The notes below the pieces were generated by a model. It saw only the letters and a list, made by a program, of their open reading frames with translations, searched no databases and had not been told where the DNA came from. Positions 1 to 64,000 of a DNA stretch of 64,000 bases are shown one piece after another (position 1 is the stretch's first letter; the number at the start of each line of letters is the position of its first letter). Both the position numbers and the translations under genes were made by a program. Source of the stretch: Piper betle (taxonomy: Eukaryota; Streptophyta; Magnoliopsida; Piperales; Piperaceae); contig JAURVB010010162.1 of the NCBI GenBank assembly GCA_033002965.1, forward strand, positions 1 through 64,000. Reading direction: 5' to 3'.

Positions 1-2307
1 AAAGTAAAGAGTAAATAACTATGCTGAGCTTAAGTGTGTGTAATGTTTATCTGTCCTCCCACCAAAGTCAACTCAAAATTTGTAAAACCTACATATATTA
101 TATGAAAAACATCAGTAACGAATGTTACTAGTCCACAAAATAACTAATACACACTAGAAAATGAATATTCTATTACCCACGAAAACTTATGAAACTTCAA
201 GATTGCCGCACACTGGGTGGTAAGCAACGTACTTAAAAGTGCCGGCTGACATGCATGACTAATATTCATATTCATACATACAATACTTACGCCCTCACAT
301 CTTCCATATTACACCCGCCACTGTATTTGAGTGGCAAAAAGAATAGTTAAGTTAGTGCCACAAATTCTGGAAATGTGTTGTATTACGCAGTACCGTCATA
401 CACCACACTACCTCAGGGTTTGAAGGAGTACTAGTGCGATTCATACATATCTCTATACTGCTCACTCTCTTATTCGTGAAATCTGTAAAAAAGCGTGTAC
501 TCATATAATAGGCTCAGGAAAGAGGCTTGTATCATATATTTCTAGAGCTTCAGTTCAAAAACCAACAAGGGATCCATCTTTGTAGTTTTATTAAACTTGT
601 GTAGAAGCAAGACTAAATGGCCCAACATCAGAGGGATCCGATAAAACACCACTAGTGTCACCCTTCATTTAAAACATGATTAAACTCGACACATTGGGAG
701 TCAAGCAGAGAGGGAGAGTCCTATGGATATGTGGCCCAAGCTCCAAGAATATTCGCACATCTATAGGGAGGTTGGAATCTAAAACATACATCGAAACCTA
801 ATACGAAGTAAAATAATAACATCTCTATATGATGCATACTCATGGTGGGTGCTCGTATCATCAATAGATCTTAATAATGAAAACAATGGTAACAAATCTA
901 TAACTAAACATGTGGCACAAAAATTGAGACATAATAATAATAATAAATAATAAATTAAGAAATAAACAAGAAAATATATTAATAGATAATTACATAAATA
1001 ATAAATACATAAACATGAACAATACACTAATCATAAAATAATAATATAATTATAGTATATAAATATACACTTAAACACGGGTAAATATCAGTGTATACTT
1101 GTGTTAGCAAACATATAAATAGATAAACAAATAAACAAACAAATAGTTAATACTCATTAATCATGAATATTAATAATATCATAGCATACAATAAAAGAAT
1201 GCATAATTAAATAAAAATAAATAATAATATACATATAACGAACATATATATATACATATATTCAATTTAGTAAACATAATGAGACTTATATTAATAAGTA
1301 AATATAGTATTAATAATAAAAAATAATCATGTAAACATTCATCATATATGATAAACATATAATAAAATAATAATAATAATAAATAAATAATAATAAATAA
1401 AATAAAATAATAAATAAAGAAAAATAATCATAACATCCAATCATGCTAAATAAAGTGAATATGCATCACAACTAACATGGAGGTTTGCGAATTACCGAAA
1501 ACGGTGTAAGAATAGACGAAAACGATCCAAAAGTGAGTTGAATTGGACCGAATTGGGCTAAACTAGACCGAACCGAATGGGTTGAACTATCCTTGTATTG
1601 GTTAATTGGAAAATGGGTTGGGTTGAATGGGTGGACATGAACTGGATTGGTGGACTCAGACATGGGTTGGTGGACACGAGCGCAGACAGGTGAACGTGGA
1701 TGCAAGGAGGCAAACGCGGACGTGGATAGGATCTTGCCATGTGGCACGATCTGAGCGTCTGCAACTTATTACCTAGTGGGGTACACATACGGGTATATGC
1801 ACTATACGTATGGATAGAAAACTCAGATTGAGATCGTCCAAGGTTGAAACTGACTTAAGTCGTAAAAAGTGACTCTATAGGCAGGAATCAAGGCAAAAAA
1901 TTTTAATTGCCTTAAACCATGAACTCAATCAAGCTGGGCCCAAAGGGGCACAATCGAGTAATCCAAAATTCTTATGTTGCATGCAAATGAAATACTCATA
2001 AAATCCAAAAAAGTTGACAAATACTACAAGTGCCTAGATCTAGGCCTAAAATTCTGGCTAACTCATAAAAATCATATCTATACCGCGTGTATACACTGAT
2101 AACTCATGTTGTACTGTATCATAAATGAAATTATTATATGCATGTCGGGCATACTTAGCCTTCATAACATGCTCATAAGACCATCTAAGCTGCATACTCA
2201 TATTCTTAAAATTGTTCCGGCTCGCACTTGCTTGATTTAACTCAAGAATGGCCCAAACCAGGCAAACTATAAGCGGGAAAACCCTTACTTGAAGTTGGGG
2301 TTTTACA
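1..2307 (-). mobile_element. LTR C, 3' LTR of a minus-strand gypsy-type element (cut by window edge)
   Basis: Read on the minus strand this LTR begins at 2,307 with TGTAAAACC and runs off the left window edge. Outside it lies a polypurine-tract-like stretch of the same type found beside the LTRs of elements A and B. Long blocks match LTR G (9,009-10,865 and 14,339-15,040), solo LTR N (47,812-50,454) and the 5' LTR of element K. Conserved landmarks are a GTAAC-N4-GTTAC hairpin at 115-128, an AT-rich block with many AATA repeats at about 930-1,430, and a short GC-richer stretch at about 1,480-1,760. The short reading frames here do not persist in the other LTR copies, so none is called a gene. 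The true 3' terminus lies outside the window. Confidence 0.85.
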
Positions 2308-2618
2308 ACCTCTCATCCTTATAAAAATTCTGTCCTTTAAATTTCTCACATCAACTACGATCAGAGGACTCAACAGAAGATGTCATCTCGTTGGACTAAC
2401 TACTAGTTGCAAACTATGGGGACTAAAATCCAACGATTTCAACGGGAAAAACCTAAGCTCACCCCCTAAGGGTTTACTAGGTAGTGGATTAGGTACTCTA
2501 GAGTATAGCAAGGTACTAGTCTAAACTATATCAAGAAAAACTAAATTGGTGCGAGGTATGCCGCCTAACATCTATCCATATCTCCCTGATCCTCTTCAAT
2601 ATGATAGGTCAACTACGT
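2308..2618 (-). mobile_element. Interior remnant of the element owning LTR C
   Basis: On the minus strand this is the last part of the internal region before the 3' LTR. It includes the polypurine-like tract beside the LTR (2,308-2,345). The rest aligns by eye with 62,660-63,230, the end of the interior of element K, which shows that C and K belong to one family. No open frame crosses it and I recognise no protein domain. Element D has inserted at its right edge (candidate TSD TACGT at 2,614-2,618; the other copy is lost). Confidence 0.6.
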
Positions 2619-3981
2619 TGTAAAACCTCGAAAAAAATAATTAGGTTATTTATTTAGGGTTTTGTAAATCTTTGAACGAACCATAAAAAATATTTAATTA
2701 AATTAATTCTTAAGAATTAATATCATAAATTATCAATTATAACTTTTAGAATACCGATACAATGGTATTTATTGATAATTTTAAATAAGTTTTATTTATT
2801 TAATTTTTGGGATTGAGAATCGTGAGTGCATTTAACATTCATTAGCTTTAACTCAATAGTAAGTTTTTTGACTTTTCGTTATCACACAAATAGTTGGTGT
2901 TTAATATATTTATGTGTAATTACGATTTTTTCTATAGAATTTAATCTACTAACTTCTTGAATTTTGTACTTATTCTTCTATATAAAGGAGAATTCTGAAG
3001 ATGTTAAATTAAACATCCTCTTTATAGTTTGTGAGTACATTTAGCTTACAAAGGGAAGGCTTTAAAGAAATTTCATTCATATTAGGATCGTGTGTCGTAG
3101 GCCTCAACAAAATTCCAGGTCCGCATAATTACTTGAAATGTTATATATTCATATTTAGGAGTCCTCATCGGCCTGGGCTCCCATTCTATCACCATGCACC
3201 GAGTGCAACCGGGGTTAAAGAATTTGCTCAGTCCAACATGGTGAAGTACCCACCTTTTAAATTATATATTCTTATTTGGGAGTGTTCGTCGACCAAAGCC
3301 GACATTCAACCACCAAGTGCCGAGCGCAATCGGGGTCAAAAATTGGCTCAGTCTGACACGGGGCAGCACCTTTAAAATTCTTGAAAGATTTAATACTTGC
3401 CTCCATGCCAAAAGGGGTTACAGGGCGCAATGGCGCAAGACGACCCATTGTGCACTTGTGATACCGAAAGGTGAGTCAATGGCAAACATCGGTAACTAAA
3501 GGCCGAGGGCAGCGTATAGTGTTTGCGCATACAAGAGATTGTAGCTGGATGGGCGGCCACCCTCCCAGCATAATAAGAGCTTGACAAATGCTCATAATCA
3601 TTAAAAGATTCAAATTTAGATGTTGTGGAATATATTAACTTGTTTTTTATAAATATATGACTTAGTGTTTTTTATCACTAATGCAGAATTGCCTCCGCTG
3701 GGGTGACCATGGAAGGATCGGAAGAGTCCGGACAGCTGGAGGACTCTGTTATTTGACTTTTGAATTTTCTTATTTGTTATTATACTTCTAGATTGTTTGC
3801 ATAATAGTGGGATTTTGGTTTGGTTCATGGGGCTTAGATTATTCCAAGTATCTGTTATATTAAATTTTATGTTATGGGTTTATTTTAATAATCTTAAAAA
3901 TTAATAAAAATTTAATTTGTGAGTTACTTAGTTTCATATAGTAATAGTTGGATTGTGGCTCGGAACGGGTGAGTCGTTACA
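2619..3981 (+). repeat. 5' LTR of element D
   Basis: This 1,363-bp LTR runs TGTAAAACC...GTCGTTACA. It carries two copies of a roughly 120-bp tandem unit (about 3,163-3,375), while the 3' LTR of the same element carries four. The LTR aligns over its whole length with both LTRs of element E in reverse orientation, apart from the repeat number. Confidence 0.9.
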
Positions 3982-3984
3982 GGT

Positions 3985-3995
3985 GGTATCAGAGT
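3985..3995 (+). promoter_or_regulatory. Primer binding site of element D
   Basis: TGGTATCAGAG starts three bases after the LTR end. It is complementary to the 3' end of plant initiator methionine tRNA, the usual minus-strand primer for this type of element. Confidence 0.85.
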
Positions 3996-4548
3996 TGTGT
4001 TTTCTACGGAACCAATCAAATCAATAATTACCTTGCTAAAAGTGTAAGAGCCCACTATCCCAAGGGTAAAATTTCTTCTATATATGAATTAATCAATCTT
4101 TTATATAATTAATTTTCATTATTTTAGATGGTAAATGAGCATATATGAGACGTGACACTTAGGTGTCTAGGTGCACGTGACACTTAAACTAATGAGCGTA
4201 TATGAGACACCTTTACAATCAGAGGTGTTGTCTAAATAGTATGGGTGGTATAGGACACCTGTGCGATATGAATGACATGTCATGGGATAGTGTGCCCCAC
4301 ATTAGTTATGCATAGAGTGGCAAAGCTTAAATTGAGAAAAAAATTGTAAATTGTGATTTTTCTAAAATGAATTTTTTAAAAAATATGTGAAGGTATTGAA
4401 AAAACCTCTATAGAGCTAGATACAAGTATACTAACGCATAAGGGATGAAATTCCTAAGATAGGATAAGAAAGAAGTTAGATAAATAAGTAATTTTCTTCT
4501 TATGACCATATTATATTTTTGAGGATGAAAATTCCCATGTGGTGAAAT
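3996..4548 (+). mobile_element. Non-coding interior of element D
   Basis: About 550 bp without a usable reading frame. The first part matches the interior of E read on the minus strand, up to the point where the TRIM inserted in E. The last bases before the 3' LTR (about 4,520-4,548) resemble the gag-pol 3' tail and polypurine tract seen in elements A and B. There is no gag, protease, reverse transcriptase or integrase motif. Confidence 0.75.
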
Positions 4549-6029
4549 TGTAAAACCACGAAAAAAATAATTAGGTTATTTTATTTATGGTTTTGTAAAT
4601 CTTAGAACGAACCATAAATAATGTTTAATTAAATTAATTCTTAAGAATCAATATCATAAATTATTAATTATAACTTTTAGAATACTGGTACAATGATATT
4701 TGTGGATAATTTTAAATAAGTTTTATCTATTAAATTTATCGGACCTGGGAATCATGAGTGCAGTTTAACACTCATTCACTTCAACGCAATAGTAAGTTTT
4801 TTGACTTTTCGTTATCACACAAATAGTTGGTCTTTAAGATATTTATGTATAATTACGTTCTTTTATATAAAATTTAATGTAGTGACCTTTTGAATTCTAT
4901 AAATATTCTTTTATAAAAAGGAGAATTCTATTGATGTTAAATGAAACATCTTCTTAATAATTTGTGAGCACAGTTGGCTTATAAAGGGAAGGCTTTAAAG
5001 AACTTTTATTAATATTAGGATCGTGTGTCGTATGCATAAAAAAATTCCAAGTCCATATAATTACTTGAACAATTATATATTCCTGTTAGGTAGTATTCAT
5101 TGGTCTGAGTCCACTTTCAACCACCATGCGCCCAGCACAACCGGGTCAAAGAATTTACTCAATCTGACATGGGGCAGCACCCACCCTTAAAATTATAGAT
5201 TCTTATTTGGAAGTCTTGGTTGGCCTGAGCCCACATTCAACCACTAGGCGCCGAGCGCAACCAGGGTCAACTAATTAGCTCAGCCTCACAAAGGGCAGCA
5301 CCCACCCTTAAAATTATATATTCTTATTTGGGAGTCTTGGTTGGACCAAGCCTACATTCGACCACCATGCGCCAAGCACAACCGGGGTCAAAAAATTGGC
5401 TCATTCCGACACGGGGCAGCACCCACCATTAAAATTTTATATTCTTATTTGGGAGACTTGGTTGGCCTGAGCCCACATTCGACCACCATGCACCGAGCGC
5501 AACCAGGGTCAAAGAATTGACTCATTCTAACATGGGGGCAGCACCCTTAAAATTATTCAAAAATTAAGGGGTGACAAGGCACAGCGGCGCATGATGACTC
5601 ATTATACAATTGTTGTACTGAAAGGGTGAGTTAATGGCAAACATTGGTAACTATAAACCGAGGGCTACGTAGCATGTGCATGCATACATGGTAATGTAGC
5701 TGGATGGGCGGCCAGCCTCCTAGCATAATAAGAGCTTAGCATAGGCTCCTAATCATTAAAAGTTTCAAATTTGGATGTTGTGGAATATATTAACTTGTTT
5801 CTTGTAATAATATAACTTAGCGTTTTTATCACTAACACGAAATTGCCTCTGCAGGTGTGACCATGGATGGATGGGTGGAGTTGGGACAGCTAGAGGACTC
5901 AGTTATTTGACTTTTAAATTTTCATATTTGTTATTATACTTCTCGATTGTTTGCATGGCAGTGGCATTTTGGTTCAGTTCATGGGGCTTAGATTATTCCA
6001 AGCATCTGTCATATTTATTTTATGTCATG
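4549..6029 (+). repeat. 3' LTR of element D, truncated at its end
   Basis: It starts TGTAAAACCACG and follows the 5' LTR to about 6,028, where the sequence switches to the 3' terminus of minus-strand LTR G. The final 130 bp or so are missing and do not reappear elsewhere in the window. It has four tandem units against two in the 5' LTR. Confidence 0.88.
5094..5560 (+). repeat. Roughly 120-bp tandem repeat, four units, inside the 3' LTR of D
   Basis: Units begin near 5,094, 5,214, 5,336 and 5,456. Each contains a core around ACCACCATGCGCC followed by GGCAGCACCCACC and an AT-rich spacer. Two units are present at about 3,163-3,375 in the 5' LTR, and about two in each LTR of element E. Confidence 0.85.
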
Positions 6030-8061
6030 TGTAACACCCTAATTTCGGTTCACTTAAGAATAAAATTAGAAATGTTACAATTGAGTTGAGTCATGTTTAA
6101 AGTTGTTGGTTGGTAAGACTTGATCGATAAAATAGATCAAAACAACCCTCTTGGTGTCATGAGAATAGACGACGTCGTTAAATATACGTCAAAACAGATC
6201 AAATATAAATAAAAGCAATAAATTAATAACTGTGTTGAACTCAAGTGTGTAGTGTTTATTTGTTCTCCTACCAAAGTCGATGCAGGATTTGCAAGACCTA
6301 CATATATTATATGAAAACCATCAGTAACTATAAAGATTGTGAAAAAAAAGGGATGCGAATGTGGTTCGGGAAGGACCGAACGTGTTATGTCTAATACCTA
6401 GTTAATTTTACCCGGTTAATTATTATATTTTATTATTTACTCGGTTACCCGGTTAAATAAAATACGGGTGTTTTCACATACCCTACCCGTCATTTCATTT
6501 TATTTTATGAAGGACGTCCTCCACCCTAGCCTTCATTCACATTTTCTTCTCCTCTTCCTTACCTGCGTGTCTTCTTCCTTGCTTAGGTATTCTTCCTGTC
6601 TCCCTCTTCATAATTTTCTTGCATGCATATTTTAAAATCAACAAGAAAGAAACTAAACACGACTATTGGCCGATGAGTCCAGTGTTTTGGCGAGATGGGC
6701 AAGCACAGGCAAAGTTTCGCCGGGAATCGGTGGCGACGGTCATTCTGACGTTGGAAGATGATCCTACTCTCTTCATCAATTAGTGTAGGGTCGATCTCAC
6801 GTGTGTGGATGCTGGCGTAGGGTGGCAAATGGCCAAAAATAGAGGACAGTGGCATAAACAGAGGCGACGGCGGTGGGTGAAGAAATCCAGCCGTCCTAGG
6901 TGGCGACAGGCTCCAATCTGGCCGGGGAAGGTCGATAGGGGGTCGAGGGTGTCGAGGCAACCACCCAATTGAGGCGGCGACGCTCGCCGGTAGTGGAATC
7001 GATGATGCGAGTGTGCTGCTAGGCATGCAATGCAGGCTTCACTGTGGCTGGAAGACAGCCGGAGTTGGCCGGGGCGACACCGAAACTGCACGGTAGGGCT
7101 GGGCGGTGACGATTGACAAGCGGCCGGAGACGATTGCTAGCGACGGCTAGAGGGCGGCTGCTGCCGGGAACAGGAGATGGCGCAGGGGAAGAAGAAGAAG
7201 AAAATTACCTTGGATGGCAAACTTGTAAATAATGCTTGACTCGACATATCTCGAGTTAAATAATAATACCAACTCGTAAATAACAATTGATTCGATACCA
7301 ACTCGATTTAAAAATAGTACAAACACGCACTAAATATTTAAAATAATTATTTTAATGGGTTATGGTTTAAATTTACTAAACTAATTAATTATTGTACCAA
7401 ATCGCCACGAGTAATAAAAAAGAAACGGTAATGATAAAATGTCCATAATTAATCGGCACAACAAGCAATTAAATTAAATCGGATGGTTGCAAGTAATTAA
7501 TAAAATAATGATTTTACCTTTTCTATATTAAATTTAATATTAGATAAATAAAGTGATTATTTTAATAACAAGTCAGTAATGTAGAAAATAGGTTATTAAA
7601 CTATAGTCAGGTAGAAATCACTCGCGTCGAACCTAAATAACATAATGAAACTAAATAAAGTTTGATACTTTATATAGTCGAATAAATTAAAATAATTGTA
7701 TTAATAATATTTATGAATTAATATAATATAAATTATTTTAAATAATTTGATTAAATAACTTAATTAATTAAATTGCTATAAATAATAGTAGCGATTAAAA
7801 ATTAAAACCGTTAACTAAATCATCAAGATCGGGGTTAAGTAATTATCACCGCAACGGAAAATTAAATACTTGTTTATTAGTAATAATTATTTTTATCAAC
7901 TATTAGGTATTAATTATGATTTCGATAATTAATTTAAAATATAAAGTAGGACTTAAATGATTATATCACATGAATAATTAATTATCTCACTAGATTTGTT
8001 GAGAATTTAATATTTAATATTTTTGAATTGTTACATGATATGTTGTCAAAATTTTAATAAC

Positions 8062-8097
<36 letters not shown>

Positions 8098-8204
8098 CAT
8101 TTAGTTGCATGCATTTCTACTTGAATAAAATTATACTTATGTATAATTTAATATTCTCGTTCAGATTAGGATCATTAGTTGGAGCTGCGAGTTCGAAATA
8201 TCCA

Positions 8205-8320
8205 GGTCTGTATAATTATTTGAAATGTTGTATTTTCCCAAACTGGTATAATTATATAAAATCTTGTATTACCCCAAACTAGTATAACTATGTGAAATGT
8301 TGTATTTTCCCAAACCGGTA
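8205..8320 (+). repeat. Roughly 41-bp tandem repeat, three units
   Basis: Three near-identical units, each with a TATAATTAT-like core followed by a TTGTATT(T/A)(C/T)CCAAAC stretch, inside solo LTR H directly before the next array. Confidence 0.8.
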
Positions 8321-8332
8321 GCCTTGTCGGCA

Positions 8333-8578
8333 CTAATCTCAGAATGAGTTGGGAGATAATTTCTAATCTTAGAATGAACTAGGAGACCATGACTAATCTC
8401 AAAATGAATTGGGAGACCACCTAATCTTAGAATGAGCTGGGAGATGATTTCAAATCTCAGAATAAGCTAGGAGACGATTTCTAATCTCCGAATGAGCTGG
8501 GAGATGACTTTTACTAATCTCAGAATGAGTTGAGAGACAAATTACTAATCTCAGAATCTCCTGAGAGATAATTGCTAA
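8333..8578 (+). repeat. Roughly 36-bp tandem repeat, about seven units
   Basis: Repeats of the form CTAATCTCAGAATGAG followed by TTGGGAGA and a short spacer. Units vary by a few substitutions and by spacer length. The array lies inside solo LTR H. Confidence 0.85.
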
Positions 8579-9930
8579 AGACTTGTGTAATAATAATAAT
8601 CAAAACGAGTGAAATGATAATAAGGATTATATTGACTTGTTTCATTTAATTATGCGGCTTAGTGGTTTTATCACTAACACAGAATTACATCCGTAGGTGA
8701 GCAGCATTGGACTGAAGAATAGAAGTGTGGTTGGTGGTTCTTTTACCAACCTAGGTATGGTGAATCGATAATAAAAAATTTGACTTCCTTATTATTCTCT
8801 TGTGTTATAAATGTGGCTATGGGAAATGGTCCGAGGCTGTGGGACAGTTATTTTATATTTTAGACAACATGATTTGTTGTTATGATTTATGTTATATGTT
8901 GCGAGACTTATTTGCTGTATTTCAATTCATGTTCTGGAATGTTACATTTACATTACTTATATTTTTAAAGTAACACCCAGTCCGGTTCGGGCGGGTCGTT
9001 ACAGTAACAAATACTACTAGTCAAAAAAATAACTAATACATACTGGCAAATGGGTATTCCATTACCCACAAAAACTTATGAAACTTCAAGATTGCCTCAC
9101 ACTAGGCGTTAAGCAAACATACTCAAGCAAGTGTTGGCTAGCATGCGCGGCTCATAATTATATTCATACATACAACACTTACACCTTCACATCTTTCATA
9201 TCACCCGCCATGGTTCTCAACTGGCAAAAGGAACAGTTAAGTTGTGGCAGAAATTTCAGAAATGCGCTACATTACGCAGTATTATCATACACCGCACTAC
9301 CTCATGGTTTGAAGGAGTACTAGTGCGATTCATACATATCTCCATACCACTCACTCTCTTATTCATGAAATATGTAAAAAAATGCACGTACTTTTATAAT
9401 AAACTTAGGGTAGAGGCTTCAATTATACATTTCTGGAGCTTTAGTTAGAAAAGCAACAAGGGATCTCATCCTTGTATTTTTATTAAACATGCATAGAAAA
9501 CACAGCTAAATGGCCCGACATCGGAGTGATGCAATAAAATACTTCCAATGTCATCCTACGTATAATACACGATTAAACTCGACACACAAGGAGTCAAGCA
9601 GAGAGGGAGAATCCTACAAACCTGTGGTCCAAGCTCCAAGCACATTGTGACATATACGTCGAGCTCGGACTCTGTAACCTATATTGAAACCCACTACTAA
9701 AGGCAATCACGAGTAAATATCATACATACTCGTATTAGTAAATACATAAATAATTAAATAATTAATAAATAGTTAAATAACAATTCAATAAATATATAAA
9801 CAAATAGTTAATATTCATTAATCATGAATAATAATAATATCATCATTATCCAATATAGAATACGTAATTAATACAAATAAATAATGACATACACATGAAC
9901 TGACAAATAGATAAATGAAATAAATACACA

Positions 9931-9941
9931 CACACATGCAT

Positions 9942-9973
<32 letters not shown>
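9931..9973. repeat. CA-type microsatellite
   Basis: An imperfect run of CA dinucleotides with two CATA interruptions, inside the AT-rich part of LTR G. Confidence 0.9.
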
Positions 9974-10865
9974 CAAATTTAGTAAACATAAATACGACTA
10001 ATATTCATAAGTAAATATATCATTAATAATAATAAGTAATGAGATAAACATGCATTATAATCCATAAATACACGAATAATAAGAAATGAATAATAATAAT
10101 AATAATTAATAAATAGATAAATTAGATAATATATAAATAAAAATAATCATAACATCCAAACATGGTAAATCAGGTGAATAGGCATGCAAACTAGTGTAGA
10201 AGTTTTCAAATTACTGAAAATGGTGCAAGAACGCACGAAAACGGTCGAAAATGAGCTCAACCAGACCGTGCTGAACTTAACCAGACCAAATCGAATGGGC
10301 TGAACCAACCCAGTTTGGGATAGCTAGAAAATGGGCTGGGTTGACTTGGCGGATATGAGAAATGGCTCGGACTGTACACGGACATGAACACCTAGCAACT
10401 CGACATGGCCAGGCAGACATGACAAGGGCAGGCGGGTAGACAGGCCAAACAGAGGGGTGGTAGTGCTTGTTGTCAAAGAATGGTGAGGGCAACGCAACTG
10501 GGGTTGTCGCTTGTCAGGATTGACAAAGGGAGCAAAGGCCGAGTTGTTGGTAGTGTCAATCGGAAGAGTCTGACCACAGGCTGGCCGGAAAATGGCCAGG
10601 AAAAAGGCAGCGTCGGAAGCGATTGCTGGCCGCGGTGGTCATCGTGGGTTATCTCAAAATGTAAATCTAGGCAAGATGAAATTGTGGGGGTGGTCGGACT
10701 AGCCAGTGGTGGCTCGCCGGAGCTAGAAAATGGCCCAAAGGGTGGCGGCAACGGCAGAAAATGACACTAAAAACATAGTCGCCAGCGGCTACTACGGCGG
10801 CTCCCATGGCGATGGTGGCTACGGACTGGTAGTCGGCTGCGAGATGGTCATGGCCGTACCGATGG

Positions 10866-12117
10866 TGTAACGACCTGCCCGTTCCGAGCCATGAGCCAAG
10901 TGTTACTATATGAAACTAAGTGTCTCATAAATTAATTTTCTATTAATTTTCAAAATTTTAAATAAATCCATAACAATAAATTTAATATACAAATGCTTGA
11001 AATAGTCTAAGTCTCATGAACCGAACCAAAATCCCACTACCATGCAAACAATCTCGAGAAAAGAATAGTCCAATAATAGAGTCCTCCAGCTGTCCCGACT
11101 CTACCTATCCTTCCATGCTCATACCTGCGGAGGTAATATCGCGTTAGTGAAAAAAATACTAAGTCGTATAATTACAAGAAATAATTAATATATTCCACAA
11201 CATTTGAATTACATCTTTTAGTGATAATGAGCCTATGCTGAGCTCTTAATATGCTGGGAGGGTGGCCGCCTATCCAGCTACAATCCCATGTATGCGCACA
11301 CATGCTACGTGGCCCTCGGCCTGTAGTTACCGATATTTACCATTGAACTCACCCTCTCGATATCACAAATGCATAATGAGCCGTCTTGCGCCACTGCGCC
11401 CTGTCCCCCCTTTCGGCATGGGGGCAGGTATTTAATCTTTCAGGGGTGCTGCCCTGTGTCGAATTGAGTCAATTTATTAACCCCGGTTGCGCTCGACGCA
11501 TGGTGGTCGAATATGAACTCAAGGTTACCAAGACTCCCACATAGTAATTTTTGTAAGGGTACTGCCCTTGAGTCGGACTTAACCAATTATTTGACCCTGA
11601 TTGCGCTTGGTGCATGGTGATCGAATGTGGACCTCAGGCCGACCAAGACTCCCAAATTGAAATATATTACATTTCAAGTAATTATACGAACCTTGAATTG
11701 TGATGAGGCACCTGCAACTACGACACATGATCCTAATATGAATGTAATTTCTCTAAAGCCAAATGTGCTCACAAGCTATCTAGAGAATATTTCATATAAC
11801 ATTAGAACTCTCCTTTGTATAGAAGAATATGTGTTGAATTCAATAAGTCATTATATTAAATTTTATTAATATGTGTGGAATTTTAGAAGTCACTACATTA
11901 AATTTTATACAAAAGAACGTAATCACTCATAACTATATCATTTGTGTGATAATGAAAAGTCAAAAACTTACTATTAAGCGAATGCGAATGGGTTATAATT
12001 GATAATTTATGATATTGATTCTTAAGAATTTATTTAATTAAATATTATTTATGGTTCGTTCTAAGATTTATAAAACCATAAATAAAATAACCTAACTAAT
12101 TTTTTCGTGGTTTTACA
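10866..12117 (-). repeat. 3' LTR of element E
   Basis: A 1,252-bp LTR. Its homologue is 13,087-14,333 in this element and 2,619-3,981 in D. Next to it on the interior side (12,118-12,160) is a CCCCAACTTGGGAATATTCG stretch, the equivalent of the polypurine tail in D. Confidence 0.9.
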
Positions 12118-12548
12118 ATCTCCCCAACTTGGGAATATTCGTCCTCGAAAATATAATAGGGTCATGAGTAGAAAATATTATTTTTGATTTAAGCATTGCC
12201 ACTCATATACATAGCTAAAGTGGGGCACACTATCTCATGACACTGTTATCTATATCGCACAGGTGTCCCATACCACCTATGCTACCAAGATAATACCTCT
12301 ATTTGTAAAGGCGTCCCGTATACGCTCATTAGTTTAGGTGTCACGTGCACCTAGCATGACACACAAGTGGCACACCTATAATGACTTACCATTTAAAACA
12401 ATAAAAATTAATTTTATAAAATAATGATCAATTCTTATATAAAACAAAATTTACCCTTGAGACAGTGGACTCTTAGACTTTCACGTCCTTTTTGGCCCGT
12501 GATCGGCAGCCTAGCCAAGGTCTCAAAAAGGATGTGGGCCAAAAAGGT

Positions 12549-13033
12549 TGTAACGACCCAGCCCAAAGTGCAACGTAATGAGCCAAGTCATTTCTTTAAA
12601 ATGGGTACCCTGGAAGTTAAAGATCTCTAGTCCATTCCCACTTATTAACAGGCTCTTCTCCCAGTAGGCATTAGATGTGAGACTAAGTTGAGGGATCTCA
12701 CAATCCACCCACCTTATGAAATTTCGTCCCCGAAATGCCTATTATTGGCCCGTTGCTAGCCCCAGCCCACGTCCTTTTGGCCCGTGATCGGCAGCCTAGC
12801 CAACGTTTCTAGTCTTGGCCCGTTGCTAACCCCAGCCCACGACCTTTTTGGCCTCTGACCGGCAGCCTAGCCAACGTCCCTAGTCAATCCCACCATCTAA
12901 CATGGAACCAGGTCGGCTCTGATACCATTTGTAATGACCCAGCCCAAAGTGCAACGTAATGGGCTAAGTCATTTCTTTAAAATGGGTACTCCCAGTAGGT
13001 ATTAGATGTGGGACTAAGTTGAGGGATCTCACA
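12549..13033 (-). mobile_element. TRIM (terminal-repeat retrotransposon in miniature)
   Basis: A 485-bp element flanked by the perfect 5-bp duplication AAGGT (12,544-12,548 and 13,034-13,038). Its LTRs are 12,549-12,702 (154 bp) and 12,930-13,033 (104 bp, with an internal deletion of about 50 bp), both TGTAA(C/T)GACCCAGCCC...ATCTCACA in plus orientation. A primer binding site for initiator-Met tRNA, TGGTATCAGAGCC on the minus strand, lies at 12,915-12,927. A polypurine-like tail lies beside the other LTR (12,703-12,740). The interior of about 227 bp is non-coding and consists mostly of two copies of a 70-bp unit. All hallmarks of a TRIM are present. Confidence 0.93.
12749..12886 (-). repeat. 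70-bp direct repeat, two units, in the TRIM interior
   Basis: Two units each read GGCCCGTTGCTA(G/A)CCCCAGCC, then CACG, then a GGCAGCCTAGCCAACGT block. Part of the unit also occurs just outside the TRIM at about 12,481-12,524. Confidence 0.85.
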
Positions 13034-13086
13034 AAGGTAATGATTGATTTGCATGGTTCCGTGGGAAACACAGCTCTAATATCACC

Positions 13087-14333
13087 TGTAACGACCCACC
13101 CGTTCCGAGACACAAGCCAAGTGTTACTATATGAAACTAAGTGTCTCGTAAATTAATTTTCTATTAATTTTCAAGATTTTAAATAAATCCATAACAATAA
13201 ATTTAATATACAAATGCTCGGAATAATCTAAGTCCCATGAACCGAACCAAAATCCCACTGCCATGCAAACAATCTCGAGAAAAGAATAGTCCAATAATAG
13301 AATCATTCAGCTATCCCGACTCTACCTGTCCTTCCATGCTCATACCTGTGGAGGTAATTCCTCGTTAGTTAAAAAACGTTAAGTCATATATTTACAAGAA
13401 ATAATTAATATATTCCACAACATCTGAATTACATTTTTTAGTGATTATGAGCCTATGCTGAGCTTTTAATATACTGGGAGGGTTGTCACCCATCCAACTA
13501 CAATCCCATGTGTGCACACACACGCTACGTGGCCCTCGGCCTGTAGTTACCGATATTTACCATTGACTCACCCTCTCTGTATCATAAGTGCATAATGAGC
13601 CGTCTTGTGCCACTATGCCCTGTCACCTCTTTCGGCATGGAGGCAAGTACTTAATCTTTCAGGGGGTACTGCCCTGTGTCTGATTGAGTCAATTCATTAA
13701 CCCCTATTGCGCTCAGTGCATGGTAGTCGAATATGAACTCAAGTCGACCAAAACTCCCACATAGTAATTTTTTTAAGGGTACTGCCCTGTATCAGATTGA
13801 ATGAATTCTTTGACCTCGATTGTGCTCGGCGCATGGATCGAATGTGGACTCTGGCTGACTAAGACTCCCAAATCAAAATATATAACATTTCAAGTAATTA
13901 TACGAACCTTGAATTGTGATTAGGCACTCGCAACTATGACACATGATCCTAACATAATTGTAATTTCTCTAAAGTCAAATGTGCTCACAAGCTATCTAGA
14001 GAATGTTTCATATAACATTAGAACTCTACTTTATATATAAGAATATATATGGAATTCAATAAGTCATTATATTAAATTTTATTAATTTGTGTGGAATTTA
14101 AGAAGTCACTACATTAAATTTTATACAAAAGAACATAATCATTAATAACTATATCATTTGTATGATAATGAAAAGTCAAAAACTTACTATTAAGAGAATA
14201 TGAATGGTTTATAATTGATAATTTATGATATTGATTTATAAGAATTTATTTAATTAAATATTATTTATAGTTCGTTCTAAGATTTATAAAACCCTAAATA
14301 AAATAACCTAATTATTTTTTTCGGGGTTTTGCA
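13087..14333 (-). repeat. 5' LTR of element E
   Basis: A 1,247-bp LTR. The primer binding site next to it (13,073-13,086, minus strand) is a decayed form of the initiator-Met site in D, reading GGTGATATTAGAGC. Confidence 0.9.
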
Positions 14334-15040
14334 GATGGTGTGGCTGGAGGAGGGCCGGGGTGTCACCAGTGGCGAGCCGAAGTGGTGGCATCGCTAAAGG
14401 GTGTGAAGCTCTGAAATGTGGGAAATCTCTTGAGTTCAAATAGAGAATGCCAAGTTTGACTAGACGGCTTAGATTTTGCCACATGGCACGATCTCAAAGT
14501 CTGACAGCTCAGTGGCCTAGTGGTGTCCACCTATGGGTATATGTAATTTACAAATAGACGGAACACTCAGATGGAGACTGTCCGACCTCAAAACTGACTC
14601 GAGTTGAGAAATTGACTATGTAGGTGGGAATCGAGGCAGTAAGAGTAAATGGGCCTCAAATCAAGTTGGGCCCATAGGGGCACAATCTAGTGATATGAAA
14701 TTTCTCTTCGGCATGCAAATGAAAAGGCCAGAAAATCCCAAATGGATACTAAACACTACATCAGCCTAGATCTCGGCTTTAAATCCTGACTAACTCATAA
14801 AAAATCATATGTATACCACGCGTATACACTGATAACTCACGCTTTACTGCATGATAACTGAAACTATCATATGCATGTCGGGTACACTCAACATCAACAA
14901 CATGCTCATATGGCCATCTGGGCCTCATACTCATATTAATAAAATTGTTTTGGCTCGAGCTCGCTTGAATCGATTCGATACTGTTTGAACTGGACAAAAC
15001 TAAAATCGGGTGAAACCCTAAACCAAAAGGGGGGTTTACA

Positions 15041-15270
15041 ACCTCTCCTACTTATAAAAATTCCGTCCTCGGAATTTCTCACATAAAGTGTGATCATAGG
15101 AATCAAAGAATGATCATAGTAATACATCCAATGACATAGATAGTTAACTCTACCGTTTCTACACTTTGATTATAGTAATACGTCCAACGACATAGATAGT
15201 TAACTCTACTGTTTCCTATGATCACACTTTGATTACTCACATCAAGTGTGATCATAGTAATATGTTGCCC
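15041..15270. repeat. Inverted repeat enclosing a tandem duplication, in the interior stub of the G element
   Basis: After the polypurine-tail stretch, a 17-bp arm at 15,085-15,101 is repeated in perfect inverted form at 15,214-15,230. Between the arms are two direct copies of a 45-bp unit (15,116-15,160 and 15,172-15,216, three or four mismatches). No coding frame is present. Confidence 0.8.
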
Positions 15271-16739
15271 ACATTTTAATTTATCAATGTTGAAGACTCA
15301 AAAACTATGATGAGGCAATTTTCACTTTGTTGGTTGGACAAAATAGACTTAGCTCAATTATTTTATGAATATTAGGTCTAAATTTAGGACCATCACAAAC
15401 AATCAAAATAATATTTCCTTTCTCCTCTTTACTAATTTCTTTCTTTTCCCCGCTTTATTTCTCCTAATCTTCTTCACACAATTTCCTTTCCATATTTTTT
15501 GCAACTCACTTGAGTCCAATGCCCTATCCCAATTCTCAACCCCCTCACAACCTCAAATGATTTCACATATGCCTCGTCATGGAACGCCTCTCATCCCTGC
15601 TTCTCTAACATGTGCGAAATGGGTACACAGTGGGCCCACAAAAATGTGTAAGGAAAGAAGACGTGAGCAGTGGGACTGAGCATTCAGTCAATCGAACTGA
15701 ACCATATTTCCAAATAGTACCAATCTCTAAATTATACCATTCAACACTTGAATTGCAGCACCGACCTGAACCGAAATAGAAGCACAAATTGAAACGAAAT
15801 ATTTTGTTGATTCAGTTTGGTTTGAGCATAAAACCAAAATTAAAATAGAAACCACTCTATTACAGTAAATTGTCAAACCATCTCAAAAGAATTAAAAAAC
15901 AAAACATGAGAGTAGCAAATGCTGACAATCAAATGTGAGAGAAGTAAAGGGGTTTTTCCCTGCGTATGGTTTACACATGACATAACTTTTTTGATGTGGT
16001 CGAAGACAAATATAATTCCTCCATTTGAGATATATGTGTACATGGTCAAATATGCCCTTTAGTGGGGAAATATAAAGTGAAGTGCAATCATTAGTAGGGG
16101 CATGGAAAGGTTGTACAAACTAAGAGATGATGAATTTAATGTGAACGACCAAATTGAATTGATTATGTCCACCCTCATTTCGTGGCAGCTTCTCTTCTGC
16201 CCTCTTTCCATTGCATCGTTGTCTCTCTGCTTCGTTCTTCTCTGCCTGCTTCCTCAATCCTCACTCATTCATTGTCATTGGCCATCATTATATTCTTTGT
16301 CTGAGCTTCCTTCTCTGGGACTGAAAAATTTTAGTCGTGTTGACAGTGGAGGTCAGTAGAGAATCTTTGTTTTAAACAGTTTGTTATTTTCGATTTGAAA
16401 TTAGGTAAGGGAAGGTTGTATGATTTGTGATCATGGTGTTGTGAGCAATTGATGGTAGGGATGGTTGGATGGAGCCTTATGGGTGATGATGCACATTGTT
16501 CAGTGTTCGTGAGAGTAAGTAGTTAGAAGAAGATGGGGTCTGGTAGAATCGTCTAAGTGGTGTATATGTGTAAAAAAGGAGTTAATGTGACTAGCATGGT
16601 ATGTTGTGAAGAAAAATAGTAAAGTGTTGCTGCTGTATAGCCACATTTTTATATTGTTTGGGAGGTTTTTTATGTATAGAAAAAGAGTAGAATTGACTAC
16701 CATCGTATGTTGTGAATAAAGGTAGTGAAGTTTTGGTGC
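15271..16739. other. Unassigned stretch, no gene recognised
   Basis: AT-rich sequence with scattered short frames and no domain I recognise. A pyrimidine-rich segment at about 15,410-15,500 and the region 15,670-15,860 with repeated GAAC(C/T)GAA-like words suggest old transposon debris. Near 16,560-16,660 and 16,680-16,738 there are two diverged direct repeats of about 110 bp; the second is interrupted by the MITE that follows. Confidence 0.4.
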
Positions 16740-17354
16740 TAGGGTTGGGCACGAGTCGAGCTAGCTTATGAGTTTTTATTACTCAACTCGACATGAGTAG
16801 AACTCGATTAATTTTAAGTTAGATTCAAAACTTGATTTTAAGACAATTGACTCAACTTAATTATAATATAATTGGTTTCAAGTTATATAAAACTCGATTC
16901 AACTCGAACAAACACGATTTGACTTAAAACTCAACTCAAATCGATTCGATGTCTAATAAAAACCTTTAAATTTTTGTTCTCTAACAATACATGGATAATA
17001 TAACATTAAAAATGATAATTTGATATAAAAATAATTAATCAAAACAATCTAATAGTTACATGACTATCAATTGTGATATGACTATCAATCTAATAGTTAT
17101 AAACTATCATGTATAGTTCTATTAAAAAATAAAACTAAAAATATTGTATTATAGACAATAAATTAAATCTTCAAACTTATGGTGCTAAACTTGAATAAGA
17201 CTGATGCTTGACTTGAACTTGATCAGGCTTAAGTCTAACTCAAACTAAAAGAACTTAACTTAAAACGATATAACTCGAAACTCGATTCGTTTATCAAATG
17301 AGTCGGGTTGAAGTTAGGCAAAACTTGACTTGACTCGGCTCATGCCCTGCCCTA
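16740..17354. mobile_element. 615-bp MITE with terminal inverted repeats (hAT-like)
   Basis: The left end TAGGGTTGGGCACGAGTCGAG and the inverted right end TAGGGCAGGGCATGAGCCGAG match at 17 of 21 positions. TTGGTG flanks it on the left (16,733-16,738) and recurs on the right (17,356-17,361), a 6-8 bp target duplication. The interior is AT-rich and full of ACTCGA-type words, with no transposase. The TIR style (starting TAGGG) and duplication size point to a hAT-derived MITE; superfamily assignment is an inference. The neighbouring diverged repeat unit at 16,560-16,660 gives an approximate empty site. Confidence 0.78.
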
Positions 17355-18724
17355 GTTGGTGTTGTACAGTCACATTTGTATGTCGCTTTGACCTTTATCG
17401 ACAATATCATTATGCTAGTGCAGAGGGGAACATCATATTCGACGTTGTTGAATATGGTATTAATAATGTTGACGCTTCATCGGGAAGTCTGTGTATGAAG
17501 CTTGATGTTGTTGTCTTTGTCTTCAATGGAAAAGTTCTTACAAACCATCAAGAGTAACAAGGATTTGGAGGTCACATTTAACAAATGTGAGTGACGTGAC
17601 ACACATGGTCACGATTTATGTGGAGAGGAAAGATAAGTATAGACTGAAGAGGAAAAGCAAAGATAGAGAGACCAAGCTGGAGAAGCGAAATTGGAGAGAT
17701 CGCATATGACGAATATGTGATTAGCGGTGACACACATATCATAATGTCAACATATGCATCATCTTGACATTCTTCATCATTATCCTCCACAACATTAATT
17801 TTCCTTATCATTGGAAAAATTAGTCCTTTTTATAACTGGTTGTCATAACATGACATTGCTTCTATTCAGTACTTTTATGTAAGTTGTTAAGCATGAGCAT
17901 TTGTTGATATGATATGTAATATTGGTTTTAAAATATGAATTCGGACAATAACTATGTTAGCATTACTTCTACCAGGGACATAATATGTCATTGACGAATA
18001 CAGAGGCATATATAGCCATGAAAGATACTTTAAAAGTGTAATATGAATTGTATAAGGTATTAGGGGAACTAGTCACAGATATTTCATACGCCGATGGACT
18101 TAAAAATCGTTTAAAAAGTGCAAAAAGATGTTCAAAATAATCAAAAAAACCTTTTAAACCAATACTTAAAACGATGGAAATAGTATTCACATAACTGTCA
18201 ATTCCAAAGAGTAAAGTAAACTCCAAAACATGATTATTACAAACTTATGTATGCGAGTCAGAAAATTACACCAATAGGAAATGTTTAGTTGTCTTTGACT
18301 CCCTGTCAGTCTCTTCGAAACCTCCTTATGAGCAAGCAAACCTCTTTATGAAATGTTGTTTGAAACTAGCACATGAATTAGAAAAGCTGCTGCATAAATA
18401 CGTCTTCATGTCTTATGTCTCAATCTATTGTGTTGCACACAAATTAGAAAAATATAGACAATTGAGAACTGCAATTTGCTAGTAATTAAAACTAAATGTG
18501 GATTGGGTTGTTGTATGGATTATAAGAGAACATATACACACAGTAACTACAAGTCGTCCGCTCTAGCATATACCCACCTCTACCACCAATTCTACCAATA
18601 ACTACCAGCCAAAGATCACCACCGCGAGCAACACAACACTGCCCCACCACCTCTCCCGCCTTACTTACCTGCTGCTGGCATCCCTCTCCCACGACGCCGT
18701 CCCTGGCACTGACGACATTGTTGT
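17355..18724. other. Unassigned stretch between MITE and matrixin relic
   Basis: Right after the MITE the sequence finishes the interrupted tandem unit, then continues as moderately AT-rich DNA with short unconnected frames. I see no domain, no repeat pair and no RNA gene. Confidence 0.4.
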
Positions 18725-19013
18725 GATACCGTTCAACGTCGGGTTCCACCCAAACAGCTGTTGTTCCCCTTTCATGTCATCGGTGGCAAGCTGCACCTTC
18801 CTCGACCCATATGAGTTGGTCATGTATATGATCGTCTCGTCATTGGAGGAGTGGCTGAGGCCAAGCAACTAGCCAATCTCATGCACAACCACTTGACTCT
18901 AAGACAATCGCCATCTGCCACACAAGAAGGGAGTCAACATTCCAATTCTCAATCTGGTCGAGGTGGAGTTGGTCGTCGGGCAGGGTGAAGGTGTGGGCGA
19001 GCGTCCCAACACA
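18725..19013 (-). pseudogene. Plant matrix metalloproteinase (matrixin, M10A) relic
   Basis: Plant MMPs are secreted or membrane-anchored zinc endopeptidases. Reading the minus strand from 19,013, one frame gives a stretch of the catalytic domain (GTLAHTFTLPDDQLHLD, then ENWNVDS). A frameshift near 18,905-18,925 leads into the zinc-binding region at 18,883-18,851, which reads HEIG, stop, LLGLSH instead of the family's HEIGHLLGLGH. It continues through the structural methionine region (IIYMTN) and the typical RKVQLATDDMKG...QQLFGWNP end of the domain. The second zinc-ligand histidine is replaced by a TAG stop at 18,871-18,869. Propeptide, signal peptide and C-terminal anchor are not visible. 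It is a fragment with at least one frameshift and one nonsense change at a metal ligand, so it cannot be active. Confidence 0.85.
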
Positions 19014-19470
19014 CCATCAAAATCAAGAAGAAAGACAAGGAGGAGATGAACAAAGAAGGAAGACTACTCCCAAAAGTGGGAATTTCACTACCCAAAAAGT
19101 GTCAACGTGACTATACCTACCTTGTCTGCTCAGCCCTAGTTAGCGACGTCTGAACTTTTAGTTTGCTCCTTTTAATTTCTCCATTTGCCACCTTGCAGGC
19201 TCGTCTTCCACTTTTCCTCCACAAAAATATTTTATGCTCTTCATGTTTTCTGCCAATCTTTATCTTCCCTGGATTCAGAAAAAAAAATGTCCTCCCCTGT
19301 CCTCTGAATCCGACCCTACCAACAAAAAATATTACGCTTCCAACAAAAATTATTATGGTGCATGCGCCACCAGCCTTTGTCATGTCTTCATAATAAGAGT
19401 CAAATATACTGTATCTTGGAAGAAATCAGATGCTAGTGATCTTTGAAGAAGAATAAAGGGACAAGTATTG

Positions 19471-19755
19471 CTATTTTTCTTTGTTGCCATAAGACTCATC
19501 GCCCAATGTCCAAACAACATCACGACTGTAACGTGTAGGTTCGAGATGATACAAGTTTTCATTACCAACCTTACTCCATAGAAACATGAGGTAATCAATT
19601 GGTTGAAGATCGTTGTTAAGTAGAGAGAAGCCAAGGTTAATGTGCCCCAATAAAACTAAATGCCACATCAGGTATGCTTCGTCAAGTACATCAAATCCAA
19701 TCCTTTCAATTGATTAAGCTATGTTTATATTATTCATTCGATCAACTATATGGTC
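19471..19755 (-). pseudogene. Unidentified coding-like fragment
   Basis: The minus strand has an open stretch of about 90 codons. It includes a soluble-looking segment with the words GFDVLDEAYLMWH, LQPIDYLMFLWSKVGNENLY and RYSRDVVWTLGDESYGNKEK. The amino-acid composition (many Trp, Tyr and charged residues, few repeats) looks like a real conserved exon rather than chance translation. There is no clear splice donor after the last word, and the reading fades into low-complexity sequence. I do not recognise the family. It lies 450 bp from the matrixin relic on the same strand but does not resemble any part of a matrixin. Confidence 0.35.
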
Positions 19756-21369
19756 CTCAAACAGTTATTGACAAAGCAAATAGCGAAAAACAGGTTGCCG
19801 ATAGTTTATTTAGCTTAAAACAAAAACTTGTGTAAATTTTTTTATAGTAAAACATGGTACATATATAAAGGAAATAAATATAAATTAGATAGCATAGATT
19901 TTGTGCAAGTGCATCAAACACATCGACTCATTGAGGAAAATGATTTAACATACAATCCAAGATTCAAAATAATCTAAAACTATAGAACTATAAGGTCTTG
20001 CCACCTGTAGACTTGCTTTTCTCACTTACTATGAATTGATACAGTAGAGAGAAAAAATATATTGTCCTTGTCTATGATATATGCACGCTAAAATGTTGGC
20101 ATCTTTCTAATTTTTAATCACTAGACTCCACCTACGTACCAAGAAGAGTAAGCGAGGGCTTCTTTTCTTTTCTTCCCGGATGGAAACGAGGGGAGTTGCA
20201 TAGGCAGAGGCTGATGGCTTCTATATCCGCCACCTCTTGTTTATGAAAGCCTTGGTCGCTTGTCTAGTCCATGAAGGGTCGCTGTCTTATCCATGAAGAA
20301 AATGGTTGTACACCATACTGATGAAAAGCAAGAGCAGCTAGGAGGAAAGATGATTTCAAGAAGGAATTCGATATATTATTTGTTGAGATGGCAAGACTAT
20401 GATGGCACTTAAACTTGGCTCTCAGAGGGGGAAGATTAGAGTGGACTCGTACATCTAAATAACCGAGTCTATAGTCTCAAACATGTCTTATCGAATTTTA
20501 CTGACCAAAATTAATCGAATAAAAATAAACTAAATATAGATATTTCTTTGTCCGACCAAACAACTGACCAATTGTTCGATATTTTATATCAATAACATAT
20601 GCCTTTAACATTCGTGAGGATAATATTATATTTTACAAAAATCTCAAATCATGATATAAATTAAAATTACTGAAGTTTATACATAAAATTAATATTTAAT
20701 ATTTAAAATAATCCAAAACAACTTATATTGAAAAAAAGATAAAAATCATCCTAATATCTAAAAATTTGGAACAATATATTTATATCAACAATTATATCAA
20801 ATTATTTACTATATCGTTTAATGCTCTCAATTAGTACCATAGTTTGCTAAATGTACAAAATTTAGCTTCCACGCATTTCCAAGTAAAAAAAGATAATCAA
20901 TATATAGAAGCTTTAAAGTAATCTTGACCATTAAAATGTAGTCCAATATTACATATATTTCAAAAACAAAATATTTTAGTAATTGATTCATTATGCAATG
21001 TATCTTACCTACATGAAAAAATATACAAAAGAGTTAATTACCTGTTGAAATATTTTACAAATATTAAATGTGGGGAAACTAAATAAAATATTTTCATATG
21101 TTCATTATAGACATAAAGATGTTGGAATATTATCTTCGTCAACACAATCAACAATATCTTCCTATTTTTCATTATTCATTATTCCAAACAAATTTTGTGA
21201 TCAACTTAGTTGTTTTTATAGAAGTACAAAATATAGTTGGAAGAGAAGAACATATGTTAAAAATTATAACAAAAAAGAAAATCCATGGATAAAAAATCTG
21301 AATTATCTTTATATTCACATTTCAACAAATTTTGGGTACATATTGAAACTTCAAGTATTTTTTAGCTCA
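19756..21369. other. AT-rich stretch with no recognised gene
   Basis: Strongly AT-rich sequence. Around 20,355-20,460 the plus strand has a weak chromodomain-like word (YYLLRWQDYD), possibly the last trace of a gypsy integrase tail, which I do not call. The remainder up to the hAT relic shows only short frames and A/T runs. The left end of the hAT element presumably lies here, but I could not find its terminal inverted repeat. Confidence 0.4.
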
Positions 21370-23277
21370 AACTATTCGTAGTCTAATTATTTGTTCTCCA
21401 ATACTAAATACTAATTCAATGGCAACAATTAACATAAGAATGACTAAAACATCTTGAGTAATATGTCCCAAAATATGATATTTTATTATGACTAATCTCT
21501 ACCATGATAATATATTAAATTGCTTATCTACCCCGTCAACAAAATAAATAATTGGTTCATCTAAATGATTCTCCAAATCATTTCATGTTGGCTCCTTTCA
21601 TGAACATTTCATAATCAACTTGTTTATTCCTTCCAATGTCTTAGTTAGGCCTACAATAGGACAAACATTTGATGAACTTTTAATTCCATTAGAGGGTTTG
21701 TTTGATACATATATAGCTATAGATTTCATAACACTTGAGTAAACATTGGACATGTTTATCAAATATTATTTTACTTGGGTTACCATGTAATCTCTGTCTT
21801 CATTGTAAATCATGCAAAAATAGTACAAAACAAAAATTATTTTTGATCTAGGGTCCAAAATCAAAGCAATCACCAATAACATATTTGCTTCTTACCAATA
21901 TTTATCAAAATTTTCCAACATTGCATTTGTCATTGATGACATTAAATATGACTCATTACTACACCATTCTATCAATTGAAGCTTGAGCTCACAAATCATG
22001 TTCAAAAAATATTTGTTATGTGATACTTAGTGGTAGAAAATATTTCTGTTAACTCATAAAATAGAGCCAAACATTCATATATCATTATTAAATCATCTCA
22101 TTCATCCTCAAAAGGACATATGAAATTCACATCAAAGCAAGTATAACGTTCAAAGACATCGTTAAAATCTAAAGCCATACCAATCATTTTGTAACTAGAA
22201 TTCCACCTAATCTTCACATCATGTACTAAAGAATGTTTAGGTCCATTCAATTGACTTGTATATTTGTAGAAACAATCGCTCTTTATAGTTGAACCTTTAA
22301 TATATTTCACACAATCTTGAACCTTCTCTATATAATTAGCAATCTCATTCAACCCATCTTGAACAATTTAGTTCAAAATATGAGTACAACATCTCACCTG
22401 AAAACAATCACCTGAAAGATTTGGAGTTCTACTTGAGAAAAAGACTTATTTTCTCTGTCGCTCCTTCATTTGCACTTGCATTGTCAAATACAACCATAAA
22501 AACGTTTTTTCAAATTGCCACTCACAAAGTTTACTAATAAGACTCTTGGCTATGCATTCTCCAATATGTCGACTTTCAACTTGGGGCAAAATTCAACACC
22601 ACTTTTACAATTTCTAATTTTCATCAATAAAATGAGCTCTCAAAACAATACAAGTAATATTTTGTGAAAGTCCAAATATCACTAGTAACACTAATTTGAC
22701 ACTTATCTTTTTCCAACATGTTAAACAAATTTGTTTTCTTCTTTTCATAAATTCCAAGACAATTTCTTGTAATTGTTCTTTTAAAACCATCAAAAATTGT
22801 GCTTGCAAATTACTATCCCACCTAAAGCCTTCATGTTTCACAATTGAAAATAGACACTCATATAAGATTATTGTATCTGCTAATTCTAATCTACTCCTTC
22901 CTTGATCAAATTTCCAAACTTCTATTTCATTATCTCCATTTGTTTCTCTCCCATCTTTAAATTATGTTGCCCAATATGCCATTCAATTTTTTTGTCCTCT
23001 TCATTTTGAAATTAGGGCACTTCCCTTCAACATGCCTCCATAATTATGTAGTTCCATAGCTTGCTCCCTCCAATTTCTTTTCAAAATAACGACAAATAGC
23101 CCATGTTCCATTCTCTTCATATTTTCTATCAAAATAGGCATACACACCAAATGTCATTTTTCTCTTTCTTGATAATGTAGCATCCATAGAGTCTCCTTCT
23201 TTCGCAATAGAATTTTCACTATCTTTTTCACCTCCACTTTGTTCATTTACATTTGGCAAAGAACTTGCATAATCCAT
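21370..23277 (-). pseudogene. hAT-superfamily transposase relic (plant RICESLEEPER type)
   Basis: Translation of the minus strand in shifting frames gives the domains in order. The N-terminal BED zinc finger (23,140-23,000) has its second cysteine changed (CRYF) and a stop before LWRHVEGKC. The first catalytic region has VTSDIWTF near 22,690, and the second VFDNASAN near 22,490. RCCTHILNLIVQDGLNEI and a VRIRWNSS-like RNase-H-fold block (KIRWNSSYKM) lie at about 22,370-22,180. The C-terminal dimerisation region (SWWRLVIIKY...QDVLVI...ELVFSIG) lies at about 21,520-21,420. The longest intact pieces are only about 70-85 codons, separated by stops and frameshifts. Such a transposase cuts and pastes elements with 8-bp duplications; this copy is dead. 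Terminal inverted repeats and target duplication were not found. Confidence 0.88.
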
Positions 23278-23283
23278 CTAAAA

Positions 23284-23324
<41 letters not shown>

Positions 23325-23326
23325 AT
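23284..23326. repeat. TA microsatellite
   Basis: A run of TA dinucleotides directly upstream of the start of the hAT transposase relic. Confidence 0.95.
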
Positions 23327-23877
23327 TTGTAAACATATTGACTTGCGAACTAGGTGATCATTGGCGGCTAGACTAGAAGCTAACTAGCGGACCAATAATG
23401 AAAGCCTAGGAAAGAAAAGCAAGCATATTTTACAAATTATATGTGAAGAAGGGAAAAAATTCTACATCTATATGTACATAACTATATCTCCTGGAAATCG
23501 TGGGCATAAGATGTAATTTTTACGTTATGAATATACCTATATAAGTTACCTAGCACATTTGTCTTAATAAAAAATACATAGATGTTTATCAGTGAAAACA
23601 TGATATACATGTCTCCTTTTCTAATATGAAATAGTTCCTTACAATGTGTACAAATCTAAATTAATTACTGTACATGTCATTAATTATGCAAAAAATAATA
23701 TATTTTTGGAGTTAAAGTTTGATTCTAGACAAGGTTTCAAAAATATTTTCAACAATCCAGAATAAAAAAAAGCAAAGGGCGAGAGAAGAGAAGTAGAGAA
23801 ATCGGCAAGGACGACGTCATAAACGCATAAGTGGAAGGTAGAGCAGCAAAACGACGCAGGTGGTGGGGGCGTCGATC
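23327..23877. other. Unassigned flank left of element A
   Basis: About 550 bp with no reading frame I trust and no repeat partner. It ends in CGATC at 23,873-23,877, which would be the left copy of the target duplication of element A; the right copy is lost with the truncated 5' LTR. Confidence 0.4.
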
Positions 23878-26800
23878 TGTAACACCCCAATCCAGTTTAT
23901 TCTCAACCTGGATGCCCTAAACCGATTAAGTTGGCTAACCCAAGACCTAAACGGCTATGACATAACCCTCTCGACGTCTCAAGATGGAGCATGCCGCTAA
24001 TGCACAAACAATATATAAATAAGATGCAAAACCCTGGCAGGATACTACGTGAATGTTATGATGATAGCCACACACAAAATAATTTACATAGCAACAAAAT
24101 TTGCAAAAATCCTGGAATACAACGGACATAGTCTCCCCTAAAAGTGCAATAAGGGGACGACTTGTTAAAATACGGCACAGAATAGTATATATATAAAACA
24201 ATAATTTATATCTCAATAGAATTCAAATCATCCACACATATTGCAATTGGCATCTCGCCCACCTACAATTCATGCTCATCATGCTTTTGTTCATTTTCAA
24301 CACAACATAGATGACCATTCCTGTACATCAGAACATTTCCAAAACATTTCTAAGAAAATTCATACATTTCTAAGAAAAAGACCTACAAGTCTCATAGCTC
24401 ATGCATATGTACATAACCATGTATATCACCAAGCATCATTCAACCCACATCATATCTTAGGCAAAAGTCAACTTGGAGCCAGGCATGTGTGTGCAATGCA
24501 AACACTAATCCTTCATCAAGGCCAGCATACACTATTCATCGTCCTCACCTATATATAGTAGAAAAACGACAGCAACAGGTGTCACTGGTCCGGAAATAAC
24601 TAATATCAAGCTGAAACATGAGAGTTAACTCTCATGGAAAGCAAACAATTATATATCTTCCTCATGAACTCTCATAGGGCTACTAAAGTGGAGCCATTGA
24701 GCAGCTGACTCAACAACATCCTGATCTATCTAGTAATGTGCCGCTCAGTACTCTCAGTACTTCGCGTAAAACTTCTATCCTAAGCCCTTTCCAAACCTCC
24801 ATATTACTCCTAGCCTTGAGCACGAAGGCTGAGCACTCTCAGGCAGTCGCCTTTAGCACCATTTGAACCACAAGTCTCATAGCTCATGCATATGTACACA
24901 ACCATGTATATCACCAAGCATCATTCAACCCACATCATATCTTACGCAAAAGTCAACGTGGCGCCAGGCATGTGTGTGAAATGCAAGCGCAAATCCTTCG
25001 TCAAGGCCGGCATACACGATTCATCGTCCTCATCTAAAAATAGTAGAAAAACGTCAACAACGGTTGTCACTGGTCCAAAAATAACTAATATCAAACTGAA
25101 ATATGAGAGCAAACTTTCATGGAAACCAAACAATTATATATCTTCCTCAATAACTCATATGGCTACTAAAGAGGAGCCATTGAGTAGCTGAGTCAACAGT
25201 ATCCTGATCTATTTGGTACTGTGCCGCTCTCGGCACTTCTTTTTCAGTACTTCGCATAAAACTTTTATCCTAAGCCCTCTCTAAACCTCCATATTTCTCC
25301 TGGCCTTGAGCACGAAGGCCAAGCACTCTCAGGCAGTCGCCTTTAGTACCCTTTGAACTACAAGTCCAAACATGCTCTGTACTAAACAATACCCGTAAAC
25401 CTCCACGTTTTCTGGGTTTGAGGAACTCAAACGAGGAGTTGCCAGGATCCCTCGGGAATGGAACAGTTCGCTGGCACTAATCTAGAGCCCGCTTTGATTG
25501 TCACGACATCTGCTCATGGTACGTGCAGTCGGTTTCTCCATCTCTCGTCTCACTAAAAACTCGATAAAACTATTTTTAGGGCTGGGTAGGGATTTATTAT
25601 AATAGCCCGGAAGGTAACTTGAGGTGGATCTTATTTTCGAAAACAAGCTCGAGGGATCTCATCATCGAGCTTTATTAATTCCGAAAACAATCGACCAAGT
25701 GACCCGTTCTAGGTGAGGTCCAATAAATCTTCCACCTGACATGTCCTACGATCATTAAATCAAACCACCGATAGAGTAGAGCGACAAAACCTGAGAAGGG
25801 TGTCCTAACGGACCTGTCAGAGGCTCCAAGCGTAGTCTTGTGCCTAGACGGCGAGCTCCTGCAACGAACCTACATGAATATAACTATTTACTAACGTCCA
25901 TACATATATGATGCACGCCTATATAACTAATATATCCACATTTATACATGAATCTAATCAAACATGACAATTATCTCAACAATCACACAAAATCTCTAAT
26001 TGCCAAGCAAGTTAATAATTTTATGATTTCATACGTTACATATTACCTAGTACTTTTAATTCCAATTTCAAAACATACCTATTCTAATTAAGTGACAATG
26101 GTTTAATCAATTTAATCTGTTTAACTTAATACTAGCATGCAAAACCTAATTTATACAAATTCATAAATTAACTAGTTAGTAAGCATTTAATTAACTATTC
26201 AATGGTTTACTAACAATTTCATTAGTGCACATTTTCATCACACAACACAATCTATGCTAATCATATCATGTTTATCATAATTCACGATTAATTAAACTAA
26301 AATCATGAAGTAAATAAAATTAATTCCAATATGCTACCATGACCACAGAATGTATATAATAATTCTAAAAAAGAAGGAAAAACCACCTCGCGATCGGCGC
26401 TGAAATCCCTGCCGACGGACGAAAGCGGTGAAGGAAAACCGTCAGTTTTTGGCGACTGTGCCAGCAGTTTTCTGGCAGTTCCCATGGTGTTCTGGCGATT
26501 GCTCGGCGGACCAATCAGAAGTAAGGGTTAGGCCCTTCTCGGCGAGCTTGACCCAATGGTGGTGACGACAAGGGCAGCCACTGTGGTGATGGCCACCGAT
26601 GGCGGCTTGCAGTGCGGTCGGGGCGGTCGGTTGCTCCGATTAGACCCACGGCTGTCCTCAACGATGGCGCTAGGTAAGGGGAAAGGTAGGGGAAGTTGAG
26701 GGAAGAGCTTCGACGTCACGGTGGCGGTAGTCTGGCAGAGACGGCGGCGGAATCACGTCGGGAATGGCCATGAAATCGTGGGCGATTTCCGGCGTAGCGA

Positions 26801-27396
26801 CGGCTGGACGGTGGCCTTGCGTAGTTGAGGCGGCAAGGCAATGGCACGACCGGGCTAGGGTGGCATCGATCAGCAGCGAGGTGGCATCAGTGGCGGTGGT
26901 GACAACCTTAAGGGCGGCGGTGAAGACATCCGGTTTGTGGGAGGGAGATGAGAAATATAGGGTGGCAAACTTGTAAATAGAACTTGACTCAACACCGGCT
27001 CGAGTCAAGAATAATAACTAACTCGGAATAAATGCCAGAAAAATTGGGAAAAATCTCATAAAATCAAACAAAATAACACAACATCCAAATGACATGCCGT
27101 ATAACTAATAACCTACCCGAAGACCATCTAACGCGTCCTAATGCGTTATTCGGCCGAAACTAATTCTATGGTCACAACATGAAGAAAAGATAAAATCATC
27201 TGTATACTCTCATATCTACTAATAACTCAGTCTCCTGATGCATATCTGATGCTATCATTGATATGAACCCTCATAGCACATGCAGACGGTCAGCCTCGGC
27301 CCCGCACACGTGTTCTAAAAGCTGAACTGACTCGAACCATGGTCAAACCAACCAGCTAACGACTATAAAACCCTAACTCGAGTCGTGAGTTTTACA
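23878..27396 (-). repeat. 3' LTR of element A, with an internal 485-bp duplication
   Basis: A 3,519-bp LTR with minus-strand ends TGTAAAACTC and GGTGTTACA. It is longer than its partner because 24,385-24,869 is duplicated in tandem as 24,870-25,359. Without that copy it would be about 3,034 bp, matching the partner. The GC-rich block at about 26,380-26,960 gives several spurious long frames. Confidence 0.93.
24385..25359. repeat. 485-bp tandem duplication within the LTR of A
   Basis: Unit 1 starts at 24,385 and unit 2 at 24,870, both with ACAAGTCTCATAGCTCATGC. The word ACAAGTC also occurs at 25,360, right after unit 2. The partner LTR (39,115-42,096) has the segment once, so the duplication arose after insertion of A. 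The 7-bp word at each boundary suggests slippage or unequal exchange at microhomology. The two units have diverged by a few percent. Confidence 0.92.
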
Positions 27397-27440
27397 ACCT
27401 TCCCTCCTTATAAAAATTTCGTCCTCGAAATTTTAAATCA
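27397..27440 (-). promoter_or_regulatory. Polypurine tract region of element A
   Basis: On the minus strand the interior ends with TCGAGGACGAAATTTTTATA followed by AGGAGGGAAGGT and then the LTR start. The same block precedes the 3' LTR of B at about 36,205-36,237. It would prime plus-strand DNA synthesis. Confidence 0.85.
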
Positions 27441-28059
27441 AGGAGGCATCAAACATAATGTTGTAAACTGTAATCAAGGTTGGAAATTGGAGTACATGGT
27501 CCAAAAGCTAGCTGCTCGAACAACTTGGGATACCTCCTCCTGATCTCGTCCTCACGCTCCCTGTAGATTCTTCAACTCTACGTCGATTCCACTGCACTCG
27601 TACTAAGGGAACCTACTTACGTCTAAGGATCTTCACTTGACGATCAACTCTCCTCGTTGCATTCTCTGGATACGTCAAGTCAGAATGGAGTTCTATCTCT
27701 TGGAAACTCATAACGTGAGAGTTATCTGGGTGGTACTTCTTCAATAAGGACACGTGGACACTGGGTGTACGGCTGATAGGTGAGACGGCAATGCCAAGAG
27801 ATAGGCCACCTGACCTACATGTTCTAGAAAGTCAAATTGTCCTATGTACCGCAGGCTAAGCTTCCCACGCATACCAAACCTCATGTTTCCCTTGGTTGGT
27901 GACACCTTCAAAAGAACATGTTCTCCAACCATGAAGTGAACCTTACGTCGACATTGATCAGCGTAGCTTCTCTGTCAGTCCTGAGCTGACCTCATTCTCT
28001 TTTTAATCTGCATAACCACGTCATGTGTCTACTGAACCATCTCTGGTCCAACTATCATC

Positions 28060-28895
28060 GCCTCGCTGCCCTATACCCAACGCACTGGGGATCTGCACAA
28101 CCTACCATATAGAGCTCCAAATGGTACCATCCCAATGCTAGCCTGGTAACTATTGTTGTAAGTGAATTCCACCAAAGGCAAATGCTCTACTAGGTCGCCT
28201 CCAAAATCTAGCATATAGGCCCTAAGCAAATCTTCAAAAATCTGAATAGTTCTTTCGAACTGCCCATCTGTCTGAGGATGGAAAGTGGTACTGAACTTCG
28301 ACTATGTACCCATGGCTGCTTGAAAAGCTCTCCAGAAACGGGACGTAAATAGTGGGTCTCTGTTTGAGATGATCTCCAACGGAACTGCATGTAGTCATAC
28401 TATCTCATCCCCATATAAGGTCGCCAAAGTGGATAATGGATAATCCATTCTAATAGGAATAAAATGTGCAGACTTCGTTAGTTGATCCACTATTACCCAT
28501 ACTGCGTCTCTTTGCTGGCGGTTCTTAGGCAGACTAACTGCAAAATCATAAGCTATACTCTCCCGCTTCCACTCTGGGGTCTTTAGTGGCTGTAAGGTCC
28601 CACCAGGGTGCATGTGTTCAGCCTTTACCTGTTGATAGACTAAACACCTGGCTACAGTGTCAGAAACCTGTCTCTTCAATCCTGGCCACCAATAGGATCA
28701 CCGAACATTATGATACATCTTCACTCCACTTGGATGCACTGTGCACCTCGAGGTGTGGGCATCGTGAAGAATAGTCCTACGAAGTCCGGGATACTCAATG
28801 ATGTCCGGAACGAAAAGGCGTCCTCTCAATCTGACCAATCCATCTGCATCTCTAACCAAATCTCTATGAACTCCCTGCTCTAACCACTGAGTCAA
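28060..28895 (-). pseudogene. Integrase domain of A
   Basis: The N-terminal HHCC zinc domain runs from 28,895 with HTSRCTVHPSGVKMYHNVR. A TGA stop follows before SYWWPGLKRQV, then CLVY, where the second zinc cysteine (usually CxxC) has become Tyr. The core keeps the first acidic residue (YDFAVSLPKNR) and WVIVDQLTKSAHFIPIRMDY. The second catalytic Asp is lost: the motif reads [13 protein letters not shown] where the family has SDRDPRF. The third, Glu, is present in PQTDGQFERT. There is also a stop in the GT(stop)SKFSTTFHP stretch. The enzyme would be inactive. Confidence 0.92.
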
Positions 28896-28928
28896 CTGTT
28901 TATCCTCATTCTGTGCAGCTCTAATCTG

Positions 28929-30203
28929 CTAAAAATTACTCGGCTGAATGGAGAGTCTAGCAATCATTCCAACTAATTGTCTCGGGCGTGTATCATACGG
29001 AGTTACTGAAACTGCTGCCATCCCCACTGAGTCTCGAATTGGCGTCCTACTCAAGCTGTCTACTACTACATTTGCCTTGCCCTCATGATATGAGATATCG
29101 ATCTCATAATCAAACAACAACTCCAACCATCTCCTCTGTCGGTTGTTCAAATCTTTCTGTGTGAAGAGGTAATGTCTCCAAATTCTGAGGGCAAAAACCA
29201 CTGCTGCAAGTTCCAAATCGTGAGTAGGGTAGTTACGCTCATGTACCCTTAGCTGATGAGATGCATATGCGAAAACGTTATCTCTCTTCATCAAAACACA
29301 ACCAAGGCCAATTCCTGAGGCATCTGTGTAGACTACAAAGTCATTGTGCCCCTCTGGTAATGTGAGAACCGACACTGAAGTCAATCTCACCTTCAACATC
29401 CTAAAACTCTGCTCACACTCGTCAGTCCATACAAAGTGTTTGTACTTCCTAGTCAGCTGTGTGAGAGGAGCTGCTATGGAGGAAAAACCCCATATGAAAT
29501 GACGGTAATATCCTGCTAGACCAAGGAAACTCCGTATCTCAGAAGGTGTTCTCAGTTGTCCCCACTGTACAACCGCCTCTATCTTCAGTGGATCCACTAA
29601 AATCCCTGCTGCTGATATAATATACCCTAAGAAGATGACCTTTGAAAGCCAAAAGTCACACTTCGCAAATTTTCCGTACAATCTGTGCTCTCTTAGGGTT
29701 TGTAACACTGTACAGAGATGCTGCTAATGTTCTTCCCTCGATGAGGAATACACCAAAATGTCATCCACGAAGACTATTACAAATTGATCCAAAAAGGGAC
29801 TGAACACTCTATTCATTAGGTCCATGAATACTGCTGGAGCATTTGTCAATCCAAAGGGCATAACCAAAAATTTGTAGTGTCCATATCTTGTTCTAAATGC
29901 AGTCTTTAGAATATCCTCTACTCTAATCCTCAACTGATGGTAGCTGGATCTCAAGTCAATCTTCAAAAAGACCGTTGCTGAGCTCAACTGGTCAAATAAA
30001 TCACCAATGAGAGGAAGAGGGTATCTATTATTAATGGTTACATGGTTTAACATCCTATAGTCGATGCATAAATGCATGCTTCCATCCTTCTTCTTCACAA
30101 ACGACACCGGTGCTCCCCACGATGGCACACTTGGTCGGATAAAACCCTGATCCAAGAGTGTCTGCAATTGCTCCTTAAGCTCTCGGAGTTCCAGTGGTGC
30201 CAT
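28929..30203 (-). pseudogene. Reverse transcriptase and RNase H domains of A
   Basis: Two frames in register, 30,203-29,724 and 29,708-28,929, are separated by one TAG at 29,726-29,724. RT motifs present are [59 protein letters not shown] and the catalytic FVDDILVYS (the usual box is YVDD or FVDD). RNase H keeps YTDASG and the ELAAVVFAL helix. It lacks the segment with the third catalytic Asp: after WRHYLF the text goes straight to [15 protein letters not shown], so roughly 20 codons around the usual TDHKSL are deleted in frame. RT residues look intact, but RNase H cannot be. Confidence 0.93.
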
Positions 30204-30640
30204 CCTATATGGTGTTCTAGAGATGGGGCTGTCCCTGGCATCAAATCTATAGCAAAATTGACTTCTCTCCGCGGTGGCAATCCGGTGATCTAATCTGAAA
30301 AGACATCTGCAAACTCCCTGACAACTGGAATCAGCTCAACACTGGGCTTGTCCCCTGAGCCATTCTCTTTTGCCAACACCAAAGCGGCCATCAACAACTC
30401 ACAACCCCTGTCCAACTGTCTCATTGTATTCTGATAGGAGATCCATCTTCTGTGCCTTCCATGTCAAAAAGTCACCATCTTCTTTCGGTAATCTATTAGA
30501 GCTCCCTTCTTGGATGTCCAATCCATCCCAAAGATTCCATCGAGCTCTGTCATCTTGTCACGACAGTTGTGCCCGCTAATGCCTCTTCAACTGTGGCTGC
30601 ATACACCTTCACCAGCTATTCCATTAGGCATGCCATGCTC

Positions 30641-31332
30641 TTAAACACGCCAATCGCTGATGAAATCCATTAAAAAAAACCACTTCTGCATCTAGCTTCC
30701 CTAGGAAAGAGCGCCCTCCATTTTTCACAAATTGTTCATATTGCTAGAATCTACCATCTCTTATGTCTGTAGGTCTGTTTGGGCCCTCGCCTATCTCAAA
30801 CTGTGGTGATGTCGACACTGCCATTGCTGGTACACTACCCCTGGTCTACCCTTTGATGTCTACTCACTACTAGGTCCAGGGGGTCCACTGTCACGAATGC
30901 CCATCCTAGTCTGAAGAGGAGCAATCAGGGGAGCTGTAGGAATGGTCCCCTGTTGCACTGATGGAGGAGGAAGCGGAGGCGGGTAGCCCATGGGAGAAGC
31001 GGCCTCTCACCGTACTCCGTCATCTTCTAACGGCCTCTTCTCAAATCGGGTTATAGAGAGGGCTATCTGATGGAGTTCTCTCCTAAACTCTTCCTGGCTC
31101 TCTTGTATCTACCGCTTTGCCTCTACCAATTGGTAATGAATGCATGTCTCTCAGTCTGGCAACTACGAGAACTATGGTGGCTAGTCGAGGCACGCATGTT
31201 GGCTTCTCCTTACGGGCGTTGAGCTATCAACGTACTAAATGCTATCTCGGTGGGTGCACACTAGGATTAGTATTCTTGGGACAAGAAGGAGATAGAACCT
31301 TGATCTGAGTCCTACGAGTTGCTCTAACCATG
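30641..31332 (-). pseudogene. gag remnant of element A
   Basis: The start codon at 31,332-31,330 begins MVRATRRTQI, closely parallel to the MVTQTRRTQI start of gag in B, and stops after about 29 codons. Further on, a stretch near 30,730 reads QYEQFVKNGGRSFLGKLDAE, matching gag of B around residue 250. After that the sequence jumps to the protease region, so the rest of gag, including the zinc knuckles, is deleted. Confidence 0.85.
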
Positions 31333-31478
31333 GTGACTGACACTCACTAATCAAACTTGTGCACAGTATCATTCAACTACATGGTGAGAAATCTGTAAAC
31401 TGAAACAATTAAATCAAGAAAACATACCTGCCGCCTTGACTCAGAGTAGCTTTGCAGACACATGACCTGTAATGGCAT
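31333..31478 (-). mobile_element. Leader of element A, gag-proximal part
   Basis: It aligns with the leader of B upstream of its gag start (34,130-34,273). The other part of the same leader is at 39,073-39,097, on the far side of element B. GGCAT at 31,474-31,478 is the left copy of the target duplication of B. Confidence 0.8.
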
Positions 31479-34015
31479 TCTAAAACCCGTTACTCGAGTC
31501 AGGGTTTTACGTTACCGAACCAGTCAGTTCGACCGTTGGTTCGAGTCGAGTCAGTTTCATGAACCGCGTGCTGAGTCGAGACCAGCCGTGAGTTATGAGT
31601 GATGAGAGTCAGGTGTACCGGAATATATAATGATAAAGTCGAGGAGATGGTGAGAGATGAGTTATCAGAATATATGAAAGTATGCAATATTTTTTTCTTT
31701 TATATGTTTGATCGTAGAAATAGTTTTAGGCCGAATAACACATTAGGACGCGTTGTATTATATTCGGGTGGGTTAGTAGTTATAGAGCATGCCATTTGGA
31801 TGTTGTTGTGTTTGTTTTAGTTTATAGAATTTTTCCATATTTTTCCAGATTTTTTTAGGATTTATTACGAACTAGTTATTATTTTGACTCGAGTATGAAT
31901 CGAGTCAATACTTATTTATGAAATTGCCATTGGGCGTGTTTTCTCCTTTCCCCGACACTTTTACCTTCCCAAAACCCTCGCCGCCCATTGGATTGCTGCC
32001 GCCGCCGCTGCCGACACCGCACGGCCGCCGATCAACCCTGCCCCGCCCCGCCGTGCCGTCGCCATGCCGTCCCGACCAACCCCGGCCACCGTCTCGCCGC
32101 CACGACGCTGGAATCGCCCCATAAAACCGCCTCGGCCGCAGCCACTTCGAGCAAGATTCCACCGCCGTCCGGGCCGCGCCGCCGCCGCTGTGGCCCCGAC
32201 GAACACACCCAGTTCGATCTGATCGGACTTCGGACGCCGCTAGGTGCCGAATTCGAGTTTTGAGCCACGAAACGGAAACCCTAGCCGTCGCCAATTTTCG
32301 ACGACGCGAGGTATAATTTATTTTAACTTAATTAATTGAAAGTATTGATTATTAGAATTTGCATGCTATGATTGGTGAATTGTGCAATGTAATTACTTAT
32401 ATAAATGTGGATTTGATTTAGAATAAAATATGAAATTTGTGGAATTGTGTGGTGTTAAAAATAGAAGTTATGAAACTAATTAGGGTTATTAGGTAATGAT
32501 CATGATCTAATGCAAACTAGCCTAAGTAGACTTGCTAGAATTGATATAGTTTAATGTGTGTTGATTGATGCGTGATTGTGTTGATTGTGCGTGCATGCTA
32601 TAAGATGTGTGATTCATCATGCGGGCGTTAGTATTTAGTTTGATTGTGTAGGTACGGTGTGGGAGCTCACCGCCTAGGCGCGTGGACCCATTTGGAGCAT
32701 CTGCCAGGTCCGTTTAGGACTCGTTCTCTGATTTACGCTACTCTCTTGCGTATTTGATTTATTATGTGCAGGACGAGTTAAGTGGCGTTTTATCGAATCC
32801 CACTTAACTCGGGCCATTTAGCCAACGATTTTCCGGATTAATAACCCTCGAGGATGAGATCCCTCGAGTTTGTTTTCGAACTTCAGATCCAGCTCACGTT
32901 GCCTTCGGGCCTATTGTATAAATCCCAACCCAGACCTATATATATGTATAGTTTTTGTGTTTTTGTGAGAGACTGAATGAGGGAAATCCGACTACCGTGC
33001 TACGCGAGCGGGCACGTGTGTGTCGACAGTTGGCTCTGGAATGGTGTGCGGGCCGTTTCATTCCCGAGGGATCCTGACAACTCCACCTTTGAGTTCCTCA
33101 AACCCGGAGAAGTGTGGAGGTTCACGGGTACTGCATTGCAGCGCATGTCTAGACTTGTGGTTTCAAAGGGTACTGAAGGCGACTGCCTGAGAGTACTCGG
33201 CCTTCGTGCTCAAGGCCAGGAGTAATATGGAAGGTGCAGAGGGCGGAAAGGAATGAGATTTGACGCGAGAAGCAATAGAGAAATGGCCGAGGCATGAGAA
33301 TGTGAAAGATAGGGGACGCTGTCGACCTGAGGGCGACGGCTCCCGTATGTGCCCTGATGAGAGTTCTTGAGGAAGTATATGGTTTTCATTCAACAGGAGA
33401 GTTTGCTCTCCTGTGCCAGTTTGATATTAGTTATTTTCCGGGCCGGTAACACTCGTTACTGACGGTTTTTCTATATATATGTAGGTGAGAAATGCGAAGG
33501 ATGAAAGCTGTCGGGACTGCGGAGGAGCAGCACGGAACCGCGCACACATGTACCTGCCGCGTGTAACGTATAATGATGGTGTGTTATTGTTATGTAAACG
33601 ATAATTTTGATGTGTTTGCTTGAGTGAATTACTTGTTATGAAACGAACTGATAAATATGAATGAGTAGGGAGCCTTGGAGTACAGACTCGGCTCAGGTAA
33701 AAACGAATGAGATAATGGTTGAATGTCAGGGTAGATTATTATGTGTTACTGTATTTTTATAAAATAGTATATATTTTCTTTTGGTTTATTTTCATTTATT
33801 ATTTTGTCTTGTCTTTGCTTGTACATCATAGCATGCATGTAGGACTACGTTAGAACCCACACATCCCATCCATGCATTTCATGTTTGCATCTCCATCTTG
33901 AGACACCGAGGGCAGATCCGGGTCGGCTTAACCGAACCCAGTAGATTAGCGAACGGTTCGGTCGCCGGTGACATTTCCGGGTCGGTTCACGGGTGAGCCG
34001 AAATGGGGTGTTACA
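31479..34015 (+). repeat. 5' LTR of element B
   Basis: It starts TCTAAAACC, one base off the TGTAAAACC of the 3' LTR, and ends GGTGTTACA. It is 2,537 bp and lacks 315 bp present in the 3' LTR (36,960-37,275), with a short CGAAC-like word at the junction near 32,201. It contains a GC-rich block at 31,970-32,310, a TATA motif near 32,917 and the conserved hairpin at 33,447-33,460. The 82-codon frame at 32,977-33,225 is kept in the other B LTR only because the copies are near-identical; it is not kept in frame in the LTRs of A. Confidence 0.93.
32915..32924 (+). promoter_or_regulatory. Candidate TATA box of the LTR of B
   Basis: TGTATAAATC sits in a block (GGCCTATT...TATAAATCCC) that recurs in the 3' LTR (37,991-38,000) and, in reverse, in the LTRs of A (near 40,370) and L (near 55,360). 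Conservation among diverged LTRs makes it a good promoter candidate; transcription itself is not shown by sequence. Confidence 0.55.
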
Positions 34016-34018
34016 AAG

Positions 34019-34031
34019 TGGTATCAGAGCC
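34019..34031 (+). promoter_or_regulatory. Primer binding site of element B
   Basis: TGGTATCAGAGCC lies four bases after the LTR end, complementary to initiator-Met tRNA. The word recurs in the leader near 34,093, a partial internal duplication of the leader (about 34,019-34,060 against 34,090-34,130). Confidence 0.92.
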
Positions 34032-34273
34032 AACCCTCGGCATATGTTCTCTGAGAGCCAACTCTTGGCATATGTTCTCTGATGTCAAAAGTGGTATCAG
34101 AGCTAACCCTTGGTTGATTAAGATGGTAGATGCGTTACAGGTTACATGTGTGCCGAAGCTGCTCCAAGCTGTTCCGACAGGTATTTTTCTGTTTTAATGT
34201 TTTTGATTACAGATTTTCTTACGAGTCGGTGGTGTGACATGGTGAACAGATCAGATCAGGAGTTTGTAGCAGG

Positions 34274-36166
34274 ATGGTGACACAGACCCGCCGGACACAG
34301 ATTAGGACCCCATCGCCTCCAGTAGCCAGACAGGACAGTCCTAGCCCTGTTCACAGTGACGCCGCCTCCAGTCAACCTAGGACTGCCATGCCACCAGTAG
34401 AGGTCAGTGTGCCAGTTTCAGCTAGCCGACGTGGTGAGAGCCATCGTCGAGACAGTCGCCACGACCGAGATAGTCGTCGAGACCGAGATAGTCGTCGGGA
34501 CCGAGATAGTCGCCGGGACCGAGACAGTGGTCGTGACAGTTACTGCACCAGAAGTAGTCGACAGGAGAGAGACGCAGCGATCACCAGGTTGGCGGAAGCT
34601 CAGATACAAATGCTGCACAGTCAGGAAGAATTTAGGAGACAAATGCTGCAAGACCAAGAGGAATTCAGGAGAGAGCTCAGACAGATAGCCCTTTCTGTGG
34701 CCAGAACTGAGAAGAGACCAGCAGTGGGTGAAGAGGCACCGGGAGAGCCAGCAGTTTCCATAGACCCCGTACCGCCGCCTCCTCCTCCACCGCTGCAACA
34801 GAGGGCTACTCCAACGACAGCCCCCTTATTTGCCCCACTTCAGGCGGGGATGAGACCGGACATCAGTGGAACCGCAGCAGTAGGTAGCGGGCAGACTGCA
34901 GGCGGAAGTGGAGCTGCAAGATTTGATGGTATACCAGCAGGTACGGGACCACAAATTCCTCGGTATGAGCAAGGAGAAGGATCGAACAGATCAGTGGATA
35001 CGAGGAAATTGGGACTGTGGCAGTACGAGAAGTTCGTGAAGAATGGTGGACGACCGTTCTTTGGAAAGTTGGACGCGGAAGAGGCATTCTTGTGGATATC
35101 GTCAGCCATAGGTGTGTTTGACACTATGGCATGCCCGATGGAGCACCGAGTGCGCATCATCACAGGAGCATTCCAGGACGAAGCCAGGATATGGTGGAGT
35201 TCGGTCCAGAATTCTATATTTGCCCATCGTCAGCCCCAGGACATCACATGGGAGGAATTTAGGGCGGAATTCGATGGAAAGTATTTCCCGCCAAACATCA
35301 GGAAGAGAAAGGAACGAGAATTCCAGACGCTGAGGCAGGGACCCATGACGGTGGTACAATACGAGACTAGGTTTAGAGCTCTGGAGAGATTTGCACCAGA
35401 CTTGGTGTCCACCGAAGAAAGAAGGATAGAGCGTTTTTACGAAGGCCTCCATCACGAGATCAGGATGGCCTATTTGGATAGGAAGTTCGCTACTTTTGGT
35501 GATGTTGTGAGAGCTGCAGGCGAGGCAGAACGAGTTATAGCTGCTAGACCTCGCCAGGATGTTGACCAGAGGCAGCAACATTCGAGGCCGTATCAGCCAG
35601 AGCAGGGAGAACAGCAGAGACATCGGTCAGATGCACCAGTTGCCATGAGGGCTATGGATGCCCAAGTTCAGGGCTACAGAGCACCCTTCTGTCAGAATTG
35701 CCGACGTCGTCATGGAGGTGAGTGCAGAGCAGGCACAGACGGATGCTACAGATGCGGTCAGCAAGGACATAGAGCTGTAGAGTGCAGAGTAGGCACAGAC
35801 GTATGCTATAGTTGCGGTCAACCAGGGCATAGAGCCGCAACTTGTCCAACTGGCCAGACCCAACAGGTGACGCTCCCAGCACCACCGCAGAGACTTGCAC
35901 TCCCAGCTCCCCAGCAACAACCACAGCAGACAGGCAGAGACCAACAGCCACTGAGGCAGCAGCAGAGAGGACTTGTAGCTATCATGACAGGACAAGAACA
36001 GCAAGCCTTGGATCAGAGAGGAATGCAAACAACACCACCACCAGGACCATCCATTTCGGTACCACCATGGACAGCTGGGATGGACACAGCCACGATTGCT
36101 GAAGCACTGGAGGATACGACAAATGTGACAGGTACGCACGCGTCTCACCTCGGATTTCACATTTAG
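34274..36166 (+). CDS. gag: Gag polyprotein of element B, 630 codons, intact
   Basis: Structural protein that would form virus-like particles in the cytoplasm and package element RNA. Residues 1-50 are Ser/Pro-rich. Residues 59-89 are Arg/Asp/Ser repeats (DRDSRR type) encoded by 18-bp tandem repeats. About 105-140 is a Gln/Glu-rich, probably coiled-coil segment (QMLHSQEEFRRQMLQDQEEF). About 245-420 is the retrotransposon gag domain with YEKFVKNGGRPFFG, DEARIWWSSV and FPPNIRKRKEREFQTLRQG. The nucleocapsid end has an atypical CQNC...H...C finger, then two CCHC knuckles near residues 491 and 511 (CYRCGQQGHRAVEC, CYSCGQPGHRAATC). A Gln/Pro-rich tail follows. In full-length relatives the sequence after VTGT continues into protease; here it ends after about 10 more codons, at the junction of the pol deletion. 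The start at 34,274 is supported by the parallel start in A. Confidence 0.93.
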   Translation: MVTQTRRTQIRTPSPPVARQDSPSPVHSDAASSQPRTAMPPVEVSVPVSASRRGESHRRDSRHDRDSRRDRDSRRDRDSRRDRDSGRDSYCTRSSRQERDAAITRLAEAQIQMLHSQEEFRRQMLQDQEEFRRELRQIALSVARTEKRPAVGEEAPGEPAVSIDPVPPPPPPPLQQRATPTTAPLFAPLQAGMRPDISGTAAVGSGQTAGGSGAARFDGIPAGTGPQIPRYEQGEGSNRSVDTRKLGLWQYEKFVKNGGRPFFGKLDAEEAFLWISSAIGVFDTMACPMEHRVRIITGAFQDEARIWWSSVQNSIFAHRQPQDITWEEFRAEFDGKYFPPNIRKRKEREFQTLRQGPMTVVQYETRFRALERFAPDLVSTEERRIERFYEGLHHEIRMAYLDRKFATFGDVVRAAGEAERVIAARPRQDVDQRQQHSRPYQPEQGEQQRHRSDAPVAMRAMDAQVQGYRAPFCQNCRRRHGGECRAGTDGCYRCGQQGHRAVECRVGTDVCYSCGQPGHRAATCPTGQTQQVTLPAPPQRLALPAPQQQPQQTGRDQQPLRQQQRGLVAIMTGQEQQALDQRGMQTTPPPGPSISVPPWTAGMDTATIAEALEDTTNVTGTHASHLGFHI

Positions 36167-36204
36167 TAGATAGCTACCAGAGTGAAACCTCCTTAATCTA
36201 AAAT

Positions 36205-36237
36205 TTCGAGGACGAAATTTTTATAAGGAGGGAAGGT
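36205..36237 (+). promoter_or_regulatory. Polypurine tract region of element B
   Basis: AAATTTCGAGGACGAAATTT, then AAGGAGGGAAGG, directly before the 3' LTR. It matches the equivalent site in A. Confidence 0.88.
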
Positions 36238-39067
36238 TGTAAAACCCGTGACTCGAGTCAGGGTTTTACGTTACCGAACCAGTCGGTTCGACCGTTGGTT
36301 CGAGTCGAGTCAGTTTCATGAACCGCGTGCTGAGTCGAGACCAGCCGTGAGTTATGAGCGATGAGAGTCAGGTGTACCTGAATATATGATGATAACGTCG
36401 AGAAGATGGTGAGAGATGAGTTATCAGAATATATGAAAGTATGCAGTATTTTTTTCTTTTATATGTTTGATCGTAGAAATAGTTTTAGGCCGAATAACGC
36501 ATTAGGACGCGTTGGATTATATTCGGGTGGGTTATTAGTTATAGAGCATGCCATTTGGATGTTGTTGTGTTTGTTTTATTTTATGGAATTTTTCCATATT
36601 TTTCTAGATTTTTTTAGAATTTATTACGAACTAGTTATTATTTTGACTCGAGTAGGAATCGAGTCAATACTTATTTACGAAACTGCCATTGAGCATGTTT
36701 TCTCCTCTCCCGACACTTTTTCCTACCCAAACCCTCGCCGCCCATTGTGATTGCTGCCGCCGCCGCTGCCGACGCCGTACTGCCGCCGATCAACGCCGCC
36801 CCGCCCCGCCGTGCCGTCGCCGTGCCGCCACGACCAACCCCGGCCACCGTCTCGCCGCCACGACGCCGGAATCGCCCCACGAAACCACCTCGGCCGCCGC
36901 CACTTCGAGCCGGATTCCGCCGCCGTCCGGGCCGCACCGCCGCCGCTGTGACCCCGACGACCACCCCCTCGCCGTCGCCGACGTTTCCCCCACCATCCCG
37001 ACCGCCGTCGAGGCCGGCCGGAGCCCCGATCGGAGACACCACCGCCGCCGCCGCCCATTTTCAACGCCGCCGTCGACGGCCATCGCCGCCTCGGCTACCC
37101 TGTTTGACACCACCATTGGACCGAGCTCGTCGAGCTGGTGCCGATAGACCCCCTGATTGCCCCGTCCCGAATCATCGCCGGAAAACCGTCGGAATCCGCC
37201 GGAAAACCGCCGACACTCGCCGGAAAACCGACCGCGAAAATTGGATTCGTGGGAAATTCGCCGGATCATCCGCCGAACGCACCCAGTCCAATCTGATCGG
37301 ACTTCGGACGCCGCTAGGTGCCGAATTCGAGTTTCGAGCCGCGAAACGGAAACCCTAGCCGTCGCCGATTTTCGACGACGCGAGGTATAATTTATTTTAA
37401 CTTAATTAATTGAAAGTATTGATTATTAGAATTTGCATGCTATGATTGATGAATTGTGCATTGTAATTACTTATATAAATGTGGATTTGATTTAGAATAA
37501 AATATGAAATTTGTGGAATTGTGTGGTGTTAAAAATAGAAGTTATGAAACTAATTAGGGTTATTAGGTAATGATCATGATCTAATGCAAACTAGCCTAAG
37601 TAGACTTGCTAGAATTGATATAGGTTAATGTGTGTTGATTGATGCGTGATTGTGTTGATTGTGCGTGCATGCTATAGGATGTGTGATTCATCATGCGGGC
37701 GTTAGTATTTAGTTTGATTGTGTAGGTACGGTGTAGGAGCTCGCCGCCTAGGCGCGTGGACCCGTTTGGAGCTTCTACCAGGTCCGTTTAGGACTCGTTC
37801 TCTGATTTACGCTACTCTCTTGTGTATTTGATTTATTATGTGCAGGACGAGTTAAGTGGCGTTTTATCGAATCCCACTTAACTCGGGCCATTTAGCCAAC
37901 GATTTTCCGGATTAATAACCCTCGAGGATGAGATCCCTCGAGTTTGTTTTCGAACTTCAGATCCAGCTCACGTTGCCTTCGGGCCTATTGTATAAATCCC
38001 AACCCAGACCTATATATATGTATAGTTTTCGTGTTTTTGTGAGAGACTGAATGAGGGAAATCCGACTACCGTGCTACGCGAGCGGGCACGTGTGTGTCGA
38101 CAGTGGGCTCTGGAATGGTGTGCGGGCCGTTTCATTCCCGAGGGATCCTGACAACTCCACCTTTGAGTTCCTCAAACCCGGAGAAGTGTGGAGGTTCACG
38201 GGTACTGCATTGCAGCGCATGTCTAGACTTGTGGTTTCAAAGGGTACTGAAGGCGACTGCCTGAGAGTACTCGGCCTTCGTGCTCAAGGCCAGGAGTAAT
38301 ATGGAAGGTGCAGAGGGCGGAAAGGAATGAGATTTGACGCGAGAAGCAATAGAGAAATGGCCGAGGCATGAGAATGTGAAAGATAGGGGGACGCTGTCGA
38401 CCCGAGGGCGACGGCTCCCGTATGTGCCCTGATGAGAGTTCTTGAGGAAGTATATGGTTTTCATTCAACAGGAGAGTTTGCTCTCCTGTGCCAGATTGAT
38501 ATTAGTTATTTTCCGGGCCGGTAACACTCGTTACTGACGGTTTTTCTATATATATGTAGGTGAGAAATGCGAAGGATGAAAGCTGTCGGGACTGCGGAGG
38601 AGCAGCACGGAACCGCGCACACATGTACCTGCCGCGTGTAACGTATAATGATGGTGTGTTATTGTTATGTAAACGATAATTTTGATGTGTTTGCTTGAGT
38701 GAATTACTTGTTATGAAACGAACTGATAAATATGAATGAGTAGGGAGCCTTGGAGTACAGACTCGGCTCAGGTAAAAACGAATGAGATAATGGTTGAATG
38801 TCAGGGTAGATTATTATGTGTTACTGTATTTTTATAAAATAGTATATATTTTCTTTTGGTTTTTTTCATTTATTATTTTGTCTTGTCTTTGCTTGTACAT
38901 CATAGCATGCATGTAGGACTACGTTAGAACCCACGCATCCCATCCATGCATTTCATGTTTGCATCTCCATCTTGAGACACCGAGGGCAGATCCGGGTCGG
39001 CTTAACCGAACCCAGTAGATTAGCGAACGGTTCGGTCGCCGGTGACATTTCTGGGTCTGTTCATGTT
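36238..39067 (+). repeat. 3' LTR of element B
   Basis: It starts TGTAAAACCC and follows the 5' LTR closely, with the extra 315 bp at 36,960-37,275. The final part departs near 39,063. The GC-rich block (36,730-37,390) yields a 203-codon Pro/Arg-rich frame on the plus strand and others on the minus strand; these are compositional. Confidence 0.92.
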
Positions 39068-39114
39068 TGCATCTTCCATCTTTATCGATCAAGAGTTGAC
39101 TCTGATACCAATCT
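39068..39114 (-). promoter_or_regulatory. Primer binding site and leader start of element A
   Basis: TGGTATCAGAGTC on the minus strand at 39,110-39,098 is one base off the initiator-Met site, followed by leader sequence that continues at 31,478 beyond element B. The adjoining word TGCAT at 39,068-39,072 is the right copy of the duplication made by B. Confidence 0.88.
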
Positions 39115-42096
39115 TGTAACACCCCAATCCGGTTTATTCCCAACCCGCACCAGAACTGTTACAAAGGATCGAACTACTCATAAACCGATTAAGTTGGCTG
39201 ACCCAAAACCTAAACGGCTACGACATAACCCTCTCGACGTCTCAAGATGGAGCACGCCGCTAATGCGCAAACAATATATGAATAAGATGCAAAACCCTAG
39301 CATGATACTACGTGAATGTTATGATGATAGCCACACACAAAATAATTTAAATAGCAACAAAATTTCCAAAATCCTGAAATAAGACGGACAGAATCTCCCC
39401 TAAAAGTGCAATAAGGGGACAACCTGTTAAAATACGGCACAATATAGTATATATATAAAACAATAATTTATATCGCAATAGAATTCAAATCATCCACACA
39501 TATTGTAATTGGCATCTCGCCCACTTGCAATTCATGCTCATCATGTTTTTGTTCATTTTCAACTCAACATAGCTGATCATTCCTGGACATTAGAACATTT
39601 CCAAAACATTTCTAAGAAAATTCATACATTTCTAAGAAAAAGACCTACAAGTCTCATAGCTCATGCATATGTACACAACCATGTATATCACCAAGCATCA
39701 TTCAACCCACATCATATCTTACGCAAAAGTCGACGTGGCGCCAGGCATGTGTGTGCAATGCAAGCGCTAGTCCTTCGTCAAGGCCGGCATACACCATTCA
39801 TCATCCTCACCTACATATAGTAGAAAAACGTCAGCAACGGGTGTCACTGGTCCGAAAATAACTAATATCAAACTGGAACATGACAGCAAACTCTCATGGA
39901 AAGCAAGCAATTATATATCTTCCTCAAGAACTCTCATAGGGCTACTAAAGAGGAGCCATTGAGCAGCTGACTCAACAGCATCCTGATCTATCTGGTACTG
40001 TGCCGCTCTCGGCACTTCTTTTTCAGTACTTCGCGTAAAACTTTTATCCTAAGCCCTCTCCAAACCTCCATATTACTCCTGGCCTTGAGCACGTAGGCCG
40101 AGTACTCTCAGGCAGTCGCCTTTAGTACCCTTTGAACCACAAGTCCGGACATGCGCTGTACTAAACAGTACCCGTAAACCTCCACGTTCTCCGGGTGTGA
40201 GGAACTCAAACGCGGAGTTGTCAGGATCCCTCGGGAATGGAACAATCCGCTGGCACTAATCCAGAGCCCGCTTTGACTGTCACGGCATCCGCTCATGGTA
40301 CGTGCAGTCGGTTTCTCCATCTCTCATCTCACTGAAAACTCGATAAAACTATTTATAGGGCTGGGTCGGGATTTATTATAATAGGCCCGAAGGCAACTTG
40401 AGGTGGATCTTATTTTCGAAAACAAGCTCGAGGGATCTCATCCTCGACGGGTTATTAATCCCGAAAACAATCGACCAGATGACCCGTGTTAGGTGGGGTC
40501 TGATAAATCATCCACCTGACACGTTCTACAATCAATAAATCAAATCACCGATAGAGTAGAGCGATAAAACCTGAGAAGCGTGTCCTAACGGACCTGTCAG
40601 AAGCTCCAAGCGTAGTCTCGTGCCTAGACGGCGAGCTCCTGCAACGAACCTACATGAACATAACTATTTACTAACGCCCATACATATATGATGCACGCCT
40701 ATATAACTAATATATCCACATTCATACATGAATCTAATCAAACATGACAATTATCTCAACAATCACACTAAATCTCTAATTGTCAAGCAAGTTAATAATT
40801 TTATGATTTCATACGTTACTTATTACCTAGCACTTTTAATTCCAATTTCAAAACATACCTATTCTAATTAGGTGACAATGGTTTAATCAATTTAATCTGT
40901 TTAACTTAATACTAGCATGCAAAACCTAATTCATGCAAATTCATAAATTAACTCAGTTAACAAGCATTTAATTAACTATTCAATGGTTTACTAACAATTT
41001 CATTAGTGAGCATTTACATCACACAACACAATCTACGCTAATCATAACATGTTTATCATAATTCACGATTAATTAAACTAAAATCATGAAGTTAATAAAA
41101 TTAATTCCAATATGCTACCATGACCACAACATGTATGTAATAATTCTAAAGAAAAAGGAAGAACCACCTCGCGATCGGCGCTGAAATCGTTGCCGACGGA
41201 CGAAGGCGGTGAAGGCGAGCCGGCAGTTTTCTGGGCACTGTGCCGGCGGTTTCTAGCAATTCTGTGGTTTTCCAGCGACTACTCCGGCGGAGCAATCGGA
41301 GGTAAGGGTTAGCACCGTCTCGGCGAGCTTGACCCAATGGTGGTGACGACAAGGGCAGCCGTGGCGGCAATGGCCACCGAACGATGGCGTCGAGTGTGGT
41401 CGGGGCGGTCGGTCGCTCCAATCAGACCCACAGCCGGCCTCGACGGCGGAGCTAGGTAAGGGGGAAAGGTAGGGGAAGTCGAGGGAAGAGCTTCGACGTC
41501 ATAGCAGCAGTGGTCCAGTGCAGATGGCGGCGGAATCATGTCGGGAACGGCCGTGAAATAGTGGGCGATGTCCGGCGTCGTGACGGCTGGACGGCGGCCG
41601 GGCATGGTCGAGGCGGCAAAGGCCACGGCCGAGCTGGCGGTGGCGAGGTGGCAACGTCTTAAGGGCAGCGGCAGTGAAGACGTCCGGTTTGTGGAAGGGA
41701 GATGAGAAATATAGGAGTGGCAAACTTGTAATTAGAACTTGACTCGACACCGGCTCGAGTCAAGAATAATAACTAACTCGGAATAAATCCCAAAAAAATT
41801 GGGAAAAATCACATAAAATCAAACAAAACAACACAATATCCAAATGACATGCATTGTAACTAATAACATGCCCGAACACCATCTAATGTGTCCTAATGCG
41901 TTATTCGGCCTAAACTAATTCTACGGTCACAACATGAAAAAAAGATTCGATCATCTGTATACTCTCATATCTACTGATAACTCAGTTTGCTGATGCGTAT
42001 CTGACGCTATCATCGATACTTGGGTATACATGAACCCCCATAGCATGTCCACACGGTTGGCCTTGGCCCGACACACGTGTTCTAAAAGCTGAACTC
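39115..42096 (-). repeat. 5' LTR of element A, start truncated
   Basis: Aligns with 23,878-27,320, without the 485-bp duplication. The match ends near 42,095 (GAACT), so about 75 bp of the LTR start, and with it the right target duplication, are missing. The GC-rich block is at 41,160-41,690. Confidence 0.92.
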
Positions 42097-42700
42097 ACGC
42101 CGAAGGCCGGCTTGTGCTCCGCTGCCCGCCTACTCAACTAGATTCGCCAGACGTAGAGCCCGCCAACTCAATTAGATCTACCAGACCGCTGCTGCCAAAA
42201 TTCTTCCAAATTTAAAGAGGCATAGAATTGGGGGAATGAGGATGAATGCCAAACTTGAAGTGCTGAGATAGCAAGAGGAGTGTGAGGATGATGGCCAACA
42301 ACTGTGAGGGCTCGACAATGGCGACGGTGATGTTGGGGCATAGGGGGAGATGGGGGGTGGCTAGCTCCAGAGGGTTATTTATTTTCGACTGCCGGGCTCG
42401 ACAAAAAACTCAGACAATGACTAGATCATACAATTTTCGTCCAAACAAATTTTGAACAGACGTGGACATAGCTTGCACGACGTCCATCCAAACAGATGCC
42501 CACCACTAGAGAAGATGGAGAGGATGTCAAATGGCAGGTAGGGAGAAAGTTATAACGGGTGCTTCGGGCAGCGTCTGTGCTTCAAAGTCAGCTTGTGGGA
42601 CCCACCTCAAAATTCTAGATGGTTCACTTAGCTAAGGCGCGCAACCATTCATTGGTTGTAAAAATTATCCCCAAGAAAAATAAACAAAAAAAATTGAAAA
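42097..42700. other. Unassigned stretch right of element A
   Basis: Mixed-composition DNA with no reading frame or repeat partner that I can support. It separates truncated A from the peptide gene. Confidence 0.4.
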
Positions 42701-42794
42701 CAACAATTAAAAAAATAAATTGAGCACAATATTATTTCATTATCGATAATAAAGTTGTTTTAGTCACAACAACCAAAGGTTACATTGCAGCATT

Positions 42795-43119
42795 TTAACA
42801 CTTGCAGAAGCAATACCGTTTGTTGTCTTTAAGCACACATAGGCCATCTTTATCACATCCATTTTGGCAACCTGCCCTGCAATGATCATACATGGCCGGT
42901 GATGTGGGGTCACACAAAGGTTCTTCATAGTATGTGCAACAATTAGCTGCGGTAGGAAATGCAACAAACATAGAACCTATATTACAGGAAACTATCATAA
43001 AACAATTGAAATTCAAGGGCTAAACAATAACTTCAAAGGAAAAGAAATTGTGCTTTTTAAATTTTTAGTAGCAAGAACATGAAGAGGAAAGTGATGCGCT
43101 TCACTCCAACTTTGGCCAT
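42795..43119 (-). CDS. Cysteine-rich secreted peptide gene, defensin-like (exon structure uncertain)
   Basis: The first ATG (43,119-43,117, minus) opens MAKVGVKRITFLFMFLLL, a typical plant signal peptide start, and runs into a stop at 43,059. A second frame, 43,016-42,795, carries a hydrophobic stretch ending PTAA and then a short mature peptide with ten cysteines: CC, then single C's with spacings 7, 10, 3, 3, 5 and 8, ending CFCKC and a stop. The GLC...YC part fits the gamma-core GxCx(3-9)C of defensin-like peptides. The obvious model is two exons with acceptor AG near 43,002 (TGTAATATAG) or 42,968 (CTACCGCAG), but no GT donor lies in the expected place at the end of exon 1 (it reads CTACTAAAAATT). 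So either the donor is mutated (pseudogene), or translation starts at the internal ATG at 43,016, whose first 24 residues are also hydrophobic. Family and role (defence or cell signalling) are inferences. Confidence 0.55.
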
Positions 43120-43297
43120 CTTGATGATCTTAGTAAATAAATTTCTACAATAATTGGAGTATCAAACTAAATTTAATAAGACTGTCGGTAATAAAACTCA
43201 ATTTTTGAGACCTAAATTAAATGTAATTAATTTGTGTACCTCACAGCAGAATATAAAAAATAAATATCCTCACAAATCAAATACTATGCAGGGGGTT

Positions 43298-43307
43298 CTA
43301 TTTATAG
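43298..43307 (-). promoter_or_regulatory. Candidate TATA box of the peptide gene
   Basis: CTATAAATAG on the minus strand, about 180 bp upstream of the first ATG of the peptide gene. It is a perfect plant TATA motif at a plausible distance for a short 5' untranslated region. Confidence 0.5.
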
Positions 43308-44455
43308 ACTAAAATAGACCTCTCCTCTTCTTATCTTAAATGCTCCATATCTTGTAGGACCACAGATTTCGTTCAATGCTCCTAAATATTAGATAAATCT
43401 AATCAGTATTTCCCTGAAAAGATATATATATAGACATGCAGAGTACATAAAACTAGAGTTACTTGAATTAATATTAAGCATTTCTTTACTTCACATTATT
43501 ATCTTATGGGAAAATGCAAAGTTAATAGTTACCAGGAATTTGCACCCTCTAGGCCACAATTTTCTATAATAGACAATAATATTATATTATCTAAACCTTA
43601 AATACATAATATTAAATGATAAATAATTTTGGAACCATAATTATAACATATTGGACATTCATGTATAAAATTTGGCTAGATGTTCCCAACTAATGGATGT
43701 ATCTAATAATTATGTCATACAATTATGTATACAAATTTTGATCGATGTGCCAATAGTGGGCATATCGAAAATCTGTGTTCAACCATTGATTGATCGTAAC
43801 CAAAGTTAGCATGAAAAATTTATCTTGAATGGTTGTGAAGAGAATCATAGACTATGCACACATTCAATGTGGTGATCTGTTTATGAGAGGCCAAATACTC
43901 GAATATTGTATATTGAAAACCCATCTTTTTCCTTAAGAGATCATTTAAAAATAAACGTTTACTCTTTTACAATATTTCTCCAATTGATACTCAAGTTTAG
44001 TTTGATTTACTAGCTCGTGTCTAATGTCACAAACTGTTCAAGCACAAGGTGGTATTATAATGATATTATAATGAAGGTGGATAGTTATTTTACTGATGGC
44101 GATATAAATCAAGGGAGTTAAGGCAAAAAATGATGAATTTGAAAAAATAAAAATAAAAAAGAAAGCAAAGAAAAGTGTACTCTAGCACACCCTATTTTTT
44201 GGTCCATGGGCGGACCAAAATACTATGTTATAATTTGAATGTTGTTCGTTAGTTTACTATGGTACACTCTTTACGAAATCAGATTTCAACCCATAAGGAG
44301 CTTTAGGATGAACACCTTACAAAATTTTTATAAAATGCATATTAATTCATTCTATCATATAAATGTTCTTAAACTTAAGGGAGCTCCTTGTTTGAGCACT
44401 TTTGAGTCATGGGAGGGGGAACACCTCTCCAGCAACTAAGAGGGTGATTTTAAAA
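43308..44455. other. Unassigned AT-rich stretch
   Basis: No gene recognised. A 66-codon plus-strand frame near 44,239-44,439 has no domain. The stretch probably includes upstream DNA of the peptide gene. Confidence 0.4.
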
Positions 44456-47400
44456 TGTAATGATCCCATTGAGCTACACAAAGGCAACACTCTAAATGAA
44501 GCTAAGAGGTTGAGCTTTAGAAAATTCGGGTGCATGATCCGGTTCTTATACTTAGTTTCGACCTTGAGTTAGTTAACTTATTCTTATGATGATGTTGAAC
44601 TTAAGACGCGTGAATGTAGGGGTCGTGATTACCTATTTCACATACCTATAATGGAAATTATATTACCGAGATATCATCGAGTGCTAAGGTATCATACCTT
44701 AACCCTAATCTTCACGAGAGCTCTTCATCTTATATTAACTGTAAGCTCTCCCAACCCACATTACTCTAACACACACATAGCTGCAAGCAAATAAGTATAA
44801 AGTACTCAGTATGATCCCCGTCATGTTCTTGGACTTTTAAGCCTAAGCACCCTGTAGACGATAGTTAAGTGCTCTAAAGTTAATACCCTACATGATGATA
44901 GTAATAAAATAACAGTAACTCATGAATCACATGAAACAAATCCACAAGCATCGTAACAAGGTCTAGGGTACCAGCCCAATTCATAATACAACACAAAGTA
45001 AATTTTTCCAAATACAAAAATCATACATAATCACAGTCCATAGTACATAATACAATGTCAACACAGCATCGTCCCAACACTATGAGCCTCACAATCCACC
45101 CACCTAAACTGGCTACTAACATACCTACTCACCTACATAAATATAACAAATTCGTTAGTAGTCAAATTGATTACTAGCCTATGAATAACAATCAATACAT
45201 AAATACTAGTAGATTGTATCTCAATACCCAGAAAAATTTGAAAATTTCAGAATCCATTGCAAGGCAACAAGTTGAGTCACATGGCCAAACATCATACAAT
45301 AAATGCGGGAGAAAACTCAACAACTTCAAACTTATATACATATATACTTGCGCTTACGCGCTCACATCCTCTATATATCACATGCCACTGTACTCTTGTG
45401 TCTTAGAAAAATTAGGTTAGTGCCACAATTTTCGAAAACACACTGAATTTGCAGTGACCTACTTACATTGCACTAATTGAGGATGTAAAGGAGTACTACT
45501 GTAATTCATACAACCCGTGTCACTCATTCTCTTATTTGTGAAATCCGTAAAACCATGTGCACTTATCTAGTTAGCTTAGGGAGGGACATATATACTAAAT
45601 TTCTAGATCTTCAATTGAAAAAGTAACAAGGGTTCTCATCATTGTAGTTTTATTAAACTATGAAAAAACTAGCTAAATTTCCCAGCATCAGAGGGATTCG
45701 ATATAACGTCGTTGACACTGTCCTAAATCTTACATGCCATTAAACACGACACTCAAGGAGTTAAAGAAAGGTAAGCAGAAGAGTCATGAGGACCTGGATG
45801 AGACGAGCTCCTCGTCCTAACTCAATGAGCTCACTCTGTGTAACCTAGTAAGGAGACGAAACTCAAATCAACTTCAGATTGCATTCGCACACAAAAATAG
45901 GCAACGCTGCATCATATGCACAATAGTCAAGGACTTAATTACTTAATCACATTGCTTAATAATATGTTAAACATTACTAGGTAATAATAATTAAGGTTTA
46001 AAATTGCAAGTACACTTAGTTAGAAAAGTCCAATAGTTACGGTTTTACTATCAAATTTAACCAAATCAATTTTAGGACAGGCCAAACATTGCAATCAAGG
46101 TCCACTAAGGATGTGTCAAGGTGCTAAGAACAATTTTCCTAGGCCCTCAACCAATTTTTCTAATTCAAGTTTATGGGTTTGGAGACTACAATTGGGCCTT
46201 GGTAAACGAGTAAGGTTAGCTAACACTATAGGAATTTCAAGTTCAAAATCCAAAGATTGGGCTTGAGTGGAATTGGGAAGAGAAGGCATTGGCCAAGTCA
46301 TTTCTAGAGCTGTCTAGACCTATTGGTCTTCAAAAAATTATAATGCATGATCCACTAAGCCAATGGCTTTCAAATTTTTAGGAGATCTTACAAGGACACA
46401 TCATAAGGTTTGGGTTAAATTCCATACAATTTCATCACCAAATGGCTAGGATTTTGTAGTTGAAGCTAAGGAACTAGGGTTTCACCTTGCACAAATGTAC
46501 ACTCCATAAATCCCAATTAACTAACCAGATAAAAAATATTTAAATGTAACCAAAATTTGCATATTTTAAGTAGATACTTATTCAGTCCAACAATAATTGT
46601 TACAAATTTTATTAATAGTTTTTATGGGCTCACCATAGAGCACAATCTTAGAGCATTGCATATCACATCAACAGAACAAAAAACATAGAACGCATTTTGG
46701 GTTTTGTTCATTATTGAGGTTATTTTAACATAGTATTTTGACAAGATGTATCTCAGATCACGAGTAACAATAATGCAAAAGATTGCATTCAAATATATCC
46801 TACAACATAGTGTAAAAATTCTGGAGAGGATTGGCCAATTTACTGAGATAATGAAAGTTGTAACCTTTAGCCAAGTTTGGCACCTATTCATGATTTTGCA
46901 TGTATAATCAAACAAAATAATCTGGAAAAAACTTGAAGATCTATCTCTTAAAGGCTAACAAGATAATAATCATGTAGATCTACAACCTAAATCATGAGAT
47001 GATTTTTTCACCGAAACCGTGCAAACAAGCAAGCATACTACATTTAAAAATACATAACTATTTATATAACCATGATAAAATCATGATTATAAGTCATACA
47101 GACTCCTAGTACACTAATTGATATGATAAAAAGAAGAAAAAAGTACGAACAAGTAACCACACAAACGAATAAAAGCACAAAACACACTACGGAGGTAAGA
47201 AGGAGGGATCTTTTATCTCAACCGGTTCATAGGGGGTCTCTTGGGGCATCCTTCCCCCCAAGATCTACAACCCTAAGGCCTTGGCCAAACATGGAGAGGC
47301 TTGAGAAGGCTGGGAGGAGCTGGGGATGAAGTGGGGAGGAGACTGTATTTATAGAAAAGGAAATAGCTCCGGCTCAAGGGCACTCGCCCAATACCTTTGC

Positions 47401-50400
47401 ACTGACCTTTGCAAGATGGAGCAACGATGGATTTTTCATACCTAGACCATGTGCGCATACTAGGCCGAGCTGCATGCATAGTTGGGTCAACTTACTAGGC
47501 GCAAAGATGCTAGTGCAAAGGCATTGACGCAGTGCCTTTACGCTAGAAGAGGGGGAAAATTTTTCAACTTTGGGGGCAATGCCACTAGACTTGTATCTTT
47601 ATACTCAAACTTGAGCCCTGTCCCAAAAGGGTGCCTTTCCACCAAAGCTTGGCTTGATGGTGTTGTGACGCTTGGAAACGCCCTTCCTCCAAAACTTGGC
47701 GAAAAGGTGTTGTGATGCCTTTGCACTAGGCATAGTTTACGTGAACCTATGGTTCGCACCAATGGAGCTATCTAATGACCTAGAAAGGCTATTGTGCCTT
47801 GGGGATAGGATTGTAACACCCTGTTTCGGTTCACTTATGAACTGAATCAAAATGTTATGATCGAGTCAACTCATGTTTAAAGTTGTCAGTCTGTAGGACT
47901 CGATCGATGAAATAGATCGAAACAACCCACTTGGTGTCATGAGAATGGAAGACATTTTTAAATAGGTATTAAAACACATCAAATATAAGTAAATGTATGA
48001 AAAGAAATAAATGAGTTAAGCTCAAGTGTGTGTAGCATTTATCTGTCCTTCCACCAAAGTTGATTTAGGATTTGCAAAACCTACATATATTATATTAAAA
48101 ACGTAAGTAATGAATGTTACTGATCAAAAAAAATAACTAATACAAACTGGCGAATGGGATCCGATAAAACAAGATGCATGCTTGTTGTGTGTACTTATAA
48201 ATGTGTAGAAAAAAACATGGCTAAATCACCTGACATCGTTGGGATCTGATAAAACACTGCTGATGCCGTATTACATCTAAAACACGATTAAACTCTACAC
48301 GTAGGGAGTCAGGCAGAGAGGGAGAGTCCTACTGACCTATGGTCTGAGCTTCATGCATATCTGCATATCCTGTGGGGAGCTCAGACTCCGAAAGCTACAT
48401 CGGAACCTACAACTAAGTAAAATACTAATATCTCTATATGATGCATGCTTGTTGTGTGTACTTATATCATCAATACATCACAACAAAGAAAGCAATACTA
48501 ACAAACCTCTAACAAAACATGTGGCATGAAAATCGATACATAATAATAAATAATAAATAAATAAATAAATGTACTCATAGATAATTAGATAAACAATAAA
48601 TACATGATATAAATAATACTCTAATCATAAATTAATAATGTAATTATAGTATACGAATACACGGATAAACACGAGTAAATATCATATATACACATACTAG
48701 TAAACATATAAATAATTAAATAAATTAATAATTAATTAATTAAATCAATCAATGGATAAAGAAATAAATAAATAAATAAAATGAATTAATCATGAAGAAT
48801 ATTAATATAAATATTAAATATACTAACATACACCTAAATACATGTAAATAATAACATGAGCAAAAAATAATCAATAATCAATCAATTAAATAAATAAAAT
48901 AAGATAAACATTAACTAAAATAATATCTATCAATATATACACTATCAATAACAATAATTAGTCATATGATCATTCATCATAGTGAACAAATATATAAATA
49001 ATGAGAAATGAATAATCATGAATAAATAAATAATAAATAAAATAATTAAAAAATAAAGAAAAATACATATATCATCAAACATGCTAAACAATGTGAATAT
49101 TCATCTAAACTTATGTAAAGTTTCTTGAATTACCAGAAACAGTCGAGAAACGGCCGAAAACGGACTAACCCAAACCGAGCCAAGCTGAATTAGACCGAAC
49201 CGAATAGGCTGAACCAACCCGATTCGGGTTAACTAATAATTGGGTTGGTTGACTGGGCAGACGTTAATTGGATGGGCAGCTCAGACATGGCTGGCGGGAG
49301 CGAAAGCTGGCAAGCGGCACGGGCAACAGACGCGATCACGTGCAAAAGGGTAAACGGGAGGCTGCGATGCCATCATAGGAGAACACCGACAGCAGCGCAG
49401 GGGTCCGGATCAGCGGCCCATGCAACGAGGAGAATGCTGATAGTGGTGGTCGGTGACGTCTGGCCATAGCTGGCGAAAAATGGCCGGGAAAGGGGCTGGA
49501 TCGCCACGGGTCTGGCGGTATCACCGGCGGTGATCACGGCCGTGGTGGTGGTCGTGGGTATTCTCAAAATGGGGATCTAAACAAGATGAAGCTGTATGGA
49601 TGGTTGGATTGGCCTATGCTGGCTTGCCTACACCAGAAAATGGCCCAAACAATGGTAGCTGTGGCGTAGACTGGCTACAAAACTCCCTCACCAGCGGCAA
49701 CTGTGGCAGCGGCGCTATGGGTGAAAAGTCGGCCGCGAGGTTGTCATAGGATGCCGATCCAGCGGCTGGGGACGAGGTAGAGACTCATCGGCGGCGCTAT
49801 GGGTGTAAAGTTTTAAAAATGTGGGAAGGTCGCTGAAAATAAAAGGGAAAATGGTAGGGTTGATGTGACAGACGAGATCTTGCCACTAGCATCATCTGAA
49901 TGTCCGATAACTCGTGGTCTAGTAGGACCCACCTATGGGTATATGTAATATACATATAGATGGAAAGCTCGGATCGAGACCATCGAAAGTTAAAACTAAC
50001 TCGAGTCATAAAATTGACTCTATAAGAGGGGAATCGAGGAAAGATGGTTAAATAGGCCTCGATCCCTGAACTAAATCAAGTTAGGCCCAAAGGGGCACAT
50101 TCGAATGATCTAAAATTCCTATGCTACATAGAAATGAAATACCCAAAAATCCCAAACTACTGCTAAACACTGCAACGACATAGATCTAGGCCTAAAATCC
50201 TGGCTAATTCATAAAAATCATATGTATCCTCGTGTATACACTGATAACTCATTATATAAAGTGTCATAACTGAAACTATCATATGCATGTCGGGCATACT
50301 CAAACTCCATAACATGCTCATATGGCCATCTAGGTCCCATACTCATATTTTGAAAATTAGCCTACCTCGAGCTCGCTCGAATTGACTCCATAATGACCCA

Positions 50401-50679
50401 AACAAGTAAAAACTAAAATCAGGTAAAACCCTAACCCAAAAATAAGCTTTTACAAGGATAGCTCAAAAGGGTTTTCAAATATGCAACAAACAATTTAAAG
50501 TCACGAGAGACACTATCGTAAACCTAAAAAACTTGAATCAAATATAGGGGGAGACTAGGGATATGGCTCATACATAACATACCATATAAACGCTTGCGGC
50601 AAAAGGGCCAGACAAGCAATTTGATCCTGATCACAACCAAACGAAAGTAAAACCTTCAGCAAAAAGTATGGGTTTTACA
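44456..50679 (-). mobile_element. LTR M, interrupted by solo LTR N
   Basis: On the minus strand it starts at 50,679 (TGTAAAACCC) and ends near 44,456 (TGTAATGATC in plus orientation). The middle part, about 45,090-45,900, aligns clearly with LTR C (about 90-760): shared words are around AGTGCCACAA, GGAGTACTA and CAACAAGGG(A/T)TC. Without N it would be about 3.6 kb. A GC-richer segment at 47,180-47,780 contains a TATA-like word (minus TATAAATAC near 47,350). No target duplication was found, and the left boundary is less certain than the right. Confidence 0.55.
47812..50454 (-). mobile_element. Solo LTR N with perfect target duplication
   Basis: A 2,643-bp LTR with plus-orientation ends TGTAACACC and TTTTACA, flanked by AGGAT on both sides (47,807-47,811 and 50,455-50,459). 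It aligns with LTRs C and G. No primer binding site, interior or second LTR is present, so it is the product of recombination between the two LTRs of one insertion. The GC-rich block is at about 49,260-49,800. Near 48,157-48,199 a segment of some 400 bp found in C is replaced by a short patchwork copied from nearby (see findings). Confidence 0.93.
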
Positions 50680-51706
50680 TTTATGCAAGTTGTTCTTATA
50701 GGAATAAATTGTTAGAATATATTAATTTGGGTGTTTGTGGTGAGAAAAAAAAGTAAGTATAAATTTTGAGTTGAGAAATGGCGATAATGAGGTTTATGTT
50801 GTCTTAGATTTAGAAGGAATCTTGTGCTAGGACCTATCTACTTGTTAACATGTTAACCATTTTTAAGCTAGCCTAGCCCCATATTTGATACCCGAAGTTA
50901 TGAATATTCTAATTGAGCAATGTACATGGGAGAAAACCTCTATGCCCAGGATAAAGGCTATGTACCAGTCGCATGAGTTGACCCCTAGAGTAACTTCTGC
51001 ACCCCCCATTCTTGAGCTAGGGTAGGGAGAATCAGGTTTTAGTATTTTGTTTTTAGCTTTTTGATGTATTTTTACTTTAATTTAAAGTACCCTAACTTTA
51101 TGAGGTCTATAAATATTTTTATTGCATAACCTAAAGCAACTTTTGATATCTTAGTGACTTCATGAGAGATTCAATTGAAACAAGAAAGACTTCACCTATG
51201 AGTTTTTATTTCTTCTTTTCTTCTTTGCTTTTTATTTCATTCTGCCATTGATGTTAATTAACAATGAATTTTTTGGTGATTTTAAAACTTTTATACGGCA
51301 AAGTTCATTATCTACCATTCCAATAGTCTTTTTAGCATAGGTAATTTGATTTATTTTTCTCTCTATGTAATTATGGTTGTTGGCTTGTTTACTTTATTTT
51401 ATGCTAAATGGTTGCAATAGCTTGGCCAACTTTTGTATTATTTCAGAGATTTGTTCTTGTCTAAGTATAGAACATTAGATTTTTCATAAATAGAATAAAG
51501 TTTCTTCGCATGAAACGTGATACATGTGTGGGACAAAGATACAACTATTCACTTTAGATAACTATATAAGGTTTTTCTTAATTTGTACTTTTATTCCAAT
51601 TACGTAGAGATATAGTAATTAAATTAGAGTAATAATTGTGATAGCCAAAGTGCGAATAATTAAGTTATCTTTGTTAGTAACATAGTAATAATTAGTAGAA
51701 GAGAAG
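50680..51706. other. Unassigned stretch between LTRs M and J
   Basis: About 1 kb of AT-rich DNA without a reading frame of note. It holds no repeat partner that I can see in this window. Confidence 0.4.
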
Positions 51707-53226
51707 AGTAAAACCCCAGCTATGGGTTAGGGTTTACACACTTGTAGTTTTGCCTAGTTTGGGTGAGTCTTAAGTCGGTTCGAGTGAGTTTGAGCCACAA
51801 ACTAATTTTTAGAGCATGAGTATGGGTCTAGATGGTTATATGAATATGTTATGGAGGCTAAGTATGCCTGACATGCAGATAATAGCTTCAGTCATGCTAC
51901 AATAAAGCATGAGTTATTAGTGTTTACATGAGGTATACAAAATTTTTTTATTTGTGTTAGTTAAAGTTTTAGGGCTAGATATAGGTCATTGTGGTGTTTA
52001 ATATATGTTTGGGACATTCAGGGTATCTTATTTTCATGCATCTTAAAGATTTGGACAACCAAATTGCCCTTGTGGGCCCAACTTGATTTGAATCATTGAT
52101 TTTTAATTGATTGAGTTGAGAGTTTGGAAGCCTATTTATCCTTCTTGCCTCGATTCCCACTTATATAGTCAATTTTAGGCTTTTAGTCAGTTTTTACTTT
52201 GGACAGCCTCGATCCAAGCTTGTTGCCCATAAGTGGGCCCCACTGGGCCCACTAGTTGCTAGATGGTTTAGAATGTGCCATGTGGCAAGATCTAGACTGT
52301 TCAATAAAAATTGAAATAAAAAACTTAGCTTTTCTCCCTCCTATTTCAGATTTGCACCTTACTGTCGCCGCCATTTGGACTCACCACCAGCAAGTCTCAA
52401 GCCAGAGGGCCAGTCCGATTGTGACTGACTTGAGGCCAGCTAACAACAAGGACCCACCACCTAGACCAGTGCCACCATGTTTGCCTCCGATTGGGCATTT
52501 TTGGTTGTTGGTTTCCTACTGCATCAGTGAGCCACATTTGATAAGACCAACCACGCAGATAGATTCCTTTCGTCAAGACCAATATATTGAGACCATCAAC
52601 GACCACTATTGTGGTCATAATCGCCACTAACGACGTCGCCAAACCCAATGGCAATTCTACCCCTTTCTGGCCATTTTTTGGCTAGTAGCCGACAGAACCT
52701 TGCCAATCACCACCTCAACATCCTCTGTCATTCGAGACAAGCGGCAGCCTCAGTTGAGCCCCCGTTGGCGATTTTCGGACACAAACACTGCTGTCCAATT
52801 ACCCTCGTTTGCATTTGCCAACCTAGTCCTGTTTACTTACCTGCCAACCTGTCTGCCAGTGCGTGCAAGTGTTCGTGTCCATTAGTTCAGACTAACCCAG
52901 CCGACCCAACCCACCACTTACTTAACCCACACCAAGTTGACTTAGCCTGACTCAGTTCCATTCAGCACATTTTCACCCCATTTTCGGGAATTTTACATCC
53001 TTTTTTTGTAATTCGAAACACCTTATATTAGTTTAGATTCATATTCACATGATATAACATGTTTAGATGTTATAAATATTTTTCTCTATATATTACTTAT
53101 TTTATTTAGTTATTTATTCATTCATTCATTTTTTTATTAATATATTTATTAATTATAATGCATGTTTATGAGATTATTTATTAATATTAATGATATATTT
53201 ACTTATTAATATTAATATTATTAATT

Positions 53227-53257
<31 letters not shown>

Positions 53258-54027
53258 CTATTTGTTCATTTTGTGAATACTATTATTTAATTGTATTTAA
53301 TTATGTATTCTTATATTGGATAACTATGATATTATTATTATTCCTGATTAATCAATATTAACTATTTGTTTAAATATTTATTTATTTATTTATCAAATTA
53401 TTATTATATATATATATTTAATTATTTAATGGTTACTAACATGAGCATATGTAATATTTACTTGTGTTGGCCATGTATTTATTTAGTATAATTATATTAT
53501 TCTTTTATGATTAAAGTGTTATTTATTTTTATGAATTTATTATCTATCTATTTATCCATGAGTTTATTTATTTATTTATTATTTTTTTATTAGTCATTTT
53601 TAGTATTATGTCTTCATTTACATGTTAGATATTTAGTTGTAGGTTTGTTTAGCACAGTTTTCTTTATTGCGATGTTATTGATTATGTTAGCACACACAAC
53701 GATCATCCATCATATAAAAATGTCAGTATTTTACTTATGAGTGGGTTCAATGTAAGTTTCAAAGTCCAAGCTTGTATTCGATGAGAAGTAATGCTAAGAG
53801 CTTGGACTACATGTCCGTTAGGACTCTTCTCATCTTTATTACTATAGTTTATTATGGATTTGATTTTGAGATCGTAGGATGTGTTAAGTGGCTATTTTGT
53901 GGAACCTCATTTAACACAGACTATTTAGACGTATTTTACTTCCGGGATAAAAACCCTTGAGGATGAGATCCCTCAAGTTGTTTTCAAACTAAGATCCACA
54001 AAAAGTTGCTTTTGGGCCTACTAAATA
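51707..54027 (+). mobile_element. LTR J, 3' part missing
   Basis: It starts AGTAAAACCCC, a one-base decay of TGTAAAACCCC, and follows the architecture of the K and B LTRs: a GC-rich block at 52,330-52,930, an AT-rich block with TA and ATTT runs at 53,090-53,600, and the GGATGAGATCCCTC(A/G)AG block near 53,960. It stops at GGGCCTACTAAATA, exactly where B has its TATA motif, and is replaced by minus-strand LTR L. Confidence 0.8.
53232..53258. repeat. TA microsatellite
   Basis: A run of TA dinucleotides in the AT-rich part of LTR J. Confidence 0.9.
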
Positions 54028-55837
54028 TGTAACACGCCAAATTCGGTTTACGCTTGAGAGCCGAACCTGAATGTCAATGGTCCCAGTCAGATCGGCTAAC
54101 TCAAACCCAACCCTGTGGATCTACTCTCGGTGTCGCAAAATGGAAGATGTCAATTGCTATGCATGGATGAATGCACGAATCCCTAACATGCTACTACATG
54201 GATGACACGACAACCAATTTGCATACCAAAACAATTTTGATAAAAATTGATAAAATTTGTTAAATAAGACTGATAAAGTTTTCCCTAAATGTGCAATTAT
54301 GGGCCACCCTATTAAAAAAACATGTATGATTACATAAATCAATGTACATTCATTGCATCATATTTTTCACATCAACATTTAATTCTGTCACCCCAAAATA
54401 TTCAACGTTTTGGGTCTTGACTCACCTGTTCATTCTATTCACATTTCACTTTTATCATTTGACTTGCAAATTAATATCTGTTTCAAATCATAATATCACT
54501 ATCAAATTATCACACCTTGCATTACATCTCATCATCCTCAATATAATGACAACATAAACAAAACATTAACATTCTATTGTCGGACATGTGTCTATGCAAG
54601 AGACGTTACTACTCCTCCATCTAGGTTGGCTCATCCTACTCACGATCATCACTTACATATATTATAAAAACATGTCAGTAACGAGTGTTACTAATCCAAA
54701 AATATAACTAACATCAAACTGGTTATGAGAGCAAACTCTCATATGAAAGAAAACATTTTCTATATTTATCGTCAAATCCGTGAAGGGCATCTTCTGAACT
54801 GAAATCATCTTTAGCTGACTGATCTGCTGCTATTGATGCCTTTCTCGTTATTTTCTCATTTCACTTTCTGGTCCCTTTGGACTACTGTTATATCCTCAGC
54901 CCTTTTCTTACTTCCATACTCACTTGCGTAGCACGGTTGTCAATATTTTTGGCTTCAACTGGCACATGCTGCTCGCATAACATGGTCGTCAGTATTCCCG
55001 GCATCAACTAACACATATGATTGTTGGTATTTTTGGCTTTGACTGGCATATGCCGCTCGCATAATATAGTTGTTGGTATTCCCAGTATCGACTGGCACAT
55101 ATGGTTGTCAGTATCTCGATTGTCACATATGGTTGTCGGTATTCCTGGCCTAGACTAGCACATGCCACTTCCGTAGCATGGTAGTCAGCAGCATCGACTA
55201 GCACATGTTGCTCTCATAATTTGGTTGTTGGTATTCTAGTTTCACCTGGCACACGCCACTTGCGTATGGTTGTCCTGGCTTCGACTGGCACGTGCCTGAT
55301 CGCGTTGTACGGTTTTTAAAAATTGCAAAAATTATATATATATATATATAGGTCTTGGTAGGGATTTATATAATAGGTCCAAAGGCAACTTGTGGTGGAT
55401 CTTGTTTTCTAAAACATACTCGAGGGATCTCGTCCTCGAGGGTTATTAATTCGGAAGATCGATCAATTGAATGACCTGGGTTAAGTGGGATCCAATATAA
55501 TGCCACATAACTCGTTCTGCAAGTAATAAAACAATACTCAATAGAGTAGAGCATAAAATTGGAAACGAATCCTAAATGAACTTGGCAGAAGCTCTGAGTG
55601 TGTCTTAGTGCCTAAATGGTGAGCTCTTACTCAGTACCTAATTGTTAGTCATGCGGTTATGGCGACGAGGTTGTGGCCAGGTTGAGTAAGGATCGTCGGG
55701 GAAAAGAGAAGGAAGAAAAATAAGAAGGAAGCTGGGTGAGAAGGATAGTGATGGCTGCATGGTGACAGTGTCAAAAATGTGGAATATATAGATGTCAAGG
55801 GGAAGAAAACGAGTGGTTGATGAGAAAAATGAATGGT
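54028..55837 (-). mobile_element. LTR L, partial, inserted in J and cut by K
   Basis: On the plus strand it starts TGTAACACGCC and aligns with the LTRs of A: terminal part, the hairpin at 54,678-54,691, the TATA block near 55,360, and the region ending GTGCCTAAATGGTGAGCTC near 55,625. After that it lacks the roughly 700-bp AT-rich segment present in A and continues in a short GC-rich-block remnant to 55,837 (GATGAGAAAAATGAATGGT, like GATGAGAAATATAGG in A). Its 5' portion is not in the window and may lie beyond element K. Confidence 0.75.
54930..55300. repeat. Degenerate tandem repeat of about 50-60 bp in LTR L
   Basis: About seven units, each with GACTGGCACATG(C/T) or similar, then an (C/T)ATAA(T/C)ATGGTTGT core and GGTATTC(C/T). 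Unit length varies through indels. Confidence 0.75.
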
Positions 55838-58800
55838 TGTAAAACCCCATTTTTTGGGTTAGGGTTTTACCCTTTTTAGTTTTGTACAATTTGGGTAGTC
55901 TCGAGTCTATTCGAGTGAGTTCGAACCAGAACATTATTAAGAATATAAGTATGAGGCTTAGAAGGCCGTATGAGCATGTTACAGTGGATAGGTATGCCCG
56001 GCATGCAAATGATAAGAGCATGAGTTTTTTGTGTGTACAGAGGTATACAGCGTTTGTATGTGTTAGCCTAGATTATAGGCCTAGGTTTAGGCCATTGCAG
56101 CGTTTAGTATTCGTTTGGGATTTTCTGGATATTTCATTTGCATGCAACATAGGAATTTCGAATCACTAGATATTGCCCATGTGGTCCCAACTTGATCGAG
56201 TTTAGGGTTCGAGGCCCATTTACACTTTTTGCTTCGATTCCCACCTATAGAGTCAACTTTAGGACTCGAGTCAGTTTTGACTTTGGACGGTCTCAATCTA
56301 AATTTTCCATCCATATGTATATTACACTTACCCATAGGTGACCCCACTAGGCTACGAGTTGTTAGATGTCTGCATCGTGCTACATGATCTAAGCCATCCA
56401 CTCAGCGATAAATTCACGCACCTAGCTGTCTTTACTCCCATTTTCAGAGTTTCACCCCTATGCCGCCACCACTTCGGCTCGCCACCGGTGACACCCGGCC
56501 CTCCTCCGGCCACCGCATCGGTATGGCTGTGACCATCTCGTGGCCAGCTAGCAGTCCGTACCCATCATCACCACCGGACCAGCCGTCGAAGGTGGTTTCA
56601 GATTCATTTTTGCCGCCGCCACCACCCCCTCAGGCCATTTTCCGGTGCTGGCGAGTGTCCTTCGAGGAAGCCAACCATCCCGATGGCTTCCCCTCCCCAA
56701 GATCCACATTTTAAAGCAACCCGCGACCATCGCAGTGGCCAAGATTGCCGTTGCCGCACCCAGCGGCAACCGCCACTTTTGTTGCTGTTTTCTGGCCAGC
56801 CCGTAGCCAGACTCCGCTGGTTGTCACCACATCACTTCTGCCATCATGCCATCTTTCCATCATGACCGACAGCACCCTCTGTCGCACTGCCGTGGCCATT
56901 CTCTGGCGACGGACACCGCCGCTCGTTTGTTCAGCGTGTTTACCCACATGCCCAAGACCGCATCAGCCAACTGCGATCTCGACCTCCAGCCCGCGCCACC
57001 TCTACCTAGTCATGCCCGAGTTTGCCAGGTTATGTCCATGTCGTGTCCATCAACCTAGCCAACAGCCCATTTTTCAGTAAACCCCAGATCGGGTTGGTTC
57101 AGTACTTTCGATTTTGGTCTGGTTCAGCTTGGTTCGCCCTGGTTCAGCTCATTTTCGAACGTTTTTCGACCGTTTTCGGTAATTTGAGAATTTATATATT
57201 AGTTTAAAATCATATTCGCATGATTTAGCATGATTGGATGTTATGATAATTTTCCTTATTTATTGTTTTATTTATTTATTTAATTAATTATTTATTCATT
57301 ATTATTTATTTATTTTTATTTATATGTTTATCATTTATAATGTATGTTTACATGATTATTTGTTATTAATAATATTATATGGGTAAAGGTTTCCTGCGCA
57401 AGAGGCAGGAAACCCTTACCTACGCTAGGACAATCTGGGCCGTCCTTATGATCGGACGGCCCAAATTTGATGAAAAAATATTTTCCACCATCCCCCTCCT
57501 TCGCCAACGGCCGGGATCCGGTCGGGCGGGGGGTGGGCGAGGCGGGGCGAGGGCGGCATGGGGGGCGGAGGAGAGTGGTAGGCGGCGGGTAGGAGGTGGG
57601 CGGGGTGGGGGTCCCTCCCCTGCCACGGCGGCGGCGCTCCGCCTCCGCCCCTCCATATCATCTGGACCGTCCTTCTAATTGGACGGTCCAGATCAAATTA
57701 AAATTATTTTTAAAAAAACTAATAAATCTGGGCCGTCCTTGTAATCGGACGGCCCAGAATAAAAGGTGGCACAGATGCGCTTCCCTGCCTCTGGCGCACG
57801 GAAGCGCCCCTCATATTATATTTACTTATTAATATTAGTCTTCTTATGTTATTAAATTTTATATATTTATTTATCTATTTATATGTTCTCGTGTATGTTA
57901 TTATTTACTTGTATTTAATTACGTAACTTTGATATTATTATTATTCATTTTTAATTAAAATTAAATAATTAATTATTTACTTATTTATAGAATGATTATG
58001 TATTTATTTATTTAATTATTTATATGATTACTAACACGAGTATATATAATATTTACTGGTGTTTAGCAATTTACGTATATAATATATGATATTATCATTT
58101 CATGATTAGAGTATTGATTATTTTCATGTATTTATTATCTATCTATTTATTCATGATTGTATGTATTTATTATTTATTATTTGGTATTAGTTATTCTCAT
58201 TATTATATCTCGATTTACGTGTTGTGTGTTTATTGGTATGCATTTTTAGTATAGTCTTTTTATTATGATGTATTGATGATATGAGCACACACTACAAGCA
58301 TGCATCATATAGGGATATTAGTATTTTACTTAGTCATGGATTTTAATGTAGGCTTCAAGTCTGAGCTCGTCATAGATGTGAAGTATGCTTGGAGCTTGGA
58401 CCATAAGTCTGTAGGACTCTCTCCCTCTCTACTTGACTCATTGAGTGTCGAGTTTAATTGTGTTTTATACATAGGACAGCATTAGTGGCGTTTTATTGCA
58501 TCCCTCCGATGTCGAGCCATTTAGATGTCTTTTCTAGGCATGCTTAATAATACTACAAGGATGAGATCCCTTGTTGCTTTTCGAACATAAGCACTAAAAA
58601 TATATGATATAAGCCTCTTTCCTAAGCATGTTATATAAGTTCGTGCATTTTTATGGATTTCACAAAAAGAGAGTCAGCGGTATGGAGATATATATGAATC
58701 GCACTAGTACTCCTTCAAATCATGTGGTAGTGCGGTGTATGAAGGTATTGCGTAATGCAGCACATTTCTGGAATATGTGGCACTAACTTAACTGTTCCTT

Positions 58801-59322
58801 TTGCCATTGGAGTACCTAGCGGGTGATATGGAAGGTGTGAGGGCATAAGCGTTGTCTATATGTACGAATATGATTATGAGCCGTGCACGCGAGCTGGCAA
58901 TTGCTTAAGTATGTTTGCTTACTGCACAGTGTCAGGCTATTTTAGAGTTTTATAAGTTTTCATGGGTAATGGAATACCCATTCGCTAGACTGTATAAGTT
59001 ATTTTTGGACCAGTAACATTTGTTATTGATGGTTTTCATATAATATATGTAGGTCATGTAAATCCTAAGTTGACTTTGGTGGAAGGACAGATAAACGATA
59101 CACACACTTGAGCTCAACACAATATTTACTTTCTTGCATTTATTTATATTTGATGTGTTTTGATATTTATTAGACAATGTCTTCCATTCTCATGACACCA
59201 AGAGGGTTATTTTCATCTATTTTATCGATCGAGTCTTATTGACCAACAATATTAAACATGACTTGACTTGATCGTAACATTTCTGATCTGGTTCTTAGGT
59301 GAACCAAAATTGGGGTGTTACA
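55838..59322 (+). repeat. 5' LTR of element K, carrying a MITE
   Basis: A 3,485-bp LTR with ends TGTAAAACCCC and GGTGTTACA; about 3,044 bp without the MITE and its duplication. Landmarks are a GC-rich block at 56,450-57,070, AT-rich runs at 57,180-58,200 and the hairpin at 59,013-59,026. The part after the MITE aligns with LTR C in reverse orientation. Confidence 0.9.
57381..57812. mobile_element. 432-bp Mutator-type MITE in the LTR of K
   Basis: Flanked by the 9-bp duplication ATATTATAT (57,372-57,380 and 57,813-57,821). The 3' LTR of the same element gives the empty site: at about 63,950-63,975 ATATTATAT occurs once and runs straight into TTACTTATT. The left end GGGTAAAGGTTTCCTGCGCA and the inverted right end GAGGGGCGCTTCCGTGCGCC continue into a shared AGAGGCAGG core. 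They form imperfect inverted repeats of about 30 bp, and each end is itself a small foldback. Inside are three palindromes at about 57,434-57,472, 57,660-57,692 and 57,727-57,757, all of the type CTGG(G/A)CCGTCC-spacer-GGACGG(C/T)CCAG. There is no transposase. The 9-bp duplication points to Mutator-like elements. Confidence 0.92.
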
Positions 59323-59325
59323 AGT

Positions 59326-59338
59326 TGGTATCAGAGCC
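59326..59338 (+). promoter_or_regulatory. Primer binding site of element K
   Basis: TGGTATCAGAGCC, three bases after the LTR end, complementary to initiator-Met tRNA. Confidence 0.92.
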
Positions 59339-60494
59339 ATGTCTTGGTTGATTGAGAAGAAAGATTTTTATTTGGAGCCAAGTGTCTGAAGCTGTCCTTA
59401 GCCAAGCCGACAAGTATTTATTTTTGTATTTTCTCAGTGTTTTAGATTTTTTTATTAGTCAAATCTAAGAAATGTATGTTTTAGTGTTAATAGAGGAGTT
59501 ATGAGATGGATATGAGATATGATTTTAGTAGATGCTAACATGGATCTCACAGGATGTCATGATAAGCTTAGAGACACGCCTTGTCTTTTTATGTGCTAGA
59601 GATTTGGACTACTAATAGTGTCCACATGTTATGTTAACAGATGTTGACTTGGATAGTGACTAGAAGTATTTAGAGCATTGGGGACATTACAACATTTGCC
59701 TGTCTTTCACATGTCACCATATCAGTCCTTCCTTAGGACATGGTGTACATTGTGAGATAGAGTTATAAGAGATAACATAAGTAGGGAGCTTGGAGTATAG
59801 AGATACTCATGTAGTTACGTGACTCATGAGCAGAGAGACCTTTGAGTGGCTTATACTGATCCATTAGGCATAGTTTGAGGCCTTCTTTGGAGAACTTCGA
59901 CCTTCAAAGAAATCCCTATGGATGAAGGATGTAGTTATGACAGTTGAGCCACTAAGGTACTGGAGCACAGATGAGTGTTTGGACAGATGACTTAAGATGG
60001 GCCACTTTGAGGAGATAGCAGTGGATGAGGATGAGTAGTGAGGTGGATATACAGTCCCATAAACATTTCACTACCTCCCCTTCTTCCACTAGGGTTTGTC
60101 TGTCCCAACAGGATTGGTGGTTACTCTTCACCAGACAGAGGAATGAACACAATGAGCATAAGCGAGATTACCTTTGATTGAGGATTTAGATGGTTGACCA
60201 GATTTTACTCGATCTGTCAAGGTCAGATCCATGATTGCTAGTGAGAACCAATCAGTGATTATGGGAACAGTTACTCCAGATTTCAAGAGACCAATGTGGG
60301 CTCAATATTATCTTTCCATCATACATGTCACCCTTATGATCCAAACCCCTCCTATTTAGACACGCATGGTTGGATAACTTGAGCCGAGATAATAGTAGCT
60401 ACCTCTAGGAAGATAGACACATGGAGATGAACATGTCAGACACAGTAATGGCTTCATGATGTACATGATCAGGATCACGCTTCAGCACCTAGAT

Positions 60495-60760
60495 AGCACA
60501 ACTGCTGCCTGAGAGCACAACCACCATTCGAGTAGCACAACCGCCATCCGAGTAGTACAACCGCCATCCGAGGAGAACAACCACCGTCTGAGTAGCGCAA
60601 CTGCCGTCTGAGGAGAACAACCATTGTCTGTAATGCACAACCACCATCCAAGTTGCCCAACCACCAACCGTGATACACTACCACCGACCAAATGTGCACT
60701 ATTGCTGTCATGATGCATAACCACCGTCCATACATTCCACTACCACCGACTGAGTGGAGT
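60495..60760 (+). repeat. 18-bp-type tandem repeat in the interior of K
   Basis: About thirteen imperfect units of the form CACAACC(A/G)CC(A/G)TC(C/T)GAG. The minus strand stays open across it for about 85 codons, giving a Trp/Leu/Gly-rich repeat translation that is a by-product of the repeat. Confidence 0.8.
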
Positions 60761-62876
60761 AGTTATTGTGGAAATAAGGGCCAAGTAGTTACCTCACCCT
60801 ACAGGAGGACAACTACTTAAGGATGTTCTTAACAAACACAGAGACCACATGTCATAGTTTTAGAGCAGAGTAGGTCTGAGATAGTGGGATAAGATATAAC
60901 TATGATAACATCATATGGGCATAGGAAAGTTAGGTGTACTTGAATTATTTAGATGTGATGGCACATGATTGACTTCATCAGCCATCTTGCATACCATCGC
61001 CTTGACCTGACATTATTGGGTCATAAGTGTATTGGAAGATAGTATTAGTGACAGCCTTATGGGTATCATCAAGCAGCGTTAATGACAGTCATCAATTGGA
61101 TGTGCATGAACAAAGTTAGAGAACATGATAGTATGATATCTAGATGGGAAGACCACAATGATCAAATTGTTCAGTCAACGTGACAACATACGTGTGACCT
61201 ACAGCCAGGGTTACATAGGTTAGATTGTTAGCAAATGATCAGATACACAATTTAATTTATTTAGAGTTTCACCTAGCCAACGAGAGGAGTTCGACTCATA
61301 TTAGAATTTTTGCGTAGATGATGGGTTTAGTGAGGGGCGTCCAATAGGAAAATGTTGTTTTCTTTGTGCTTCACTAACACAATTAGGTGATTACCCTGAG
61401 ACATAGGATTTAGCATTTGCCTCAAGTATAGGAGGTACTTTCATGGTACTAATTAGGACTTATAGTGCAGGTAGCCCATGATAGACCCATCCAGAGGAGA
61501 CAACTTCCGCCAAGCTTCGGAGCGATGCAAACAAGGACTTCAATCAGACCGGATCATGTTGACAAGATAGAGGGATATCAATGTATTCTCATCTTGGCTT
61601 ATGGCTTTGCTTGAGAGTCTACCACAGTTGTAGTAGTCATGTGAGTCAAGATTAATGCTACAAATCGGTACGGGATGGAAGATCACACACCACTGAAGAA
61701 CATATGAGACATGTGTCAAACCTCACTATGAGTCCCCGTAGACTCGAGGAGAGATAGTGGTCCTTTGAGTCATTTGAAGCCCATCCGTTTGGAAGTGTAT
61801 GACTAGTAAGGTATCGAGAAACATATGCCTACTGTTAGTTGTTTGAACTAGATCCACTTAGGAGCCGTTTCTTAGACTCGTTGTTGATTGGCTAGTCCAT
61901 AGGCTGGCCACCTATGGTCGAGTCCAATTATGATTCATGTCCATGGACCTACCCATAATTTTGAGTGACCCAATATCCTATACAGTGTTTCATCACCCCA
62001 CTGTGACTCAGACTTATATCCTTACATCACCACAGATAGAGTGATATGCATACCTAGTAGCATTTTTTTTCAGCTAGTGCACTCTCCTAGGATACCTTAT
62101 GTCAAACTATGTGAGGATGAGACACTTCATAGTCAGAATTGTGGATCAGTGTGACCAATTTTTCACTAGAGATCCATTTACGTGTTATGTGACCAGAGAT
62201 ATTAGATAGAGCTGAGCCTCTACCTGAGACATGTTGTACATGTACATATGAACTCCACAAGTCCATGCAAAGTATGTTTTCATACTTCTTAAGACATGTT
62301 CTACATATACAGGTGTTCTCACTATCATTCCTTTACAGAGAACCCCCCTCAGCAGTAGTTAGGGGTCATATAGATAGTTATGAGAGTCATAGCATGCAGT
62401 AGAGTTATAGCAGTTGTCCTTGTTCCATTATGGAATAGAGTGAGATAATTGATTTAGGACTGAGTTAGCTAAGATCTAGTAAGCAATCTTGTTCCTCTTC
62501 TAGGGACACCTGAGTGTTTGACATAGGCTGGCAACAGTGAGCCGTATAGCTCATTTGCATATGCCCTTATTTAGTACTAGAGTCCACCATATACTAGCAG
62601 GACTCACAGCACACCCTAGTATTACTATAGAACCTAGATTAGAGTGCCTTGAGGGTATACGTAGTTGACCTATCACATTGATGAAGATAAGGGAGACATG
62701 GGTAGATGAAATGCGCACACATCACATCGATAAAATTTTTGCTGATGTAGTTCAGACTTGTACTCTAGAGTATCTGCTCGACTACCCGGTAGGCCCTTAG
62801 GGGTGAGCATAGGTTTTTTGGCCGAGGTCATTGCATTTCAGTCTCCATAGTTCGCAATGACCCTAGGAGTTAGTTG

Positions 62877-63060
62877 AGCGAGATGACTCGAGCATGCTTG
62901 GTTAGTCCAGTGAGACGATTTGAGCATGTATGGTCAGTCCAGCGAGATAATTTGAGCATGTATGGTCAGTCCAGCGAGACGATTTGAGCTTGTAATGTTA
63001 GTGCAAATAGATGATTCTAGCATATATGGCATGTTTTGTCAAATGATTGGAGCACGTGTA
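62877..63060 (+). repeat. Roughly 36-bp tandem repeat at the end of the interior of K
   Basis: About five units: GAGCATG(T/C)ATGGTCAGTCC, then AGCGAGA(C/T)(G/A)ATTT. Later units are degenerate. The corresponding position in C shows only one recognisable unit. Confidence 0.75.
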
Positions 63061-63229
63061 GTCTATCCACCTACATTAGTAAGGAGCTAGCGATCTTCAT
63101 CAGTGTTCAGTATTCTAGGTATATGTTGGTCTGTTTAAGCCATGTGTGGCTAGATTTTGAGGGAGAGCTACCAGTTTGCCACCGAGAGGCTAACTGCAAT
63201 TGATTCCTCTAATTGTTGTTAATGTGAGA

Positions 63230-64000
63230 AATTTTGCTGCCGCTGCTACCCTTTCGGGCCATTTTCTAGCACCGATGAGTGTTCTTCGAGGAAGCTCACC
63301 ATCCCGATGGCAGCCCCCTCCTTGAGATCCAAATTTTGAAGCCACCCACGACCATCGTCGTGGCCGAGATTGCCGTCGCCGGTGTTGCCGCACCTGACGG
63401 ACTCTGCCAGTTGTCAGTACATCACCTCCACCATCACACCCTCTTTCGATCATGACTGACGACAGCCTTTGTCCCGCTTCCCTGGCCGTTCTTCGGTAAC
63501 GGGCACTGCCGCCCCCTGTTCGCCCCGTTTACCCACATTCCCGCGACCGAGTCAGCCATCTGCGACCGCGACCGCTAGCCCGCGACTACGTCCGCCTGGT
63601 CATGACCAAGTTGCCAGCCCATGTCCATGTTCGTGTCCATCATCCTAGCTAACCCAGCCTATTTTTCAGTTAACCCAGACCGGGTTGGTTCAGCACTTTT
63701 GATTTTGGTCTGGTTTTGCTTGGTTTGGTCCAGTTCATCCTGTTTCGACCGCATCTCGACCATTTTGAATAATTCGATGACTTCTATATTAGTTTAGAAG
63801 CATATTCACATTGACATAGCAGATTGGATGTTATGATAATTTTCCTTATTTATTGTTTAATTTAATTATTTATTTATTCATTATTATTTGTTTATTTTTA
63901 TTTATATGTTTGTCGTATATGATATATGTTTACATGATTATTTGTTATTAATAATATTATATTTACTTATTAATATTAGTCTTATTATGTTATTAAATTG
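63230..64000 (+). repeat. Partial 3' LTR of element K
   Basis: Aligns with 56,605-57,380 and 57,822 onward of the 5' LTR and lacks the MITE. The junction with the interior at 63,225-63,232 shows the shared word ATTTTGC, also found (with one extra T) at 56,606-56,614. The LTR continues beyond the window. Confidence 0.88.

Follow-up and report, generated by a model that had tools for sequence, protein, structure and literature searches.

The 432-bp insert carried by the window (the whole stretch of 64,000 nucleotides that was analysed) is very probably a shortened, non-autonomous member of the Mutator superfamily (MULE), one of a multicopy family that is presumably moved in trans by a MULE-type transposase with a preference for (TA)n tracts and whose hairpin tips tend to keep their fold. 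These tips are 41-nt stem-loops of at least seven types that have a core in common and differ in the outer stem, and it seems to be the fold of the outer tip, rather than its letters, that is kept. Several plant relatives of Mutator are known to carry foldback ends, and to our knowledge it is open whether the foldback itself matters there. Because several end types in one genome differ by paired changes, these natural variants let the role of the fold in transposition be tested, and the window copy adds a case in which an internally deleted element has inserted outside (TA)n and its empty site is preserved.

The insert, which lies in an old, AT-rich long-terminal-repeat-like sequence of a plant genome, is confirmed as genuine with the borders given in Table 1: the insertion and its borders are settled because uninserted copies read through the point. 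It is flanked on both sides by ATATTATAT, and among the duplication lengths tried, from 3 to 13, matches were obtained at 4 and 9 only; chance identity between 9-mer pairs from the AT-rich flanks amounted to 165 of 200,000 (about 1 in 1200). The 9-bp duplication is by itself good, though not decisive, evidence for insertion. The closest repeat copy without the insert, 83% identical, spans the insertion point with a single ATATTATAT and shows identity for about 25 bases to the left and about 20 to the right of the duplication; its alignment extends 37 query bases beyond the junction, where the end of the window stops it. Further copies that span the insertion point, at 52972-53624 and, on the minus strand, at 1505-921, 10338-9705 and 49257-48541, are 70-76% identical and thus more divergent. 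For a minus-strand copy, the left-flank match stops at 1302 and the right-flank match starts at 1310, an overlap of exactly 9 bases. The perfect duplication, the exact borders and the built-in empty site described in the first-pass annotation are therefore upheld. One statement of that annotation goes further than the data: with 83% identity, other copies at 70-76% and a window that stops at 64000, the empty site is at most a candidate for the paired 3' LTR of this element.

Table 1. Coordinates of the insert, its parts, its flanks and the empty site in the window.
Feature	Positions	Strand	Remark
Left copy of the target-site duplication, ATATTATAT	57372..57380	.	once in empty site
Entire insert (432 bp), internally deleted member of a non-autonomous Mutator-like family	57381..57812	+	
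Left terminal stem-loop, end type T1	57381..57421	+	15/17 in-register positions Watson-Crick paired
Internal palindrome 1, TCTGGGCCGTCC N8 GGACGGCCCAAA	57434..57465	+	
GC-rich core, 79% G+C	57486..57655	+	no Pfam match in two reading frames crossing the core
Overlapping G-quadruplex-type motifs inside the core	57524..57565	+	
Internal-deletion junction	57611..57612	.	361-550 bp more here in 15 full copies
Internal palindrome 2, TCTGGACCGTCC N8 GGACGGTCCAGA	57661..57692	+	
Internal palindrome 3, TCTGGGCCGTCC N8 GGACGGCCCAGA	57727..57758	+	
Right terminal stem-loop, end type T2	57772..57812	-	read from the outer end inwards
Right copy of the target-site duplication	57813..57821	.	9/9 match to left copy
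Related repeat copy without insertion (empty site)	63570..63999	+	left-flank match to 63962

Both ends of the insert fold back on themselves, as had been annotated: each terminal hairpin beats 1000 of 1000 shuffles, and the right end, when read inwards, adopts the register of the left one (a 17-position stem). Compared with each other, the two 41-nt ends are identical at 24 of 41 positions, with a poor match over the outermost 12 bp, and the terminal inverted repeat test gave a local score of 32 against a shuffle maximum of 28 (1000 shuffles). The half-sites of the internal palindromes, six with at most one mismatch, compare with 0.20 expected by chance. The first-pass count of three palindromes thus stands, as does the GC-rich core, but the letters assigned to the palindromes need correction: the arms of the middle one are CTGGACCGTCC and GGACGGTCCAG, a paired G-C to A-T change setting it apart from the other two, and the first ends in A, not G. 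The internal hairpins have predicted stems of 10-13 bp. The fold of the whole element, which consists mainly of local hairpins, beats 100 of 100 shuffles in either form (z -9.0 for DNA, z -8.5 for RNA). Besides the element core, the strongest G-quadruplex-type score of the window is at 42333-42360.

The element is multicopy in the host assembly (527,147,134 bases in 11,211 contigs), where the search, in which 40 places out of 1126 candidates were scored, returned at least 71 matching stretches; further copies with the same ends, which the first-pass annotation had named as a check, are thus present. Most copies align as two halves, corresponding to positions 1-231 and 232-432 of the element, with extra sequence between them. 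Because 15 full copies (786-976 bp) hold extra sequence at this junction, the window copy is an internal-deletion derivative. In the missing part, some full-length copies contain a further large palindrome, for example at L013:1046-1142, with 41-nt arms that are 98% complementary. In the initial label of a Mutator-type MITE, the Mutator-type part is supported by the 9-bp duplications at four non-TA elements, and the description changes to an internal-deletion copy of a family of 0.8-1.0 kb that mostly inserts in (TA)n. The window copy has MITE properties, being 432 bp long, of high copy number and without a Pfam match in the two frames across the core; its parents reach 976 bp, an unusual length for such elements. 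With regard to Pack-MULEs, the body is GC-rich, and the two frames of the window copy that cross the core lack a Pfam match. At 11 of 429 sites, the window copy departs from the letter that most of the other 15 aligned copies have (K2P 0.026), and 8 of these 11 differences are C-to-T or G-to-A; at a plant substitution rate of 1.3e-8 per site and year, this corresponds, roughly, to an age of two million years. With up to three mismatches allowed, the T1 core has 172 matches in the genome and the T4 hairpin 152, compared with 0 for each of the reversed control patterns. Neither the palindrome scan of viral contigs and prokaryote genome contigs nor the search of plasmid sequences produced a match; three 18-mer matches in viral contigs were only 18-19 bases long and were dropped as chance.

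Most members of the family occupy TA microsatellites. Among the copies for which both ends could be placed, 16 of 18 lie in or against (TA)n, and under a strict rule (a TA stretch of 8 bp or more, no farther than 3 bp from the end) 45 of 61 ends adjoin a TA tract, compared with 165 of 63977 positions of the window. Of the 16 ends that fail the strict rule, 8 belong to the four elements at non-TA sites; the remaining 8 have neighbouring TA tracts that narrowly miss the criterion. Several elements stand side by side, with TA tracts joining them (L016, L017, L068 and L081). The length of the duplication is not exactly measurable for copies inside (TA)n, so the informative cases are the four elements outside such tracts: the window copy, L022 (TTATTGTAA) and L048 (TTATTTTTA), each with a 9/9 match, and L025 with 8/9.

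These duplications support the assignment of the element to the non-autonomous members of the Mutator superfamily. The ends also qualify as terminal inverted repeats, by the identity between them given above, and each terminus folds on itself, T5 excepted. Profile searches with PF10551 (MULE), in which 150 of 1143 candidate places were scored, detected open frames of up to 838 aa, and intact MULE frames of this size make a source of transposase in trans plausible. An autonomous Mutator-like partner, that is, a transposase-bearing element with these ends, was not found among the 150 of 1143 MULE candidates covered by this partial search. The hairpin core is absent from ten MULE loci (L070-L079), which span 1.8-3.3 kb and are possibly too short to include element ends. 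When the listed T1, T4 and MULE places were compared by eye, contig C1182 alone had a MULE match within 10 kb, located 2.2 kb outside the element. Many MULE matches lie in open frames of 700-838 aa, for example C4403:20203-20487 and C6953:1909-2193, and several of the matches are close (about 1 kb or less) to the start of a contig, a pattern that would arise if the assembly breaks at recent MULE copies.

In addition to T1 and T2 of the window copy, the end types T3, T4, T4b, T5, T6, T6b and T7 were identified, all 41 nt long and in the same register. Their near-constant core consists of TTYCCTGC, a 7-nt loop and GCAGGRAA (as a search string, TTYCCTGCGCMAGAGGCAGGRAA), and the outer stem comprises pairs 1-9, where the letters vary widely and complementarity tends to persist. 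The types occur in several pairings within single elements, namely T1+T2, T1+T4, T1+T6, T1+T1 (L067), T5+T3, and T4 with T7 (L081). Across the nine end sequences, there are 93 Watson-Crick double changes, compared with 26.1 on average and 66 at most in 5000 shuffles and with 4 to 23 in slid registers; without the near-duplicates T4b and T6b, the count is 56, and shuffles give 16.2 on average and 46 at most. As the end sequences are related, these shuffles overstate independence. Stem pair 9-33 appears as all four Watson-Crick types (GC, CG, AT and TA). For 68 distinct ends, the covariation score reached 0.308 in register; shuffles gave 0.172, with none of 500 as high, and slid registers no more than 0.130. 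Two of the five measures in this test, the numbers of pairs with double changes and of pair types, were no higher than in shuffles. Taken alone, the two ends of the window copy show weak compensation, with 1904 of 200,000 and 15,679 of 100,000 simulations as good.

Two alignments of ends were used: A1 holds 58 of 69 places, 7 duplicates and 4 ends with indels or a shifted register having been left out and the T6 row having been brought into register, and A2 consists of A1 minus one duplicate plus 13 of 17 further ends, of which the remaining 4 were also duplicates. The nine-sequence comparison alone includes the two T7 copies. Over 67 in-register ends, with three T6 rows left out, 78 stem pairs have changed within the end types; 1 of them is compensated, 33 are G-T and 44 are broken (an earlier count that included register-shifted copies gave 0 of 67). 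The single compensated change, from C-G to G-C at pair 6-36 in T4b, is common to L065 and three other loci, so that T4b is part of a lineage that has spread. For the internal palindromes, the corresponding figure is 4 compensated among 109 changed pairs. Inserted copies therefore decay freely, with pairing kept mainly along the lineages that spread. T5, with 8 of 17 stem positions paired, pairs poorly (T3, T6 and T6b have 12 of 17), which counts against a universal requirement for the stem; either the stem is dispensable in some lineages or T5 depends on its partner end.

The main rival to selection for the fold is a mutational origin of the stem complementarity: at the birth of a new end type, template switching or snap-back repair (quasi-palindrome correction) would have copied the letters of one arm into the other, and transposition would then have amplified the product. 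Rewriting of an arm would yield just this pattern of paired changes, other palindromes abound in the parent copies, and the compensated T4b variant, at its four loci, looks as if made once and then copied; however, ongoing correction is nearly absent both within end types and in the internal palindromes, and we regard this origin as a serious contender that is, nonetheless, somewhat improbable. Under another alternative, the hairpins act solely as dyads for protein binding: their arms would be read as double-stranded half-sites by a dimeric protein, either a transposase or a host factor, and shifts in the specificity of this protein would drive joint changes of the arms. The constant core, an inverted pair of half-sites, fits such a dyad, but elements with T1+T2, T1+T4 and T1+T6 would need one transposase that accepts both arms, and the four Watson-Crick types at pair 9-33 also speak against the dyad-only reading, which we consider unlikely. 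Preservation of the insert as a small-RNA or microRNA precursor is much less probable still. The predicted RNA fold is strong, and MITEs can be sources of small RNAs according to the accessible text of one report (PMC12595863); against this, the stems of the internal hairpins, at 10-13 bp, leave the RNA-precursor idea of the first pass without support, copies lose stem pairs freely, and no Rfam match at the gathering threshold was detected in the window. Finally, a one-off rearrangement or chance palindrome-rich insert might have been invoked because no second copy of the element was found within the 64-kb window, but it is ruled out by the genome-wide, multicopy family with the same borders in the host assembly.

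According to the preferred explanation, that of a non-autonomous MULE mobilised in trans, the element would have entered the AT-rich long-terminal-repeat-like sequence by cut-and-paste insertion with a 9-bp duplication, and a MULE-type transposase with a (TA)n preference would move the members of the family. The constant core would serve as a sequence-specific recognition site, present twice in inverted orientation. The data on the stems suggest that the transposition machinery meets the outer stem as an extruded hairpin, a cruciform or an RNA fold, and we infer that this is why the fold is kept. Because one element can carry two different outer arms, one transposase is unlikely to read the letters of the outer arm; what is read may thus be the sequence of the constant core and the shape of the outer arm. 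A eukaryotic cut-and-paste transposon with ends recognised partly as folded hairpins, in which the core is specific, the outermost stem is read by shape and the end types are interchangeable, is a speculative and rather doubtful extension of this scheme. Bacterial transposases of the IS200/IS605 kind recognise hairpins, and hairpin-read ends, if real, would follow a logic nearer to that of such transposases than to that of classical terminal inverted repeats (TIRs).

By the descriptions in the accessible text of the respective reports, the class to which the element belongs is known, namely, microsatellite-targeting Mutator MITEs of the MuTAnT, Ac-mMITE and SaTar kind: the insertions are mostly in (TA)n, and some adjacent elements have TA tracts between them. 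MuTAnT of Medicago truncatula comprises mostly non-autonomous Mutator-like elements that target (TA)n with 9-nt duplications, with a 292-bp type element, near-identical TIRs of 144 bp and a related autonomous element (PMC4486113). The present family resembles MuTAnT in targeting and duplication length, in TIRs composed of fold-back modules and in G-rich tips, but differs in its 41-nt hairpins of at least seven kinds, their several pairings and the GC-rich bodies of 0.8-1.0 kb, with no autonomous partner found in the partial search; the MuTAnT TIR mask as printed, GGGGTTTGCTAGAACA, also differs from the ends described here (PMC4486113). The pineapple elements Ac-mMITE-1 and Ac-mMITE-2 likewise target (TA)n, form clustered adjacent insertions and have common TIR tips, and outside microsatellites they produce 9/10-bp duplications, with no autonomous element found in that study; compared by description only, they differ in size (510-570 and 210-270 bp) and TIR length (140-180 and 40-70 bp) (PMC8449440). 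SaTar elements of guayule, rice, sorghum and citrus are mostly non-autonomous MULEs in microsatellites, with sizes into the kilobase range; as here, intact elements form modular arrays via microsatellite tracts, and some families have 9-10 bp duplications elsewhere, whereas the words hairpin and palindrom- have 0 occurrences in the main text of that report (PMC5907723). Tm1 of root-knot nematodes has foldback-like composite TIRs and mostly 9-bp duplications but, unlike the present ends, its TIRs are largely tandem repeats of 13-15 bp, and no target consensus was seen (PMC3169594); FARE and Tnr8 are named beside Tm1, via citations, as close systems. MULEs with multiple TIRs, as described in the accessible text, also have extra TIR copies at their ends, mostly tandem and long (PMC3310237), whereas each end here is one short inverted pair. 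The less ordinary part is the set of hairpin end types with compensating changes, in several pairings: text searches with short strings of 11 to 15 letters from the ends and the palindromes matched no plant paper, and a literature search, with subscription papers and supplements outside its reach, returned no report of these ends or of compensatory change in MULE end hairpins.

Much of the window (1-64000) aligns with other parts of itself, as diverged copies of long, LTR-like repeats that occur in both orientations; 57813-59130, for example, aligns with 1310-10 at 77%, and 39647-42098 with 24870-27331 at 89%. An open frame at 34238-36163 (642 codons) has matches to retrotransposon gag and to a zinc knuckle, and one 95% relative in the protein collection. 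Two members of the family, L025 and L050 (3.8 kb), were considered as autonomous elements and rejected, being family members with nested LTR-type inserts of about 2.98 kb (approximately L025:1437-4430 and L050:1013-3989). These inserts are 86% alike, look like solo LTRs (TG...CA) and are flanked by 5-bp duplications, CCACC and GCGGT, as read by eye. They resemble the LTR-like repeats of the window at 24.5-42 kb and 53.8-55.6 kb, and the two kinds of element thus nest in each other.
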